Source: Catenuloplanes indicus
GTDB lineage: Bacteria > Actinomycetota > Actinomycetes > Mycobacteriales > Micromonosporaceae
Assembly (NCBI RefSeq): GCF_030813715.1
Contig: NZ_JAUSUZ010000001.1
Span: 6,324,001 to 6,388,000 of the forward strand
Direction: 5' to 3'
DNA: 64,000 nt
In this document: piece by piece, positions 1 to 64,000 of the stretch
Layout: each line of letters opens with the position of its first letter
Numbering within the stretch: the first letter of the stretch is position 1
Position numbers and translations under genes: made by a program
Notes under the pieces: model-generated
What the model saw: only the letters and a program-made list of their open reading frames with translations
Told to the model about the DNA's origin: nothing
Database searches by the model: none

Positions 1-37
1 ACGACATGGTCACCACCGGCGGTTAACCTGGCTCCTC

Positions 38-688
38 GTGGGATTCGCACCTGGCCGACTGATAATGCACCGGAACGTCCGTCACCACCGGATCGGCTGG
101 GTACGCCCGGTGCGGGTAGTGAGCGACGACGAGCGCGGCCTGCTGGTCTGGCTGGACCGCGGCACCCGGGTGCTGAACGAGGTCGCGACGGATGGGCGCG
201 GGCTGCGCGCGATGCCGTTCAGCGAGTGGGTCGGCCTGGACTACCGGCTGGACGAGACGGTCTGGCAGGGGCCGGGCGTGCTCAAGTTCATGCCGCCCGG
301 CGAGGCGCACTCGGTCTGGTGGTTCCGGGACGACGCCGGGACGTTCAGCGGGTGGTACGTGAACCTGGAGGCCCCCGTGCTCCGCTGGGACGACGGCGCG
401 GTGGCCGGTGTCGACATGGTCGACCAGGACCTGGACATCGTGGTCGCGCCGGACCGGACGTGGCGTTGGAAGGACGAGGACGAGTTCGCCGAGCGGCTGG
501 CGTTCCCGGACCACTACTGGGTGCCGGACGCGGACGCGGTGTGGGCCGAGGGCAAGCGCGTGGTGGAGCGGATCGAAGCGGGCGAGTTCCCGTTCGACGG
601 CACCTGGACCGACTTCGCGCCGGACCCGGCGTGGACTCCCGGCGTGCCGCTCCCCGGCTGGGACCGGCCGGTGCTTGAGCGCCTTTAA
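38..688 (+). CDS. DUF402 domain protein
   Basis: A 216-residue protein of the DUF402 family. The N-terminal FAPG segment, the GWVRPVRVV strand and the acidic, tryptophan-rich C-terminal half fit the fold, which includes some nucleoside di/triphosphate phosphatases and RNA-associated proteins. The GTG at 38 is preferred over the ATG at 65 because the family motif begins before residue 10. No clear ribosome binding site is visible. It stands alone upstream of the rpsP cluster and ends 226 bases before it. The substrate cannot be read from the sequence. Confidence 0.8.
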
Positions 689-867
689 AGACCTTTTGCC
701 CGATATGTGTACGGGATGCGGGGTCGTTTCATACGCGGGCCCCGGATCTGGCACAATGGTGAGCTGGTATCCGGCACGCGTTTGTTGCCCTCTAACTACG
801 AGCGCGGCGCCAATCCTCGAAGCATCGGATCCCATGCCCCACGTGGGAGCCCGCCTGCTCACCCGCG

Positions 868-888
868 CACCGGTCGTCCAGACCGGTG
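868..888 (+). promoter_or_regulatory. Hairpin in rpsP leader
   Basis: An 8-bp perfect stem (CACCGGTC with GACCGGTG) and 5-base loop lie 26 bases before the rpsP start. A structured leader is plausible for ribosomal-protein feedback control. This is only a hairpin read by eye, with no match to a named leader family. Confidence 0.35.
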
Positions 889-914
889 TAGATCGCAACA
901 GGAGCGAACAGACA

Positions 915-1355
915 GTGGCCGTAAAGATCCGGCTCCTGCGGATGGGCAAGATCCGCAACCCCCAGTACCGCATCGTCGTGGCCGACTCGCGGACCAAGCG
1001 CGACGGCCGGGCCATCGAGTACGTGGGCATCTACCAGCCGAAGGAGCACCCTTCGGTGATCGAGGTCAAGTCCGACCGGGTGCAGCACTGGCTGTCGGTC
1101 GGCGCGCAGCCGTCCGAGGCCGTGCAGCGCATCCTGGAGAAGACCGGCGACTGGCAGAAGTTCAAGGGTCTGCCGGCCCCGCCGCCGCTCCTGGTCGCGG
1201 AGCCGAAGGCGGACCGCAAGGCCGTCTACGACGCCGAGTCGCAGGCTGCCGCGGGCGTCACCCCGGCGAAGTCGGCCTCGAAGAAGGCCGAGCCGAAGGC
1301 CACCGAGGCCAAGGCCGAGGAGTCCTCCGATGCGGGCGCCGGCGACGCGAGCTGA
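915..1355 (+). CDS. rpsP: 30S ribosomal protein S16
   Basis: Ribosomal protein S16, a small-subunit assembly protein. The conserved N-terminus ([19 protein letters not shown]) and the [17 protein letters not shown] segment are clear. The product has 146 residues; the last 40 form the Ala/Lys/Glu-rich tail common in actinobacterial S16. The GTG start at 915 is preceded by AGGAGC at 900-905. It is the first gene of the rpsP-KH-rimM-trmD cluster, and its 3' end overlaps the KH gene by 26 bases, which suggests coupled translation. Confidence 0.97.
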
Positions 1356-1590
1356 CGGGGCGCTCCGGCCCGCGCTGGAGCACCTCGTCAAGGGCATCGT
1401 CGACCACCCGGACGACGTGCGCGTCCGGCTCGTCGACTCGCGCCGCGGTAAGCGGCTGGAGGTGCGCGTCCACCCCGAGGACCTGGGAACGGTCATCGGG
1501 CGTGGCGGCCGCACCGCCAAGGCGCTGCGTACCGTGATCGGGTCGATCGGCGGGCGTGGCGTGCGAGTCGACATAGTCGACGCGTACTGA
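1330..1590 (+). CDS. khpA: KH-domain RNA-binding protein (KhpA type)
   Basis: An 86-residue single KH-domain protein. The segment [18 protein letters not shown] and the GRGG loop (GxxG, about residues 57-60) mark the nucleic-acid-binding KH fold of the KhpA/YlqC family. Family members bind RNA and are tied to cell-size control and ribosome work in Gram-positive bacteria. The only good start lies inside the end of rpsP, in another frame. It is followed four bases later by rimM. Confidence 0.93.
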
Positions 1591-1594
1591 ATCG

Positions 1595-2167
1595 ATGCTC
1601 CTCATCATCGGGCACATCGCTCGCGCGCACGGCGTGCGTGGCGAGGTCGCCGTGCACGTCCGCACGGACGAGCCCGAGGCGCGTTTCGTCCCCGGGGCGG
1701 TGCTGACCACCGAGATCTCCTCGAAGGTCCGCACCGCTCCGGCGGACGGCGCCCCGGTTCCGGCCGGCGCCGTGCGCTTCGAGGTGCCGAAAAAACTGAC
1801 CATCGAGACGGTACGGCCGCATCAGGACAAACTGCTCGTGACGTTCGAGGGCATCCTCGACCGGGACGAGGCGGAGGCCATGAAGGGTGTCCTGCTCTGC
1901 GTGGACAGCTCCGAGGTCGCGCCGCTGGACGACCCGGACGAGTTCCGCGACCATGAGCTGGTCGGGCTGACCGTGGTCGACACCGCCGGCGAGAAGCTCG
2001 GCGAGGTGCTGCGGATCGACCACGCGGCCGCGTCCGACCTGATCGTCCTGAAGCGGGCGCAGGGCGGTACGGCGCTGATCCCGTTCGTCCGGCAGATCGT
2101 CCCGACGGTGGACGTGGCCGGCGGCCGGGTCGTGGTCGACCCGCCGGAAGGCCTGCTGGACCTGTAG
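1595..2167 (+). CDS. rimM: Ribosome maturation factor RimM
   Basis: RimM, the 16S processing and 30S head assembly factor that binds S19. The N-terminal signature IGHIARAHGVRGEVAV and the C-terminal PRC-barrel segment (GEVLRIDHAAASDLIVL through LIPFVRQIVPTVD) are present. The 190-residue length is slightly above the usual 170 because of a loop near residues 45-65. The stop codon directly abuts the trmD start, so the two are almost certainly co-translated. Confidence 0.96.
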   Translation: MLLIIGHIARAHGVRGEVAVHVRTDEPEARFVPGAVLTTEISSKVRTAPADGAPVPAGAVRFEVPKKLTIETVRPHQDKLLVTFEGILDRDEAEAMKGVLLCVDSSEVAPLDDPDEFRDHELVGLTVVDTAGEKLGEVLRIDHAAASDLIVLKRAQGGTALIPFVRQIVPTVDVAGGRVVVDPPEGLLDL

Positions 2168-2953
2168 ATGCGCGTCGACGTACTGACGATCTTCCCGGAC
2201 TACTTCGCCCCGCTCTCGCTCTCCCTGATCGGGAAGGCGCGGACCACGGGGTTGCTCGACGTGGGCGTGCACGACCTGCGGGAATGGACGCACGACGTGC
2301 ACCGGACCGTTGACGACACGCCCTACGGCGGCGGGCCCGGCATGGTCATGCGGCCGGAGCCGTGGGGTGCCGCGTTCGACACGCTCCTGCCCGTACCGCC
2401 GGAAGATCTTGATGTTGCTCCGGTGTTGATCGTGCCGACGCCGGCCGGTGAGCGCTTCTCCCAGGCTCTCGCGGCCGATCTCGCGGCTGAGCAGCGGTTG
2501 ATCTTCGCCTGCGGACGGTACGAGGGGATCGACCAGCGGGTGCTGGAGGACGCCGCGACCCGGATGCGGGTGCGTGAGGTCTCTCTCGGCGACTACGTGC
2601 TGTTCGGCGGCGAGGTCGCGGTGCTGGTGATGCTGGAGGCGGTCGTGCGGCTGCTCCCTGGCGTGATCGGGAATGCGGATTCACTGACCGAGGAGTCACA
2701 CGCGAACGGCCTGCTGGAAGCGCCGCTCTACACGAAGCCGGCGGTCTGGCGCGGGCGCGAGGTGCCCGAGGTGCTGCGCTCCGGCGACCATGGCAAGATC
2801 GCCAAATGGCGGCGGGCGCAGTCCCTTCTGCGCACGGCCGCGCAGCGTCCGGATATGCTGGCCAGTGCCGCACCGGAGACGCTGGACAAGCACGATGTCG
2901 CCACGTTGACCGGGGCCGGATTTCCGGTGCCCGAGGCCGGTGTGGCAAAGTAG
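2168..2953 (+). CDS. trmD: tRNA (guanine-N1-)-methyltransferase
   Basis: TrmD, a SPOUT-class methyltransferase that makes m1G37 in tRNA with S-adenosylmethionine. Visible signatures are [13 protein letters not shown] at the start, [13 protein letters not shown], the trefoil-knot SAM site [13 protein letters not shown] and [13 protein letters not shown], and SLTEESH. At 261 residues it has normal length. Its start directly follows the rimM stop. A 112-base gap separates it from rplS. Confidence 0.98.
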
Positions 2954-3065
2954 AGAGGTTGCCGCGATCGGGGCACGTCCCCGCATGCGCAACGGATAGT
3001 TTTCTTTCGCGCCGCCACTGGCCATGGCGCGGGGATTCGCCACGAGCCTTGAGGATGCAGCAGCG

Positions 3066-3422
3066 ATGAACACGCTCGACGCACTGGACGCCCAGTCGCA
3101 GCGGACCGACATCCCGGACTTCCGCGCCGGTGACACCCTGAAGGTGCACGCGCGCGTCGTCGAGGGCAACCGCTCCCGTGTCCAGGTCTTCCAGGGTGTC
3201 GTCATCCGGCGCCACGGTGCCGGCCTGCGCGAGACCTTCACCATCCGGAAGGTGAGCTTCGGCGTCGGCGTCGAGCGCACCTACCCGCTGAACAGCCCCG
3301 CGATCGACCGCCTCGAGGTCATCACCCGCGGTGACGTTCGCCGGGCGAAGCTGTACTACCTCCGTGAGCTCCGCGGCAAGGCCGCGAAGATCAAGGAGAA
3401 GCGCGAGGCGGTCACCCGCTGA
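3066..3422 (+). CDS. rplS: 50S ribosomal protein L19
   Basis: Ribosomal protein L19, located at the 30S-50S interface. The 118-residue product contains the family segments [50 protein letters not shown] and [17 protein letters not shown]. The ATG at 3066 is chosen because GAGGA lies at 3051-3055 and because L19 proteins begin a few residues before this LDALD segment. A small hairpin (TGGCG/CGCCA, 3025-3042) lies in the leader, but its meaning is unclear. Confidence 0.97.
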
Positions 3423-3496
3423 CGTCCCCCGTCCGGGTAAACCTTCTCTCGCTCCGACAGCAGCCGTAGCGCCGAACGCGACCTAAGCTTGCTTCT

Positions 3497-4552
3497 GTGA
3501 CGTACGGGCGCTACGACGGCGACAGTCGAGAAACATCGCCCTACCGCTCGACGCCTCCCCCCGCGGATTCCGACGGGGACGGGGCTCGGGCGGTAGTGCT
3601 GTATCCGGGGTCCGGCGGGTCGTTCTTCGACGGGCCGGAGCCGGACGATGCCGAGCGCCCCCGCCGCCGTCGCGGCTCCGCGGGTTCGGCCGGCCCGGTC
3701 GCTGCGGGTGCCGCCGACGAGAAGCCCCGGCGTCAGGTGAAGCAGATGGCGCTCTGGCTGGAGCTGCCGATCCTGCTGGTGGTCGCGTTCTGCCTGGCCG
3801 TGCTGATCCGCACGTTCCTGGTGCAGGCGTTCTACATCCCGTCCGGGTCGATGGAGAACACACTGCTCGTCGGCGACCGGGTGCTGGTCAACAAGGTCGT
3901 CTACGACGTGCGTACGCCGGAGCGCGGCGAGGTCGTGGTCTTCCGCGGCACCGACCGGTGGGCGCCGGAGCACACCGACGACACGTCCGGCCTGACGTTC
4001 ATGACCAGGCTCAGCCGTACGATCGGCGACCTGGTCGGCGTCGGCCGGCCCGGCGAGAAGGACTTCATCAAACGGGTGATCGGCGTCGGCGGCGACACCG
4101 TCTCGTGCTGCGACGAGCAGGGCCGCATCCTGGTCAACGGCACACCGATCGACGAGCCGTACATCTTCGAGGACTCGCCGCTGGACGACACGGTCGGCGA
4201 CGGCAACGACTGCCGCTCCCGCCGCTTCCAGGAGATCGTCATCCCGGAGGGCCAGATCTTCGTGATGGGCGATCACCGCTCGGTCTCCCAGGACGCCCGC
4301 TGCCAGGGCCCGGTCCCGGTGGAGAACGTGGTCGGCCAGGCGTTCGTGATCGTCTGGCCCCGGGACAGCTGGGCTGGGATTCCCGTGCCGGAGGTGTGGG
4401 ACGACGTGCCGGCCTCCTCCGCCGCGCCTCAGGACACGACGCCTGACACTCAAGGAGGATTCGTGCTCACTGTCCCCTTGTTGGCATCTCTGGCGCTAAA
4501 GGCGCGTTCCCGGTCTCGGTTCTCAGCCGGTCGTCGTAGGCTGCCTTCGTGA
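3497..4552 (+). CDS. lepB: Signal peptidase I, long form
   Basis: Type I signal peptidase (S26), a membrane enzyme that cleaves signal peptides from exported proteins. An unusual 80-residue Pro/Gly/Asp-rich cytoplasmic extension precedes one transmembrane helix (about residues 90-110). The catalytic Ser118 sits in GSMENTL and the general-base Lys192 in DFIKRVIGVGGD. A second hydrophobic stretch near the C-terminus (LTVPLLASLAL) may be membrane-associated. It overlaps the second signal peptidase by 4 bases (GTGA), so the two form an operon and probably arose by duplication. Confidence 0.95.
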   Translation: MTYGRYDGDSRETSPYRSTPPPADSDGDGARAVVLYPGSGGSFFDGPEPDDAERPRRRRGSAGSAGPVAAGAADEKPRRQVKQMALWLELPILLVVAFCLAVLIRTFLVQAFYIPSGSMENTLLVGDRVLVNKVVYDVRTPERGEVVVFRGTDRWAPEHTDDTSGLTFMTRLSRTIGDLVGVGRPGEKDFIKRVIGVGGDTVSCCDEQGRILVNGTPIDEPYIFEDSPLDDTVGDGNDCRSRRFQEIVIPEGQIFVMGDHRSVSQDARCQGPVPVENVVGQAFVIVWPRDSWAGIPVPEVWDDVPASSAAPQDTTPDTQGGFVLTVPLLASLALKARSRSRFSAGRRRLPS

Positions 4553-5193
4553 TCGACGAGCAGACCGACAAGCCACGCAGTTCGTTCTGGAAAGAACTCC
4601 CCATCCTCCTCGGTGTGGCGCTGCTTGTCGCCATCCTGGTGCGGACGTTCGTGCTCCAGACGTTCTACATCCCGTCCCCCTCCATGGAGCACACGCTCAA
4701 CGTCTACGACCGGGTCCTGGTCAACAAGCTCGTGTACAACTTCCGCGACCCCGCGCGCGGCGAGATCATCGTGTTCGAGGCGCCGGAGGGCTGGCGCAGC
4801 ACGCCCAAGGGCGAGGACTTCATCAAGCGCATCATCGGCGTCGGCGGCGACCGGGTCATGTGCTGCGACGCACAGGGGCGCCTCCAGGTCAACGGCGTCT
4901 CCCTCGACGAGCCGTACATCTACTCGGAGAACGGCGTCCAGGACCCGCCCGCCTCCACCGAGTTCGACATCGTGGTGCCGGACGGCCGGCTCTGGGTGAT
5001 GGGCGACCACCGGTCGCAGTCCGGCGACTCACTGGAGCACTGGACCACGTCGGACGGCGACATGGCCAAGTCGACGATCTCCGAGGAAGCCGTCGTCGGG
5101 CGCGCGTTCGTGCTGTTCTGGCCGTTCTCCCGGGTCGACTGGCTGTCCGCGCCGGAGACGTTCGAGCAGGTACCGTCCGGCAGCGGCGGCTGA
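4549..5193 (+). CDS. lepB: Signal peptidase I, short form
   Basis: A second type I signal peptidase of 214 residues. It lacks the long N-terminal extension of its upstream paralogue: only about 13 residues precede the single transmembrane helix. Catalytic Ser45 (PSMEHTL) and Lys93 (DFIKRIIGVGGD) are both present, as is the CCDAQGRLQVNG segment shared with the upstream copy. Tandem signal peptidases are common in filamentous actinomycetes with large secretomes. The GTG start lies within the upstream stop region. Confidence 0.95.
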   Translation: MIDEQTDKPRSSFWKELPILLGVALLVAILVRTFVLQTFYIPSPSMEHTLNVYDRVLVNKLVYNFRDPARGEIIVFEAPEGWRSTPKGEDFIKRIIGVGGDRVMCCDAQGRLQVNGVSLDEPYIYSENGVQDPPASTEFDIVVPDGRLWVMGDHRSQSGDSLEHWTTSDGDMAKSTISEEAVVGRAFVLFWPFSRVDWLSAPETFEQVPSGSGG

Positions 5194-5213
5194 GGGTCTC
5201 CTAGGCTGATGTG

Positions 5214-5672
5214 ATGGTGGACTTCGTGCCGCGCCGGGCGGCTCGTGTGCTGCTGGTCGACGAGGCCGGGCGGGTGCTGCTGTTCCGGGGCGTCGACCCG
5301 GGGCGGCCGGGCGAGCCGTACTGGTTCACGATCGGCGGAGGCCTCGACGCAGGCGAGACACCGGCCCAGGCCGCCGCGCGCGAGCTGCGCGAGGAGGCCG
5401 GGCTGGACCTGCCGGTGGCCGCGCTGGGCGAGCCGGTGCACGCCGAGGTGACCGAGTTCCCGTTCGACGGCGTGTGGTACCGGCAGGAGCAGGAGTTCTT
5501 CCTGGTGCGCTCGTCCGGCGCCGAGATCGACACGAGCGGGTTCGACGAGGTCGAGCGGGGCAGCATCACGTCGTACCGGTGGTGGTCCCCGCCCGAGCTG
5601 GAGTCCGCGACCGAGCCGGTCCATCCCGCGGACCTCGTGGACGTGCTGCGGCGGGTGACCGCCGGTGCTTAG
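5214..5672 (+). CDS. Nudix hydrolase
   Basis: A 152-residue Nudix hydrolase that cleaves a nucleoside diphosphate linked to another moiety, using divalent metal. The complete Nudix box GX5EX7REUXEEXGU reads GGLDAGETPAQAAARELREE followed by AGL. The flanking beta strands are typical. The substrate cannot be inferred. It lies 17 bases after the short signal peptidase and overlaps rnhB by 8 bases. A GTG directly before the ATG is an equal start candidate. Confidence 0.9.
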   Translation: MVDFVPRRAARVLLVDEAGRVLLFRGVDPGRPGEPYWFTIGGGLDAGETPAQAAARELREEAGLDLPVAALGEPVHAEVTEFPFDGVWYRQEQEFFLVRSSGAEIDTSGFDEVERGSITSYRWWSPPELESATEPVHPADLVDVLRRVTAGA

Positions 5673-6528
5673 CCCGCCGAAGACGATCGTGCGGCGTGAG
5701 GGCGGCATCTATGCGCTGGAGCGTGCGCTGCAACGCCGCGGGTTCACGCTGGTCGCCGGCGCGGACGAGGCCGGGCGCGGTGCCTGCGCAGGCCCGCTGG
5801 TCGCGGCCGCGGTGGTGCTGCCGACCGGCAAGCGCGGCGAGATCGACGGCCTGACCGACTCGAAGCTGCTGACCGCGGCCGCGCGCGAGCGGATCTACGC
5901 GGAAGTGGTCAAGCGGGCACTCGCGTACTCGGTCGTGGTCATACCGCCCACCGAGGTGGATGCGCGCGGCCTGCATGTGTGTAACCTCGCGGCCATGCGC
6001 CGCGCGCTCGCCTCGCTCGCCGTCCGCCCCGAGTACGTCCTGACCGACGGCTTCGCGGTGGACGGTCTCGGCGTGCCCGGGCTCGCCGTGTGGAAGGGCG
6101 ACCAGGTCGCCGCGTGCGTGGCGGCGGCGAGCGTGCTCGCCAAGGTCACCCGAGACCGGATCATGGTGGAGCTGGACGCCGAGTTCCCGGCCTACGGCTT
6201 CGCCGACCACAAGGGGTACGTGACCGCCGAGCACAACGCGGCACTGGCGCAACATGGCCCGTGCGTGGAGCATCGGTACTCGTACGCGAACGTGGCTGCC
6301 GCCTCCGGCCGCGACGGCAGCCCGCCCCGGGCCCGCCGCCCGGTCTCCGCGGAGTCCGATCGCCCGTCGGTCGTGTCGTCCGGCGGCACCGGTGCCGTGC
6401 TCGCGGGTGCCGAGGCGATGGCGCAAGTCGCCGCGGGCTGGAGTACCGTCGGCGTGGCATCGGAGCAGCAGCCACGACCGCCGACGTGGGTGGGGGAAGA
6501 TGGCCAGATGAAGGGCGGACAACGATGA
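5665..6528 (+). CDS. rnhB: Ribonuclease HII
   Basis: RNase HII, which removes RNA from RNA-DNA hybrids and single ribonucleotides from DNA. The motif GADEAGRGACAGPLVAA holds the first acidic metal ligands; YVLTDGFAV supplies a further aspartate, and the SVLAKVTRDRIM segment is conserved. The catalytic domain ends near residue 215. About 70 residues of low-complexity tail follow, giving 287 in total, longer than the usual 200-240. The GTG start overlaps the Nudix gene, and the stop overlaps the next ATG (ATGA). Confidence 0.95.
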   Translation: MLSPPKTIVRREGGIYALERALQRRGFTLVAGADEAGRGACAGPLVAAAVVLPTGKRGEIDGLTDSKLLTAAARERIYAEVVKRALAYSVVVIPPTEVDARGLHVCNLAAMRRALASLAVRPEYVLTDGFAVDGLGVPGLAVWKGDQVAACVAAASVLAKVTRDRIMVELDAEFPAYGFADHKGYVTAEHNAALAQHGPCVEHRYSYANVAAASGRDGSPPRARRPVSAESDRPSVVSSGGTGAVLAGAEAMAQVAAGWSTVGVASEQQPRPPTWVGEDGQMKGGQR

Positions 6529-6848
6529 GCGCAGAAGATCTCGAGAAGTACGAGACCGAGATGGAGCTGCAGCTCTATCGGGAGTACCGCGACATCGTCC
6601 GCCAGTTCTCCTATGTGGTCGAGACTGAACGGCGCTTCTACCTCGCCAACCACGTCGACCTGCACGTCCGCAACTCGGACGGCGAGGTCTACTTCGAGGT
6701 CGAGATGCAGGACGCCTGGGTCTGGGACATGTACCGGCCGGCCCGCTTCGTCAAGAACGTGCGCGTGATGACCTTCAAGGACGTCAACGTGGAGGAGCTG
6801 GAGAAGCCGGAGATCTCGCTGCCGACGGACACCGGCTTCCCCAGCTGA
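6525..6848 (+). CDS. DUF2469 protein
   Basis: A 107-residue acidic protein of the DUF2469 family. This small conserved actinobacterial protein follows rnhB in many genomes (Rv2901c in M. tuberculosis, from memory). The sequence MSAEDLEKYETEMELQLYRE and the VWDMYRPARFVKNVRVMTFKD block are highly conserved. No catalytic motif is visible and the function is unknown. Its start overlaps the rnhB stop by 4 bases. A strong terminator lies 18 bases downstream and ends this transcription unit. Confidence 0.95.
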   Translation: MSAEDLEKYETEMELQLYREYRDIVRQFSYVVETERRFYLANHVDLHVRNSDGEVYFEVEMQDAWVWDMYRPARFVKNVRVMTFKDVNVEELEKPEISLPTDTGFPS

Positions 6849-6866
6849 CCTCCTTCCCTCCCTCCC

Positions 6867-6907
6867 GGCCCGGAGCCGCGGCGATCGCGCCGCTCTCCGG
6901 GCCTTTT
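6867..6907. terminator. Rho-independent terminator after DUF2469 gene
   Basis: A 9-bp GGCCCGGAG/CTCCGGGCC outer stem encloses a second GCGGCG/CGCCGC stem and is followed by TTTT. It closes the forward rpsP-to-DUF2469 gene set. Confidence 0.85.
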
Positions 6908-7484
6908 CATGTTGTGGGACCGGCAGGCCCGTTCGGTGCGCCACGGGTGCGCCGGTAGGTCTGGTTTCGCAGGTGGTGCGCGTGCGGCGTTTGTCGCTTG
7001 TGGCTATGGGCGCGAGAGGCGTGCCGGGAGTGCGCGACTTCGCGTGGCGGAGCAGCCGGTTCTCGTAGAGAACCGCGCTGTGCCGCGCTGGCGTGCTGTG
7101 CTGTGCCGATCCGCGTGCTGGCCTGCTGTTGCGTACCGCGCCGTTGCGCGCGGCACCGTTCCGGCTTTCGTGCTGGGCGGCGTTCGTGCCGCACCACCAT
7201 GGGTTCGTGCCGCCCGGCATTCTCGACTCGGTCGCTCTCGCGCCGTGCGGTCGAGCGATCCGCACCGCGCCGGCCTTTCGTGCCGCGCCGGCTCCCACAT
7301 CGCATGGTGTTTTTGTGGTGCGGCGGTTTGCGCGTTGCGGGATTCGCGCGGTGCGCTGGTCACCTGCGTGGCGGTGTGCCCTGGGACGGCTGTGGCGTCG
7401 TCGCGGTAGGCGGTGCGGGTCTCGGCGGGGACAGCGCGGCCAGCGTTGCGGTGTGGCCTGCGGAGAGCGGCACGGCGGTGGCGG
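6908..7484. other. Gene-poor stretch at inversion boundary
   Basis: These 577 bases hold no convincing gene. Open frames exist on both strands, but they are Arg/Ala/Cys-rich, lack ribosome binding sites and lack the sharp third-position GC bias of the neighbours. Words such as TCGTGCCGC and GCGTGCTG recur irregularly, giving a scrambled, decayed look. It separates forward DUF2469 from the block of reverse genes, so it could be a rearrangement scar. Confidence 0.5.
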
Positions 7485-8348
7485 TCAAGGGCTTGGCCGT
7501 CGTGGGAGGAGGCGGACTCGGCCGAGCGCGAGGAGCGTCAGAGGGTCGAGGTAGTCGGCTCCTCGGCGTAGACCCCAGTGCAGGCAGGCTGCGACGGGAC
7601 AGCCGGGATGACCGGTGGTCAGCGCGCCTAGCGGAGTCCCGGCGGTCACGAGCCGGCCGGGCGCGATTGCGATGTGGAGCGGCTGATAGGTAGTGCGCAA
7701 GCCACCGGGATGCTCGACACTCACCACGCCCTTGCCCGCGACCTGACCGGCGAAGATCACCCTTCCGGCTCCGGCGGAACGAACGACCGTGCCGGGAAGA
7801 GCGCCGAGATCAACACCACGATGGCCGGAGAGCCAACGCTGCGGCGGCGGATCGAAGCGGCGGACGATCGGCGGAAACGTTCCGCTCAACGGCCAGACAT
7901 ACCTGCCCTCGGCCGGCGCGGAGGCACCAGGAGACGGTCCGCGGGCCGACGCTTCCCGGCCGCCGGCGGACGGTGGTGCGGTTGCCGACGGTGTCTGCGG
8001 CGAGCTCGATCCGGTGTTCGGGAACGGTGCCGCCTGAACCGGCACGGCCCGCGCGACCGGAGAATCCGGTGCTGCCACCGGTGTGATCTGCGCGTCCAAC
8101 CGCCGAGTTGCTGGCATCGGTGCCGGCTGCGCACTCCAGGGTGGAGGCGCGGGCATCGGTGTGCTCTCCGCGTCCGGCGGCCGAGTTGCTTGCGCCGGTG
8201 TCGTCCGGGCGCCGGAGGAGCGCGCCGTTGACACCGATGCGGTGTGCACGCCCGAGCGAGCGGGGGAGCGGGAAGGAACAGCTGCGCTGCCGGGCGGCAG
8301 GAGCGCCGCCACGGTGAGAATGATGAGGGAGGGCGCGGTGGAATTCAT
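7485..8348 (-). CDS. M23-family (LytM-like) secreted protein, degenerate site
   Basis: A 287-residue secreted protein with a signal peptide (residues 1-23), a 120-residue Pro/Ala/Ser-rich spacer and a C-terminal M23 peptidase domain (about 150-270). Zinc-ligand positions are kept: His176 and Asp180 in GHRGVDLG, and His257 in CLHWG. The two catalytic histidines of active LytM enzymes are replaced: Pro223 in YQPL and Cys255 in CLH. It may bind peptidoglycan or regulate another enzyme rather than cut. I recall this CLHWG variant in other actinobacteria. The ATG at 8348 is chosen because it opens the signal peptide. Confidence 0.85.
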   Translation of the reverse strand: MNSTAPSLIILTVAALLPPGSAAVPSRSPARSGVHTASVSTARSSGARTTPAQATRPPDAESTPMPAPPPWSAQPAPMPATRRLDAQITPVAAPDSPVARAVPVQAAPFPNTGSSSPQTPSATAPPSAGGREASARGPSPGASAPAEGRYVWPLSGTFPPIVRRFDPPPQRWLSGHRGVDLGALPGTVVRSAGAGRVIFAGQVAGKGVVSVEHPGGLRTTYQPLHIAIAPGRLVTAGTPLGALTTGHPGCPVAACLHWGLRRGADYLDPLTLLALGRVRLLPRRPSP

Positions 8349-8726
8349 GCGCCGAGGATCGCGCGAACACCATGCCTGTCGAATGCCGAGTCTCGGATCT
8401 GTGGACGAACTTTCTGCCTGTGGATAACCCGTCGCAGACTGGCGTGCTGCCACAGACTGGACCCGTGACGGAGCCACGGAACATCCCCGGTGATCTGTCC
8501 GGTGCGGAGGTGTGTGTTGCGGTCCAAGAGACGCGCAGACCTCGTGCGGCCGGGTCTCGGGCTCCCGGCTGCCCGATCGAGGAACCGGAGCACGTCGTCC
8601 GTGTGCGAGAGGGAAACCGGTCTTGCGGCCACGGATCGTGCAGGGAGGAGCGCCGGCGACGACCGGTGCCCGCGGGAGCGTGCGGAAAACGACCCGCCGG
8701 CAGCGGGAATGCGATTGTGGTCCTGG
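8349..8726. other. Intergenic region with repeat copy A
   Basis: These 378 bases lie between two reverse genes. They must hold the promoter of the M23-like gene, though no clear -35/-10 pair is seen. The stretch near 8395-8430 has repeated CTGTGGA words. The end nearest the aminotransferase gene holds repeat copy A. Open frames here are not convincing. Confidence 0.5.
8641..8709 (-). repeat. Interspersed intergenic repeat, copy A
   Basis: On the reverse strand this reads TTCCCGCTGCCGGCGG, then TTCCGCACGCTCCCGCGGGC, then GGTCGTCGCCGGCGCTCCTC. Nearly the same words in the same order and spacing occur at 36119-36200 and 55966-56036. It starts about 18 bases beyond the 3' end of the aminotransferase gene. 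Confidence 0.7.
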
Positions 8727-9914
8727 TCAGGTCCCTGTCGTGAGCAGTGCGGGGAGGCGCGCGGCGAGGCGGTCGTACTCGTCGGGTTGGTTGTAGACCT
8801 GGGCGGAGATGCGCAGCCAGCCACGGGAGTTCCACGCGTTGACGCCGACCGCGGCGCCGAGTTTGTCCGCGATGCGGTGGCGGAGGGCGACCGCGTCCGC
8901 GTCGGTGCTGGCGATGCCGCGCGGCAGCGGGACGACGCGCATCGCGATGCCGGCGCCGCCGGGGTCGGGCAGATCGGTGGCGCGCAGGCCGAGCGCGGCG
9001 CCGATCACCCGCTGGCCGTAAGCGGCGAGTGCCGCGTTGTGGGAGCGGACCCGGTCGTGACCGAGTGTGCGCAGTACGAAGAGGCCGGTGGGCGCGGACA
9101 GCCACGGACTGTAGTCGAGCGTGCCCTGGGATTCGACGTTCGCGGGGAAGCCGTCGTCGTGGTCCCAGGAGACGGCGAGCGGTTCGATGCGATCCCGCCA
9201 GCGCGGTGCCACCGTCAGCATCGCCACCGAGCGTGGCGCGAACGCCCACTTGTGCAGGTTGCCGACCCAGAAGTCGGCGCCGATCTCGTCGACTGCCAGT
9301 GGCAGCATGCCCGGGGCGTGCGCGCCGTCGGCCAAGACCGCCACGTTCGCGCGGTGTGCGGCTTCCACGATGGGTACGAGCGGGAACAGCTTCACCGTGG
9401 AGGATGCGATCTGATCCACGATCAGCAGGCGGGTGCGGTCGGTGAACGCGGCCCGGAGCAGCGACACCACCTCGCCGTCACCGGCGTTCAGCGGCACGGC
9501 CACCGTGCGGGCCACGGCACCGGTCCGGCGGCATTCCCGCGCGACCGCGATCGCGACCGAGCCGTAGCCGTGGTCGGTCAGCAGGATCTCGTCGCCGGCT
9601 CGCAGGCCCATCGACTGCAGCACGATCGCGATGCCGGCGGTGGTGTTCGGGATCAGCGCGGTGCCGTCCGGGTCCGCGCCGAACTGCGTCGCCAGGTGCC
9701 GGCGGGTGTGTCCGACCCGATCGCGCAGGCCCCGGGTGTAGAACCGCATCGGATCCAGCTCCACCTCGTCGCGCAGGCGCTGCTGGGCGCGCTGCACCGC
9801 GATCGGGGTCACGCCGACCGTGCCGTGATTCAGGTAGGAGACGGCCGGATCCAGCGAGAAGAGCAGTCGTGCACCGGCGATCGAGTCCGGCGGCCGTACG
9901 TCACCAGTGCCCAC
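8727..9914 (-). CDS. Class V aminotransferase
   Basis: A 395-residue PLP-dependent fold-type I enzyme of the aminotransferase class V group, similar to isopenicillin-N epimerase and cysteine desulfurase-like proteins. The N-terminal SYLNHGTVGVTP segment, the DGAHAPG cofactor-aspartate motif and the PLP lysine Lys222 in GNLHKWAFAP are clear. The reaction is unknown. The GTG at 9914 gives the usual family start; longer readings run into unrelated frames. It lies 40 bases after xerC on the same strand. Confidence 0.9.
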   Translation of the reverse strand: MGTGDVRPPDSIAGARLLFSLDPAVSYLNHGTVGVTPIAVQRAQQRLRDEVELDPMRFYTRGLRDRVGHTRRHLATQFGADPDGTALIPNTTAGIAIVLQSMGLRAGDEILLTDHGYGSVAIAVARECRRTGAVARTVAVPLNAGDGEVVSLLRAAFTDRTRLLIVDQIASSTVKLFPLVPIVEAAHRANVAVLADGAHAPGMLPLAVDEIGADFWVGNLHKWAFAPRSVAMLTVAPRWRDRIEPLAVSWDHDDGFPANVESQGTLDYSPWLSAPTGLFVLRTLGHDRVRSHNAALAAYGQRVIGAALGLRATDLPDPGGAGIAMRVVPLPRGIASTDADAVALRHRIADKLGAAVGVNAWNSRGWLRISAQVYNQPDEYDRLAARLPALLTTGT

Positions 9915-9954
9915 CCGTCGATCGTAAGGCGCAGATCGGCGTGGACGCTGCTTT

Positions 9955-11670
9955 TCAGGCGCGGGGATGAGCCTGACGGTACGCGGCGCGCAGCCGCTCG
10001 ACCGACACGTGCGTGTAGATCTGCGTGGTCGCCAGCGACGCGTGTCCCAGCAGTTCCTGTACCGAGCGAAGGTCGGCGCCGCCCTCCAGCAGGTGGGTGG
10101 CGGCCGAGTGGCGCAGCCCGTGCGGTGTCGTGTGCGGCAGGTTTTCCGCCCGCGCGTAGGCCGCCACGATCCGGCGCGCGATCGTCGGCTGCAACCGGCC
10201 CCCGCGCGTGCCGAGCAGCAGGGCCCGTCCGCTGCCCGCGGTGGCCAGGACCGGGCGCGCGAGCCGAAGGTAGACGTCGAGTGCCTGTTCGGCCGGGACG
10301 CCGAACGGTACCGAGCGCTCCCGGTTGCCCTTGCCGAGCACCCGGACGAGGCGGCGGGCCCGGTCCAGATCGGAGAGGTCCAGGCCGCACAACTCACTGA
10401 CCCGGATGCCGGTCGCGTAGAGCATCTCCAGCACGAGACGGTCGCGCAGCTCCACGGCAGTGACGGGTCTCCCACCGGCATCGGCACCGGCACCCGGATC
10501 GACGCCCGAGCCGGCGCCCGTCCCGGCTTCGGGGCCGGCCGGCGCCGAGCCGGCGCCGGGCCCCGCCGATCCCGCTGCGCTGCCGGGGCCGGCCGGTTCG
10601 GCAGCGGTACCGGCCTCTGCCGGCCCGGCAGCGGTACCGGCCTCTGCCGGCCCGGCAGCGGTACCGGCCTCTGCCGGTCCGGCTGTGGCGCCGGTTCCGG
10701 GGAAGCCGGATGCGGTTGGTCCTACAGCTCCGGTCACGGCGGCGTGCCCTGCGGTTCCGGGGCCGGCCGCTCCGGCTGCGGTACCGGCCTCTGCGGGTCC
10801 GGGAGTGGCGATTTCCGCCGTGCTCGCTGTGGCGGTTTCCGCCGTGCCACCGGTGATGCCGGTTCCGGAGGATCCGGACGCGGCGGGTCGTGCCGGTCCG
10901 GTTGCGGCGTCGGATCCCGCCGGTGCGGCGGCGCCGAGGCCACCGAGCCTGGCCGTGAAGCCGGGCCCAGCCGGTGCGGCCGCGGTGCCCGCGCCTGTGG
11001 TGCCCGCGCCTGTGGTGCCCGCGTCTGTGGTGCCGGCGTCTGTGGTGCCGGCGTCTGTGGTGCCCGCGTCTGTGGTGCCGGCGTCTGTGGTGCCGGCGTC
11101 TGTGGTGCCGGCGTCTGTGGTGCCGGCGTCTGTGGTGCCGAAGCCTGTGGTTTCGGCTGTGGCGCTGGGTCCTGCCGGTGCGGTGGCGGTGCCGTGCCAG
11201 GGGGTTCCGGGTGCGGCGGGGCCTCTGGTTCTCGATGCGGAGGTGGGGGAAGTGACCAGGATGGCTGCCTGGTCGGCGCGGAGTGCTCCGGGCAGCGTGC
11301 GGTGTGCCCGTGGGCTGGCCAGCTGCGCGCCCACGTCGTGCTCAAGGTGGCCGGCGCGGTGTGCCCAGGAGGTGAGTGCCCGGGCCGAGGCTGCGCGGCG
11401 GGCCATCGAGGTGCGGGCGGCGCCCCGGGTGCGCTGGCCGGCGAGCCAGCTGCGCAGCTCGGCGATGTCCAGGTCGGCGAGGGTGGTGCAGCCGGTGCCG
11501 GCTGCGTGGCCGAGCAGTGAGACCGCGTCGCCGACGTAGGCACGGACCGTGTGGGCGGAGCGGTCCTCGACGGTGGCCAGGTGGTGGGCGAACTCGTCGA
11601 CGACGGTGCGCATGGCGGCCGGCAGGCTCTCGTACACGGCCTGTGTCGCGCGCGTGCGCGTGCTTTCCAT
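9955..11670 (-). CDS. xerC: Tyrosine recombinase XerC with giant repeat linker
   Basis: XerC resolves chromosome dimers at dif with XerD. The N-terminal core-binding domain (residues 1-140) and catalytic domain (405-571) are normal. All catalytic residues are present: Arg423, Lys447, His517, Arg520, His543 and nucleophile Tyr552. Between the domains lies an insertion of about 260 residues (145-405) made of Gly, Ala, Thr, Pro and Ser. It includes ten TT(D/G)AG units and three PAEAGTAAG units. XerC is normally about 300 residues; here it is 571. The ATG at 11670 matches the family start, and an in-frame start 9 codons upstream is possible. It is the third gene from the right in the yraN-comM-dprA-xerC block. 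Confidence 0.93.
10597..10677 (-). repeat. 27-bp tandem repeat inside xerC
   Basis: Three in-frame 27-bp units encode [18 protein letters not shown] and PAEAGTAAE (XerC residues 332-358). Units are nearly identical at DNA level, which indicates recent duplication. Unit loss or gain would keep the frame. Confidence 0.9.
10987..11136 (-). repeat. 15-bp tandem repeat inside xerC
   Basis: Ten 15-bp units encode eight TTDAG and two TTGAG pentapeptides (XerC residues 179-228). Units differ by only one or two bases. The unit is a multiple of three, so slippage changes the linker length without a frameshift. Confidence 0.95.
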
Positions 11671-11734
11671 CCGTCGACGGTCCGCCGCGGAGGGCACGGC
11701 GTCAAATCGGCACGCGTGTGCGGAGCGGCGGTGG

Positions 11735-12916
11735 TCATGGCGAATCGCGGGACGGCCGGGCCAGGGCGTAGAGGCCGTCGCGGGCGGTGATGAAGCCGAG
11801 TTCGGTGAGCAGGGCGAGGCGGCGCAGGGTGGCGCGGGGGTCGGAGCCGGTGCGGGCGGAGAGCTGGTCGGGCGTGACCTCGCGGCCGGCCGGGAAGGCC
11901 TCCAGGAGGCGGGCGGACTCCTCGTCGAGGCGGTCGCGGTCGCGGGTGCCGCCGCGCGGTCGCGGGGCCAGGTCGGTGCCGATCGTGCCGACCTCCTCCA
12001 GGATGTCGGCGGCGCCCGTGACCAGACGGGTGCCGGGCTGGTGGCGGAGCGCGTCGTGGCAGCCGACGGACATGGCGGAGCCGACCGGGCCGGGCACCAC
12101 CATGGCGACGCGGCCGGTCAGGCCGCACGCGCGGCCGAGCGTCTGGATGGCACCGCTGCGAGCGGCGGCCTCGACCACGACCGTGCCACGCGTGGCGGCT
12201 GCGATCAGGCGGTTGCGGACCAGGAAGCGGTGCCGCAGCGGGTCCTCGCCGGGTGCCCACTCGCTGACCAGCAGGCCGGCGTCCGCGATCTGCTCGAAGA
12301 GCCCGGTGTTGCCGGCTGGGTAGGGCCGGTCGACGCCGCACGCGAGGACCGCGACGGTGACGCCGCCGGCCCGCAGCGCGGCGCGGTGCGCGGCGCCGTC
12401 GATGCCGTACGCGCCGCCGGAGACGACGGTCCAGCCGCGGCCCGCGAGGTCGAAGCCGATCTCCGCGGCCATCCGGTTCCCGTACTCCGTGGCGGCCCGG
12501 GCGCCGACGACCGCGACGGAGCGGGTCAGCGTCGCGGCGAGCGGCAGAGGCCCGCGGACCCACAGGCACAGCGGCGGCCGGGTGTCCCGGTCGACCCGGC
12601 TCGGCCCGCCGTGCAGGTCGATGGCGCGCAGGTCGGCCACCTGGTCCGGCCACTCGGCGTCGCCGGGGATCACGAGCCGGGCACCGACCTCCCGCGCACG
12701 TTCCAGCTTCTCCTCCGCGGTTCGCAGTGGGTCACCGGCCCGCAGGCGCGCGGCGGCCGTGTTCCGCGTGCGGGTGTGGCAGGACGGGTCGTGCAGGATG
12801 CGCCAGAGGGCCTCGGGCGCACCGAACGCCCGGACCATCTCCCAGCCGATCAGGTGCCCGGGCTCGAGCAGCCAGTTCAGCGCGACCCGGGCCAGCCGGT
12901 CCTCCCGCGTGCTCAT
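11735..12916 (-). CDS. dprA: DNA-processing protein DprA/Smf
   Basis: DprA loads RecA on incoming single-stranded DNA during natural transformation; in organisms not known to be competent its role is unclear. The Rossmann-like domain shows [31 protein letters not shown] and the [14 protein letters not shown] segment. A C-terminal winged-helix part (about residues 330-390) follows. It has 393 residues. The ATG start overlaps the comM stop by 4 bases, so the pair is co-translated. Confidence 0.96.
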
Positions 12917-14433
12917 CCGTGCTCCCCGGCGCGCAGCTGGCTGGCCTCGGCGACCTCGCCGGCGCCCGGCCGGTCCAGGCCGTCCAGGTCGGCGATGGTC
13001 CAGGCCAGGCGGAGCGTGCGGTCGAAGCCACGGGCGGTGAGCGAGCCGCTGTCCAGCGCGCGCTGGAGGTGATCGACGTCCGGCCGGGGCAGTTGCCAGG
13101 GTGGCCGGCGCAGCGCGGCGCCGGGCACCTCCGCGTTGGTGCGCCAGCCCTGCGCGGACCAGCGCGCCCCGGCCGCGGCGCGGGCCCGGGCCACCCGGGC
13201 GGCGACGGTGGCGGAGGTCTCGCGTGGCGCGTCCGTACCGACCAGGTCGGCCGCGCGCATCGGGTGCAGCCGGACGCGCACGTCGAGCCGGTCCAGCAGC
13301 GGGCCGGAGAGCCGGCCGAGGTAGCGGCGGCGGGCCACCGGCGTGCACTGGCAGGCTGAGTCCCCGGCGGGCTTCGCGCACGGGCACGGGTTCGCCGCGA
13401 TGACCAGCTGGACACGGGTGGGGTACTCGGTGGTGCCGCCGGTGCGGTTGAGCGTGACCCGGCCGGACTCCAGCGGCTGGCGCAGCGAGTCGAGCACGCG
13501 TGCGGCGAACTCCGGCGCCTCGTCGAGGAAGAGCACGCCGCGGTGGGCCAGAGAGAGCGCGCCGGGCCGGGCCAGTCCGGAACCGCCGCCGACCAGCGAG
13601 GCCAGGCTGGCGGTGTGGTGCGGGGCCTGGAACGGCGGGCGGCGGATGAGGCGGCCGCCGGGCGGCAGCGTGCCGGCGATCGAGTGCACCGCGGTGACCT
13701 CCAGCGCGGCCTCGTCGTCCAGCTCCGGGAGCACGGACGGCAGGCGCTCGGCGAGCATGGTCTTGCCGGCCCCGGGCGGCCCGATGAGCGCGAGGTGGTG
13801 CCCGCCCGCGGCGGCGACCTCGATGGCCCGGCGGCCGACGGCCTGCCCGGCCACGTCGGCCAGGTCGGGGCCGGGCGGTGCCGGGGGCGCGGGCGAGCCG
13901 GGTGGCGGGAGCAGCGTGCCGCAGCCGCGGACGAAGCCGATCAGCCGCTGCAGCGTGTCGACCGCGCGGACGTCCATGCCGGGGACGACGGTCGCCTCGT
14001 CCGCGTTGTGCAGCGGGACGACGGCGCGGGTGAGCCCGGCCCGCGCGGCGGCGGCGACCATCGGCAGGATGCCGCGGATCGGGCGCACGGTGCCGTCCAG
14101 CCCGAGCTCGCCGAGGATCGCCACGCCGTCCAGGCCGACCGACGGCAGCTCACCCGCACACGCCAGGATGCCGGCCGCGATGGCCAGGTCGAAGGCGGAC
14201 CCGCGCTTGGGCAGTGTGGCGGGCAGGAGGTTGACGGTGAGCCGCCGGTTCGGCCACTCCTCGCCGGAGTTGACGATCGCGGCGCGGACCCGGTCGCGGG
14301 CCTCGTTGAGCGCGGTGTCGGGCAGGCCGGTGAGCGTGACCCCGGGCAGGCCGGGCGCGATGTCGACCTCGACCTCGACCAGGTGGCCGGCCACCCCGAC
14401 CAGCCCGACGCAGCACACCTTGGCGTAGCTCAT
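12913..14433 (-). CDS. comM: ComM/YifB Mg-chelatase-like ATPase
   Basis: An AAA+ protein of the YifB/ComM family; in Vibrio ComM is a branch-migration helicase for integrating transformed DNA. An N-terminal Lon-like fold (residues 1-170, with GLPDTALNEARDRVRAA) precedes the AAA+ module. The Walker A GPPGAGKTMLAERL lies at about 215-228, and the Walker B region is VLFLDEAPEF. A cysteine-containing segment (ANPCPCAKPAGDSACQC) follows, as is common in the family. The length of 506 residues is normal. It starts 9 bases from the yraN stop. Confidence 0.96.
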   Translation of the reverse strand: MSYAKVCCVGLVGVAGHLVEVEVDIAPGLPGVTLTGLPDTALNEARDRVRAAIVNSGEEWPNRRLTVNLLPATLPKRGSAFDLAIAAGILACAGELPSVGLDGVAILGELGLDGTVRPIRGILPMVAAAARAGLTRAVVPLHNADEATVVPGMDVRAVDTLQRLIGFVRGCGTLLPPPGSPAPPAPPGPDLADVAGQAVGRRAIEVAAAGGHHLALIGPPGAGKTMLAERLPSVLPELDDEAALEVTAVHSIAGTLPPGGRLIRRPPFQAPHHTASLASLVGGGSGLARPGALSLAHRGVLFLDEAPEFAARVLDSLRQPLESGRVTLNRTGGTTEYPTRVQLVIAANPCPCAKPAGDSACQCTPVARRRYLGRLSGPLLDRLDVRVRLHPMRAADLVGTDAPRETSATVAARVARARAAAGARWSAQGWRTNAEVPGAALRRPPWQLPRPDVDHLQRALDSGSLTARGFDRTLRLAWTIADLDGLDRPGAGEVAEASQLRAGEHG

Positions 14434-14441
14434 CGCGGCCG

Positions 14442-14801
14442 TCAGAACGCGCTGCGGACGTGCTCGACCGAGGCCGCGCCGCGCCGTTGGGCGGTCACCG
14501 CGACCACGTCGAAGCGGACGTGGTCACCGTGGCCGGGTGCACCGGCGAGCCAGCGCGAGGCGATGCGTCGCAGCCGCTGCTGCTTGCGCCGGCCGACGGC
14601 CTCGGCGGGCACGCCGAACGTCGTGGACCGGCGCGTCTTGACCTCGCAGAAGACGACCTCGTCGCCGTCGGAGAGGATGATGTCGACCTCACCGTCGGGG
14701 CAGTGCCAGTTGCGGGCGACCGGGGTCATTCCCGCCTCGACCAGGTGCCGCAGTGCCACTCGTTCTCCGTAGGCGCCGACCGCGCGGGTTGTGGTTGTCA
14801 T
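14442..14801 (-). CDS. yraN: YraN/UPF0102 nuclease-like protein
   Basis: A 119-residue UPF0102 protein with a predicted Holliday-junction-resolvase-like PD-(D/E)xK fold. Candidate metal ligands are seen in GEVDIILSDGDEVVFCEVKT. The N-terminus contains GAYGERVALRHLVEAG, typical of the family. It begins the reverse operon yraN-comM-dprA. The biological substrate is unknown. The ATG at 14801 is preferred; longer open frames upstream are not family-like. Confidence 0.93.
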   Translation of the reverse strand: MTTTTRAVGAYGERVALRHLVEAGMTPVARNWHCPDGEVDIILSDGDEVVFCEVKTRRSTTFGVPAEAVGRRKQQRLRRIASRWLAGAPGHGDHVRFDVVAVTAQRRGAASVEHVRSAF

Positions 14802-14951
14802 GGATCCACCGTGGTGAAAGGGTGCGGTGGGGGCAACGGTGCAAGCTCGGGGTGTGGGGTGGGAAACCGCCTGTGGAAACGCGGATGATCTCGCGGTGGT
14901 CGTGGTACGCGAGCGCGTGTGGAGTAGCGCCGGAAGTTTCGGTGACATACG

Positions 14952-15935
14952 GTGCCGACCGTGGATGGACGTCGGTTTGCAGATGAACCAGAACCGCAGT
15001 GGTACGGCGACTGGCGCACCCCCGCCGCCGACGAGCCCGCGGACGACCCCCGCGCGGCCACTCGCCCCCGCCGCGCCTCGGACCCGCTGACCGACCCGAC
15101 CGGGTACAGCGACCACTGGAACGTGCCCCGCACCCGGACCCCGGAGACGCCGGACCCGGCCGAGCCCCGGTCGCGGTACGGCCAGGAGCGCGGCTACGAG
15201 CACGACGCCGTCACCGGCCGCGGACTGGAGGCACTCCCGGTGGTCACGCCGGCCTCCGCGGCCCCGGCGGCCCCCGAGTTCACCGCGCCCGCGGACCCGC
15301 TCGGCACCCCGGATGCGAACCGCACCGCGGCCTACCCGCTGACCGGCGACATCCCCCGCTTCCGCACCGAGGCCCTGGACCGCGCCGCCCTGCGCCGCCC
15401 GCCCACGAGCCCGGCACCGGCGAGCCCGGACCCGGCGAGCCCGGACCCGACCAGCCCGGCCGCCGCGACCCCCGGCACGCCGCTCATCCCCGCCGCCACC
15501 ACACCACCCGCCGCACCGGCGTTCATCCCGCCCGCCGGTGAGCCGGCCTACACCGACCCGCCCTACCGCACGGCCCCGGCCGAGCACCCGTACAGCCCCG
15601 CCGCCGGCGACGCGCCCTACCCCGCCCCGGTCGGCGAGCGCGTCTACACCACCCGGCGGCCGATCCTCGCCGTACCCATCGGCCTGGTCGCGCTGCTCCT
15701 GGAGATCCCCGCGTTGCGCCTGCTCCTGGACGGGTTCACCGGCGGCACCGCCGCGGTCGGCAACCTGGTCAGCGGCCTCGCGCTCGCGCTCAGCCTGCCG
15801 CTCACCGGCGTCGGCCTCTACGCGCTGCTGACCACCGGCCGGGCCGCCGATCACCGCACGTGGTGGCGCCCACCGCTGGCGTACCTGCCGCTCGGGATCG
15901 TCCTGCTGCTCGCGGCCGCGATCGCGGCCAGGTAG
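14952..15935 (+). CDS. Pro-rich membrane protein upstream of rpsB
   Basis: A 327-residue protein not assigned to a named family. The first 225 residues are Pro/Ala/Asp-rich and probably disordered, with repeats of (S/T)SP(D/A)PASPDP type at about 152-170. The C-terminal 95 residues hold three likely transmembrane helices (about 233-255, 262-285 and 305-325). The GTG at 14952 is the first in-frame start. It lies divergent from yraN at the right edge of the inverted block. A hairpin follows its stop. Confidence 0.75.
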
Positions 15936-15952
15936 AACGCGAAACGAGAGCC

Positions 15953-15975
15953 CTCCCGGGGCGGCACCCCGGGAG
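15953..15975. terminator. GC-rich hairpin after membrane gene
   Basis: A perfect 9-bp CTCCCGGGG/CCCCGGGAG stem with a 5-base loop begins 18 bases after the stop. No T-run follows, so it could be a terminator of the actinobacterial type or part of the rpsB leader. Confidence 0.55.
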
Positions 15976-16213
15976 CGGCGTATGCTGGTCCACGGCGACC
16001 GCCACCGGCGGTCGACCTCGCGCGCCTTCTTCACGGCGGCCGGTAATCACCGAATGTGATCACCGACTCCCCGTCGTGGGGCGCCGGCCTCCCTGGTCCC
16101 GTTCTCGGCGCAAGCAGAAGCGACGGGCCCACCCTGGCCGGCGACCGGGCGCCAGGCGCCGAGCCGACTGGCTTCGGCGGCACAACCAGGGACGACGCAG
16201 GGAGCATTTCACC

Positions 16214-17080
16214 ATGGCTGTAGTCAGCATGCGCCAGCTGCTGGAGAGCGGCGTGCACTTCGGGCACCAGACCCGTCGCTGGAACCCGAAGATGAAGCGC
16301 TTCATCTTCACCGAGCGCAACGGCATCTACATCATCGACCTCCGCCAGACGCTCGACTACATCGAGAAGGCGTACGACTACATCAAGAACACCGTCGCCG
16401 AGGGCGGCAGCATCCTCTTCGTCGGCACGAAGAAGCAGGCGCAGGAGGCCATCGCCGAGCAGGCGACCCGGGTCGGCCAGCCGTACGTGAACCACCGCTG
16501 GCTGGGCGGCATGCTGACCAACTTCCAGACGGTCTACAAGCGGCTGCAGCGGATGAAGGAGCTCGAGGCTCTGGGTGACCTGACCGGCACCGCCGCGGGT
16601 TACACCAAGAAGGAGACCCTGCAGCTCTACCGGGAGAAGACCAAGCTCACCAAGACGCTGGGCGGCCTCCGGGACATGCAGAAGGTGCCGTCGGCGATCT
16701 GGGTCGTCGACACCAAGAAGGAGCACATCGCGGTCGACGAGGCCCGCAAGCTGGGCATCCCGGTCATCGCGGTGCTGGACACCAACTGCGACCCGGACGA
16801 GGTCGACTTCCCGATCCCGGGCAACGACGACGCGATCCGCTCCGCCGAGCTGCTGACCCGCGTGGTCGCCGCCGCGGTCGCCGACGGTCTGATCGCCCGT
16901 TCCGGCCGCGCGGGCCGTGGCGGCGACAAGCCGCAGGGCACCGCCGTGGGCGCGGACGAGCCGCTGGCCGAGTGGGAGCGCGAGCTGCTCGAGTCCGGTG
17001 AGAAGAAGGCCGCCGACGCCGAGACCCCGGCCGCCGCCGAGGCCCCCGCCGCCGAGCCGGCTCCGGCCGCCGCCGAGTAA
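16214..17080 (+). CDS. rpsB: 30S ribosomal protein S2
   Basis: Ribosomal protein S2. Signatures include [37 protein letters not shown] and [19 protein letters not shown]. The 288-residue product ends with an Ala/Glu/Pro-rich tail usual in actinobacteria. AGGGAG-type sequence at 16198-16204 supports the ATG at 16214. The 278-base upstream gap is rich in inverted repeats and may hold a structured leader. It forms the usual pair with tsf. Confidence 0.98.
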
Positions 17081-17093
17081 AGCCGAGGAAGAC

Positions 17094-17119
17094 GGTGCGG
17101 GCCGGAGACGGCCCGCACC
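17094..17119. promoter_or_regulatory. Hairpin between rpsB and tsf
   Basis: A 10-bp perfect stem (GGTGCGGGCC/GGCCCGCACC) with a 6-base loop lies between rpsB and tsf. It has no T-run and is more like an attenuator or RNA-processing signal than a full stop. Confidence 0.55.
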
Positions 17120-17159
17120 GCACCTGCCGCCAGCCGACACAGACATCGAAGAGAGAGTC

Positions 17160-17990
17160 ATGTCCAACTTCACCGCCGCGGACGTCAAGAAGCTGCGCGA
17201 CCTCACGGGCGCCGGCATGATGGACAGCAAGAAGGCCCTGACCGAGGCCGAGGGCGACTTCGACAAGGCCGTCGAGCTGCTCCGCATCAAGGGCGCGAAG
17301 GACGTCGGCAAGCGCGCCGGCCGTACCGCCGCCAACGGTCTCGTCGCCCACTCCGGCAAGGCCCTGCTCGAGATCAACTGTGAGACCGACTTCGTCGCGA
17401 AGAACGCCGACTTCGTCGCGTTCGCGCAGGAGCTGGTCGAGCACGGCGCGACCGCCGGCGTCACCGACGCGGAGGGCCTGAAGGCCTCCACGCTGGCCGA
17501 CGGCCGCACCGTCGACGCCGCCGTCCAGGAGCTCTCCGCCAAGATCGGCGAGAAGCTGGTCGTGAACCGGTTCGCCGTTCTCGACGGCACCACCGCGGTC
17601 TACCTGCACCGCAAGGCGCAGGACCTGCCGCCGGCCGTCGGCGTGCTGGTGGAGTACACCGGCAAGTCCGACGAGGCCGCCGACGCGGACGCGCGCGCCG
17701 TCGCGATGCAGATCGCCGCCATGCGCCCGAAGTACGTCACCCGCGACGAGGTCCCGGCGGACGTCGTCGAGTCGGAGCGCCGGATCGCCGAGCAGACCGC
17801 CCGCGAGGAGGGCAAGCCGGAGGCGGCGCTGCCGAAGATCGTCGAGGGCCGGGTCAACGGCTTCTTCAAGGACACCGTGCTGATCGAGCAGGCCTCGGTC
17901 GCGGACAGCAAGAAGACCGTGAAGCAGGTTCTCGGCGAGGCGGGTATCGAGATCACCCGGTTCGTCCGGCTCGAGGTCGGCCAGGCCTGA
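17160..17990 (+). CDS. tsf: Elongation factor Ts
   Basis: EF-Ts, the guanine-nucleotide exchange factor for EF-Tu. The N-terminal UBA-like segment [20 protein letters not shown] and the core motif [14 protein letters not shown] are intact. The length of 276 residues matches actinobacterial EF-Ts. AGAGAG directly upstream of the ATG acts as the ribosome binding site. It is co-transcribed with rpsB, subject to the hairpin between them. Confidence 0.98.
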
Positions 17991-18011
17991 TACCGGGCTC
18001 ACGCACGACAC

Positions 18012-18035
18012 GGCGCCGGCTCCCAGGCCGGCGCC
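18012..18035. terminator. Hairpin after tsf
   Basis: A perfect 9-bp GGCGCCGGC/GCCGGCGCC stem with a 6-base loop lies 21 bases after the tsf stop. There is no T-run. It probably ends the rpsB-tsf transcript, so pyrH would need its own promoter in the remaining 150 bases. Confidence 0.65.
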
Positions 18036-18184
18036 GCAGGCCATGACACGAGGAGGCCGTTGGTGTACTGCGACAGGCACCGCGGTCTCCTCGTCGCATA
18101 TGGTGCACACCGCAACGGTCGTGTGTCGGTGTGGCAGCGCCGGCGGGTAAGTCAGAGACAACAGGTTGAGGGAAGGCGGGTCGC

Positions 18185-18952
18185 ATGACGGTGGTGACCG
18201 AGCAGGTCGTTCCGGTGGAGGACGCGGCGGGCTCACCGGCGGGCGGCAAGCCCCGGCGGGTCGTGCTGAAGCTCTCCGGTGAGGTCTTCGGCGGCGGCAG
18301 CATCGGCGTCGACCCGGACGTGGTGTCCGCCATCGCGCGCCAGATCGCCACGGTGGTCCGGCGCGGCGTCCAGGTCTCCGTGGTGGTCGGCGGCGGCAAC
18401 TTCTTCCGCGGCGCCGACCTGCAGAAGCGCGGCATGGACCGCAACCGGGCCGACTACATGGGCATGCTCGGCACCGTGATGAACTCGCTCGCGCTCCAGG
18501 ACTTCCTGGAGAAGGAGGGCGTCGAGACGCGCGTGCAGAGCGCGATCACGATGGCCCAGGTCGCCGAGCCGTACATTCCGCTCCGCGCGATCCGGCACCT
18601 CCAGAAGGGCCGCGTCGTGATCTTCGGCGCCGGCGCCGGCATGCCGTACTTCTCGACGGACACCGTGGCCGCCCAGCGCGCGCTGGAGATCAAAGCCGAT
18701 GTGGTGCTGATGAGCAAGAACGGCGTCGACGGCGTCTACACCGCGGACCCGCGGACCGACCCGACCGCCACCAAGCTCGACTTCGTCACGTTCGCCGAGG
18801 CGCTCCAGCAGGGCCTGCGGGTGGCCGACGCGACCGCGTTCAGCCTCTGCATGGACAACGGGATGCCGATGCTGGTCTTCGGCGCCGAGGGGCCGGACAC
18901 GATCATCAAGGCCGTGGGCGGCGAGAAGATCGGCACCCTGATCACCGCCTAG
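18185..18952 (+). CDS. pyrH: UMP kinase
   Basis: UMP kinase of the amino-acid-kinase family, making UDP from UMP. Motifs are [39 protein letters not shown] and [17 protein letters not shown] 24-residue N-terminal extension (MTVVTEQVV...) precedes the core, giving 255 residues. GGGAAGG before the ATG supports this start. It lies in the usual tsf-pyrH-frr order. Confidence 0.97.
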
Positions 18953-19099
18953 GGCGGGAAAAGCAAGATCAAATCTAAGAGCATGATGGGGTACGGGAGG
19001 CGCCGCGCCGCATGCAGCGCGGAGTTCTGCCGGACCAGTGGATGACCCCGGGTATTGGACGCAGCACCCGCCGAGCAGGAGTGAGGAGGCGACGGAGCG

Positions 19100-19657
19100 G
19101 TGATCGACGATACGCTCCTCGAGGCCGAGGAAAAGATGGAGCGTGCCGTGGAGCACGCCAAGGACGAGCTGGCTTCCATCCGCACCGGTCGCGCCACACC
19201 GGCGATGTTCTCCCGGATCGTCATCGACTACTACGGCACGCCCACGCCGCTCCCGCAGATGGCCTCCGTCGCCATCCCGGAGCCGCGGATGGCGATCATC
19301 AAGCCGTACGACGCCTCGCAGCTGAGCGCCATGGAGAAGGCCATCCGCGACTCGGACCTCGGGGTCAACCCGTCGAACGAGGGCTCGATGCTGCGCATCC
19401 TGCTGCCGCAGATGACCGAGGAGCGCCGCCGCGAGATGGTCAAGGTCGCCCGTGGCAAGGCCGAGGACGGCAAGGTGGCGGTGCGTAACGTGCGCCGCCG
19501 CGCCAAGGAGGAGCTGGACCGGATCGTCAAGGACGGCGAGGCCGGCGAGGACGACGGTCGCCGCGCCGAGAAGGAGCTGGACGACCTCACCCACCGGTAC
19601 GTGGCCCAGGTTGACGAACTGGTCAAGCACAAGGAAGCCGAGCTCCTCGAGGTCTGA
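19100..19657 (+). CDS. frr: Ribosome recycling factor
   Basis: Ribosome recycling factor, which splits post-termination ribosomes with EF-G. The 185-residue, highly charged three-helix protein contains [34 protein letters not shown] and [25 protein letters not shown] at about 19083-19087 fits the GTG start at 19100. The stop shares one base with the cdsA start (TGATG), which indicates tight coupling. Confidence 0.98.
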
Positions 19658-21168
19658 TGCCGCACCTCGACCCCTACGACGACGCGCGCGACGCACGGCA
19701 GCGGGCGCGGCACGGTGGTGCCGCGCCCGACCCGTACCGCCCGGACCGCGACCCCCGCGGTGACCGGCCAGGCGGCCGGGAGCCGATCGCGCCCGGCTAC
19801 GCGCCGCCCGGCACGGAGGCGGGCGCCACCGCGGAGTTCGTGCTGGACCGCCCGTCCGGCCCACCACCCGCCGTGGTCCCCGGCCGCCCGGGCGCCCCTG
19901 TGCACCCGGGCCCCGACGTGCGCCCGGGTGCCGACACGCGTCTCGGTCCGGACACGTCGGCGCGTTCCGGTCTCGGCGTTCCGGTGCGCCCGGGGGGCGA
20001 TGGCCCGGTGCGCCCGGGGGGCGACGGTCCGGTGCGCCCGGGGGGCGACAGTCGCCTGCGCGCAGGGGCCGAGAGCCACCCGCCTTCCGGAGCCGGTGGC
20101 CCGGTGCGCCCGGGTGCGGGCGGCCCGGTGCCCTCCGGTCCCGGAGCCGGTGTGTCCGGTGGCCGTCCGCACGGCATGCCGCCCGCGGGGCCCGCAGAGA
20201 GCGACGCGCCGGACCTCGGCGATCTGCCCGAGCCGCCGCGCCGCCGGGTCAAGGGGCGCCGCCGCGCGACCTGGACCGGTGCGCCCGCGGCCGGCAACGC
20301 GGTCCGGCAGGCCGCCTACGAGTCCGGTGACGACGAGATCGCGAAGGGGCGCAGCCTGCCGTCGGCCGGCCGTAACCTGCCGGCCGCGATCGGCGTCAGC
20401 CTGGGCCTCGGTGCCGTCGTCGCCGGTTCCCTGTTCTTCTGGCGCGAGGGCTTCCTGCTGCTCATAGCGGCCCTGATCGCGGTCGGCATCTGGGAGATGA
20501 CCCGCGCGCTCGCGGTAGGTGGTGCCCGCGCCCCGCAGATCCCGCTGACCATCGGCGGCGTGCTGATGGCCGGCCTGGCGTGGTACGCCGGCCCGGACGC
20601 GCTCGCGCTCGGACTGCTGGTCACGGTGCTGGCCAGCATGCTGTGGCGGCTCGGCGACGGCCGGGCCGGGTTCCTCCGGGACGCGGCCGCGGCCACGCTG
20701 ATCGCGGTCTACGTGCCGTTCCTCGGCGGCTTCGCGGCGCTGCTCGCCTATCCGGACGACGGCGTGGCCCGTGTGGTGGTAACGGTGGTCGCGGTGGTGC
20801 TCACCGACACCGGCGGGTACGCGGCCGGCGTCTTCCTCGGCAAGCACTACATGGCGCCGTCGATCAGCCCGAAGAAGTCCTGGGAGGGCTTCGCCGGCTC
20901 CGCGCTCGCGTCCGCGCTGGGCAGCGCACTGCTGGTCTATCTGCTGCTCGGCGTGGCACCCTGGTGGGGCGCGCTGTTCGGAATCGGCGTAACGATCTCC
21001 GCGGTGCTCGGTGATCTGGCAGAGTCGATGATCAAGAGGGATCTCGGCATCAAGGACATGAGCAATCTGCTCCCGGGCCACGGCGGCCTGATGGACCGCC
21101 TCGACTCGATCCTGTTCGCGCTGCCGACGGCATTCCTGCTGCTCTCCGTGCTCGCGCCCGGCTCCTGA
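19657..21168 (+). CDS. cdsA: Phosphatidate cytidylyltransferase with long N-terminal extension
   Basis: CdsA makes CDP-diacylglycerol from phosphatidate and CTP in the inner membrane. The C-terminal half (about residues 245-503) has several transmembrane helices and the family signature [20 protein letters not shown] followed by DRLDS. The first 240 residues are a hydrophilic Pro/Gly/Arg-rich extension containing an eight-residue tandem repeat. Most CdsA proteins are 260-300 residues; this one is 503. The ATG start is fixed by overlap with the frr stop. Confidence 0.93.
19984..20055 (+). repeat. 24-bp tandem repeat in cdsA extension
   Basis: Three 24-bp in-frame units encode [16 protein letters not shown] and VRPGGDSR in the predicted disordered N-terminal part of CdsA. 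Confidence 0.9.
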
Positions 21169-21171
21169 GCG

Positions 21172-21201
21172 CGCCGCGGGGGCCGGCCGGCTCTCGCGGC
21201 G
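21172..21201. terminator. Hairpin after cdsA
   Basis: A CGCCGCG/CGCGGCG stem with an inner GGCCGGCC palindrome lies 4 bases after the cdsA stop. No T-run is present; it is a likely GC-rich terminator of the frr-cdsA unit. Confidence 0.5.
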
Positions 21202-21361
21202 AGGGGGTAGGGGTGAGCGATCACGCAGCTTTGGCACCCTGTGCGGCATTAAGACCGGCCGTACCGTGGGAGACTGGACAGGTCGCGGCCGTGTTCCCAC
21301 CCTGGTGAGATTCCCGCCGCGAGAAATGACCCGACGTAGTGAGGCAGCTGCAGACACCGTG

Positions 21362-22540
21362 ATGGGCCCGACTCTCCCTCTCATCCCCGTCGTTCCCAGC
21401 ACCCCGGAGACGCCCGACGACGCCGTGCCCGCGCAGGCCGGCCCCCGTCGCCGTCGTCCGGCGATGCCGCCGCGCCACCTGGCCGACCTCGACCCCGAGG
21501 CCCGTCGCGCCGCGGTGAAGGAACTGGGCCTGCCCGAGTTCCGGGCCAAGCAGCTCTCCACCCATTACTTCGGGCGTCTGGTGCGCGACGTCGCGGAGAT
21601 GACCGACCTGCCGGCCGCCGCCCGGGAGAAGATCGGCGCCGACCTGCTTCCGCACCTGCTCACGCCGGTGCGCGAGCTGTCCTGCGACGACGGCGCCACC
21701 CGTAAGGCGCTCTGGCGGCTGCACGACAACGCGCTCGTGGAGAGCGTGCTGATGGGCTATCCGGACCGGGTCACCGCGTGCGTGTCGAGCCAGGCCGGCT
21801 GTGGCATGGCGTGCCCGTTCTGCGCCACCGGCCAGGCCGGCCTCACCCGTAACCTCTCCACCGCCGAGATCGTGGACCAGGTCGTCTACCTGGCCGGTGT
21901 CGCGGCGAGCGGCGCGGTCGCCGGTTCCCCGCCGCGGCTGTCCCGCGTGGTGTTCATGGGCATGGGTGAGCCACTGGCGAACTACCCGCGGGTGATCGCC
22001 GCGGTCCGGCGCCTGACCAGTCCCGCGCCGGATGGTTTGGGGCTTTCCCAGCGGCATATCACGGTTTCGACCGTCGGTCTGGTTCCGGCCATGCGCAAAC
22101 TGGCCGATGAGGACCTGTCGGTGACCCTTGCGCTGTCCCTGCACGCGCCCGATGATGATCTGCGCGATGAACTCGTTCCGGTCAACCAGCGCTGGAAGGT
22201 GGCCGAGGTGTTGGATGCCGCGTGGGAGTACGCGGCGCGCACGGGGCGGCGCGTGTCGATCGAATACGCGATGATTCGGGACGTGAACGATCAGCCGTGG
22301 CGTGCCGACCTGCTCGGCCGTTTGCTGGCCGGGAAGCTGGCGCACGTCAACCTGATCCCGCTCAACCCCACGCCGGGCAGCCGGTGGGACGCGAGTCCCA
22401 AGCCGGTGGAGCGCGAGTTCGTCCGCCGTCTGCGCGCGGCCGGTGTCTCCACCACGGTCCGCGACACGCGCGGCCAGGAGATCGACGGCGCCTGTGGCCA
22501 GCTGGCGGCGAGCACGGTCGACGGCGCGGAGGCACGATGA
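21362..22540 (+). CDS. rlmN: 23S rRNA/tRNA (adenine-C2)-methyltransferase RlmN
   Basis: Radical-SAM enzyme RlmN, which methylates A2503 of 23S rRNA and A37 of some tRNAs. The cluster motif [12 protein letters not shown] (CxxxCxxC) is present, with [11 protein letters not shown] and the methyl-carrier cysteine region GACGQLA near the end. The length from the ATG at 21362 is 392 residues. An upstream in-frame start at 21266 would add 32 poorly conserved residues. It sits in the usual cdsA-rlmN order. Confidence 0.95.
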
Positions 22541-22697
22541 ACCCTCCGTCTCGCGGGTATGTACGTCTTGGCGTCGCATGGATGGACGCTCTTCACGGCC
22601 GCCGGGCCCGGGGCCGCGATGAACGAGGTTCACTGACGGCCGCGTGTGCGGAGGCGCCCGCCGGCGCCGAGCGAGCGAACCAGGACCAGGAGACACA

Positions 22698-24386
22698 GTG
22701 ACGAGTCAGGGTCAGCGCTTCCGGAGGCGTGCGCTTCGCCGCGGGTACAAGGTGGAGGAGGTCGACTCCTTCCTCGACCGCGTGGAGGCCACGCTGGCGG
22801 GCGAGCAGAGCGGCCCGCCGGTCACCGCTCAGGAGGTGCACGACGTGGTCTTCCGCGTGCGCTTCGGCGGGTACGACGAATGGCAGGTCGACCTGCACCT
22901 GGACCGGGTCGAGCGGCAGCTCGCCGAGCTCGACGAGCGCGGCGGCGCCCGTGGGCCCGAGCGCGTCCCGGCCGGCGCGGATCGGATGGGCCCGCCCGAC
23001 CGGATGAGCGGCGGCCCCGGCGCGCACAGCGGCCCCGGCGGCGGTTTCGGGCCAGGCGGCTTCGACGACCCCGGCGGCTTCGACGGCCCCGGTGGTTTCG
23101 ACGGCCCCGGTAGTTTCGACGGCCCTGGTGGTTTCGACGACGGCTTCGATGAGCCCCGCACCGGCGGTTTCGACGCCCCCGGCCGCCCGGACGGTCCCGG
23201 CTTCGGCCCGCCGGACCGGATGGGTCCTCCGGATCGCATGGGCCCCCCGGACCGGATGGGCCCGCCCGACCGGATGGGCCCCCCGGACCGCATGGGCCCG
23301 CCCGACCGGATGGGCCCGCCGGACCGGATGGGCCCGCCCGGGCGCGTCCCGGCCGGTGCCGGCCGCTTCGACGACGGCCCCTCGTTCGGCGGCTTCGACG
23401 AGCCGCGCACCGGCGGTTTCGGCGGCCCGCCACAGCGCGATCCCCGCGATCCCCGCGATCCCCGCGACCGCGGTGGCTTCGACGAGCCGCGCACCGGTGG
23501 TTTCGGCGGCCCGCCCCCGCGGGACCCCCGCGACCGCGGCGGCTTCGGTGAGGACCCGCGCACCGGCGGCTTCGACGTGCCGCCGCGCGACGACCCGCGC
23601 ACCGGCGGCTTCGACCTTCCGCCCCGCGGCGGACCGCAGGGTCCCGGCCCCGGCGCCCCGCAGGGCCCCGGTGGCATGGGCCCAGGCGGCATGGGCCCAG
23701 GCGGCCCCGGTGGCATGGGCCCGGGCGGCCCCGGCCCGCGCGGACCTCAGGCCCCCGGCGGCATGGGCCCCGGCGGTTACGACCAGCACCCGTACGACGA
23801 CCCGCGCGACCGCGGCGGCTTCGACGCACCCAGCGGCGGCTTCCCCGGCTTCGAGCCCGGCAGGCACGGCAAGATGGACATGACCGCGGAGATCCGCCTG
23901 CCCGAGCTGGAGCGGCGTCCCCGCACCCAGCCGCAGTCCGGCCCGCCCGGGATGGGCGGGGGCCCGGGTGGCCCACCCCCCGGCCCCGGTGGCCCGCCCC
24001 CCGGCCGTGGCGGTCCACCGCCCGGCGCGTTCGGCGGCCCGCCCATCCCGCCACCCGGCGGCGGTTACGACGACGGTTACGGCGACGGCCCGGGCGGCTT
24101 CGGCGGCCCGCCGCCGATGGGCCCCGGTGGCCCCGGCAACGACCTGCAGCGCGTGGATCACCTGCGCCGCACGTTCCAGCCGCGGCGGTTCGGCAGCGGT
24201 TACGACCCGGACCAGGTGGACCGGCTGTTCGAGGGCATCCTCACGGCGATGTCCGGCCGCGGCCCGATGCCGGTGAACGAGAACGACCTGGACACGCTGC
24301 AGTTCGGCCTGGTGCCCGGCGGCTACTTCGAGGCCGAGGTGGACGCCGCGCTCAAGGAGGTCAAGGACATCCTGCTGGGCCACTGA
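22698..24386 (+). CDS. DivIVA-motif protein with long Gly/Pro-rich centre
   Basis: A 562-residue protein. The N-terminal 75 residues contain two DivIVA-like motifs (RGYKVEEVDSFLDRVEATL and FGGYDEWQVDLHLDRV), and the last 80 contain two more (GSGYDPDQVDRLFEGIL and GGYFEAEVDAALKEV). DivIVA-type motifs in actinobacteria mark polar-growth and cell-wall scaffold proteins. The middle (about 80-480) is Gly/Pro/Asp/Arg-rich and probably disordered. It has seven GPPDRM repeats and several (E/D)PRTGGF copies. The GTG at 22698 follows a weak AGGAG. The exact role is unknown. Confidence 0.8.
   Translation: MTSQGQRFRRRALRRGYKVEEVDSFLDRVEATLAGEQSGPPVTAQEVHDVVFRVRFGGYDEWQVDLHLDRVERQLAELDERGGARGPERVPAGADRMGPPDRMSGGPGAHSGPGGGFGPGGFDDPGGFDGPGGFDGPGSFDGPGGFDDGFDEPRTGGFDAPGRPDGPGFGPPDRMGPPDRMGPPDRMGPPDRMGPPDRMGPPDRMGPPDRMGPPGRVPAGAGRFDDGPSFGGFDEPRTGGFGGPPQRDPRDPRDPRDRGGFDEPRTGGFGGPPPRDPRDRGGFGEDPRTGGFDVPPRDDPRTGGFDLPPRGGPQGPGPGAPQGPGGMGPGGMGPGGPGGMGPGGPGPRGPQAPGGMGPGGYDQHPYDDPRDRGGFDAPSGGFPGFEPGRHGKMDMTAEIRLPELERRPRTQPQSGPPGMGGGPGGPPPGPGGPPPGRGGPPPGAFGGPPIPPPGGGYDDGYGDGPGGFGGPPPMGPGGPGNDLQRVDHLRRTFQPRRFGSGYDPDQVDRLFEGILTAMSGRGPMPVNENDLDTLQFGLVPGGYFEAEVDAALKEVKDILLGH
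23205..23348 (+). repeat. 18-bp tandem repeat (GPPDRM)
   Basis: Seven 18-bp in-frame units encode GPPDRM, and an eighth degenerate unit encodes GPPGRV (residues 170-217 of the DivIVA-motif protein). Neighbouring units differ mainly at third positions. Confidence 0.95.
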
Positions 24387-24405
24387 GCGTCCGGCGCCAT
24401 ACATG

Positions 24406-24448
24406 GATCAGCCCGCTTCCCCGGCGTACCGTGGGAGCGGGCTTGATC
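24406..24448. terminator. Bidirectional terminator
   Basis: A long imperfect stem pairs GATCAGCCCGCTTCCC with GGGAGCGGGCTTGATC around an 11-base loop, followed by TT. It lies between the converging DivIVA-motif gene and DUF2631 gene. Confidence 0.75.
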
Positions 24449-24469
24449 TTCGGGTCCTGAGGCGGGTGC

Positions 24470-24691
24470 CTATTCGCGCAGACCCGCGCGGCGCAGTACG
24501 ACGTCGCCGATCAGCGTCACCGCGATGCCGGCCGCGATCACGACCAGGAAGATGTTCTCGATGTTGCCCTCGTGGTTCCCCAGCGTGCAGGCCAGCAGGG
24601 ACAGAATGGTCAGCACCCCGAGGATGCGTCCCGCCCTGCGGTTGCCGGGCTTGAGCTGATCGGGTGCGACCACCGGCTCGCTATCCGCCAC
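24470..24691 (-). CDS. DUF2631 membrane protein
   Basis: A 73-residue protein resembling the actinobacterial DUF2631 family that lies near dxr. A hydrophilic N-terminus (ADSEPVVAPDQLKPGNRRAG) is followed by two hydrophobic helices and a LIGDVVLRRAGLR end. GAGGAAGGA just upstream fixes the GTG start at 24691. The function is unknown. It is a single reverse gene between forward units. Confidence 0.85.
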   Translation of the reverse strand: MADSEPVVAPDQLKPGNRRAGRILGVLTILSLLACTLGNHEGNIENIFLVVIAAGIAVTLIGDVVLRRAGLRE

Positions 24692-24875
24692 TGTGGGTCC
24701 TTCCTCGCGCTGTGCGTTCACATCCGCGGTTAGTCTGACATGCGGCGGATGCCGGGACGCAGCAAGCCTCCTGTGACGCATCCAGCCTCTCCGCCGACGC
24801 ACCGGCGATGCCCCGCGCGGGTCCGGTAACGTCTGGCCGGAACCACCGACCGTCGTAGCTTAAGGGAGCAGTGCC

Positions 24876-26432
24876 GTGCGAGTGACGGGAACCGGTCATG
24901 CGAGCATGCGGATCGACACCGCGGCCGGAAGCATCCTCACCGATCCGTGGGTGAACCCGGCCTTCTTCGCGTCGTGGTTCCCGTTCCCGGACAACTCGCA
25001 GCTGGATTGGGAGTCGCTCGGCAAGGTCGACTATCTCTACGTCTCGCACCTGCACCGGGACCACTTCGACGCGGAGAACCTGAAGCGGTACGTGTCGAAG
25101 AAGGCCGCCGTGCTGCTCCCGGAGTATCCGACCAGCGAGCTTGAGGACGAGTTGCGCGAGCTGGGCTTCCGCAGCTTCATCAAGACGAAGAACGAGGAGG
25201 TCGTCGAGCTCGACGGCGGCCTCAAGATCATGATCCAGGCGCTGATCTCGCCGACCGACGGCCCGATCGGTGACTCCTCGCTCTGGGTCGAGTACGACGG
25301 CGTCCGCCTGCTCAACCAGAACGACGCCCGCCCGTCCGACCTGTCCCGCTTCGCCGAGCTGGGTCACGTGCACGCGCACATGCTGCAGTTCTCCGGCGCG
25401 ATCTGGTACCCGATGGTCTACGAGCTGCCCGAGGCCGCGAAGCGGGCGTTCGGCAAGCAGAAGCGCGAGCGGCAGTTCGACCGCACCTGGCGCTACATCG
25501 ACGACCTGAAGGCCGACCACGTCTTCCCGATCGCCGGCCCGCCGTGCTTCCTGGACGACTCGCTCTACCAGTTCAACGACATCTTCGGCGACGAGGGCGC
25601 GATCTTCCCGGACCAGAGCGTGTTCCTCACCGAGTACGCCAAGGTCGGCGGCACCAACGGTGTGGTCCTGCTGCCCGGCTCGGTCTCCGAGCTGAACGCC
25701 GAGGGCGGCATCACCACGGAGCACCCGGTCCCGGTCGACGAGTTCTTCGCGAACAAGGCCGCCCACCTGGAGGAGATGCGCGAGCGCAAGCGCCCGATCA
25801 TCGAGGCCGAGAAGGCGTCCTGGCGGCACCCGGAGATCGACGTCCTGGCCGAGATGAAGCGCCGGATCGAGCCGCTGCTCGAAGAGTCGATCTACATGGC
25901 CAAGGGCGTCGGCGGCCCGGTCCGGTTCGACCTGGTCGGCTACGACGGCGAGTCGGTCGAGTCGATCGTGGTCGACTTCCCCGGTAAGCAGGTCCGTCCG
26001 TACGCGGACGAGAAGGTCCGCTACCGCTTCAAGACCGAGCGCGCGCTGATCGAGCACCTGCTCTTCACCGGCGAGGTCGACTGGGTCAACTCGCTCTTCC
26101 TGTCCTGCCGTTTCTCCGCCGCCCGGATCGGCCAGTACAACGAGTTCGTCTACGCGTTCTTCAAGTGCCTCTCCACCGAGCGCCTGCAGTACGCCGAGGG
26201 CTGGTACGACGAGCATGAGCGTGCGGTCGAGGCGGAGAGCATCGAGCTGGGCGACTGGGAGGTGCAACGCCGCTGCCCGCACCTCAAGGCCGACCTGAGC
26301 CGCTTCGGCATCGTCGACGGCGACCAGCTCACCTGCCAGCTGCACGGCTGGCGCTTCGACCTGCCGTCCGGCCGCTGCCTCACCTCGGTCGGCCACAAGA
26401 TCCGCGCGGACCGCAAGGCCTCGGCCTCCTGA
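24876..26432 (+). CDS. Metallo-beta-lactamase fold plus Rieske [2Fe-2S] protein
   Basis: A 518-residue two-domain protein. The N-terminal metallo-beta-lactamase fold carries SHLHRDHFD (about residues 57-65). The C-terminal end carries a Rieske cluster motif, CPHLKADL followed by CQLHGWRFDLPSGRC. The combination recalls CMP-N-acetylneuraminate hydroxylase and related uncharacterised bacterial proteins, where a Rieske centre feeds electrons to an oxygenase. Here the order is MBL first, Rieske last. AGGGAG at about 24863-24868 supports the GTG start. It is a single-gene unit closed by a strong hairpin. The substrate is unknown. Confidence 0.8.
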   Translation: MRVTGTGHASMRIDTAAGSILTDPWVNPAFFASWFPFPDNSQLDWESLGKVDYLYVSHLHRDHFDAENLKRYVSKKAAVLLPEYPTSELEDELRELGFRSFIKTKNEEVVELDGGLKIMIQALISPTDGPIGDSSLWVEYDGVRLLNQNDARPSDLSRFAELGHVHAHMLQFSGAIWYPMVYELPEAAKRAFGKQKRERQFDRTWRYIDDLKADHVFPIAGPPCFLDDSLYQFNDIFGDEGAIFPDQSVFLTEYAKVGGTNGVVLLPGSVSELNAEGGITTEHPVPVDEFFANKAAHLEEMRERKRPIIEAEKASWRHPEIDVLAEMKRRIEPLLEESIYMAKGVGGPVRFDLVGYDGESVESIVVDFPGKQVRPYADEKVRYRFKTERALIEHLLFTGEVDWVNSLFLSCRFSAARIGQYNEFVYAFFKCLSTERLQYAEGWYDEHERAVEAESIELGDWEVQRRCPHLKADLSRFGIVDGDQLTCQLHGWRFDLPSGRCLTSVGHKIRADRKASAS

Positions 26433-26440
26433 TCATCCCG

Positions 26441-26478
26441 GCTCCGTGCGCGGCGAATTCGCTTGCCGCGCACGGAGC
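26441..26478. terminator. Strong hairpin after the Rieske gene
   Basis: A perfect 14-bp stem, GCTCCGTGCGCGGC with GCCGCGCACGGAGC, encloses a 10-base loop that begins GAATTC. It lies 9 bases after the stop. No T-run is present. Confidence 0.75.
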
Positions 26479-26498
26479 ACGCCGCGAAGATCACGACC

Positions 26499-27377
26499 GT
26501 GGCGCTGCACGAGGACGAGATCCCGGTCGATGAGCCGGTCATCCGGTCGCTGCTGGCGCGGGACCGGCCGGAGTGGGCCGGGCTGCCACTGAGACGCGCC
26601 GGCGCCGGCACGGACAACACCATGTTCCGCCTCGGCGACGAGCTGCTGGTCCGGGCGCCGCGCAACGCGTACAACGCCGGCATGCTGGCCAAGGAGCGCA
26701 CCTGGCTGCCCCGGCTGGCCCCGCTGCTGCCGCTGGCCATCCCGGAACCGGTGCACCACGGCTCGCCGTCGGACGCGTACCCGCTGCCCTGGGCGGTCTA
26801 CCGCTGGATCGACGGTGCTGAGCCGGGCCCGGACACCGTCGACGACTGGGCCGCGTTCGGCCGTGATCTGGCGGGCTTCGTCCGCACGCTGCACGGTCTG
26901 GACATCTCGGACGCCACGCTGACCGGTTACCGCGGCGGCCTGCTGCGCGACGCCGGCGCCTGGGTGGACCGCAGCTTCGCGGCGTGCGCCGGCCTGATCC
27001 CCGGCCTCGGCACGCTGGAACGGATGTGGCGGGACGCGCTCGCGCTGCCCGACCCCACCGGCCCCCGCGTGCCGCTGCACGCGGACCTCAAGCCCACGAA
27101 TCTGCTGGCCCGCGACGGCGCGCTGCATGCCGTGATCGACTTCGCCGGTCTGATCGTCGGTCACCCGGACGCCGAGCACGCCACCACCTGGGACCTGCCG
27201 GCCGAGGCCCGCGAGGCATACCGGGCCGCGCTCGACATCGACGACGAGACCTGGCAGCGGGCCCGGGCCTGGGCGATCGTGGTGGGCGTCAGCGGCGTCG
27301 CCTACTACCGGAACACGTTCCCCGAGTTCGTGGCCGAGTGCCGCGCGCGCCTGGCGGCCGTTCTCGCCGCTTCGTAG
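26499..27377 (+). CDS. Aminoglycoside phosphotransferase (APH) family protein
   Basis: A 292-residue kinase-like protein of the APH family. The catalytic loop LHADLKPTNLL (HxDxxxxN) and the metal-binding IDFAGLIVG segment are present, together with the AGAGTDNTMFRLGDELLVRAPR nucleotide region. Many family members phosphorylate small molecules, sometimes antibiotics. The target here is unknown. The GTG at 26499 lies just after a strong hairpin, so its promoter must be close or within it. Confidence 0.85.
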   Translation: MALHEDEIPVDEPVIRSLLARDRPEWAGLPLRRAGAGTDNTMFRLGDELLVRAPRNAYNAGMLAKERTWLPRLAPLLPLAIPEPVHHGSPSDAYPLPWAVYRWIDGAEPGPDTVDDWAAFGRDLAGFVRTLHGLDISDATLTGYRGGLLRDAGAWVDRSFAACAGLIPGLGTLERMWRDALALPDPTGPRVPLHADLKPTNLLARDGALHAVIDFAGLIVGHPDAEHATTWDLPAEAREAYRAALDIDDETWQRARAWAIVVGVSGVAYYRNTFPEFVAECRARLAAVLAAS

Positions 27378-27385
27378 GCCGGCCC

Positions 27386-27493
27386 GTGTTCCGTGAGGCG
27401 ACGGCGGCCGGCTTCCGGCTGCACCCGGACGACCCGATCCTGGACGGCAGGACGTCGTGCGTGCTCCGGCCCGTGGGGACTTCACGAGCATGA
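27386..27493 (+). pseudogene. Short coding-like fragment, truncated
   Basis: A 35-codon frame from a GTG at 27386 keeps the strict G/C third-position pattern for about 30 codons (MFREATAAGFRLHPDDPILD), then loses it. It ends where repeat copy E begins. It looks like the N-terminus of a lost gene; the family is not recognised. A chance frame is the alternative. Confidence 0.3.
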
Positions 27494-27500
27494 GACCTTG

Positions 27501-27552
27501 TGCCCGCTTCCGGCGTGGCCGCTTCCGAGTGCTCCCGCCGATCACCGTCGCC
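27501..27552 (+). repeat. Interspersed intergenic repeat, copy E (degenerate)
   Basis: Contains TGCCCGCTTCCGGCGTGGCC and then GAGTGCTCCCGCCG, a worn version of the words seen in copies B and C. The order is kept, but the middle is altered. Confidence 0.45.
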
Positions 27553-27568
27553 CGGCGATACCGCGCTC

Positions 27569-29140
27569 CTACCGGGAGCTGCGCACCGCCAGGTCGGCCA
27601 GGATCGCCTGAGCTGCGTTGTGCCCCGCGGCGCCGATCACGCTGCCGGCCGGGAACGTCCCCGCGCTCCCCGCGTACAACCCGTCGAGCCCGGTCGCATA
27701 CGGCATCCGGTCGGTGAACGACACCGTGTTGTCGACGTGGTGGATGTGCCCGCCGGTGATCCCGAAATGCGCCTCGATGCCCGGCGGCGTCAGCGGCACC
27801 ACGTCCGCGACCAGATCGCGGGTGCCGGGCGCGTACGCCTCACAGATGTCCAGCAACCGCTCCACGTACGACGGCAGCGCCGCGTCCCAGCCGCCGGCCG
27901 GCGCGTACGGCACCGACTGCACGAACAGCGCCGACGAGTGGTGCCCACCGGCGTCCTGCAGCGACGGGTCGACGGTGGTGTGCAGGTACCACTCGATGGT
28001 CGGCTCGGCCGGCAGCTCACCCGCGACCACGGAATCCCACATCTCCCGCAGCGCCCGCATCGGCGTGCCACCGGCCGCCGACCCCGGCAGCAGGTGGATC
28101 GTGGCGCCGAACGGGCTCGGCGAGCCGGTCGGCAGGCAGGAGAACTCTGGCAAACCGGACAGCGCGAGGTTGACCTTCAGCGTCGTACCCGGCCGCCGTA
28201 CCGCCTCCATCCCGGTGACCAGCGACGACGGCAGCGCGCCGGGGGGCACGAGCGACATCAGCCGGTACGGATCACACGCACCGAGCACGACCGGCGCGGC
28301 CACCGACCGCCCGTCGGCCAGCGTCACGCCGGACACCGCGCCGCCGTCCACGGAGATCGCGCTCACGGCCGTACCCGGGAAGATCTTTGCTCCGGCGGCC
28401 CGCGCAGCGGCCGCGAACGTGGCGGAGACCGTGCCCATCCCGCCCTCGGCGATCATCCAGGTGCCGTCCGCGCCGGGCAGCCGGCACATGTTGTGCACCA
28501 GGAAGTTGTGGCCGGTGCCGGGATCGTCCGGGCCCGCGTTCAGCCCGGACAGGCCGTCGGTCACCGCGTACATCGAGACCAGCAGCTCGGAGGCGAAGCC
28601 GAACCGGGCCAGGTAGTCCGCCACCGAACCGCGGACCAGGTCGGTGAACGCGGTTCGCAGCGCCGGGCGGATGTAGCGGTCCGCGGTCTCCTCGACCGGC
28701 AGCGGCGGGGCCAGCCAGGCCGGGGCCAGGTCGTCGCGGAGCGCGGCCAGCTCGGCCTGCATCGCGTCGTCCGCCGCCACGTCCGCGGCGGAGAAGAACG
28801 CGGTCATCTGCGCGCGGGTCGACGCACGGTCGCGGCCGAACAGCAGGTACGGTCCGTCCGGCGTGGGCAGGAAGTAGTGCGGGTCGCGGCACAGCACCGG
28901 GATGTCCACGTCCAGCGTGCGCAGCAGCTCCGGCGGCATCAGGCCGAGCAGGTACGAACCGGTCGAATGCCGCAGGCCGGGCACGCGCGGGAACGGTGTC
29001 TCGGTGCGCGCGGCGCCGCCGATCACGTCCGACGCCTCCAGCACCACCACGTCCAGGCCCGCGCGCGCCAGCAGGATCGCGGAGACCAGCCCGTTGTGCC
29101 CGGCACCCACGATGATCACATCGGCCCGCGAGGTCGTCAT
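27569..29140 (-). CDS. FAD-dependent oxidoreductase, phytoene-desaturase-like
   Basis: A 523-residue flavoprotein. The N-terminal dinucleotide-binding motif VIIVGAGHNGLVSAILLARAG and the following VVVLEASDVIGGAARTE are typical of phytoene dehydrogenase and PYROXD2-type oxidoreductases. The C-terminal FAD motif is GLYAGSAGTFPAGSVIGAAGHNAA. No carotenoid genes are nearby, so the substrate is open. The ATG at 29140 overlaps the stop of the upstream TetR gene by 4 bases. The pair is an operon, and TetR probably controls it. Confidence 0.88.
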   Translation of the reverse strand: MTTSRADVIIVGAGHNGLVSAILLARAGLDVVVLEASDVIGGAARTETPFPRVPGLRHSTGSYLLGLMPPELLRTLDVDIPVLCRDPHYFLPTPDGPYLLFGRDRASTRAQMTAFFSAADVAADDAMQAELAALRDDLAPAWLAPPLPVEETADRYIRPALRTAFTDLVRGSVADYLARFGFASELLVSMYAVTDGLSGLNAGPDDPGTGHNFLVHNMCRLPGADGTWMIAEGGMGTVSATFAAAARAAGAKIFPGTAVSAISVDGGAVSGVTLADGRSVAAPVVLGACDPYRLMSLVPPGALPSSLVTGMEAVRRPGTTLKVNLALSGLPEFSCLPTGSPSPFGATIHLLPGSAAGGTPMRALREMWDSVVAGELPAEPTIEWYLHTTVDPSLQDAGGHHSSALFVQSVPYAPAGGWDAALPSYVERLLDICEAYAPGTRDLVADVVPLTPPGIEAHFGITGGHIHHVDNTVSFTDRMPYATGLDGLYAGSAGTFPAGSVIGAAGHNAAQAILADLAVRSSR

Positions 29141-29691
29141 GGCCGCGAGCCTAACGCCTCCGCGAGCAGCGCGAGCTCCCGCGCGAACAGCGGCTCCATG
29201 TCGCACCGGACATGACCGAACACCTCCAGCGCGACCAGCCCGAACACCCGGCTCCACGCGAGCACCAGCAGGTCCGCCGGCCCGGACAGCTCGGCCAGGA
29301 ACAGCGTCGCGAACCCGGAGCTGCCGCACTCCTCGCGCACGCCGCCGAACATCAGCGCGAACTCCCGCGGATGCGCCAGACTCCACCGCCGGAACTCGTG
29401 CGCCATCCCGGTCAGCCGCACCGTCGGCGGCTCGCCCGCGCGCGCGTCCCGCACCGCCCGCACGGCCGCGGCCAGCTCCGCGAACAGATCCGCCGACAGC
29501 GCGTCGACCAGCGCGTCCAGCCCGGGGAAATACCGGTACAGCGCGGGCGCGGTCAGCCCCACCTCACGCCCGATCGCGCGCAGCGAGATCGCCGCGGGCC
29601 CGCCGGACACCAGCAGCCGCCGCGCCACCGCCTTGATCTCCGCGACGGTGGCGGTCCGCACCCGCTCCCGCCGGGTCGGCGCGGCGCTCAT
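29137..29691 (-). CDS. TetR-family regulator
   Basis: A 184-residue TetR-type repressor. The HTH segment AISLRAIGREVGLTAPALYRYFPGLDALVDAL is near the N-terminus. The rest is a ligand-binding helical domain with a WSLAHPREFALMFGG segment seen in TetR_C_13-like proteins. ATG 29691 is preferred over GTG 29697 because a promoter -10 box ends at 29698. The transcript would then start at or near the ATG, giving leaderless translation. It is co-transcribed with the flavoprotein gene. Confidence 0.9.
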   Translation of the reverse strand: MSAAPTRRERVRTATVAEIKAVARRLLVSGGPAAISLRAIGREVGLTAPALYRYFPGLDALVDALSADLFAELAAAVRAVRDARAGEPPTVRLTGMAHEFRRWSLAHPREFALMFGGVREECGSSGFATLFLAELSGPADLLVLAWSRVFGLVALEVFGHVRCDMEPLFARELALLAEALGSRP

Positions 29692-29697
29692 CCCCAC

Positions 29698-29725
29698 ATC
29701 CTAAAACCAGATCAAAATCATTCAA
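29698..29725 (-). promoter_or_regulatory. Promoter of TetR-flavoprotein operon
   Basis: On the reverse strand, TTGAAT (29720-29725) and TAGGAT (29698-29703) are separated by 16 bases. This is a good sigma-70-type pair in an AT-richer island. The expected start point falls at the ATG at 29691. Confidence 0.55.
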
Positions 29726-29913
29726 GGGTACGGAAAGCGGGCACTCGCCCCGCTCCGAGACCGACCGCCGTGGCGGTCCGGGACCGCCCGTGACCGGCGC
29801 CGTTCGTGGCCCGCCGTTCGGTCGTCACCGCCGGCGCCGAACCCGGCATCGGCCGGCTTCCGCCGGCGCTGTGCGTCCGCCGGCTCGGCTTCCCCGGGCT
29901 CTGCTCCCGCCGG

Positions 29914-30834
29914 TTACGCCGCTGCTGCTCGCGATGCCGTCTCGGCCCGCGGCACCGGCGTGGTCGACGACTGCTCTCCCGCCGGTTGTGCCGCATCGGC
30001 CGGCGTCGTCGTGGCCGCCGGTTCCGGCGTGCTGCCCGGTTCCGGCGTGTTGGCCGGCGGCGCGTGCCGGGAGCCGCTGCGGGTGGCCGCGAACCCGGCC
30101 AGCACGATCACGTGGAACAGGTACAGCCACAGCCCCACCGCCACCACGCCACCCACCATGTCCAGCCCGCCGAACGGCAGCCCCAGGTCCAGCGGCAGCG
30201 CGCAGAACAGGATGAACCCGTGCAGGAACCCGGACAGGTTCGCCGCCGTGAACGACCCGACCAGCACGGTCCGCACCCACCCCGGCGACCGGCCCGGCGC
30301 CAGCCCGCGGTACACCCAGATCAGCACCGGCGTCAGCGCCACCCACACCGCCGCGAACGACACCACGATCCCGCCGAACCGCGCCCACCCGCCCTGGTCG
30401 AACAGCCGCGCCGCGAACGGTACGCACGCCAGCGTCGCCGCCAGCAGCCCCGGCGACGCCACCACGATCGGCAGCAGCAGCACCCGTCCCCGCCACCCGG
30501 CCAGCGACTCCCGCGGCCCGGCCACGGACACGAACGCCCGCCGCAGCCCTTCGCCGTAGAACGTGGCCGGCAGCAGCGCGGCCAGCGCCAGCCCCGGCGT
30601 CAGCCCCAGCCCCGCCGCCAGCAACCCGGCCGCCGCCCGGTCCGCCCCGATCCGGTCCGGCAGCGCCTCGATCGCCGGCATCGCCAGCGCCCGCATCCCG
30701 TCCGCCCCCGCGATCAGGCTCGCCGCCCAGATCGCCAGCAACGCCACCGGCACCACCGCGATCCCGCCATAAAACGTGATCGCCGCCGCGTGCAGCGCCA
30801 GATCCCGCCCTTTCAGCGGCCGAAAGATCCCCAT
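29914..30834 (-). CDS. YihY/BrkB-family inner-membrane protein
   Basis: A 306-residue integral membrane protein of the YihY (formerly RNase BN) family. Six likely transmembrane helices are seen; ALHAAAITFYGGIAVVPVALLA near the start and the GxxY/F-rich helices are typical. The last 50 residues are a Pro/Thr/Ala-rich tail. The ATG at 30834 opens the conserved MGIFRPLKGRDLALHAAAITF segment. Transport or other function is unproven in the family. Confidence 0.82.
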   Translation of the reverse strand: MGIFRPLKGRDLALHAAAITFYGGIAVVPVALLAIWAASLIAGADGMRALAMPAIEALPDRIGADRAAAGLLAAGLGLTPGLALAALLPATFYGEGLRRAFVSVAGPRESLAGWRGRVLLLPIVVASPGLLAATLACVPFAARLFDQGGWARFGGIVVSFAAVWVALTPVLIWVYRGLAPGRSPGWVRTVLVGSFTAANLSGFLHGFILFCALPLDLGLPFGGLDMVGGVVAVGLWLYLFHVIVLAGFAATRSGSRHAPPANTPEPGSTPEPAATTTPADAAQPAGEQSSTTPVPRAETASRAAAA

Positions 30835-30996
30835 GGCATCACTGTTTCCCCGCTTCGGTCCCGCGCACGCACCGCGCCGGGTAGCGGCCCGGTCACGAAG
30901 CGGCGCATGCATCCGCACGGACGAGTGGCGTCGCTTCCACGGGGCAGCGCCGATAGGCTGACTTCGGCATCATGTTCCGCGGAGAGGGGAGGGCGG

Positions 30997-31614
30997 GTGG
31001 GAGCCATCCCGATCGAAGAGTTCGAGCCCATCGCCGAGACGCCGGCCGGACCCTCGTTCCAGTGGCTCGGCATCCGTGACGAGCCCTGGACCCCGCAGCT
31101 CGCGTTCGAGCTGCTGCCCGAGACCAACGGGCCACGGGTTGAGGTCTTCCGCGGGAGTGTCGTCGTGAGTCCGCATGCCGGAGTTGATCATCAAAGCATC
31201 GAGTTCAATCTGGCATCCCTGCTCAAGCCGCCCGCTCGGCGGGCAGGGTGCTTCCTTTATCACGAGATCAACGTGGTCTCCGGCGACGACCTCTTCATTC
31301 CCGACCTCGTCATCCTCCGCGAGTCCGGTGCGGGCCGAACTAGTGTCGCCATCGAAACCGTGATGCTGCTCGGCGAGATAGTCTCGGCCGGAAATCGCCG
31401 CAAGGACGTCATCGACCGCCCCAAGGAGTATGCGGCGGCCGGTGTGCCCTTCTTCCTCCGGGTCGACTTCCGCAACCGGGTTCCGGCGATCACGCTGTTC
31501 GCGTTGGAGGACGGTGAGTACCAGCCGCTCGTCGCGGCTGCCGCCGGAACCATGTTCGTGATGAAGGAACCCTTCGCCGTGGAGTTCGACCCGGCTGAGC
31601 TGCTGGACGAGTAG
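30997..31614 (+). CDS. Uma2 family (DUF820) nuclease-like protein
   Basis: A 205-residue Uma2/DUF820 protein with a PD-(D/E)xK nuclease-like fold. Family signatures are [27 protein letters not shown] and [20 protein letters not shown] followed by [13 protein letters not shown]. The catalytic Asp and Glu/Lys positions appear intact. Such genes are numerous in actinobacteria and may spread horizontally; their role is unknown. GGAGAGGGGAGGG just upstream fixes the GTG at 30997. It lies divergent from the YihY gene. Confidence 0.85.
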
Positions 31615-31663
31615 GCGGCGGGCGGTCGGCGGGCTTCCGGGAAGCGTGGGGGATGATGGGGGC

Positions 31664-32890
31664 GTGAGTTCGCCTCGGCACATTGTTCTGCTCGGCTCGA
31701 CCGGGTCCATCGGTACGCAGGCCATCGACATCGTGGAGCGCCACCCCGAGCGTTTCCGCGTCGTGGCCGTCGGCGCGGGCGGGGGCAACGTCGAGTTGCT
31801 GGCCCGGCAGGCGCTGCAGCTCGGCGTCGAGGTGGTCGGTGTGGCGAAGGCCACGGCCGCGCAGGACCTGACGCTCGCCTTCTACGCGGAGGCCTCCCGT
31901 CGCGGCTGGACCAGCGGCGACTTCAAGATCCCGAAGATCGTGGCCGGGCCGGACGCGATGGCCGAGCTGGCCGCGTTGCCCTGCGACATCGTGCTCAACG
32001 GCGTGGTCGGCTCGCTCGGTCTGGCGCCCACGCTGACCGCGCTCAAGCACGGCCGCACGCTCGCGCTGGCGAACAAGGAGTCGCTGGTCGCCGGTGGCTC
32101 GCTGGTCCGGGCCGCGGTCCAGCGCCCGGACCAGATCGTGGCGGTCGACTCGGAGCACTCCGCGCTCGCCCAGTGCCTGCGCGGCGGCGCCGCGGGCGAG
32201 GTGCACAAGCTGATCCTGACCGCGAGCGGCGGCCCGTTCCGCGGCAAGAAGCGCGACGACCTCCGGAACGTCACGCCGGAGCAGGCGCTGGCGCATCCGA
32301 CCTGGGACATGGGACCGGTCATCACCATGAACTCCGCCACACTCGTCAACAAGGGCCTCGAGGTGATCGAGGCGCACGAGCTGTACGGCATCCCGTACGA
32401 CCGGATCGGGGTCGTCGTCCACCCGCAGTCGATGATCCACTCGATGGTCGAGTTCGTGGACGGCTCGACGCTCACCCAGGCCAGCCCGCCGGACATGCGG
32501 CTGCCGATCGCGCTGGCGCTGGGCTGGCCGGAGCGGGTGCCGGGCGCGGCGAAGCCGGTCGACTGGAGCGTCGCGAGCGCCTGGACGTTCGAGCCGCTGG
32601 ACGACGAGGCCTTCCCGGCCGTGGAGCTGGCGAAGCAGGCCGGGCGCGAGGGCCGGTGCCGTCCGGCGATCTACAACGCGGCGAACGAGGAGTGCGTGGC
32701 CGCGTTCGCCGCGGGCGATCTGCCGTTTTTGGGCATCGTGGACACCGTTCGTGACGTTCTCGCGGCGGCCCCCGATTTCGGGGAACCGGGTACCGTCGAC
32801 GACGTACTTTCCGCTGAGTCGTGGGCGCGCACGCGTGCCCGAGAGATCATCGCCGGTAGCCCGGCGTCCCGTACCGGGGGAGCTGCATGA
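31664..32890 (+). CDS. dxr: 1-deoxy-D-xylulose 5-phosphate reductoisomerase
   Basis: DXR (IspC), the second enzyme of the MEP isoprenoid pathway, converting DXP to MEP with NADPH. The NADPH motif [38 protein letters not shown] and the flexible-loop region [15 protein letters not shown] are present. There are 408 residues from the GTG at 31664; an in-frame GTG 18 bases upstream is less likely. It is the first gene of dxr-rip-ispG and overlaps rip by 4 bases. Confidence 0.96.
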
Positions 32891-34152
32891 GCTGGATGTT
32901 CTGGGTCGGCGTGCTGGTCTTCGCGATCGGCCTGATCATTTCGCTGGCCCTGCACGAGGCCGGGCACATGTGGTCGGCGCAGGCCTTCAAGATGAAGGTC
33001 ACCCGGTTCTTCATCGGCTTCGGCCCGACGCTGTTCTCGTTCCGCCGCGGTGAGATCGAGTACGGCGTGAAGGCCATCCCGGCCGGTGCGTTCGTGAAGA
33101 TCGTCGGCATGGTGCCGCAGGACGACGACGTGGCGCCGGAGGACGAGCCGCGCGCGATGTGGCGCCAGGCCCTCTGGAAGCGGACGATCGTCATGTCCGC
33201 CGGCTCCGCGATGCACTTCGCGCTCGGCACCGTGCTGCTCTGGGGCACGTTCGCGTTCATCCCGTTCAGCAACCCGGAGCGGGCCGACGAGGTGCGCCCC
33301 GAGGTCGCCGCGATCAGCGAGTGCGCCACCCCGAAGATCGTGGTGGTGGACGGCCGGCGCGTCGACTGCGACCCGGCGACCGGCACGCCCAGCGCGGCGA
33401 AGCAGGCCGGTCTCCAGCCCGGTGACGTGATCACCGCGGTGAACGGCACGGCGGTGACCGGCTGGGGCCAGATGAGCGGCCTGATCCGCGCGGCCGGCGG
33501 CAAGTCGACCACGATCACCTGGGAGCGGGCCGGCGCGGCGCAGTCCGCTACGGTCGTCATCCCGCTGGCCGAGCGGGTCAAGCCGGACTCCGGCGTGGAG
33601 ACGGTCGAGGACATCACGCCGGACGACATCGAGACGGTCGGCGTGCTCGGCATCAGCCCGGTGATCCCGAAGACGGTGGCCGGCCCCTCGGCCGCGTTCG
33701 GGCTCACCTACCACGGCGTGATCACCATGGTGCAGAACACGTTCGAGTCGCTGAAGCGCATCCCGGAGAAGATCCCGCTGCTCTGGGCCGCGATCATGGG
33801 CGAGGAGCGCGACCCGGAGACGCCGATCAGCGTGCTCGGCGCGACCCGGCTCGGCGGCGAGCTGGTCGAGCGCGAGGAGTACGCGATCGCGCTCAACCTG
33901 CTGGTCGTGCTCAACTTCTTCATCGGCATCTTCAACCTGCTGCCGCTGCTCCCGCTGGACGGCGGGCACATCGCGATCGCCTGGTTCGAGCGCATCCGGT
34001 CCTGGCTCTACGCGCGCCTCGGCAAGCCCGACCCGGGCCGGGTGGACTACTTCAAGCTGATGCCGGTGACGTACGTCGTCATTCTCATCTTCGGGGCGTT
34101 CACGCTGCTCACGCTGACCGCCGATATCGTCAACCCGATCACTCTGAACTGA
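32887..34152 (+). CDS. rip: Site-2 protease, RseP/Rip1 type
   Basis: An intramembrane zinc metalloprotease (M50B) of the Rip1/RseP type, which cleaves anti-sigma factors within the membrane. The zinc motif HEAGH lies in the first helix and the LLPLDGGH motif near residue 360. A PDZ domain lies between ([15 protein letters not shown]). The length is 421 residues. The ATG start overlaps the dxr stop (ATGA). Placement between dxr and ispG matches M. tuberculosis Rv2869c. Confidence 0.95.
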
Positions 34153-34168
34153 GTCGAAGGACAGCATT

Positions 34169-35347
34169 GTGACCGCCATCAGTCTCGGAATGCCCGCCGT
34201 TCCCCCACCGCCGCTGGCCCCCCGCCGGGCCAGCCGTCAGATCATGGTCGGACCCGTCGCGGTCGGCGGTGGCGCGCCGGTGAGCGTGCAGTCGATGACC
34301 ACCACGCTGACCGCCGACATCAACTCCACGCTTCAGCAGATCGCCGAACTCACCGCGGCCGGCTGCCAGATCGTCCGGGTCGCCGTACCGTCCCAGGACG
34401 ACGTGCTCGCGCTCCCCGCGATCGCGAAGAAGTCGCAGCTGCCGGTGATCGCCGACATCCACTTCCAGCCGAAGTACGTGTTCGCCGCGATCGACGCCGG
34501 CTGCGCCGCGGTCCGGGTCAACCCGGGCAACATCCGGCAGTTCGACGACAAGGTCAAGGAGATCGCGAAGGCGGCCGGTGACGCCAAGGTCCCGATCCGG
34601 ATCGGCGTGAACGCGGGCTCGCTGGACAAGCGCCTGCTGGAGAAGCACGGCAAGGCCACGGCGGAGGCGCTGGTCGAGTCCGCGCTGTGGGAGTGCTCGC
34701 TGTTCGAGGAGCACGGTTTCCGGGACATCAAGATCTCGGTCAAGCACAACGACCCGGTCGTCATGATCCGGGCCTACCGGCAGCTCGCCGAGCAGTGCGA
34801 CTACCCGCTGCACCTGGGCGTGACCGAGGCCGGACCGGCGTTCCAGGGCACGATCAAGTCCGCGGTCGCGTTCGGCGCGCTGCTGGCCGAGGGCATCGGC
34901 GACACGATCCGCGTGTCGCTGTCCGCGCCGCCGGTCGAGGAGATCAAGGTCGGCAACCAGATCCTGGAGTCGCTGGGTCTGCGCGAGCGCGGCCTGGAGA
35001 TCGTCTCCTGCCCGTCCTGCGGCCGCGCCCAGGTCGACGTCTACACGCTCGCCGAGCAGGTCACGGCCGCGCTCGACGGCTTCCCGGCGCCGCTGCGCGT
35101 CGCGGTCATGGGCTGCGTGGTGAACGGCCCCGGCGAGGCCCGCGAGGCCGACCTGGGCGTCGCGTCCGGCAACGGCAAGGGGCAGATCTTCGTCAAGGGC
35201 CAGGTCATCAAGACCGTGCCGGAGTCGCAGATCGTCGAGACGCTGGTCGAGGAGGCGCTGCGCCTCGCCGACGAGATGGGCACGGAACTCCCCGAGGAAC
35301 TCCGCGACCTGCTGCCCGCCACGAAGCCGATCGTGACGGTCCACTAG
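34169..35347 (+). CDS. ispG: HMBPP synthase (IspG/GcpE)
   Basis: IspG, the [4Fe-4S] enzyme that makes HMBPP late in the MEP pathway. The TIM-barrel start ([19 protein letters not shown]), [13 protein letters not shown], and the cluster ligands in [11 protein letters not shown] and [14 protein letters not shown] are intact. There are 392 residues. AAGGA 8 bases before the GTG start supports it. It shares an operon with dxr, so two MEP enzymes are co-expressed. A long terminator follows. Confidence 0.97.
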
Positions 35348-35360
35348 TAATCTTCAGGGC

Positions 35361-35397
35361 GACGCCCCGGGCCTGCTTCCACCAGGCCCGGGGCGTC
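35361..35397. terminator. Strong bidirectional terminator after ispG
   Basis: A perfect 15-bp stem, GACGCCCCGGGCCTG with CAGGCCCGGGGCGTC, has a 7-base loop. It serves the converging ispG and padR-type genes. It marks the left edge of the accessory block. Confidence 0.85.
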
Positions 35398-35411
35398 GTC
35401 GTCGTTCGTCC

Positions 35412-36002
35412 TCACTCGGATTCGGCGAGGATCGCGTACAGCTTGCGCTTGGTCTCGTTGAGGATCTCCAGCGCGGCCTGCCGCTGCTCCGGCGTGCCGC
35501 TCACACCGACCTCCTTGAGCGCGCTCATGATCCCGAACGCGGCCTGCCGGAAGTCCTGCGCCTGGGACACGTGCTCGTCACCGAACTCGGCCCACGGCGG
35601 CGTCTCCGCCGCGCTCGCCGCCGCCGCCCGGCCGGTCTCGGTCAGCGTGAACCGCTTCCGCCCGCCGTCCGTCTCCGCGACGATCAGCCCCTCGTCCTCC
35701 AGCAGCTGCAGCGTCGGATAGACCGACCCCGGGCTCGGCCGCCAGATGCCACCGGTCCGCTGCTCCAGCTCCTGAATGATCTCGTAACCGTGCATCGGCC
35801 GCTCGATCAGCAGCGCCAGCACGGCCGCGCGCACGTTTCGCCCGCGCCCGCCGCGCCCACGCCCGCGATGCCCGCCGGGCCCGTGATGCGGCCCGCCGTG
35901 CCCCCACGGCCCGAACCCCGGCCCGCCGGGCCCGAACGGCGGGAACCCGAACCCGCGGCGGCGCCCCTCGTCCTCGAAGAATTCCCTGGCGAAGCCCTTC
36001 AT
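35412..36002 (-). CDS. PadR-family regulator
   Basis: A 196-residue PadR-type transcription regulator. A 50-residue Gly/His/Arg/Phe-rich N-terminal segment precedes the winged helix, with RAAVLALLIERPMHGYEIIQEL and WRPSPGSVYPTLQLLEDEGLI as signatures. A C-terminal helix for dimerisation (ALEILNETKRKLYAILAE) follows. GAGGAGCAACC before the ATG is a good ribosome binding site. A 30-bp dyad lies 46 bases upstream, so autoregulation is likely. No transporter gene adjoins it. Confidence 0.92.
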   Translation of the reverse strand: MKGFAREFFEDEGRRRGFGFPPFGPGGPGFGPWGHGGPHHGPGGHRGRGRGGRGRNVRAAVLALLIERPMHGYEIIQELEQRTGGIWRPSPGSVYPTLQLLEDEGLIVAETDGGRKRFTLTETGRAAAASAAETPPWAEFGDEHVSQAQDFRQAAFGIMSALKEVGVSGTPEQRQAALEILNETKRKLYAILAESE

Positions 36003-36047
36003 GGTTGCTCCTCGTCCCGCCGATCAGACCGTCGGCGTGTTGTCGTT

Positions 36048-36077
36048 GATAGTTCGACGATATATCGAAAGACTATC
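36048..36077. promoter_or_regulatory. 30-bp operator-like dyad upstream of PadR gene
   Basis: A perfect CGATATATCG core is flanked symmetrically by GATAGT and ACTATC. Eleven of fifteen pairs match around one centre. It is AT-rich in a GC-rich genome and is the probable binding site of the adjacent PadR regulator. Confidence 0.6.
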
Positions 36078-36118
36078 GACGCCAACCCCGAGAAAAACCC
36101 CGAAGATCAACTGCTTGC

Positions 36119-36200
36119 TTTCCCGCTTCCGGCGGCGCGAGTTCCGCACGCTCCCGCGGGCCAACCGCGCCGACGGGCTCAACTCCGCTGGCGCTCCGTT
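36119..36200 (+). repeat. Interspersed intergenic repeat, copy B
   Basis: Contains TTTCCCGCTTCCGGCG, then TTCCGCACGCTCCCGCGGGC, then CGCTGGCGCTCC. It matches copies A and C in word order and spacing. It lies between the PadR dyad and the histidine-kinase gene. Confidence 0.7.
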
Positions 36201-36254
36201 CGCCCGCCGCGGCGGAGCCGGTCCCGCGTCACCCGAGCCGGCCCCCGGGACTGT

Positions 36255-37436
36255 TCAGCCGCCGCCCGGCAGCCGTACCGTCACGGTCAGCCCGCCGCCC
36301 GCGCGGGGTACGGCGGCCCACTGCCCGCCGTGTGCGTCGACGATCGCGTCCACGATGGCCAGTCCCAGCCCGGAGCCGTCCGGACCGCCGGTGCGTCGTC
36401 CCCCGCGCTGGAACGCGCGGCGCAGCAGCGGGACGGTGTCCGCGGGCACCTCCGGGCCGGTGTTGGCCACTTCCAGCACGACCTCGTCGCCGTCCGCACG
36501 GGTGCGCACCCATACCGTGCCGCCGTCCACGTTGTACCGGACCGCGTTCTCCACCAGGTTCCGGACCAGCAGCTCGGCCAGCACCGGGTCCGCGGCCAGC
36601 GGCGCCGGTGCCAGGTCGGCCCGGATGGCCGGCCCGGTGGCCGCCCGGACGCCCTCGGCCACGACCACGGCCAGGTCGGCCCGGTGCGGTACGGCCGGCT
36701 GCTGCCGGACCCGGGCCAGCGTGAGCAGCCCGGACAGCAGCCGTTCGCTGCGGTGCGCGGCGGTGACCACCGTGGTCAGCGCCTTGCGGTAGTCGGCCTC
36801 GTCCCGGTGCGGGCGGGACAGCGCCCGTTCCGCGGCCGCCTGGATCACGGTCAGCGGCGTCCGCAGCTCGTGCGACGCGTTCGCCACGAACAGCTTCTGC
36901 GCCTGGAACGACCGGTGCAGCCGGTCCAGCATGGTGTTGAACGTCTGTGCCAGCGTGAACAGCTCGTCGCGCGGCCCGGACGCGACGATGCGGTCCTCCA
37001 GCGTCTCGTGCGACAGGCGTTCCGCGGCCGCGGTGATGGTCCGCAGCGGGCGCAGCGCGCGGCTGGCCACGAACCAGCACAGCACCAGCGCGGTCGCGGT
37101 GGCCACGGCGAAGACGACGCCGGACTGCACCAGCATCGCGTTCAGCGCCTCCGCGCGCGCCTGGTCGATCGCCGCGTACACGTCCGGCGCCCAGGTCTCA
37201 CCCGGGCCGGTCACCGGTCCGGTGGGTTCCGCCCCCTGCACCGGCATCGCCGCGGCCCCCGGGACCGCGGCGAGCGCGCTGACCCGCGCGTACAGGCCGG
37301 CGTCGGCGGAGGAGAGCGAGCGGTACGCGACCAGGTGGCTCACCGGCAGCAGGAGGCCACCGGTCGCCGCGAACAGCGCCGCGTAGGAGAGCGTCAGCCG
37401 GGTCCGGATCGAGAAGCGTGGCCACCGCACGGTCAC
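36255..37436 (-). CDS. Sensor histidine kinase
   Basis: A 393-residue two-component sensor. An N-terminal transmembrane helix (about 13-35), an extracytoplasmic loop (36-100), a second helix (101-122), a HAMP region and the phospho-acceptor His189 in ANASHELRTPLT are visible. The ATPase boxes read NLVENAVRYN and GSGLGLAIV. The GTG start overlaps the stop of the response-regulator gene by 4 bases. The divergent lipoprotein/export operon is its most likely target. Confidence 0.93.
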   Translation of the reverse strand: MTVRWPRFSIRTRLTLSYAALFAATGGLLLPVSHLVAYRSLSSADAGLYARVSALAAVPGAAAMPVQGAEPTGPVTGPGETWAPDVYAAIDQARAEALNAMLVQSGVVFAVATATALVLCWFVASRALRPLRTITAAAERLSHETLEDRIVASGPRDELFTLAQTFNTMLDRLHRSFQAQKLFVANASHELRTPLTVIQAAAERALSRPHRDEADYRKALTTVVTAAHRSERLLSGLLTLARVRQQPAVPHRADLAVVVAEGVRAATGPAIRADLAPAPLAADPVLAELLVRNLVENAVRYNVDGGTVWVRTRADGDEVVLEVANTGPEVPADTVPLLRRAFQRGGRRTGGPDGSGLGLAIVDAIVDAHGGQWAAVPRAGGGLTVTVRLPGGG

Positions 37437-38089
37437 GGGATCCGGTAGCCGCGGCCGATGACGGTCACGATCGGGTCCGGGTCGCCGAGCTTCTGCCGCA
37501 GCGTCTTCACCGTGGTCCGGACCGCGCCGGTGAACGGGTCCGCGTGCTCGTCCCACACCGTGTCCAGCAGCCGTTCCGCGCTGACCACCTCGCCCTCGGC
37601 CCGCAGCAGCGCGGTCAGCACCCCGAACTCCTTCCGGGTCAGCTGCACCGGCCGGTCGCCGCGGCGCACCTCGTGCCGGCCGACGTCCAGCGTGATGCCG
37701 CCCCGGCGCAGCACAGTCGGCCGGCGTGGGGGAGTGCGGCGGCCGAGCGCGGTCACGCGCGCGACCAGCTCGATGAACGCGAACGGCTTCGGCAGGTAGT
37801 CGTCGGCACCGAGCATCAGGCCCTCCACCCGGCTCTCCACCGCACCGGCCGCGGTCAGCATCAGCACCCGGGCCGGGGAGCCGGACCGCACCAGGGCGCG
37901 GCACACCTCGTCGCCGTGCAGGAACGGCAGGTCCCGGTCGAGCACGATGACGTCCGGCCCGATCTGCCGCGCCCGCTCCAGCGCCTCGGCGCCGTCGTGG
38001 GCCACGTCCACCACCAGGTCGTGCTCCCGCAGCCCGTCCGCGATGACGTCGGCCAGCGCCTCGTCGTCCTCGACCACCAGTACCCGCAT
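37433..38089 (-). CDS. OmpR-type response regulator
   Basis: A 218-residue response regulator. The receiver domain has phospho-acceptor Asp51 (VIVLDRDLPF), acidic VVEDDE at the start and Lys in DDYLPKPF. The C-terminal winged helix has LTRKEFGVLTALLRAEGEVV and TVIGRGYRI. It is the first gene of the RR-kinase operon. The 87-base divergent gap to the lipoprotein gene is the natural place for its binding sites; no clear direct repeat was found. Confidence 0.95.
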   Translation of the reverse strand: MRVLVVEDDEALADVIADGLREHDLVVDVAHDGAEALERARQIGPDVIVLDRDLPFLHGDEVCRALVRSGSPARVLMLTAAGAVESRVEGLMLGADDYLPKPFAFIELVARVTALGRRTPPRRPTVLRRGGITLDVGRHEVRRGDRPVQLTRKEFGVLTALLRAEGEVVSAERLLDTVWDEHADPFTGAVRTTVKTLRQKLGDPDPIVTVIGRGYRIP

Positions 38090-38176
38090 GACCGCCTAGT
38101 CTGCCCGGCCGGTGTGGCGTCTTCGTGAGGTGCCGGCACACCGGGACGCCACCGCCCGGCTGTGATCGTCCGAGGC

Positions 38177-38692
38177 ATGGGACACCTCAGAACCGTCGTA
38201 CCGGTGCTGCTTCTCGCCGGTCTCCTCGCCGCGTGCGGCGAGGATCCGTCACCGAGCGGGACCGGCGACGACCACGGGAAGCGGCTGGCGTACGCGAAGT
38301 GCATGCGGGACAACGGCGTCGACATGCCCGACCCGGAGCCGCCGAACGCGCTCGGCGTCGCACCGGCCGAGCGGGCCGTGCCGGGCGAGGACGCGCAGGC
38401 CGCCCGAGTGGCCAACGAGAAGTGCCGGCACCTGCTGCCGAACGGCGGCGTGCCGGAACCGATGTCGGCCGAGCAGCGCGCGGCGGCGCTGGAGTTCGCG
38501 CGCTGCATGCGTGAGCACGGCGTCGAGGACTTCCCGGACCCGGGGGCGGACGGTCAGCCCGGCCGGTTCGACCCGCCGGTGCCGGACGACCCGGACTATC
38601 CGGCGGCGAACCGGGAGCTGACCGAGGCGTCCGAGGCGTGCAGCGGCGCCGGCGACTCGGTGCCCGCCGCTCCCATGGCGCCGACCCGGTGA
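38177..38692 (+). CDS. Lipoprotein with duplicated CMR(D/E)xGV module
   Basis: A 171-residue predicted lipoprotein: a signal peptide ends in LLAAC with Cys20. The mature part has two copies of an A(K/R)CMR(D/E)(N/H)GV(D/E)xxPDP module (residues 40-54 and 108-122). Each is followed about 40 residues later by one more cysteine (Cys83, Cys155). Two intramodule disulfides are plausible. Similar proteins occur beside peptidoglycan-binding/ABC export genes in actinobacteria, but the role is unknown. The ATG at 38177 gives the best signal peptide. Its stop overlaps the next start by 3 bases. Confidence 0.75.
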   Translation: MGHLRTVVPVLLLAGLLAACGEDPSPSGTGDDHGKRLAYAKCMRDNGVDMPDPEPPNALGVAPAERAVPGEDAQAARVANEKCRHLLPNGGVPEPMSAEQRAAALEFARCMREHGVEDFPDPGADGQPGRFDPPVPDDPDYPAANRELTEASEACSGAGDSVPAAPMAPTR

Positions 38693-39738
38693 TCGTCCGG
38701 GGACCGCTGCGTTCCCGCCGCTGGGTGCTGGCCGGCGGCCTGGGCGCGGCCGGCCTGCTCGCCGCCGCCGGGACCGCCGCCGCGGAGTACCGCGACCGGA
38801 ACCGGCCTGGCCGCCTGGAGCCCGCACCGGTCGCGGCGACCGCACGGGTGGAGCGCACCACGCTGACCGAGGGACAGGTCTTCCCCGGCGTCATCCGGTA
38901 CACCGAGGCGCCGCCGCTGCCCGGCCGGCTGGCCGGCACGCTGACCTGGCTGCCGCCCGAGGGAACCGTGCTGCGACCGGGCGACGTGGCCTACCGGGTG
39001 GACGACGTGCCGGTGGTCCTGCTGACCGGGGCCACGCCGGCGTTCCGGGCGCTGGTGCCCGGACTCAGCGGCCCGGACGTGCGGCAACTGGAGGAGAACC
39101 TGGCCCGGTTCGGCTACACCGGGTTCACCGCGGACCGCGCGTACACCGCGAACACCGCGGCCGCGGTCAGCCGGTGGCAGCAGCGGATCGGCGCACCGCG
39201 GACCGGCACCGTGCCGCTCGGCCACGTGATCTTCACGGCCGGCGACGTCCGGGTCGGCCGGCACACCGTCCGCCTCGGTGAGCAGATCGGCGCCGGCTCA
39301 CCGTACGAGGTCACCGCCGGCACCCGGTCGGTCTCCTTCGGCATGGAACCGCGGTATCAGCGGCTCGCCCCGGTCGGCGGTCCCGCCACCGTGCTGCTGA
39401 GCGGCGGCCGGCAGCTCGGCGGCACCGTCGCCGCCGTGGTGCGGCCGACCGAGGCGGACGGCCGCACCACGGTCACCGTCACGGTCCCGGACCAGGCGGC
39501 ACTGGACGGCGACGAGGCCGACGTGCGCCTGGTGGCCCAGGAGCGCCGGGACGTGCTGGCCGTGCCGGTCGTGGCGCTGGTCGTCCTGGACGGCGGCCGG
39601 TACGGCGTGGAGGTCGTCGGCGACGGCGGCGCGGTCACGGTCGTGCCGGTCGAGACCGGCCTGTTCGCCGACGGCAAGGTCGAGATCCGGGGCGCCGGCC
39701 TGGCCGCGGGCACCGTCGTCAGCGTGCCCGCCGGATGA
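38689..39738 (+). CDS. Membrane-fusion-like protein with peptidoglycan-binding domain
   Basis: A 349-residue exported protein. A twin-arginine-like or membrane-anchor N-terminus ([21 protein letters not shown]) is followed by a HlyD-like beta region. A PG_binding_1 domain (about 120-180; [19 protein letters not shown]) and further HlyD-type barrels come next. Such proteins pair with MacB-like ABC transporters and link them to the cell wall. The GTG start overlaps the lipoprotein gene, and the stop overlaps the ATPase start (ATGA). Confidence 0.82.
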
Positions 39739-40418
39739 GCGCCGCCATGCTCCGGCTGACCGGCGTGTCCCGGTCGTACCCCGGCGGCGTCACCGCGCTC
39801 GACGACGTGTCGCTGACCGTCCGCGAGGGCGAGCTGATCGCGATCGTCGGTCCGTCCGGCTCCGGGAAGTCGACCATGCTGCATCTGGCCGGCACGCTGG
39901 ACCGGCCGACCGCCGGCCGGGTCGAGGTGGCCGGGCACGACGTGTCCGCGCTGACCGACCGGCAGCTCTCCGCGCTGCGCGCCCGGCGGATCGGGTTCGT
40001 GTTCCAGCAGTTCCACCTGGCCGCCGGCGTGAGCACGCTGGACAACGTGGCCGACGGCCTGCTCTACGCCGGCGTGCCCCGCCGGGAGCGGCGGGCCCGC
40101 GCGGCCCGCGCGCTGACGGGCGTGGGCCTGGCGCACCGGCTCCGGCACCGGCCGCACGAGCTGTCCGGCGGCGAGCGGCAGCGCGTCGCGATCGCCCGCG
40201 CGGTCGTCGGTGAGCCGGACCTGCTGCTGGCCGACGAACCGACCGGCAACCTGGACTCGGTCTCCGGCGCCGAGGTGCTGGGCCTGCTGCGTCGCCTGCA
40301 CACGGCCGGGACCACCGTCGTGATCATCACGCACGACCGGGAGCTGGCGGCCGGCCTGTCCCGCGTGGTGACGATGCGCGACGGCCGGGTGCACGCGGAC
40401 ACCGGGGTGACCGCATGA
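39735..40418 (+). CDS. ABC transporter ATPase, MacB/LolD type
   Basis: A 227-residue ATPase. Walker A is [10 protein letters not shown], the signature is [14 protein letters not shown], Walker B is [13 protein letters not shown] and the H-loop is IITHD. The Q-loop is FVFQQFHL. It belongs to the MacB/LolD (3.A.1.122/125) group that powers FtsX-type permeases. It overlaps both neighbours by 4 bases and is part of the lipoprotein-MFP-ATPase-permease operon. Confidence 0.95.
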
Positions 40419-41614
40419 GCCGGCCGCCGCGCCCGGCGCGGATGCCGGCCGTGGACGTGGCCCGGGCCGGTGCGGCCGGTCTGGTCAGCCGGCCGCTGCG
40501 CGCGTTCCTGGCCGCGGCCGGCATCGCGATCGGCGTCGCGGCGATGGTGGCGGTCGTCGGGATCTCCGCGTCCGGCCGGGCCGGGGTGGAGCGGGAGCTG
40601 TCCGCCATCGGCACGAACCTGCTCACCGTCACGCCGGGCCGGACGCTCGGCAACGAGCAGGCCCGGCTGCCGGACGAGGCGGTGGAGACGGTCGCCCGGC
40701 TCGGCGGCGTCGTCTACGCGTCGGCCACCGGCCGGGTCGACGCGCACGTCTACCGCTCCGACCGGATCCCGCGCGGCGAGACGAACGGCCTCGGCGTGCT
40801 GGCGGTCCGGTCCGGCCTGCTCGAACCGGTCGGCGGCACGCTCGCGCACGGCAGCTGGCTGAACGAGGTGACGCTGCGCGGCCCGGCGCTGGTGCTCGGC
40901 GCGGAGGCGGCCCGGCTGCTCGGCGTGCACCGCCTCGACCCGGACGTCCGGGTCTGGCTCGGCAACCGCTGGTTCGTGGTGACCGGCGTGCTCGCGCCGA
41001 ACCGGCTCGCACCGGAGCTGGACACGGCCGCGCTGGTCGGCTGGGACACCGCGGAGACGCTGCTCGGTTTCGACGGCGACATCGGCACGCTCTACGCCCG
41101 GACCGACCCGGACCGGGTGACCGAGGTGCAGGCGCTGCTGGCCCGGGCCGCGCATCCGGCACACCCGAACGAGGTGCTGGTCGAGCGGCCCTCCGACGCG
41201 ATCCGCGCGCAGCAGGTCACCGGCCGCGCGCTCTCCGGGCTGCTGCTGGGCCTCGGCGCGGTCGCGCTGCTGGTCGGCGGCGTCGGCGTGGCCAACACGA
41301 TGATCGTCTCGGTGCTGGAGCGCCGTGCCGAGGTCGGGCTGCGCCGCGCGCTCGGCGCCACCCGCTCGCAGATCCGCACCCAGTTCCTCGCCGAGTCGCT
41401 GCTGCTGTCCGCGCTCGGCGGCGCGGCCGGGCTGGCCGCCGGCGCGGCGGTCACCGCCGGATACGCCTGGGCCCGGGACTGGCCCACGGCCGTGCCGGTC
41501 TGGGCACAGCTCGGCGGTCTCGCGGTGACCGTGCTGATCGGCGGCCTGGCCGGCCTCTATCCGGCGGTCCGCGCCGCCCGTCTCCCGCCGGCTGAGGCGC
41601 TGTCCACCCCCTGA
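40415..41614 (+). CDS. ABC transporter permease, MacB/FtsX type
   Basis: A 399-residue permease. One helix lies near residue 30-50, followed by a large extracytoplasmic MacB_PCD domain (about 55-260) and three C-terminal helices. [29 protein letters not shown] is the family signature. It is the last gene of the export operon and is followed 2 bases later by a strong terminator. With the membrane-fusion protein it may export a peptide, antibiotic or lipid, controlled by the adjacent two-component system. Confidence 0.93.
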
Positions 41615-41615
41615 T

Positions 41616-41648
41616 CGGTGGCGGGGCGCGGTGCGCGCCCCGCCACCG
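41616..41648. terminator. Bidirectional terminator
   Basis: A perfect 15-bp stem, CGGTGGCGGGGCGCG with CGCGCCCCGCCACCG, has a 3-base loop. It lies between the converging permease and galactanase genes. Confidence 0.85.
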
Positions 41649-41651
41649 GAC

Positions 41652-43178
41652 TCAGAAGTGGGTGAAGACCTTCAGCGCGGGCAGCGCGCGCCCGTCGTCG
41701 TCGAACAGCGCCTGGTTCTCCCAGCCGTCGCCGGAGGCCGGATCCGCCGGGTCCCAGCCGGCGCCGGGCACCGCGGTCCAGGTCGGCTCCCAGTAGACGA
41801 CGCCGAGCGCGCCCGGCACGCCCGCGACCACGGTCAGGATGTCGCGCAGCGCGTCCGCCTGCCCGCGCGGCGTGGCCGGGTAGCCGCCGGCCGCGGCCAG
41901 CGCGGCGGTGAAGATGTTCGTCTCGTGGTCGTTCTCGTCGAGCGTGAATCCGTAGGCCGTCTCGACGACCATGACCGGCTTGCCGTACCGCGCCGTGAGG
42001 TCCATCAGGTTGGCCTGCAACGCGCCGAGCGGGCCGTGCCAGTAGACGTAGTGCGACACCGCGATCACGTCGAACGGCACGCCACGGGCCACGGCCTGGT
42101 CGAACCACCAGCGGTGCCCGCCGTTGTCGCCGCCCTCGGCCAGGTGCAGCACGACCTGGGTGGAGGGTGACGCGGCCTTGACCGCCGCACTGCCCGCGGT
42201 GAGCAGCGCGGCGAGCCCGCCCCAGTTGTCCCAGCGCCCGTCCGGCCACAGCATGCCGCCGTTGATCTCGTTGCCGACCTGCGCGTACGCGGCCGGTGTG
42301 CGCTGTGCCCGGAGCGCGGCGAGCACCGTGAACGTGTGGTCGTAGAGCGCCTGCGACAGCTCGGCGAAGGACAGCGAGGCCCACGCGGCCGGCTTGTTCT
42401 GCTTGCCCGGATCGGCCCACGCGTCCGAGTAGTGGAAGTCGATCAGCAATCGCTGCCCGGCTGCGTGCGCCCGGCGTGCCTTCGCCAGCGTGTCCGCGAG
42501 ATCGTTGTACCCGTCGGCCGGATCGACCCAGACCTTGAGCCGGATGAGGTTCACGTCGTGCGCCGCGAGCAGCCGGAACGGGTCGCGCCGTGGGCCGGGG
42601 AAGTCCCGGTAGACCGCGCCGTGATCCTCGTTCTTCGTGATGTGCGAGACGTCCGCGCCGCGCACCGCGATCCCCGGCGCCGCGCCCGGCCCGAACGAGA
42701 CCGCGTCGAAGTGTGTCCACTGACCGGCGGTGGCCGTGGAGTGCAGCACGATCGTGCAGCGGCCGCCGGTGACGGTGACGGAGACGGCCAGCCGCACCCA
42801 CCGGTCGCCGGTGCGCGGGATCGCGGCCCGGCGTTCCGCGGAGCCGCAGTGGCGCAGCGACACGTACGCGTCCGGCTGGTTGCCGTCCGAGCGGACCCGC
42901 ACGCTGAGCGTGTGCGGTCCGCGGGCGAGCCCGGTGACGGCCTGCGTGGTCTCCACCCGGTAGGCGACCGGCGCGTAATGGGTGAGCCGGGTGTCGCCGT
43001 CGAAGCCACCGGCCTCGATGAACGACGCGTCCCGGCTGCCACCGGCCGACCAGCCGGACAGGCCGGTCTCGAAGCCGCCGTTGGTGACGCCGGCGGTGGG
43101 GGAGGCGAGCGCGGGGGCCGCGGCGCCGAGGACCAGGCCGAGCGAGAGGAACGGAATGAGAACGGATCTGCGAGACAT
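41652..43178 (-). CDS. Secreted arabinogalactan endo-beta-1,4-galactanase (GH53)
   Basis: A 508-residue secreted enzyme that cleaves beta-1,4-galactan. A signal peptide (1-25) precedes a beta-sandwich carbohydrate-binding-like module (about 28-165) and a GH53 barrel (about 170-508). The acid/base Glu304 is in QVGNEINGG and nucleophile Glu406 in VVETAYG. RGADVSH, LIRLKVWVDP and LIDFHYSDAWADPGKQ are GH53 hallmarks. Two LacI-type operators lie upstream. It begins the pathway finished by the adjacent GH42 enzyme and ABC importer. Confidence 0.95.
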   Translation of the reverse strand: MSRRSVLIPFLSLGLVLGAAAPALASPTAGVTNGGFETGLSGWSAGGSRDASFIEAGGFDGDTRLTHYAPVAYRVETTQAVTGLARGPHTLSVRVRSDGNQPDAYVSLRHCGSAERRAAIPRTGDRWVRLAVSVTVTGGRCTIVLHSTATAGQWTHFDAVSFGPGAAPGIAVRGADVSHITKNEDHGAVYRDFPGPRRDPFRLLAAHDVNLIRLKVWVDPADGYNDLADTLAKARRAHAAGQRLLIDFHYSDAWADPGKQNKPAAWASLSFAELSQALYDHTFTVLAALRAQRTPAAYAQVGNEINGGMLWPDGRWDNWGGLAALLTAGSAAVKAASPSTQVVLHLAEGGDNGGHRWWFDQAVARGVPFDVIAVSHYVYWHGPLGALQANLMDLTARYGKPVMVVETAYGFTLDENDHETNIFTAALAAAGGYPATPRGQADALRDILTVVAGVPGALGVVYWEPTWTAVPGAGWDPADPASGDGWENQALFDDDGRALPALKVFTHF

Positions 43179-43195
43179 GCAGGGCTCCTACGATT

Positions 43196-43211
43196 CTGTG
43201 AGCGCTCACAG
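43196..43211. promoter_or_regulatory. LacI-type operator O1 (galactanase)
   Basis: Perfect 16-bp palindrome CTGTGAGCGCTCACAG, 18 bases before the galactanase start. It is identical to the site at 45392-45407. Confidence 0.85.
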
Positions 43212-43251
43212 AGGTACTGACAGGCAACAATCGAAAGCCGTCGACGATACA

Positions 43252-43267
43252 CTGTGAGCGCTCACGC
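43252..43267. promoter_or_regulatory. LacI-type operator O2 (galactanase)
   Basis: CTGTGAGCGCTCACGC, with a perfect 12-bp GTGAGCGCTCAC core. Its centre is 56 bp from O1, a distance that could allow looping. A possible -35 box (TTGACA, 43287-43292, reverse strand) lies just upstream. Confidence 0.8.
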
Positions 43268-43288
43268 AACCATTCACGCCGGTCGCTG

Positions 43289-45289
43289 TCAAGGGTGCAC
43301 GCGCAGCACCCGCACCGCACCGGCCGGCACCGGCACGCCGTCCACGTGCGACGCCCCGGTCAGCAGGTCCACGCCCGCGCCCGGCACGGTCGCGTCCGCG
43401 TCGGTGTGGTTGAGCGCGATCACGAAGCCGCCGCGCCGCACCACTTCCACGCCGGCCGGCAGGTCGCGCGCGGGCAGCCCGAGCGAAGCCGCGAACGCGT
43501 CCAGCGACGCCCCGGTCAGCCGGGTGGAGACGTAGACCGCGCGCCCGGCACCGTACGCGTGCGACGTGATCGCCGGCTGCCCGGCCGCCGGGCCGTCCAG
43601 GTAGGACGCGACCACCGTGGCGCCGTCCAGCAGCAGCCGCTCCGCCCACACGTCGCCGGTCGCGCCGGTGGACAGCGACACGGTCTCGCCGTCGTGCAGC
43701 GGCAGGAACTCCTCGACCCGCAGGCCCAGCACGTCGCGCAGCGCGCCCGGGTGCGGCCCCGGGTGCACCGCGTCGTTCTCGTCCACGATCCCGGAGAAGT
43801 ACGACACGACCAGTGTGCCGCCGCCCGCCACGTACCGGCCCAGGTTCTCCGCCGCGGCCGCGGTCAGCAGGTAACCGGCCGGCAGGAACACCATCGGGTA
43901 CGCCGACAGTGGCGCGTCCGGCCGGGCGAAGTCCACGGTCACGTGCCGCCGCCACAGCGCCTCGTAGAACGCCTCCTGCCGCTCCCGGAACGACAGCTCG
44001 GTCGACGGCCGCCACGGCAGCTCCAGCGCCCACCAGGACTCCCAGTCCCAGATGATCGCGGCGTCCGCGGTGACCGGCGTGCCGCGCACCGGGTCCAGCG
44101 CCGGCAGCCGGCCGCCGAGCGACACCACGTCCCGCCAGATCCGGGTGTCCGTCCCGCCGTGCGGCAGCATCGCGGAGTGGAATTTCTCCGCGCCGTACCG
44201 GGAGGCCCGCCACTGGAAGAACATGATCCCGTCCGCGCCCCGGGCCAGGTGCGCGAGGCTGTTGCGGACCAGCTCGCCCGGCTTCTTGGCGATGTTGCGC
44301 GGCTGCCAGTTGACCGAGCCTGTGGAGTGCTCCATCAGCAGCCACGGCGTGCCGCCGGCCACCGACCGGGTCAGGTCCGCGCACATGGCCAGCTCGATGT
44401 GGTTGTCCGGACGCTCGGCCTGCAGGTAGTGGTCGTTGGAGATCAGGTCGACCTCGCCCGCCCAGGTCCAGTAGTCGATGTTCTTGCAGTTCGCCAGCAT
44501 GAAGTTGGTGGTCACCGGGATGCCGGGCGACAGCGTGTGCAGAATGTCCCGCTCACGCCGGAAGTTCGCCAGGTGCGCGTCCGAGGAGAAGCGGAAGTAG
44601 TCCAGTTCCTGCGCCGGGTTGACCGCGGTCGGCGCCTCGGTCGGCGGCTCGATCTCGTCCCAGTCCGCGTACCGCTGGCTCCAGAACGTGGTGCCCCAGG
44701 CGGTGTTGAGCGCGTCCAGCGTCCGGTACTTCGCGACGAGCCAGGACCGGAACGCGGCGCCGGACGCGGGGCAGTAGCAGATCCCGTTCGCGCCGCCGTA
44801 CTCGTTGTGTGCGTGCCACAGCACCACGGCCGGGTGTGAGCCGTAGCGGCGGCCCAGCTCCGTGGTGATCGCGGCGGACGCAGCCGCGTACGCCGGCGCG
44901 CTGGGGCAGAACGTCTGACGCGCGCCCCCGCCCAGCGGCGTGCCGGAGCGGGTTAGCGGCCGGGCCGACGGGTGGGCGCGCAGGAACCACGGCGGCGGCG
45001 CGGCGGTCGGCGTGGCCAGGTCCGCCGCGATCCCGTTCGCGTGCAGCAGGTCCAGCAGCCGGTCCAGCCAGTCGAACGTGAACACGCCCGGCCGCGGCTC
45101 CAGCATCGCCCAGCTGAAGATGCCGACGCTGACCAGGTTGACGCCGGCCTCGCGCATCAGCGCCACGTCCTCGGCCCACACCTCCTCCGGCCACTGCTCC
45201 GGGTTGTAGTCCCCGCCGTAGGCGATTCGGTCCAACCCGGGGATGAGCGGCGCGACCTGGGGTACCGCCAGCTGAGACACCTGGACCAT
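43289..45289 (-). CDS. Beta-galactosidase (GH42)
   Basis: A 666-residue GH42 beta-galactosidase with no signal peptide, so it acts on imported galacto-oligosaccharides in the cytoplasm. The N-terminal GGDYNPEQWPEEVW motif, acid/base Glu163 in WHAHNEYGG and nucleophile Glu320 in LLMEHSTGSVNWQ are intact. The A-beta/alpha barrel, trimerisation domain and C-terminal beta domain have normal sizes. The ATG at 45289 is chosen because the extra 17 residues upstream overlap the operator region. It is divergent from the importer operon. Confidence 0.95.
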   Translation of the reverse strand: MVQVSQLAVPQVAPLIPGLDRIAYGGDYNPEQWPEEVWAEDVALMREAGVNLVSVGIFSWAMLEPRPGVFTFDWLDRLLDLLHANGIAADLATPTAAPPPWFLRAHPSARPLTRSGTPLGGGARQTFCPSAPAYAAASAAITTELGRRYGSHPAVVLWHAHNEYGGANGICYCPASGAAFRSWLVAKYRTLDALNTAWGTTFWSQRYADWDEIEPPTEAPTAVNPAQELDYFRFSSDAHLANFRRERDILHTLSPGIPVTTNFMLANCKNIDYWTWAGEVDLISNDHYLQAERPDNHIELAMCADLTRSVAGGTPWLLMEHSTGSVNWQPRNIAKKPGELVRNSLAHLARGADGIMFFQWRASRYGAEKFHSAMLPHGGTDTRIWRDVVSLGGRLPALDPVRGTPVTADAAIIWDWESWWALELPWRPSTELSFRERQEAFYEALWRRHVTVDFARPDAPLSAYPMVFLPAGYLLTAAAAENLGRYVAGGGTLVVSYFSGIVDENDAVHPGPHPGALRDVLGLRVEEFLPLHDGETVSLSTGATGDVWAERLLLDGATVVASYLDGPAAGQPAITSHAYGAGRAVYVSTRLTGASLDAFAASLGLPARDLPAGVEVVRRGGFVIALNHTDADATVPGAGVDLLTGASHVDGVPVPAGAVRVLRVHP

Positions 45290-45302
45290 GCACGGCTCCG
45301 AA

Positions 45303-45318
45303 CTGTGAACGCTCCCAA
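45303..45318. promoter_or_regulatory. Degenerate LacI-type half operator (GH42)
   Basis: CTGTGAACGCTCCCAA keeps the left half CTGTGA.CGCTC of the operator but not the right end. It lies 14 bases before the GH42 start and could be a weak site. Confidence 0.45.
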
Positions 45319-45364
45319 CGTATGAGCCGCATGATTGCACAGTCTTAACCTGCAGATACAGGTA

Positions 45365-45393
45365 TTGACAGGTTACAGGTCGCGCGCCAGGCT
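45365..45393 (+). promoter_or_regulatory. Promoter of galactan importer operon
   Basis: A consensus -35 TTGACA (45365-45370) is followed after 17 bases by CAGGCT (45388-45393), a plausible -10. The operator at 45392-45407 overlaps the -10 end, the expected place for repression. Confidence 0.6.
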
Positions 45394-45407
45394 GTGAGCG
45401 CTCACAG
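45392..45407. promoter_or_regulatory. LacI-type operator O3 (importer operon)
   Basis: Perfect palindrome CTGTGAGCGCTCACAG, identical to O1. It lies between the promoter and the solute-binding-protein gene. Confidence 0.85.
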
Positions 45408-45570
45408 TTGTCTCCACCCAGTCACGCGCCGGTAACACCAGCGCCGCCGCGCCGCCACGCCACGGGCACCCGTGAAGTCGGCCGGCCCGTCGTGCAGGGA
45501 TGCCGCCCGGGCGAAGGGCGAAACCGCACGCGCTCACGACTTTGTACGAAACGTCGAAGAGAGGCTCCCG

Positions 45571-46878
45571 ATGAGGCCTTCGATAGGCAAGATCGCCGCC
45601 GCCGCGGCGCTCGCCACCACGCTGCTGGCGACGGCCGCGTGCTCCGGCTCCGGTGACGACGCGACCGAGGAGCCGGCCGGCCCGGTCGAGCTCAGCTTCT
45701 GGTCCTGGGCTCCGGGCATCGAGAAGACCGTCGACCTGTGGAACCAGCAGAACCCGGACATGAAGGTGGTGTTGAGCAAGCAGGCCGGTGGCGGCGACAT
45801 CGTCACCAAGCTGCTCACCGCGGCGAAGGCCGGCAACCCGCCGGACCTGGCGCAGGTCGAGTACCAGTCGCTGCCCACACTGGTCAGCAACGACGTGCTG
45901 GCCGACATCGCGGAGCAGACCACGGACGTCGAGGGCAAGTTCCCCGAGGGCGCCTGGCAGCAGGTCACGCTCGGCACCGACGCGGTCTACGCGATCCCGC
46001 AGGACTCCGGGCCGATGATGCTCTACTACCGCGCGGACATCTTCCAGGAGATGGGCATCGCGGTGCCGAAGACCTGGGACGAGTTCGCGGCCGCGGCCCG
46101 CACCGTCCGGCAGAAGGACGGCACGAAGTACCTGACCACGTTCTCCGCCGCGGACCCGGGCTGGTTCGCCGGGCTGGCCCAGCAGGCCGGCGCGTCCTGG
46201 TGGGGCATCGACGGCGAGACGTGGAAGGTGTCCGTCAACGACGCTGCCACCCGGAAGGTCGCGGACTACTGGGGCAACCTGGTCAACGAGGGCGTGATCT
46301 CCGGCAACCCGATGTACACGCCGGAGTGGAACAAGGCGCTCAACGACGGCACGATCATCGCCTGGCCGAGTGCGGTCTGGGGCCCGGGCGTGCTGGAGGG
46401 CAACGCGCCGGACACCAAGGGCAAGTGGGCGATGGCGCCGCTGCCGCAGTGGGCCGCCGGTGAGAACAGGACCGGCAACTGGGGTGGCTCGTCCACCGGC
46501 GTGACCGCGGCGTCGAAGCACAAGGCCGCCGCGATCAAGTTCGCCACCTGGATGAACACCGACCCGGCCGCGACCGACTCGCTGATCACCTCGGGCGCGA
46601 TCTACCCGGCCGCCACCGAGGCGCAGTCCAGCCAGTACCTGCAGAAGCCGCCCGCGTTCTTCCCGGAGCAGACCGGCTTCTACACGGCCGCGAAGGCGAT
46701 CGCGGGCGGCGCGGCCGGCTTCACCTGGGGGCCGAACACGAACGTCACGTACGACACGTACAAGGACGCCTTCGCGAAGGCGATCACCGGCAGGACGCCG
46801 TTCTCCGCCGCGCTGGACGTGATGCAGTCGGCCACCGTCGCCGACATGCAGAAAAACGGCTTCACGGTCGCCGGCTGA
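45571..46878 (+). CDS. Sugar ABC transporter solute-binding lipoprotein
   Basis: A 435-residue family-1 extracellular sugar-binding protein. The signal peptide ends with a lipoprotein cysteine at Cys24 (TAACSG). The mature part shows VELSFWSWAPGIEKTVDLWNQQ, GNPPDLAQVEY and LADIAEQ segments usual in CUT1 binding proteins. The context indicates galactan oligosaccharides as ligand. GAAGAGAGG upstream supports the ATG at 45571. It is the first gene of the importer operon. Confidence 0.95.
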   Translation: MRPSIGKIAAAAALATTLLATAACSGSGDDATEEPAGPVELSFWSWAPGIEKTVDLWNQQNPDMKVVLSKQAGGGDIVTKLLTAAKAGNPPDLAQVEYQSLPTLVSNDVLADIAEQTTDVEGKFPEGAWQQVTLGTDAVYAIPQDSGPMMLYYRADIFQEMGIAVPKTWDEFAAAARTVRQKDGTKYLTTFSAADPGWFAGLAQQAGASWWGIDGETWKVSVNDAATRKVADYWGNLVNEGVISGNPMYTPEWNKALNDGTIIAWPSAVWGPGVLEGNAPDTKGKWAMAPLPQWAAGENRTGNWGGSSTGVTAASKHKAAAIKFATWMNTDPAATDSLITSGAIYPAATEAQSSQYLQKPPAFFPEQTGFYTAAKAIAGGAAGFTWGPNTNVTYDTYKDAFAKAITGRTPFSAALDVMQSATVADMQKNGFTVAG

Positions 46879-46879
46879 G

Positions 46880-47818
46880 ATGAACGCACCGGCCACCACG
46901 GGCCGGACGCGGAAGGGTACGGCGCCCCGCGGGGTGCCGTACGTCTTCCTCGCCCCGGCGATCATCCTGTTCACGCTCTTCCTGCTGCTGCCGATCGGCT
47001 ACGCGATCTACCTGAGCTTCCGCCGGGTGAAGGTCAGCGGGCTCGGCCTCGGCAAGGGCGCCCGCACCGAGATCTGGGCGGGCCTGGACAATTACGCGAC
47101 CGCGCTCGGCGACCCCGAACTGCTCGGCAGCGCGCTCCGGGTGCTGCTCTACGGCCTCGTGCTGATCCCGCTGATGCTCGGGCTGGCCCTGCTGTTCGCG
47201 CTGCTGCTGGACGCGCCGCGGGTACGGTTCGGCCGGTTCGCGAAACTGGCGATCTTCCTGCCGTACGCGGTGCCCGGCGTGATCGCCAGCATGCTCTGGG
47301 GCTTCCTCTACCTGCCCGCGGTCAGCCCGTTCAACTACGTGCTCGACGCGGCGGGCCTGCCGGAGCCGAACATGCTGAGCGGCGGCTCGGTCTTCCTCGC
47401 GATCGTCAACATCGCGGTCTGGGGCGGCGTCGGCTTCAACATGATCGTGCTGTTCACGTCGCTGCGCGCGGTGCCCGGCGAGATCTACGAGTCCGCGCAG
47501 CTGGACGGCGCGTCCGACCTGCAGATCGCGCTACGCATCAAGATCCCGCTGCTGATGCCCTCACTGATCATGACGACGGTCTTCTCGCTGATCGCCACGC
47601 TGCAGGTGTTCACCGAGCCGCTGACCATCCGCTCGCTGACCAACTCGATCTCGTCCACCTGGACGCCGCTGATGAAGGTCTACCGCGACGCGTTCTCGCA
47701 GAACGACATCTACTCCGCCGCGGCCAGCTCGGTCGTCATCGCGCTGGTGACGCTGGTGCTCTCCTTCGGCTTCCTGCGCCTGGTGTCCCGTCAGGCCTTC
47801 GGAGGTGAGAACCGGTGA
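46880..47818 (+). CDS. Sugar ABC transporter permease 1 (MalF-like)
   Basis: A 312-residue CUT1 permease with six transmembrane helices. The EAA loop that docks the ATPase reads ESAQLDGASDLQIALRIKIP. It begins one base after the binding-protein stop and overlaps the second permease by 4 bases. No ATPase gene is in the operon; a shared MsiK-type ATPase elsewhere would be needed, as known for several Streptomyces CUT1 systems. Confidence 0.95.
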   Translation: MNAPATTGRTRKGTAPRGVPYVFLAPAIILFTLFLLLPIGYAIYLSFRRVKVSGLGLGKGARTEIWAGLDNYATALGDPELLGSALRVLLYGLVLIPLMLGLALLFALLLDAPRVRFGRFAKLAIFLPYAVPGVIASMLWGFLYLPAVSPFNYVLDAAGLPEPNMLSGGSVFLAIVNIAVWGGVGFNMIVLFTSLRAVPGEIYESAQLDGASDLQIALRIKIPLLMPSLIMTTVFSLIATLQVFTEPLTIRSLTNSISSTWTPLMKVYRDAFSQNDIYSAAASSVVIALVTLVLSFGFLRLVSRQAFGGENR

Positions 47819-48696
47819 CGCTGCTTCAGGAGCGGAAGACCACCATCCCGGTACGACCGGGAGCACGCCACCGGCCGTCCTGGCTCGGCACCGCGATCCT
47901 GCTGGTCGGCGCGATCTACTGCCTGCTGCCGATCGCCTGGGTGGTCGCGGCGGCCACGAAGAACGGCTCGGACCTGTTCACCACGTTCACGTTCGCGCCC
48001 GGCACCGGGTTCGCCGAGAACCTCGGTGACCTGTCCGCGAACGGCGGCGGCATCTACTGGCAGTGGCTGGCCAACACCGCGATCTACGCGGGCGTCGGCG
48101 GTGCGCTGTCCGCGCTGGTCTCCGGCATCTCCGGTTACACGCTGGCGAAGTACCGGTTCGCCGGGCGGAGCGCGATCTTCAACGTGCTGCTGGCCGGGGT
48201 GCTGGTGCCCGGCATCACGCTGGCCGTGCCGCAGTACCTGCTGCTGGCCAAGGTCGGGCTGACCGACACGTACTGGTCCGTGCTGCTGCCGCAGATCATC
48301 AGCCCGTACGGCATCTATCTCGCCCGCATCTACGCGGCCGCGGCCGTGCCGGACACCGTGGTCGAGGCCGCGCGTACGGACGGCGCCGGCGAGTTCCGGA
48401 TCTTCGCCCGGGTCGCGCTGCCGATGATGGTCCCCGGGCTGGTGACCGTGTTCCTGTTCCAGTTCGTGGCGATCTGGAACAACTTCCTGCTGCCGTTCAT
48501 CATGCTCTCCAGCGACGACAAGTTCCCGGTCACGGTCGGCTTGTTCACGCTGCTCAACCAGGGTTCCACGGTGCCGGCGCTGTACAGCCTGGTGATCATC
48601 GGGTCGCTGCTGTCGATCATCCCGCTGATCGTGCTGTTCCTGACGCTGCAGCGTCACTGGCGTACCGACCTGATCTCGGGAGCGGTGAAAGGTTGA
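47815..48696 (+). CDS. Sugar ABC transporter permease 2 (MalG-like)
   Basis: A 293-residue CUT1 permease, partner of the preceding gene, with six likely helices. The EAA-loop reads EAARTDGAGEFRIFARVALP. The GTG start overlaps permease 1 by 4 bases (GTGA). The next gene, a LacI regulator, starts 26 bases downstream and probably shares the transcript. Confidence 0.95.
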   Translation: MTLLQERKTTIPVRPGARHRPSWLGTAILLVGAIYCLLPIAWVVAAATKNGSDLFTTFTFAPGTGFAENLGDLSANGGGIYWQWLANTAIYAGVGGALSALVSGISGYTLAKYRFAGRSAIFNVLLAGVLVPGITLAVPQYLLLAKVGLTDTYWSVLLPQIISPYGIYLARIYAAAAVPDTVVEAARTDGAGEFRIFARVALPMMVPGLVTVFLFQFVAIWNNFLLPFIMLSSDDKFPVTVGLFTLLNQGSTVPALYSLVIIGSLLSIIPLIVLFLTLQRHWRTDLISGAVKG

Positions 48697-48722
48697 TGCG
48701 CCCGTACCGGAGAATGTGATCC

Positions 48723-49754
48723 GTGGCCGAGCCGAACCGTCCCCGCAGCACCCGCCCGCACCGTCGCCGCCCGACGATGGACGACGTCGCCGCGGTCGCG
48801 GGTGTCTCGCGGGGCACGGTCTCCCGCGTGCTCAACGGTGGCCACAACGTCAGCGGCCCGGCGCTGGAGGCGGTCGAGCGCGCGATCCGCAAGACCGGGT
48901 ACGTGGTCAACCAGCACGCGCGCAGCCTGGTCACGCAGCGGGCCGACTCGGTCGCGTTCATCCTCGCCGAGCCGCAGGACCGGCTCTTCGAGGACCCGAA
49001 CTTCAACAACCTGCTGCGCGGCTGCACCCAGATCCTGGCCGAGCACGACATCACGCTGCTGCTCACCGTGGCCGGGACCAGCGCGGACCGCAAGCGCATC
49101 GGCCGCTGGGTGACGGCCGGGCACGTGGACGGCGCGCTGGTCGTCTCCAACCACCTGGGCAGCCCGCTGCTCGACGAGCTCAAGGGCCGCGGACTGCCGT
49201 TCGTGGTCTGCGGCCGCCCGCTCGGCCACGAGCGCGAGGTCAGCTACGTCGCGGCGGACGACCGGGACGGCGCCCGGCAGATGGTCACCCATCTGCGCTC
49301 CCGTGGGTACCAGCGGATCGGCATCATCACCGGGCCGCTGGACACGTCCGGCGGTGTGGACCGGCTGGCCGGCTATCGCGACGTGGCCGGTGACGTGGAA
49401 CCGGCGCTGATCGAGGCCGGCGACTACAGCCAGGCATCCGGCGAAGCCGCGATGGAACGGCTGCTGCGCGCGAGCCCGGACCTGGACGCGGTGTTCGTCT
49501 GCTCCGACCTGATGGCCGCCGGTGCGATCACCTACCTGCAGCGGATCGGCAAGCGGGTGCCGGGCGACATCGCAATCGCCGGCTTCGACGACTCCAAGGT
49601 CGCCACCACGATCACGCCCCGCCTCACCACGATCCGCCAGCCGTTCGGCCGGGTCAGCCAGGAGATGGTCCGCCTGCTGCTGGCGCACATCGCCGGTGAG
49701 CAGCACGCCGCCGTCATCCTGCCCACCGAACTGGTGATCCGCGAGTCCGCTTAG
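48723..49754 (+). CDS. LacI-family repressor of galactan use
   Basis: A 343-residue LacI/GalR regulator. An 18-residue basic leader precedes the HTH (MDDVAAVAGVSRGTVSRVLNGG) and hinge helix (VNQHARSLVTQR). A periplasmic-binding-protein-like sensor domain follows. Position at the end of the importer operon and the three GTGAGCGCTCAC sites in the locus make it the obvious repressor of galactanase, beta-galactosidase and importer. The inducer is presumably a galacto-oligosaccharide or galactose. Confidence 0.93.
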   Translation: MAEPNRPRSTRPHRRRPTMDDVAAVAGVSRGTVSRVLNGGHNVSGPALEAVERAIRKTGYVVNQHARSLVTQRADSVAFILAEPQDRLFEDPNFNNLLRGCTQILAEHDITLLLTVAGTSADRKRIGRWVTAGHVDGALVVSNHLGSPLLDELKGRGLPFVVCGRPLGHEREVSYVAADDRDGARQMVTHLRSRGYQRIGIITGPLDTSGGVDRLAGYRDVAGDVEPALIEAGDYSQASGEAAMERLLRASPDLDAVFVCSDLMAAGAITYLQRIGKRVPGDIAIAGFDDSKVATTITPRLTTIRQPFGRVSQEMVRLLLAHIAGEQHAAVILPTELVIRESA

Positions 49755-49827
49755 GGTTGATGGTCCCGATTGCGGGTAGCCTGCGGTTGTAGCGATAAAT
49801 GTCGATGCATTCGAGGAGGTTCGTGCC

Positions 49828-50919
49828 ATGCGCAGAACCGCTGCCCTGACCTCGGTGATCGCGATCGGGCTGGCACTCGCCGGTGGGGTGCGCGCGCACG
49901 CGGATGCCGTACCGTCCGCCGAGGGTTTTGATTTCGGTGCTCCTCAGATGGTGGCGCAGGGGCTTCCGGCGCCATGGGGGCTGACCTGGCTGCCGAACGG
50001 CGACGCGCTGGTCGCGGAGCGGGGAACCGCGCGCCTGCTGCGCATCCCGGCCGGTGGCGGCACGCCGCAGACCGTCGGCACCGTGCCCGGCGTCTCCCCG
50101 GTCGGCGAGGCCGGCCTGCTCGGCCTCGCCGTCTCCCCGGACGAATGGGTCTACGCCTACCTGACCAGCGCGACCGACAACCGGATCGTGCGCTTCCGGC
50201 TGGACGCGATCGGCGTGCCGCAGCCGATCCTGACCGGCATCCCGCGCGGCAGCATCCACGCCGGCGGCCGGATCGCGTTCGGCCCGGACGGCAAGCTCTA
50301 CGCCGGCGCCGGCGCCGGCGACGCCGGCACCACGGCCAACGCCCAGAACCCGGCCAGCCTCGGCGGCAAGATCCTCAGGCTCGACCCCGACGGTACGGTG
50401 CCGTCCGACAACCCGACGCCGGGCTCATTCGTCTACTCGCTCGGCCACCGCAACGTGCAGGGCCTGGCCTGGGACGCGGCCGGCCGCCTCTACGCCTCCG
50501 AGTTCGGCCAGAACACCTGGGACGAGGTCAACCTGATCCGCCCGGGCGCCAACTACGGCTGGCCGGTCGTCGAGGGCGACGGCAACGACTCCCGCTACGT
50601 CGACCCGCTGGTCGTCTGGTCCACCGCCGAGGCCTCCCCGAGCGGCGCCGCCATCTTCGGCTCCACGCTCTACGTCGCGGCGCTGCGCGGCACTCGCCTC
50701 TGGACCGTCCCCCTCACCGCGGACGGCACCACCGGGACCCCGGCCGCCGTCCTCCAGAACCAGTTCGGCCGCCTCCGTACCGTCGAGGTCGCCCCGGACG
50801 GCTCCCTCTGGGTCGCCACCAGCAACCGCGACGGCCGCGGCTCCCCCGGCCCGGCCGACGACCGCATCCTCCGCTTCGCACCTACCGTGGACCCAGGAGA
50901 CCGGTCGGCCGGGGAGTGA
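49828..50919 (+). CDS. Secreted PQQ-type sugar dehydrogenase (GSDH family)
   Basis: A 363-residue secreted beta-propeller of the glucose/sorbosone dehydrogenase family. The signal peptide ends near residue 26 (GGVRAHADA). Signatures are LPAPWGLTWLPNGDALVAERG, GRIAFGPDGKLYAGAGAGD, YSLGHRNVQGLAWD and PGANYGWPVVEGD. Soluble members oxidise aldoses with PQQ. GAGGAGG at about 49812-49818 supports the ATG. It may oxidise sugars released by the neighbouring galactanase, but no operator is seen. Its 3' end overlaps the convergent DUF397 gene by 38 bases. Confidence 0.88.
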   Translation: MRRTAALTSVIAIGLALAGGVRAHADAVPSAEGFDFGAPQMVAQGLPAPWGLTWLPNGDALVAERGTARLLRIPAGGGTPQTVGTVPGVSPVGEAGLLGLAVSPDEWVYAYLTSATDNRIVRFRLDAIGVPQPILTGIPRGSIHAGGRIAFGPDGKLYAGAGAGDAGTTANAQNPASLGGKILRLDPDGTVPSDNPTPGSFVYSLGHRNVQGLAWDAAGRLYASEFGQNTWDEVNLIRPGANYGWPVVEGDGNDSRYVDPLVVWSTAEASPSGAAIFGSTLYVAALRGTRLWTVPLTADGTTGTPAAVLQNQFGRLRTVEVAPDGSLWVATSNRDGRGSPGPADDRILRFAPTVDPGDRSAGE

Positions 50920-51127
50920 GCCGGGCGAGGCCGTCGACGAAGGCGGCCCAGGCCTGCGGCGCGAACTCGAGCACCGGGCCGGCCCGGTCCTTCGAGTCGC
51001 GGACGAGGACCGGGCCGTCCGCCTTCGTCACCTCGACGCAGTTGGCGGTCGACCCGCTCCGGGACGACCGGAACCAGGAGAGAGGTACGCCGGTCGCGGA
51101 CCGGCGTACCGGCATTGCCGTGGCCAT
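50882..51127 (-). CDS. DUF397 protein
   Basis: An 81-residue DUF397 protein. SWFRSSRSGSTANCVEV and VLVRDSKDRAGPVLEF followed by WAAFV are the full family pattern. Such small proteins pair with XRE regulators in actinomycetes, in developmental or toxin-antitoxin-like modules (WhiJ-associated type). It follows the XRE gene by 44 bases on the same strand. The stop overlaps the tail of the convergent dehydrogenase gene. Confidence 0.9.
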   Translation of the reverse strand: MATAMPVRRSATGVPLSWFRSSRSGSTANCVEVTKADGPVLVRDSKDRAGPVLEFAPQAWAAFVDGLARLTPRPTGLLGPR

Positions 51128-51171
51128 GGGTGCCTCCCTGCGTGTCGGTGTCGGTGCGCGCCCGGCCGCCG

Positions 51172-52053
51172 TCACCGTTCCGGCGGTTGTTCGCGCTCAT
51201 ACTGCGCGCGGATCTCCTCCAGCAGTTCCCGGGACTCCCCGGGCGGCAGTGCGGCGTCCGCGGCGCGCTGGAAGACCTGTCGTGCGTTGTCCACGTCCTC
51301 CTGCCGTTCGAGCTTCATGTCCCCGAACACGTCCTCGACGTGGACGACCGGCTTCAGCGGCGTGCCCGGCGGGAAGTCGAGCACCGTGAACGTCGTGTCC
51401 ATGGCCGCGTGCGCGCCGTGCCGGAGCGACAGCACCTGGATCGTCGCCGACGACAACTCGTCAGTGATCGCGAGCAGCCTGCCCAGTTGCTCCTCCATGA
51501 CGACCGGGCCGCCGACGACCCGGCGCAGCGCCGCCTCGTCCAGCACGAAATGCATGTCCGGCAATGGATCCCGCCGGAGGACCGCCTGCTGCCGCTCCAT
51601 CCGCACCGCGACCAGCTGATCGATGAGCGCCGGGTTCGCGGGCAGGAAGTACGAGCTGATGACCTCGCGCGCGTACTCCTCGGTCTGGAGCAGGCCGTTG
51701 ACCGTGCTCGACTTGAAGTCCCGCATGGACGACGCCGCCGCCTCCATGCCGATCAGGTTGCTGTATCCCCGGGGGAGCTCGTACTCGTCCCACCAGCTTC
51801 GTCTGCGTCCGTCCTGGGCAAGGGCCATCATCTGCTCCCGTTTTTCGGTATCCACCGAATAGTGGTCGCAAAGGTCCCGGACGTCGCGCTGACTCGCCGG
51901 GCGCTTGCCCGTCTCCATGCGCGATATCTTCGCCGGTGAGCAGAGCAGGTGCGCTGCCACCTGATCGATGGTCATCCCGGCGGCATGCCGTGCCTCGCGC
52001 AGCATCGAGGCCAATTGCTGCCGCATGACCACGGGATTGGGGTGTTCGGACAA
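51172..52053 (-). CDS. XRE-type regulator with DUF5753 domain
   Basis: A 293-residue regulator. The N-terminal HTH (MTIDQVAAHLLCSPAKISRMETG) is followed by a DUF5753 domain (about 95-275; STVNGLLQTEEYAREVI). It pairs with the downstream DUF397 gene; such pairs are related to the WhiJ/BldB system of Streptomyces and number in the dozens per genome. The TTG start at 52053 is supported by GAGGG six bases upstream; an internal ATG at 52026 is an alternative. Confidence 0.9.
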   Translation of the reverse strand: MSEHPNPVVMRQQLASMLREARHAAGMTIDQVAAHLLCSPAKISRMETGKRPASQRDVRDLCDHYSVDTEKREQMMALAQDGRRRSWWDEYELPRGYSNLIGMEAAASSMRDFKSSTVNGLLQTEEYAREVISSYFLPANPALIDQLVAVRMERQQAVLRRDPLPDMHFVLDEAALRRVVGGPVVMEEQLGRLLAITDELSSATIQVLSLRHGAHAAMDTTFTVLDFPPGTPLKPVVHVEDVFGDMKLERQEDVDNARQVFQRAADAALPPGESRELLEEIRAQYEREQPPER

Positions 52054-52526
52054 TGTTCCCTCGCAAGGGTCCGGTATTCAAGATCGCCTTAGACGTTGCA
52101 TCCGCGCCCCGGGCACTTGCCGGTGTCACGTGACCTCATGATTGCACTTGCCAGTGGAATCGGCCAGGGGCAATAGCTGTGAGGTAAAGGCCGCGGGTCC
52201 GTGCCGTCGGGCAAGTGTCAATGTTGAGTGCCCGACGGCCAGTGCATGGAGCACCGGCCGGCCGCAATTGCTAAGGGAAAGAATGCGTGTCACATGCGGC
52301 CGGAGGAGTATTTCCGAAGCGAGTGAGGGTGATTCACCGGAAGTCGCTCTTGATTCGACTTGGTGTCATTCACCGAGTAGTCTGATGTGCGATCGGAGAT
52401 GTCCGTCATTGTTCCGCGATGCTCACCATTCACGGGAACGGAACTGGGCCGGTGCGCCAACACCGACCCAGCAATGGCGATCACATCATCCGTCGAACGG
52501 CCTGTCGCGAGCGGAAGGCAATTGCC
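52054..52526. other. AT-richer intergenic region
   Basis: These 473 bases are clearly less GC-rich than the surroundings and hold no convincing gene. GATTCACCG, TCATTCACCG and CCATTCACGG recur at about 52330, 52365 and 52425, which could be regulator half-sites. The promoters of the XRE gene (reverse) and of the following small gene (forward) must lie here. Confidence 0.5.
52355..52383 (+). promoter_or_regulatory. Possible promoter for the 153-residue protein
   Basis: TCGACT (52355-52360) and TAGTCT (52378-52383) are separated by 17 bases in the AT-richer region. The fit is moderate, and one ATTCACC repeat lies inside the spacer. Confidence 0.3.
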
Positions 52527-52988
52527 ATGAGCAACGCTAGCACATCAAGTGCCAAACGTGCCCGACCATCTGTTCCGGCGCAGTCCCCGGATGCCTCCGG
52601 CAATTCTCTGCGCCATTTCCGTCGAGTGTGCAACCCACGCGCAAGTCGCATCGTGCGCCGGATCGCGGCCCTCCTGAGAGACCGCGGCGTACGGCGATTC
52701 TGCATGCTGCTCCTGCTCGGCCTCGCCTGCGTCGCCGCCGGAGATCTCGGCCTGGTGGACCTGGGTGGCCTGGCCGAGACGCTCGCGCCACTGATCGTGC
52801 TGGCGGAGGTGGTCCGGCTGCTCTGTGCCGGCGAGGGCGCCGGCTGCCTCCGCGACTCTGGTCGCGACGTCGACGGGAGCCGGTCGGTGGCGGCGGACGC
52901 CCGGCGGGCGGTCACGCGGTCGGGCGCCGGAGCCGCGCGACCGCGCCGCCCCCGGCCGGCCGTCCGGTCCTGCGTGCGTCACCGGTAG
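52527..52988 (+). CDS. Hypothetical small protein with hydrophobic segment
   Basis: A 153-residue protein of unknown family. A basic N-terminal 60 residues precede a hydrophobic stretch (FCMLLLLGLACVAAGDLGLV and then LAPLIVLAEVVRLL, about 62-108) that could form one or two helices. An Arg/Ala-rich tail follows. GAAGG eight bases before the ATG supports translation. It lies divergent from the XRE/DUF397 pair with a shared regulatory region. A chance frame is possible, since the tail has poor codon pattern. Confidence 0.45.
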   Translation: MSNASTSSAKRARPSVPAQSPDASGNSLRHFRRVCNPRASRIVRRIAALLRDRGVRRFCMLLLLGLACVAAGDLGLVDLGGLAETLAPLIVLAEVVRLLCAGEGAGCLRDSGRDVDGSRSVAADARRAVTRSGAGAARPRRPRPAVRSCVRHR

Positions 52989-53082
52989 CGGTCGGTCTGC
53001 GCCGGTCACCCATAGGTGGCCGGCCGGCGCAGGTCATCGTCAGGCGGCCCGCGGTTCTGGTGATCGCCGACTGGATCGATCA

Positions 53083-54288
53083 TCAGAACCGGGCCGGCCG
53101 GGCCGGTCGGCCGTGGGCTGTCGGCAGTACCGCCTCGACCAGGTCGACCGCCCGCTCCACGCCGCTCTCCGCGCGGACCTGCCGGCTGAGTTCCGCGCAG
53201 CGGGCCGCCACCGCCGGGTCCGTGGTCAACGCCAGCAGCGCCGACCGCAGCTCGCCCGTCGTGACCGTCTCCGAGGAGATCACCCGGGCCACGCCGAGCG
53301 CGGCCAGCCGGTCCGCGTTCGCGAACTGGTCGGCGGCCTGGGGCGCGGCGATCATCGGGACGCCGTGGAACAGGCCCTCGCTGCTGCCGCCCATGCCGGC
53401 GTGGGTGACGAACGCGTCGGCCTCGGCCAGGATCGCCGGCTGCGGCACCCAGCTGTGTATCTCCACCGACGCCGGCACGTCACCCAGCGCTGCCGGGTCG
53501 ACCGAGCGGCCGATCTGCAACACGGTGTGCCAGCCGGGCAGGCCGCCGAACGCGGCGATGCAGCGCCGGTAGAAGCCGGGGCGGTCGGTGAACGCGGAGC
53601 CGAGCGAGACCAGCAGCACCTTCTCCGCGCCGGCCGGGCGCGACCACGAGCCGGACGTGGACCGGCCGCCGAGCAGCGGCCCGACGAACGAGAACACATC
53701 GCGGTCCACCAGGTCCGCGTGCGGCTGCAACGCGCGCGGGATCAGCGCCAGCCCGCGGTCCGGCCGGCCCAGGAACGTGGGGCCGTCCGTGATCGGGGAG
53801 CCCTGCGCGGTGAGCCATTCGGTGAACCGGCGGTAGTAGTCCGCGCCGCGCGGGCCGGCCCGCATCGCCTCAATGGCCGGTGCCATCTCCACCTCGTAGC
53901 CGTTCCACGGGACGAACGTCGGGGTGAGCTGTACGGACGGGATGCCCCACGCGGAACCGAGCAGCCGCGCGGGCGAGCCGGCGATGTCGTAGAGGAACAG
54001 GTCCGGGCGGTCGTCGGCGTAGGCGGCGCGCAGCTGCGGCAGCATCGCGATCGCGTCGTCCAGGAAGAGCGTCAGCTGATCGATACCGTCCAGGTCCGCG
54101 CCGCCGTCCCCGGGCAGCGTCGACGCGTACGGTCTCAGCTCCGCGCCGGTGGCCCGCACGGTTCCGGCCCAGGACGGATCGTTGGCGTAGGTCACCCGGT
54201 GGCCGCGGGCGACGAGCGCGCGCACCAGGTCGAGGCTCGGGTTGACGTGCCCGTGGAACGGAATGCTGACCATGGCGACGTGCGGCAC
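53083..54288 (-). CDS. MGT-family glycosyltransferase
   Basis: A 401-residue GT-B glycosyltransferase of the macrolide glycosyltransferase type (GT1, OleD-like). The N-terminus has VAMVSIPFHGHVNPSLDLVRAL and the C-terminal donor-binding motif is HAGMGGSSEGLFHGVPMIAA with PQAADQFANADRL. Related enzymes inactivate macrolides or decorate natural products. CGGAGG before GTG 54288 fixes the start. It is divergent from a TetR gene with two palindromic operators between, so it is probably induced by its substrate. Confidence 0.92.
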   Translation of the reverse strand: MPHVAMVSIPFHGHVNPSLDLVRALVARGHRVTYANDPSWAGTVRATGAELRPYASTLPGDGGADLDGIDQLTLFLDDAIAMLPQLRAAYADDRPDLFLYDIAGSPARLLGSAWGIPSVQLTPTFVPWNGYEVEMAPAIEAMRAGPRGADYYRRFTEWLTAQGSPITDGPTFLGRPDRGLALIPRALQPHADLVDRDVFSFVGPLLGGRSTSGSWSRPAGAEKVLLVSLGSAFTDRPGFYRRCIAAFGGLPGWHTVLQIGRSVDPAALGDVPASVEIHSWVPQPAILAEADAFVTHAGMGGSSEGLFHGVPMIAAPQAADQFANADRLAALGVARVISSETVTTGELRSALLALTTDPAVAARCAELSRQVRAESGVERAVDLVEAVLPTAHGRPARPARF

Positions 54289-54307
54289 GGTATACCTCCG
54301 GAAGCTA

Positions 54308-54333
54308 AGCGAGACGAGACGACTCGTCTCGCT
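54308..54333. promoter_or_regulatory. TetR operator 1 (glycosyltransferase side)
   Basis: Eleven-base arms AGCGAGACGAG and CTCGTCTCGCT surround a 4-base centre. It lies 20 bases before the glycosyltransferase start. Confidence 0.8.
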
Positions 54334-54365
54334 GAACACAATGACGACCCGCGGCGGCACTGTCA

Positions 54366-54383
54366 AGACGAGACGTCTCGTCT
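54366..54383. promoter_or_regulatory. TetR operator 2 (regulator side)
   Basis: Perfect 18-bp palindrome AGACGAGACGTCTCGTCT, sharing the GACGAG/CTCGTC words with operator 1. It lies just upstream of a TAGGAT -10 box (54392-54397) for the tetR gene. Confidence 0.8.
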
Positions 54384-54403
54384 CGCCGCGCTAGGATGAC
54401 GCG

Positions 54404-54979
54404 GTGCCCGACCCGAACCGCCGCAACGAGAGTTCCCGCCGCGCGATCCTGGAAGCGACCCGCGCGCTGCTCGCCGAGACCGGATACGCCGATCTGACCA
54501 TCGGCGCGATCGCGGCCCGGGCCGGTGCCGGCAAGCAGACGATCTACCGCTGGTGGGGCGGCAAGAGCGCGGTCGTGCTGGAGGCGCTGGCCGACTCCGT
54601 CGCCGAGGCCGGCACCGCGCTGCCGGACACCGGGGACCTGCGCGCGGACCTGCGTGCGGTGCTGCGCGCCACGGTCGCCGAGTTCGCGGACCCGCGGCTG
54701 TCCGCCACCACCCGCGCACTCATGATCGAGACGATGGGCGACGACGCGCTGGCCGGGCAGGTGCGCGACCGGCTGCTGCGCCCGCAGCTCGACGGCGTCA
54801 AGGACCGGTTGCGCGCCGGCGGCGTACCCCCGGCGATTGATCTCGATCTGGTGGTGGAGTTGCTCTTCGGGCCGCTCTACCACCGGTGGCTGCTGCGCAC
54901 CGGTCCGCTCGACGACGGCTACGCGGACGATCTCGTCGATCTCGTGATGGCCGCGATAGGCGAGCGCGCTTCGGGGTAA
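54404..54979 (+). CDS. TetR-family regulator of the glycosyltransferase
   Basis: A 191-residue TetR-type repressor. The HTH reads LTIGAIAARAGAGKQTIYRWWGGKSAVV, followed by a ligand domain with LRATVAEFADPRLSATTRALM. A TAGGAT box ends 6 bases before the GTG, so the mRNA is probably leaderless. The two palindromes in the 115-base divergent gap suggest that it represses both itself and the glycosyltransferase. Confidence 0.92.
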   Translation: MPDPNRRNESSRRAILEATRALLAETGYADLTIGAIAARAGAGKQTIYRWWGGKSAVVLEALADSVAEAGTALPDTGDLRADLRAVLRATVAEFADPRLSATTRALMIETMGDDALAGQVRDRLLRPQLDGVKDRLRAGGVPPAIDLDLVVELLFGPLYHRWLLRTGPLDDGYADDLVDLVMAAIGERASG

Positions 54980-55101
54980 CGCACAGACGGGTCGTTGATT
55001 CAGGTACGCCGGGCGGGCTGCCCCGCATGCCCGTCCGGGTGGAACGAAAGGGCGGGGAGTTGATGCACGCGAAGACCCGTGGATCTGGCAGGCTTGAGGG
55101 C

Positions 55102-55941
55102 GTGCTGACGGTGCCGGTTCGCCAGCTCGGCGAGACCGAGCGTTCGGCGGTGATGAGAGTCCTCGACTCGGATCCGTACGCGACCGCCCAGGTCGCCGAG
55201 CGCATCGCCGCCCACGGCCTCTCCTGGTGGCGCAGCGACGGCCGGATCTACGGCTACGGCGCCCGCCGCCACCTGGAGTCGCTGCTCTGGTCCGGCGCGC
55301 ACCTCACGCCGATCCTCGCCACACCGCCCGCGGTGGAGGCGTTCGCCGAGCTCATCGCGGGCGAGCACCGGATCTGTTCCTCGATCGTCGGCCGCGCCGA
55401 CGCTGTGCTCGGCCTGTGGGACCGGCTCGCCGGCGCCTGGGGCCGGCCGCGCGACGTCCGGCCGAACCAGCCGATCCTGGCCACCGGCGACCTTCCCGCG
55501 ATCCGCACCGACCCCGCCGTCCGCCTCGCGGAGAACTCGGAGATAGACATCGTCTTCCCGGCCGCGGTCGCGATGTACACCGAGGAGGTCGGCGTCTCGC
55601 CGCTCGCCGACGGCGGCGGCAGCGGCTACAAGCGCCGGGTCGCCGAGCTGGTGCGCTCCCGCCGCACCTACGTTCGCGTCGAGAACCGCCAGGTCGTCTT
55701 CAAGGCCGAACTGGCCGTCGTCACCCCGCACACCGCCCAGGTGCAGGGCGTCTGGGTCAACCCCGCCTGGCGCGGCCGCGGCATCGCCGCCCCCGCGATG
55801 GCCGCCGTGGTCACCGACGCACTCGGCCGCGTCGCCCCGACCGTCAGCCTCTACGTCAACGACTACAACCACGCGGCCCGCCGCGTCTACGCCCGCTGCG
55901 GCTTCCGCTCGGCCGGCACGTTCGCCACCATCCTCTTCTGA
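55102..55941 (+). CDS. GNAT acetyltransferase with DUF4081 domain
   Basis: A 279-residue protein with an N-terminal DUF4081 domain (about 1-140; LDSDPYATAQVAERIAAHGL) and a C-terminal GNAT domain (acetyl-CoA motif VQGVWVNPAWRGRGIAAPAM). It is the orthologue type of Rv2867c, which directly follows ispG in M. tuberculosis. Here it is 19.7 kb from ispG. Its acetyl acceptor is unknown. GTG 55102 matches the family start; an ATG at 55063 with GGGGAG is an alternative. Confidence 0.9.
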   Translation: MLTVPVRQLGETERSAVMRVLDSDPYATAQVAERIAAHGLSWWRSDGRIYGYGARRHLESLLWSGAHLTPILATPPAVEAFAELIAGEHRICSSIVGRADAVLGLWDRLAGAWGRPRDVRPNQPILATGDLPAIRTDPAVRLAENSEIDIVFPAAVAMYTEEVGVSPLADGGGSGYKRRVAELVRSRRTYVRVENRQVVFKAELAVVTPHTAQVQGVWVNPAWRGRGIAAPAMAAVVTDALGRVAPTVSLYVNDYNHAARRVYARCGFRSAGTFATILF

Positions 55942-55965
55942 CGATCAAGAACACAGAAGCGGATC

Positions 55966-56036
55966 TTCCCGCTTCCGGCGTGGCCGGGGTCCGCACGCTC
56001 CCGCGGGCCACGGTCGTCGCTGGCGCTCCTCCCTTC
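55966..56036 (+). repeat. Interspersed intergenic repeat, copy C
   Basis: Contains TTCCCGCTTCCGGCGTGGCC, GTCCGCACGCTCCCGCGGGC and GGTCGTCGCTGGCGCTCCTC. It is the best preserved copy and starts 25 bases after the GNAT stop. Confidence 0.75.
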
Positions 56037-56126
56037 CGGTCCCGCCGCCGGTCACCACGACCCCGCGATCTTTCGCACCGGCGCCGGTCCCGGCCGCGCT
56101 TCCGGCCGCGTCGCGGTGATGCCGCG

Positions 56127-56290
56127 GTTGTCGTCGCGCCGCTGGTCCGGCCGGACTTCGGGTTTCGCCGCCGATGGCCGGGAGCGGGGTTGTCGTGGCG
56201 GCGCTGTTCTGGGCCGGGTTTCGGGTTCGTCGCCGGTGACGAGGGGCCGGCATTTGTCGTGGCCGTGCTGTTCGGGGCCGGCCGTGGAAC
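56127..56290 (+). repeat. Threefold 62-64 bp imperfect tandem repeat
   Basis: Units begin with (G/T)TTGTCGT(C/G)G at 56129, 56191 and 56255. They share GCGCTG, GGCCGG and TTCGGGTT words. It lies between inverted repeat copies C and D. Confidence 0.5.
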
Positions 56291-56377
56291 GCTTCCGCCG
56301 CCGCGGCGGGCGCCGGCCCCGGTGATCACGTCGCCGCCGTGCCCGGCATCGGCGCGGAAGCGCCAGGTTTTCGGTGA

Positions 56378-56439
56378 CCGGCGGCGAGACCGGGGCCCGC
56401 GGGAGCATGCGGATCGGGACCACGCCGGGAGCGGGAGAG
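56378..56439 (-). repeat. Interspersed intergenic repeat, copy D
   Basis: On the reverse strand this reads CTCTCCCGCTCCCGGCGTGG, ATCCGCATGCTCCCGCGGGC and GGTCTCGCCGCCGG. It faces copy C at a distance of about 340 bases. Confidence 0.65.
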
Positions 56440-56506
56440 CAAGGTCTTGGGCTGTTCCTGGGATTCGGTTCGTCCAGCGCCGCCGATGATTACGATCGGT
56501 GACGTT

Positions 56507-56520
56507 TGAGTCATGACTCA
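56507..56520. promoter_or_regulatory. Perfect palindrome before membrane gene
   Basis: TGAGTCATGACTCA is a perfect 14-bp palindrome, 13 bases before the preferred ATG of the next gene. It may be an operator at the start point. Confidence 0.45.
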
Positions 56521-56533
56521 GCGGGGGTGGGAC

Positions 56534-57040
56534 ATGGGGCAGATCGTGAAGCAGGTGTCGGAGACCACGACGAAGTACTACTGGTATCCGGGGGAGCGGA
56601 AGGAGTGGCTGCGGGCGCTGCTCGCGCTGGCCACCGGTGCCGGCGTGTGCGGGGTGCTGTGGCTGGCGACGCGGGATCTGCTGGTGGCGATGGTGGCCGG
56701 TACGTCGGTGGCGGCCGCGGTGGCCGGGGTGAACTTCGGGCGGCGGGACGCGCGTGCGCTGGACGGGTTTCCCAAGCTCGGCGACAAGGCGGCGCGGCGC
56801 GCGGCGGTCGGGCACACCGGCCGGGCGGCGTGGCGCGGGCTGGCGCACGGCTTCGGTGGTGCGGCCGCGGCCGTGCTGATCCTGAATCTGCCGGACCACG
56901 GGCTGCTGGCGGACTGGGTGCTGCCGGTGGTCCCAGCCGTGGTGGGCGCGCTCGGGCACCAGGCGGGCATGCTGCACGAGCGGCTGGGCGTCTCGGTCTC
57001 CACGGTCGGGCCGGCCAAGCGACTACTCGAAACATCCTAA
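56534..57040 (+). CDS. Hypothetical membrane protein
   Basis: A 168-residue protein with two or three hydrophobic helices near residues 28-70 (ALLALATGAGVCGVLWLAT) and a C-terminal pair around 108-145. The start MGQIVKQVSETTTKYYWYPGERKEW looks cytoplasmic. The family is not recognised. ATG 56534 is favoured by a GGGGGTGGG stretch upstream; ATG 56513 lies inside a palindrome and is less likely. It ends 30 bases before the sugar-binding lipoprotein gene, and the two may be co-transcribed. Confidence 0.7.
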   Translation: MGQIVKQVSETTTKYYWYPGERKEWLRALLALATGAGVCGVLWLATRDLLVAMVAGTSVAAAVAGVNFGRRDARALDGFPKLGDKAARRAAVGHTGRAAWRGLAHGFGGAAAAVLILNLPDHGLLADWVLPVVPAVVGALGHQAGMLHERLGVSVSTVGPAKRLLETS

Positions 57041-57070
57041 AAGCCGAAATTTCCTACTTAAGCTGTCGGG

Positions 57071-58156
57071 GTGGCGAGCGTAGGCAGGCGAATGGTGGCG
57101 GCGGGGGTCGCCGTGGCGGCGCTGACGGCGGGCGGGTGCGGCGGGGACGACGACCCGGGCGAGTCACCGGGCACCGACGGCGGCTACCGCGTCGGACTGC
57201 TGCTGCCGGAGTCGAAGACCACCCGGTACGACACGTTCGACCGGCCCTACATCGAGGCGCGGATCGGCGAGGTGTGCGCGAACTGCGAGGTGCTCTACCG
57301 CAACGCCGACTCGGACGCGGCCCAGCAGGCGACCCAGGCCGCTGAGCTGCTGGCGCAGGACGTCCGGGTGCTGATCCTGGACGCGGTGGACGCGGCCGCG
57401 GCCGCGTCCGTGGTGACGGACGCGGACGCGCGCGGCGTGCCGGTGGTCGCCTACGACCGGCTGGCCCGGGGCCCGGTCGACTACTACGTCTCGTTCGACA
57501 ACGAGAAGGTCGGCCAGGTCCAGGCGCAGTCGCTGCTGGACGCGCTGGGCGGCGAGCGTGCCCGGCCGATCGTCATGATCAACGGGGCGCCGGCCGACCC
57601 GAACGCGGCCGGGTTCCGGAAGGGTGCGCACGCCGTGCTGGACGGCAAGGTGACCATCGGGCGCGAGTTCGACGCGGCCGACTGGTCGGCGGAGTCGGCC
57701 CGGACCGGGATGGCCGCGGCGATCACGGCGCTCGGCGCGGACCGGATCGCCGGCGTGTACGCGGCCAACGACGGCACGGCCGGTGGCGCGATCGAGGCGC
57801 TGAAGGCCGCGGGCGTGACCGACCTGCCGCCGGTCACCGGGCAGGACGCGGAGATCGCCGCGGTCCAGCGGATCCTGGCCGGCGAGCAGTACTCGACGAT
57901 CTACAAGGCGATCAAGCCGCAGGCCACGGTCGCGGCGGACATGGCGGTGGCGGCCGCGACCGGCACCGCCTACGCCGGGCACGCCACCACGGTCATCGAC
58001 AACGGCGCGGCCAAGGTGACCTCGGTGCTGCTGCCACCGGTCGTGGTGACCAGCGCGAACGTGAAGGACACGGTGATCGCGGACGGTTTCTACACCGCGC
58101 AGCAGCTGTGTACCGGCTCCTACGCCGCGGCCTGCCACGCGGCCGGCATCTTCTAG
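57071..58156 (+). CDS. Sugar-binding lipoprotein (XylF/RbsB type), orphan
   Basis: A 361-residue periplasmic-binding-protein type I (substrate-binding domain family 4, XylF-like) lipoprotein with a candidate lipid cysteine at Cys23. YRVGLLLPESKTTRYDTFDRPYIEA, VLILDAVDAAAAASVV, VPVVAYDRLARG and TGQDAEIAAVQRILAGEQYSTIYK are typical of xylose-binding proteins. No permease or ATPase gene is adjacent, so it either serves a distant transporter or acts as a sensor. It is convergent with the next gene with only 12 bases between stops. Confidence 0.88.
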   Translation: MASVGRRMVAAGVAVAALTAGGCGGDDDPGESPGTDGGYRVGLLLPESKTTRYDTFDRPYIEARIGEVCANCEVLYRNADSDAAQQATQAAELLAQDVRVLILDAVDAAAAASVVTDADARGVPVVAYDRLARGPVDYYVSFDNEKVGQVQAQSLLDALGGERARPIVMINGAPADPNAAGFRKGAHAVLDGKVTIGREFDAADWSAESARTGMAAAITALGADRIAGVYAANDGTAGGAIEALKAAGVTDLPPVTGQDAEIAAVQRILAGEQYSTIYKAIKPQATVAADMAVAAATGTAYAGHATTVIDNGAAKVTSVLLPPVVVTSANVKDTVIADGFYTAQQLCTGSYAAACHAAGIF

Positions 58157-58168
58157 CGAAGGACGTTT

Positions 58169-59050
58169 CTAGCGGTAGACGCGGGTCCGGGCGAATGCGG
58201 TGAAACCGGCCGTCGGGTAGACCGTGCGCGGCACCGGGTAGCCGTCGTCACCGCGCGCGTAGACGATCGCGGTGTCGCCACCGGCCGCCCGGAACGCGTG
58301 CAGCGTGGCCAGGATCGCGGCCCGGGCCAGCCCGCGGCGGCGGTGCCGGGCCAGCGTGCCGATCGGCTCCAGCAGCCCGGCCCGGTTCACCTCGTCGTAC
58401 CAGCCCAGACAGTAGGCGACCAGCTCGCCGTCCGGGTCCTCGACGACCGTGTCGAACTCCGGCCGGTACGGCGGGCGCGCGGCCATCGTGCGGTAACGCG
58501 CGTCGGTGACCGAGGACGGTGCCCAGACCGCCCGGTGCAGCCCGGCCCGCCGCGGGATCTCGTCCGCCCCGCGCAGCGGACGCACGGTGTAACCGGGCGA
58601 GTTCACCGCGGGCAGCGTCCCGTCCAGCGTGACGCGGTGCGCGAGGAAGAACGGGCCGTCGTCGCGCGGGTCGGTCCGCAGCCCGGCCCGGGCCAGCGCG
58701 GCGGCCAGGTGGTGCTCCGTCTCCAGGATCCACACGCTCATCTCCGGGTACACCGTCTTCGCCCAGCTCAGCGCCGTATCGGCGGCGTCGGGCCGGGCCT
58801 GGTCCGCGTGGAACGTGAGCGTGGCGCCGTCCTGGCGTTCCGCCCCGAACGCGGTGATCGCGGCCAGCGTGCGCCCGTCCTCCCGCCACATCGACGTGCG
58901 CGTCCCCGGCGCCGGGCCGTCGAACTGGCCGAACGTCCACGCGATGTCGCCGACGTGCCAGCGGGAGACCGCGGTCCAGGTCCGCCGGGTGAACTCCAGC
59001 AGCGCGTCCACCCCGTCCGGGCCGTCGAGGTCGTGCCGCTCCACCACCAT
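58169..59050 (-). CDS. GNAT-family acetyltransferase
   Basis: A 293-residue protein that looks like a tandem GNAT. The second domain carries GTLARHRRRGLARAAILATL, the acetyl-CoA-binding loop, and PTAGFTAFARTRVYR at the end. The first domain (DGVDALLEFTRRTW...) lacks a clear motif and may be degenerate. The substrate is unknown. The ATG at 59050 is preferred to an in-frame GTG at 59086. Confidence 0.82.
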   Translation of the reverse strand: MVVERHDLDGPDGVDALLEFTRRTWTAVSRWHVGDIAWTFGQFDGPAPGTRTSMWREDGRTLAAITAFGAERQDGATLTFHADQARPDAADTALSWAKTVYPEMSVWILETEHHLAAALARAGLRTDPRDDGPFFLAHRVTLDGTLPAVNSPGYTVRPLRGADEIPRRAGLHRAVWAPSSVTDARYRTMAARPPYRPEFDTVVEDPDGELVAYCLGWYDEVNRAGLLEPIGTLARHRRRGLARAAILATLHAFRAAGGDTAIVYARGDDGYPVPRTVYPTAGFTAFARTRVYR

Positions 59051-59124
59051 CCGCGGATCTTCGCAGGCCCGCACGCGGGGGTCCACTGTGTTTAGCTGTC
59101 CGGCCCGCGTCCCGAGGAGGAGCC

Positions 59125-59328
59125 GTGCAGCAGCCCCGCCGTCGCGCCCGGGACCTCGGCGTGGCCGTCGGACCGCTGCCCACCGGCCCGCACAACGCGA
59201 TCACCGACGTCGGCGGCGTGCTGGTCGGGCACACCACGGTCGACGGCGACGCGTCGCTGCGCACCGGCGTGACCGCGATCGTGCCGGTCGGGCTCGGCCC
59301 CGGCCGGTGGCCGCGGCCGGCCGCCTAG
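59125..59328 (+). pseudogene. N-terminal remnant of P1-family peptidase (DmpA type)
   Basis: A 67-residue frame reads RARDLGVAVGPLPTGPHNAI followed by TDVGGVLVGHTTVDGD and RTGVTAIVPVG. This is the conserved N-terminus of P1 (DmpA/L-aminopeptidase) enzymes, which are about 340-370 residues. The frame then stops, and no further part of the family follows before the next gene ends at 59352. GAGGAG upstream of the start is intact. It is a truncated gene. Confidence 0.75.
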
Positions 59329-59351
59329 CCCCGGGCGGGTGACCTGGCCGG

Positions 59352-60824
59352 TCAGGGCAGCAGGAACAGGGCGGTCAGCGCGGCGGCGAGCACGGCGGAG
59401 AGCCCCGTGCCGGTCCACCGGGCCGCCGCGTTGCCGCCCTCCTTCAGCGTTCGCAGCCCCCGCCAGCGCAGCGCGGCCAGCACCGCACCGGCGGCGGACA
59501 GCCCGGCCGCCAGCGCCCACAGCCACGCCGGGACGAGCTGCCAGTCGCCGGTCAGGCGCACCACGGTCAGGCAGCCGGCCGAGATCAGCGCGGCGTCCGT
59601 GATCTGCAGCCGGTCCGGTGCGTCCGTGCCCCACACGCGCCGGCCGCGGAACCGGATCGGTGACGCGGCGGTGGTGAACAGCGACGTGCCCGCGGACAGC
59701 AGCAGCACGGTGACCACGGTGACGCTCCACTCCGGCAGTGACCGGCTCTCGTCCGCCGCGTTCACGCCGAGCAGCCGCAGGCCGAGCGGGTCGACGCTGC
59801 GCGTGGTGTCGCCGAGCACGGCCACGCCCCGGCCGGTCGCCGGCTCGAATCCGACGAACGCCCGGAAACCGCCGGTGCCCCCGTTGTGCCAGACGATCCG
59901 CCGGCCGTCCGCGGTGCGGGTGAACCAGCCGTACCCGACACGCTCGTCCGGGCCGGCGTCGAACCGGTCCGTGATCGCGGCCTGGCCGGGCGCGGTGCCG
60001 GCCAGCAACGCGGTGAGCAGCCGGCCCAGGTCGGCCGCGGTGGACCAGGCGCCGGTGCCGGCCGGTGCGGTGCCGGACGCGGTCCACGGCGCGGTGGACC
60101 GCCCGGACGGTGTGCCGCCCCCGGCCGCACCCGCCGGCGGCGCGGCCCCGTCCAGCGTGAACACGGTGCCGGACATGCCCAGCGGCGTCAGGATCCGGTC
60201 GGTGACCAGCCTCGGGTACGGCACACCGGCGCGGGTGGCCAGCGCCAGCCCGAGCACGGACACGCCGTAGTTGGAGTAGGCGACCTTACCGCGCCCGTCC
60301 AGCGACTCCGTCCCGGCGACGTCCCGGCCGATCCGCTCCGGCGTGATCCCGGCGTACGGGTCGGCCGCGCGCGCCTGCCGCAGGAACAGCGTGGCCGGGT
60401 TCTGCGGTGGCAGCCGGGGCAGCCCGGACCGGTGGCTGGTCAGCTCCTCCGCGGTGATCGACGCGGCCGGGCCGCCGGTGCCGGGCAGTAGCGTGCCGAG
60501 CGTGTCCTGCGCGCGCAGCACGCCGTCCTGCTCCAGGTCGGCGAGGAGCATGCCGGTCAGCGCCTTGGTCACCGAGCCCATCTCGAACGCGGTGTCCGGC
60601 GTGATCCGGTCGTCGCCGACACCGGCGAACCGCACCGCGCCGTTCTCCACGAGGGCGACGGACAGTCCGCGATATCCGCCGGGGTCGCCCGCGGCGTCCC
60701 GGACCCGCGCGGCGAGCGCGGCGTCCCCGGTCTGCTCCGGCCCGAGCGACGGCGGCCGTGGCCCGGCGAGGAGAGCGGCCGCCGCGGCCAGGATCGCCAC
60801 CAGCGCGGCGACCGGCGCCCTCAT
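59352..60824 (-). CDS. Membrane-anchored serine hydrolase (beta-lactamase class C family)
   Basis: A 490-residue protein. A signal peptide (1-23) precedes a class C beta-lactamase/D-Ala-D-Ala peptidase-like domain: SxxK in MGSVTKAL, YxN in VAYSNYG and the third motif HNGGTGG. The C-terminal 120 residues hold about four transmembrane helices. Such hybrids are common in actinobacteria; true beta-lactamase activity is not assured. The ATG overlaps the stop of the upstream HTH gene by 4 bases, forming a two-gene operon. Confidence 0.88.
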   Translation of the reverse strand: MRAPVAALVAILAAAAALLAGPRPPSLGPEQTGDAALAARVRDAAGDPGGYRGLSVALVENGAVRFAGVGDDRITPDTAFEMGSVTKALTGMLLADLEQDGVLRAQDTLGTLLPGTGGPAASITAEELTSHRSGLPRLPPQNPATLFLRQARAADPYAGITPERIGRDVAGTESLDGRGKVAYSNYGVSVLGLALATRAGVPYPRLVTDRILTPLGMSGTVFTLDGAAPPAGAAGGGTPSGRSTAPWTASGTAPAGTGAWSTAADLGRLLTALLAGTAPGQAAITDRFDAGPDERVGYGWFTRTADGRRIVWHNGGTGGFRAFVGFEPATGRGVAVLGDTTRSVDPLGLRLLGVNAADESRSLPEWSVTVVTVLLLSAGTSLFTTAASPIRFRGRRVWGTDAPDRLQITDAALISAGCLTVVRLTGDWQLVPAWLWALAAGLSAAGAVLAALRWRGLRTLKEGGNAAARWTGTGLSAVLAAALTALFLLP

Positions 60825-61312
60825 CGGACGCTCGCGGTCAGGATGACCAGCAGCGGTACCACGCGGTCGCCGGGCACCTCGTAGACGCCGCGCGCGGGCG
60901 AGCGCAACCACCCGGCGCTGACCAGCTGTTTCAGGTGATGGTAGAGCTGACCGGTGGTGCCGAGGCCGTCCAGTGCGCCCAGCTCGGTGGCGCCCCGGGT
61001 GCCGAGCAGTACCTCGCGGAGCAGGCGCAGCCGCACCGGGTTCGCCAGCGCGCTGAGCACGCCGACGGACGCGGACCAGTCCGCGTCCAGCGTCACCGGC
61101 AGCGGCACCGGGCCCCATTGCCAGTCGTAGACCTCGCCGGTCGGCAGCTCCACGTGCCCGGCGTAGACGGTGCCGGCGCCGATCGAGTCCTTCACGCCGT
61201 TCAGCGCGAAGAAGCGGTCGCCGGGCGCGGGCGCGGGCGCGGCCGGGCCTTCGAGCGCGGCAAGCCGACCTTCGATCAGCGTCAGGCGCTCGGCGATCTC
61301 AGAATTCTCCAT
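60821..61312 (-). CDS. ArsR-like winged-helix regulator
   Basis: A 163-residue regulator. An N-terminal coiled-coil-like stretch (ENSEIAERLTLIEGRLAALE) precedes a winged helix near residues 95-160 (LSALANPVRLRLLREVLLGT and GTTGQLYHHLKQLVSAGWL). It is probably a repressor of the downstream serine hydrolase. The ATG at 61312 is favoured over longer starts. A TTACGTAA palindrome (61323-61330) just upstream could be its operator. Confidence 0.85.
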   Translation of the reverse strand: MENSEIAERLTLIEGRLAALEGPAAPAPAPGDRFFALNGVKDSIGAGTVYAGHVELPTGEVYDWQWGPVPLPVTLDADWSASVGVLSALANPVRLRLLREVLLGTRGATELGALDGLGTTGQLYHHLKQLVSAGWLRSPARGVYEVPGDRVVPLLVILTASVR

Positions 61313-61381
61313 AACTCCATTGTTACGTAAATCTGATGTGGCGCAACCCGCTTTTACGCGCAAGTGCCATGGAGGTATGTT

Positions 61382-61405
61382 TTTGGACCGACTGGTCAGT
61401 CCAAA
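61382..61405. promoter_or_regulatory. TetR-type operator before TetR remnant
   Basis: A 24-bp dyad with perfect outer arms TTTGGAC and GTCCAAA and a GAC...GTC inner pair. It closely resembles the usual operator layout of many actinobacterial TetR genes. It lies 15 bases before the remnant start. Confidence 0.65.
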
Positions 61406-61420
61406 TACGTGGGAGTCGCG

Positions 61421-61779
61421 ATGCCGGTCGTCAAGGCGCGCGGGCTGATCGGGAACGTGGTGGACGGGCGGACGCGGCGGCCCGGGCGTTCGCCCAGCTG
61501 CTGCTCTCCGAGGTGTGGCGGACGAACCGGGAGTGGCAGCAGACGCTCACGCTGCTGCACGAGGAGGCGATCTCGGTGATCGCGGAGACCGTCTCGCGCG
61601 GTGTGGACAGCGGCGACCTGCCGGCCGACCTGGACGTGCGGGTGGCGTCGTCCGCGCTGTTCGGCGTGGGCCTGGTGGTGGCGGTGGACTGGCTGGTGTT
61701 CACGCCGGAACGCCCGGTCGAGCATGTCGAGGCGTCGCTGCTGGCGATCGTCCGAAGGGTCCCGCTCTCCGAATTTTGA
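61421..61779 (+). pseudogene. TetR gene remnant lacking the HTH
   Basis: An ATG at 61421 opens MPVVKARGLIGNVVDG in one frame. The rest, in another frame, reads ARAFAQLLLSEVWRTNREWQ followed by TLTLLHEEAISVIAETVSRG and ends at 61779. The latter is a TetR C-terminal domain of about 95 residues. The DNA-binding part is missing, so an internal deletion with frame change is the simplest reading. The operator upstream is intact. Confidence 0.7.
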
Positions 61780-61813
61780 GTATCTCGGGCGACAAAGCAT
61801 CGTTTTACCCGGC

Positions 61814-62785
61814 GTGAACAGCCGGCCGATCTTCGTCATGGGATGTCCGCGGTCCGGTACCACGATGCTGCAGCTGATGCTGCACGCGCATCCGCGGATC
61901 GCGATCCCGCCCGAGACCCGTTTCGTGCTGTCCGGGTACGGCCTGCGGCACCGCTTCGGCGACCTGCGCAAGCCGGAGCGCCGCCGCGCGCTCGCCGACT
62001 GGATCTTCACGGCGGAGACCAAGGTCGCCGACCTCGGGCTGGACCGGGACGAGGTGACCGCGCGCATCGTGGCCGGCCCGCCCACGCTCGGCTCCGCGAT
62101 GGGCGCGGTCTTCCAGGCGTACGGCCGGCGGTTCGGCAAGCCGCGCTGGGGCGACAAGCGGCCGTCCTACATCCACAACGTGGACGTGGTGCTCCGGCTC
62201 TTCCCGGACGCGCAGATCGTCACGATCACCCGGGACGGCCGTGACTGCGTGGCGTCGCTGCTGGAGATGCCGTGGCACCGGGACGGCATCCACAAGGCGA
62301 TCTCCGCCTGGGCCCGGTCCGTGGACAGTGCCCGCCGTGCCGAGCGCACGCTCGCGCCGGACTCGTACTTCGCGCTGCGGTACGAGAGCCTGGTGCAGAG
62401 CCCGGACACCGAGCTGCGCCGGCTCTGCGCGTTCCTCGGCGAGGACTTCGACGACGCGATGACCCGGCCGGACCAGGTCGCGTCCGTGGCCGTACCCGAG
62501 CGCAAGAAGTGGCACGTCCGCACGCACGCGGAGGTGGGCGACGACCGCGTCGGCACCTGGCGGGAGCGCCTGGAGCCGTGGCAGATCGCGCTCTGCGAGG
62601 ACGCGCTCGGCGACCGCCTGGCCGCACAGGGCTACGCGCTCTCCGGCATCGGCACCGCACCCCCGGCCCAGCGCGTGCGCTACGCCACGGTCGCGGTCCG
62701 GCACCGCCTCGGCGCGGTCCGCCGGCACGCCTCCAACGCCTACCACCGCGTCCGCCCGGACGCCCAGCTCCCGGCGCGGCTGTAG
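61814..62785 (+). CDS. Sulfotransferase family protein
   Basis: A 323-residue sulfotransferase-3 type protein. The PAPS 5'-phosphosulfate loop is FVMGCPRSGTTMLQLMLHAH near the N-terminus. The 3'-phosphate segment is ITRDGRDCVASLLEM, with RYESLVQSPDTELRRLCAFL downstream. Bacterial members modify lipids, glycans or natural products; the acceptor is unknown. The GTG at 61814 is the first start before the motif. It lies 34 bases after the TetR remnant. Confidence 0.9.
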   Translation: MNSRPIFVMGCPRSGTTMLQLMLHAHPRIAIPPETRFVLSGYGLRHRFGDLRKPERRRALADWIFTAETKVADLGLDRDEVTARIVAGPPTLGSAMGAVFQAYGRRFGKPRWGDKRPSYIHNVDVVLRLFPDAQIVTITRDGRDCVASLLEMPWHRDGIHKAISAWARSVDSARRAERTLAPDSYFALRYESLVQSPDTELRRLCAFLGEDFDDAMTRPDQVASVAVPERKKWHVRTHAEVGDDRVGTWRERLEPWQIALCEDALGDRLAAQGYALSGIGTAPPAQRVRYATVAVRHRLGAVRRHASNAYHRVRPDAQLPARL

Positions 62786-62856
62786 ATTTCCGCCGTTCCG
62801 CCACGGACGGAGCGGCCCGCGGCGTACCGTTGAGGCAGCAGGGGAAGACCGGGGCG

Positions 62857-62943
62857 ATGGTTCCGAGAGGAACGACGGCGCCGGAACCCACTGTGGTTCA
62901 CGGCCGGGGCGCGGTGCGAACCGCGAGACCGCCGTGCATATAA
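62857..62943 (+). CDS. Possible 28-residue small protein
   Basis: A small frame ATG...TAA encodes a 28-residue basic peptide (MVPRGTTAPEPTVVHGRGAV followed by RTARPPCI). It ends 4 bases before a strong T-run terminator, which suggests a short dedicated transcript. AGGGGA lies about 11 bases upstream, a weak ribosome site. It could equally be a non-coding RNA or a chance frame. Confidence 0.25.
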   Translation: MVPRGTTAPEPTVVHGRGAVRTARPPCI

Positions 62944-62947
62944 GAGG

Positions 62948-62975
62948 CCCCCAGGCATCGGCCTGGGGGTTTCTT
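62948..62975 (+). terminator. Rho-independent terminator
   Basis: Stem CCCCCAGGC/GCCTGGGGG, 4-base loop ATCG, then TTTCTT. It is one of the best T-run terminators in the window and lies 163 bases after the sulfotransferase stop. Confidence 0.9.
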
Positions 62976-63237
62976 GTCGTGCGCGGGAGCGGGAGCGGGC
63001 CCGGGCGAGAGAGAGATGGCCGGGCCCGCCTCGCGCCGCCGGGGCCGGCCGAATGGCCCCTGGTCACCCGTCCAGGATGCGGCGGGTGCCGGTACGCCGC
63101 AACGCAATTCCGCCGGACCGAATCTTTAACGTTCCCTGTATTGACCGGCGTGATCCTCCGGGTCGAGACTGGCGCGCAGTCGCCGGATCGACGATCTCCT
63201 CTGCGTGCCGGCGAAGGTCCGTGTCTGGAGGTGTTGC

Positions 63238-64000
63238 GTGAGCACCGAAACCGACGACGACGCCCGCCGATTGGCCGAGCTCGGCTACAAACAGGAACTC
63301 AAACGTACGTGGAGCGGGTTCTCCAACTTCGCCATCTCGTTCTCCATCATCTCGATCCTGGCCGGGTGCTTCACCACGTTCGGCCAGGCGTGGAACAACG
63401 GCGGGCCGGTCGCGGTCGCCTGGGGCTGGCCGCTGATCTCGGCGTTCATCCTGATCATCGGCTTCTGCATGTCGGAGCTGGTCTCGGCGTACCCGACCGC
63501 GGGCGGCATCTACTGGTGGGCCGCGACGCTGGGCCGGCCGGTGCACGGCTGGTTCACCGGGTGGCTGAACCTGATCGGGCTGATCGCGGTCACCGCGTCC
63601 GTGGACTACGGCGCCGCGACGTTCCTGAACCTGACGCTGTCCGCGCTGGTGCCGGGCTGGGCCGGCACGCTCGGCCAGGCATTCGTCCTCTTCGTGATAA
63701 TCCTGGTGCTGCACGCGGCGATCAACGTGTTCGGGCACCGGTTCATCGACGTGCTGCAGAACGTGTCGGTCTGGTGGCACGTGTTCGGCGCCGCGGCCGT
63801 GGTGCTGATCCTGCTGCTGGTGCCGGAGCGGCATCAGAGCTTCGAGTTCGTCTTCACCGAACGGTTCAACAACTCCGGGTTCGGTGACGGGGCGTACTGG
63901 TTCTACGTGCTGCCGCTGGGCTTCCTGCTCACCCAGTACACGATCACCGGGTTCGACGCGTGCGCGCACGTGTCCGAGGAGACCAGGGGCGCGTCGACGG
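63238..64000 (+). CDS. APC-family amino-acid permease (partial, runs off the window)
   Basis: The first 254 residues of an amino-acid/polyamine/GABA-type permease; the frame is open to the window end. SGFSNFAISFSIISILAGCF is the first helix; SAYPTAGGIYWWAATLG and DYGAATFLNLTLSALVPGWA follow, with about seven helices seen so far. LTQYTITGFDACAHVSEET is a strong signature of bacterial GABA/choline-permease-like APC members. GGAGG at about 63227-63231 supports the GTG start. The full family length is about 500 residues. Confidence 0.9.
   Translation, partial: MSTETDDDARRLAELGYKQELKRTWSGFSNFAISFSIISILAGCFTTFGQAWNNGGPVAVAWGWPLISAFILIIGFCMSELVSAYPTAGGIYWWAATLGRPVHGWFTGWLNLIGLIAVTASVDYGAATFLNLTLSALVPGWAGTLGQAFVLFVIILVLHAAINVFGHRFIDVLQNVSVWWHVFGAAAVVLILLLVPERHQSFEFVFTERFNNSGFGDGAYWFYVLPLGFLLTQYTITGFDACAHVSEETRGAST

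Follow-up and report, generated by a model that had tools for sequence, protein, structure and literature searches.

The gene considered here lies on the reverse strand of a 64-kb stretch of DNA (the window, meaning the whole sequence analysed), with dprA and a yifB-type gene upstream and genes for a class-V aminotransferase and an M23 peptidase downstream. In the ORF list of the window it is open across 580 codons from a GTG; an alternative ATG start at 11670, the one used by an earlier note on this DNA, gives 571 codons. A 517-codon open frame antisense to it (9967-11520, + strand) is most likely a by-product of high G+C. Both Pfam domains score above their gathering cut-offs (PF00589, matching residues 416-567, at 137.3 against 27.1, and PF02899 at 45.0 against 22.3), which places the protein among the tyrosine recombinases. 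R432, K456, H526, R529, H552 and Y561, which we take to be the catalytic set of that family (the R-K-H-R-H/W-Y motif), are all present and invariant among 46 aligned sequences, in line with the intact active site described in the earlier note. The top NCBIfam match is the XerC model TIGR02224 at 284.6 bits, ahead of 243.3 for the XerD model and under the curated cut-off of 335.15, so the XerC label is a putative one, given by best match and not by the equivalog rule. The short-loop protein of another species of the genus (G003) likewise scores below that cut-off (296.5), and among 14 control genomes the model was matched in 11 and its cut-off passed in only two. The window genome also encodes a separate XerD paralogue (P0002) that exceeds the TIGR02225 cut-off (331.4 versus 329.6) and carries a dif-like site, the two features by which we defined a two-recombinase system.

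Table 1. Features of the xerC-type gene, in window coordinates; residues are numbered on the 580-codon frame.
Feature	Position	Strand	Basis
xerC-type tyrosine recombinase gene (putative)	9955..11697	-	ORF; PF02899 and PF00589 above cut-offs; best NCBIfam match TIGR02224
N-terminal SAM-like core-binding domain (residues 33-116)	11350..11601	-	PF02899, 1.3e-11; helices in structure model
Predicted true interdomain linker (about residues 115-140), ordinary length	11278..11355	-	Model; no indel relative to G003 XerC
Predicted first catalytic-domain helix (residues 141-149), probable equivalent of XerD helix E	11251..11277	-	Model; alignment to 1a0p
Expanded E-F loop (residues 150-414, 265 aa), predicted disordered	10456..11250	-	Loop boundaries; low pLDDT
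15-bp array, GTT(D/G)A units	10984..11151	-	Tandem Repeats Finder, 11.2 copies, 95% matches, score 273
27-bp array, AGPAEAGTA units	10592..10683	-	Tandem Repeats Finder, 3.4 copies, 95%
Remainder of catalytic domain (residues 416-567) with R432, K456, H526, R529, H552, Y561	9997..10452	-	Pfam; alignment

The protein is interrupted by a 265-residue insert rich in Ala, Gly, Thr and Pro, which occupies residues 150-414 (141-405 in the 571-residue numbering; 145-405 in the earlier note). Codon reading of the two arrays found by Tandem Repeats Finder gives ten GTT(D/G)A units and three AGPAEAGTA units, reproducing the ten 15-bp and three 27-bp units reported earlier, and both units are in frame. 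The 15-bp array is not due to chance, because 500 first-order Markov sequences modelled on the loop reached a repeat score of 92 at most, as against the 273 observed. Exact repeat is a minor part of the loop, most of which lies outside it. Two further genes of the window also contain in-frame arrays, so xerC is not alone here in forming them: a DivIVA-domain protein (22644-24386, + strand) has a long Gly/Pro/Asp-rich stretch with an 18-bp array coding PPDRMG (7.4 copies), and a CTP-transferase-family (CdsA-like) protein (19657-21168, + strand) has a 24-bp array (VRPGGDG) in its N-terminal extension.

We used structure prediction and alignment to E. coli XerD to place the insert in the fold. 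An AlphaFold2 model built from 46 sequences is confident in the core, whereas the mean pLDDT of the loop is 33-52 per ten-residue block from residue 161 to 410, mostly under 50. The insert is preceded by a confident helix at 141-149 and followed by another at 414-429, with a further, weak helix (151-157) at its start; upstream, helix 95-114 and a short helix at 122-126 are followed by none until 141. In the phmmer alignment, the XerD chain (1a0p) is matched as far as residue 123, and the match resumes at residue 129 beyond the insert. Model and alignment together place the insert inside the catalytic domain, as a loop joining its first two helices, which would correspond to XerD helices E and F; the equation of helix 141-149 with helix E is our own. 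The insert described in the earlier note is thus real, but its placement between the two domains is ruled out by the model and the XerD alignment. Since the insert appears to lie inside the catalytic domain, the DNA clamp should stay coupled, and the loosening of its two domains implied in the earlier note is not supported; in E. coli XerD this loop is on the face opposite the DNA (PMC5052618, the part available). The top PDB match in Foldseek was 5dcf (E 7e-10), a structure of the C-domain of XerD with FtsK gamma, the TM-scores of the Foldseek matches being low because of the long loop. By analogy, the loop would sit on the face equivalent to the FtsK gamma dock of XerD, away from DNA. Long loops of this kind split the family-model matches to the proteins that carry them.

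Over all ten species pairs in the genus, long-loop pairs included, dN/dS is 0.13-0.27 for the N-domain and 0.08-0.19 for the C-domain, with 0.08-0.18 in pairs involving the window gene, showing purifying selection on both folded parts of XerC. The open frame, the catalytic set and dN/dS led us to reject a pseudogene. A looser dif pattern gave one best site in each of the five genus genomes, with one mismatch in four of them and two in G001, where the right arm differs at one base; the site of the window genome is at G000:C1:283569-283590. These best sites stand above the background of 3-mismatch sites, G003 having another 2-mismatch site as well. The left arm, presumably the XerC side as in E. 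coli, is identical in all five species (GTTCGATAA). With a stricter pattern, built from the Frankia alni dif sequence (given in PMC3025954, the part available) and allowing two mismatches, we found no site in the 13 Micromonosporaceae genomes searched. Further tyrosine recombinase genes lie about 0.4 kb and 4 kb from the dif-like site of the window genome (L432:2767-3753, + strand, and 6064-7149, - strand), and by coordinates recombinase matches occur within about 5 kb of the site in all five genus genomes; they may belong to a local recombinase system or to a mobile element at dif.

Within the genus the E-F loop measures 265, 171, 19, 17 and 9 residues in the five species. The XerCs of G001, G002 and G003 have 19, 9 and 17 residues where the window protein has 265, at 80-91% identity to it over the matched N- and C-terminal pieces; that of G004 has a low-complexity loop of 171 residues at the same place, shorter than that of the window and of differing sequence. 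At the DNA level, the short loop of G003 contains 20 nt that match the 27-bp unit of the window at 95% identity, and the window and G004 loops have in common a 12-nt stretch near the start and a 56-nt piece at 84%. The earlier note had proposed comparing relatives and reasoned that equal loop lengths without DNA-level repeat identity would argue against recent, variable expansion; close relatives instead combine large length variation with such identity. Because short-loop G003 groups with long-loop G004 (FastTree support 92), the ancestor may already have had a longer loop that was then shortened in G003. Two expansions are also possible.

To place this case more widely, 300 Micromonosporaceae genomes were searched with the XerC query (E of 1e-45 or better), and 254 gave a match. 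The loop was measured in 252 of these, in 102 from fetched sequence and in 150 from match spans, values that may include other small indels; G043 (no sequence) and G089 (no C-terminal match at 1e-36, for which a contig end is our guess) were left out. The median loop is 27 residues, with at least 29 in 115 genomes, at least 50 in 64 and at least 100 in 11, and the 265 residues of the window are the maximum. The minimum is 8 in fetched sequences, the lower span-derived values being rough. Loops of at least 29 residues occur in 96 of the 102 fetched genes, in differing sequences; those of different genera look unrelated, and by eye we saw no motif shared among the 102. In 12 of the 102, all from one genus (g29), the loop that follows helix H is long as well (20-88 residues instead of 7), and a model of one such protein with both loops (G235) has low confidence across both inserts.

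A set of 136 loci included 129 from outside the family, taken from all 70 matching genomes at order level and from 59 of the 92 matching at class level outside the order, the other 33 being mostly lower-scoring; for two of the 136 loci no loop length was obtained, and a third gave a negative value without meaning. Most loops here are 7-12 residues, and nine of the 129 reach at least 50 (163, 111, 91, 87, 80, 72, 69, 62 and 61). The earlier statement that XerC is otherwise near 300 residues therefore does not describe the Micromonosporaceae, in which 115 of 252 have a loop of at least 29 residues against the 7-12 of most outside loci. Among 80 records picked by similarity, the loop exceeds that of G003 by 59 residues in Microtetraspora fusca, by 22 in a Frankia and by 73 and 45 in two Micromonospora. 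In a FastTree tree built without the loop (265 rows, 275 columns), the 52 loops of at least 60 residues need 36 changes and the 13 of at least 100 need 13, counts that do not separate gain from loss. The XerC E-F loop is a recurrent hot spot that has expanded many times in high-GC actinomycetes. Among the titles and abstract openings listed for actinobacterial XerC and in-frame repeats we found no report of this loop, most subscription papers lying outside that coverage. In nine genera (g11, g13, g14, g16, g17, g19, g30, g39 and g42) the sampled genomes, most of them near complete, lack a close match to XerC or XerD and have at most more distant recombinases scoring about 111-151 bits, and in another family, f33, no close match was found in 7 of 7 sampled genomes; XerCD may have been lost in the genera concerned.

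Tandem Repeats Finder located arrays within the loop in 51 of the 102 fetched genes. The arrays cover 27% of the loop bases, compared with 1.5% of bases in the rest of the genes, and their best period is most often 15 bp (15 of the 51 genes). Multiples of three predominate among the periods both in the loop (91 of 102 arrays) and outside it (29 of 36), so they do not set the loop apart. In the 96 loops of at least 29 residues, A, G, P, T, S, D, E, Q and N together make up 86% in the coding frame; the other five frames give 47-72%, and base composition predicts 69%. Arginine is at 6.8% versus 19% expected. This bias of the coding frame suggests that the loop is kept disorder-prone though its sequence is free. 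Some selection on composition, for example against hydrophobic residues and arginine, may be responsible, and the bias could in part reflect founder effects of the repeat units.

XerD provides a control from the same genomes. In a first set of 25 XerDs (five of the genus and 20 of g29), all had 6-7 residues at the E-F loop and 8 at the second site. In a wider sample, with a match in 107 of 145 genomes, whole-span differences were -10 to +9 in 101 of 102 measured, and of 12 fetched outliers or partial matches one (G005, L420) has about 46 extra residues at the E-F loop, so we withdraw the view, drawn from the first set, that XerD never expands. Other XerDs have inserts elsewhere: a smaller one at the second site in G030, about 80 residues in the N-domain in G027 (L423), and about 15-25 residues further on in the catalytic domain in G013 and G050 (L421, L422). 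Across 101 paired genomes, a loop of at least 29 residues is found in 24 XerCs but in one XerD (Fisher p 4e-7), most of the XerD loops in this comparison being judged from whole match spans rather than read singly. The XerC share is lower here than the 115 of 252 above because the paired sample is spread over genera.

The surface concerned has a known role in E. coli, where FtsK gamma binds XerD through helices E and H, on the side facing away from the DNA, and contacts Glu119, Gln123, Ile127, Glu184, Tyr187, Trp188 and His257 (PMC5052618, the part available). By our own numbering, counted back from Arg148, Ile127 would fall within the loop that matches the insert. In the XerDs examined here E119, Q123 and I127 are mostly not conserved and loop length alone is kept; because of this, docking of FtsK at the same surface is something we infer. 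Plausibly, by analogy with E. coli, the XerD loop has kept its length because FtsK docks there, and the contrast between the two proteins suggests that one partner surface is fixed by the activator while the other drifts.

The most reasonable explanation, to which we assign a probability of a little under 0.8, is a tolerated expansion of a XerC surface loop on the face that is constrained in XerD. The protein would be a working XerC whose E-F loop has grown to 265 residues via in-frame duplication of short units, by slippage or by recombination between repeats, and the predicted disordered chain would exit and re-enter the fold between neighbouring helices. The face matching the FtsK gamma dock would be little constrained in XerC, so that loop length could drift up and down and expand many times, whereas the XerD loop would mostly hold its length, plausibly through FtsK docking. 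Slippage as the mutation, docking as the reason that XerD is spared, near-neutrality and a working enzyme are the parts of this account that we infer. Of the two options left by the earlier note, we favour tolerated expansion over a change in the control of dimer resolution, the predicted dif arm on the XerC side being the same in 5 of 5 species; a regulatory role of loop length is possible but unsupported. Its observation is thus confirmed and its interpretation partly supported.

The alternative that survives best, though we consider it unlikely, is that loop length is selected and that slippage adjusts XerC activity or dimer-resolution control. In its favour, the insert comes after helix E; in XerD the corresponding helix makes up the FtsK gamma dock, which overlies the cleft for the partner's C-terminal helix (PMC5052618, the part available), so that a bulky chain at that place might influence control of the partner. 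Most units also keep the frame, and the residue make-up is constrained; yet sister species with an identical predicted XerC-side dif arm differ tenfold in length (17 versus 171 residues), loops seem unrelated across genera and many relatives do without. Slightly less likely still is a length-variable disordered shield or gate that would occupy the XerC surface equivalent to the FtsK dock and exclude FtsK or bias the partner-helix cleft, repeat number setting XerC/XerD asymmetry, in parallel in several actinomycete families. A conserved binding segment for a partner protein, its length incidental, would account for the composition constraint and for recurrence at one site, but is improbable given that no motif common to the 102 loops was seen by eye and that even within the genus only short pieces are in common. 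We give very little credence to a decaying gene in which the insert marks lost XerC function, which the genera lacking close XerC and XerD matches and the f33 genomes might suggest but which is at odds with the open frame, the intact catalytic residues, the dN/dS of 0.08-0.18 and the dif-like site, and just as little to a repeat copy number inflated in assembly, since near-identical 15-bp units are open to mis-assembly of their exact number but the loop is mostly not exact repeat and the same site is expanded in most fetched genes with differing sequences.

Tolerated expansion therefore stands as our preferred reading, and the window XerC is the longest case seen of a growth-prone surface loop in actinomycete XerC. 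The analysis maps a site of repeated growth in a recombinase whose conservation is otherwise tight, XerD of the same genome serving as a paired control, and an insertion-tolerant site of this kind could help to build tagged or tethered recombinases. The best sequence and fold match in the PDB is E. coli XerD (1a0p, 5dcf), which has the two-domain tyrosine recombinase plan and catalytic set in common with the window protein but has about 7 residues at the E-F loop, in contrast to the predicted disordered loop of 265. XerH of Helicobacter pylori (5jk0) is a Xer-group tyrosine recombinase with a cyclic C-terminal swap, like the XerC/XerD group, and belongs to a single-recombinase system; the available part of its description mentions no such loop (PMC5241119). 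Close parallels exist in other actinomycete XerCs (G235 with 144 residues, G333 with 163, Microtetraspora fusca and the Frankia), in which a low-complexity expansion occupies the same loop, differing in sequence and shorter than that of the window.
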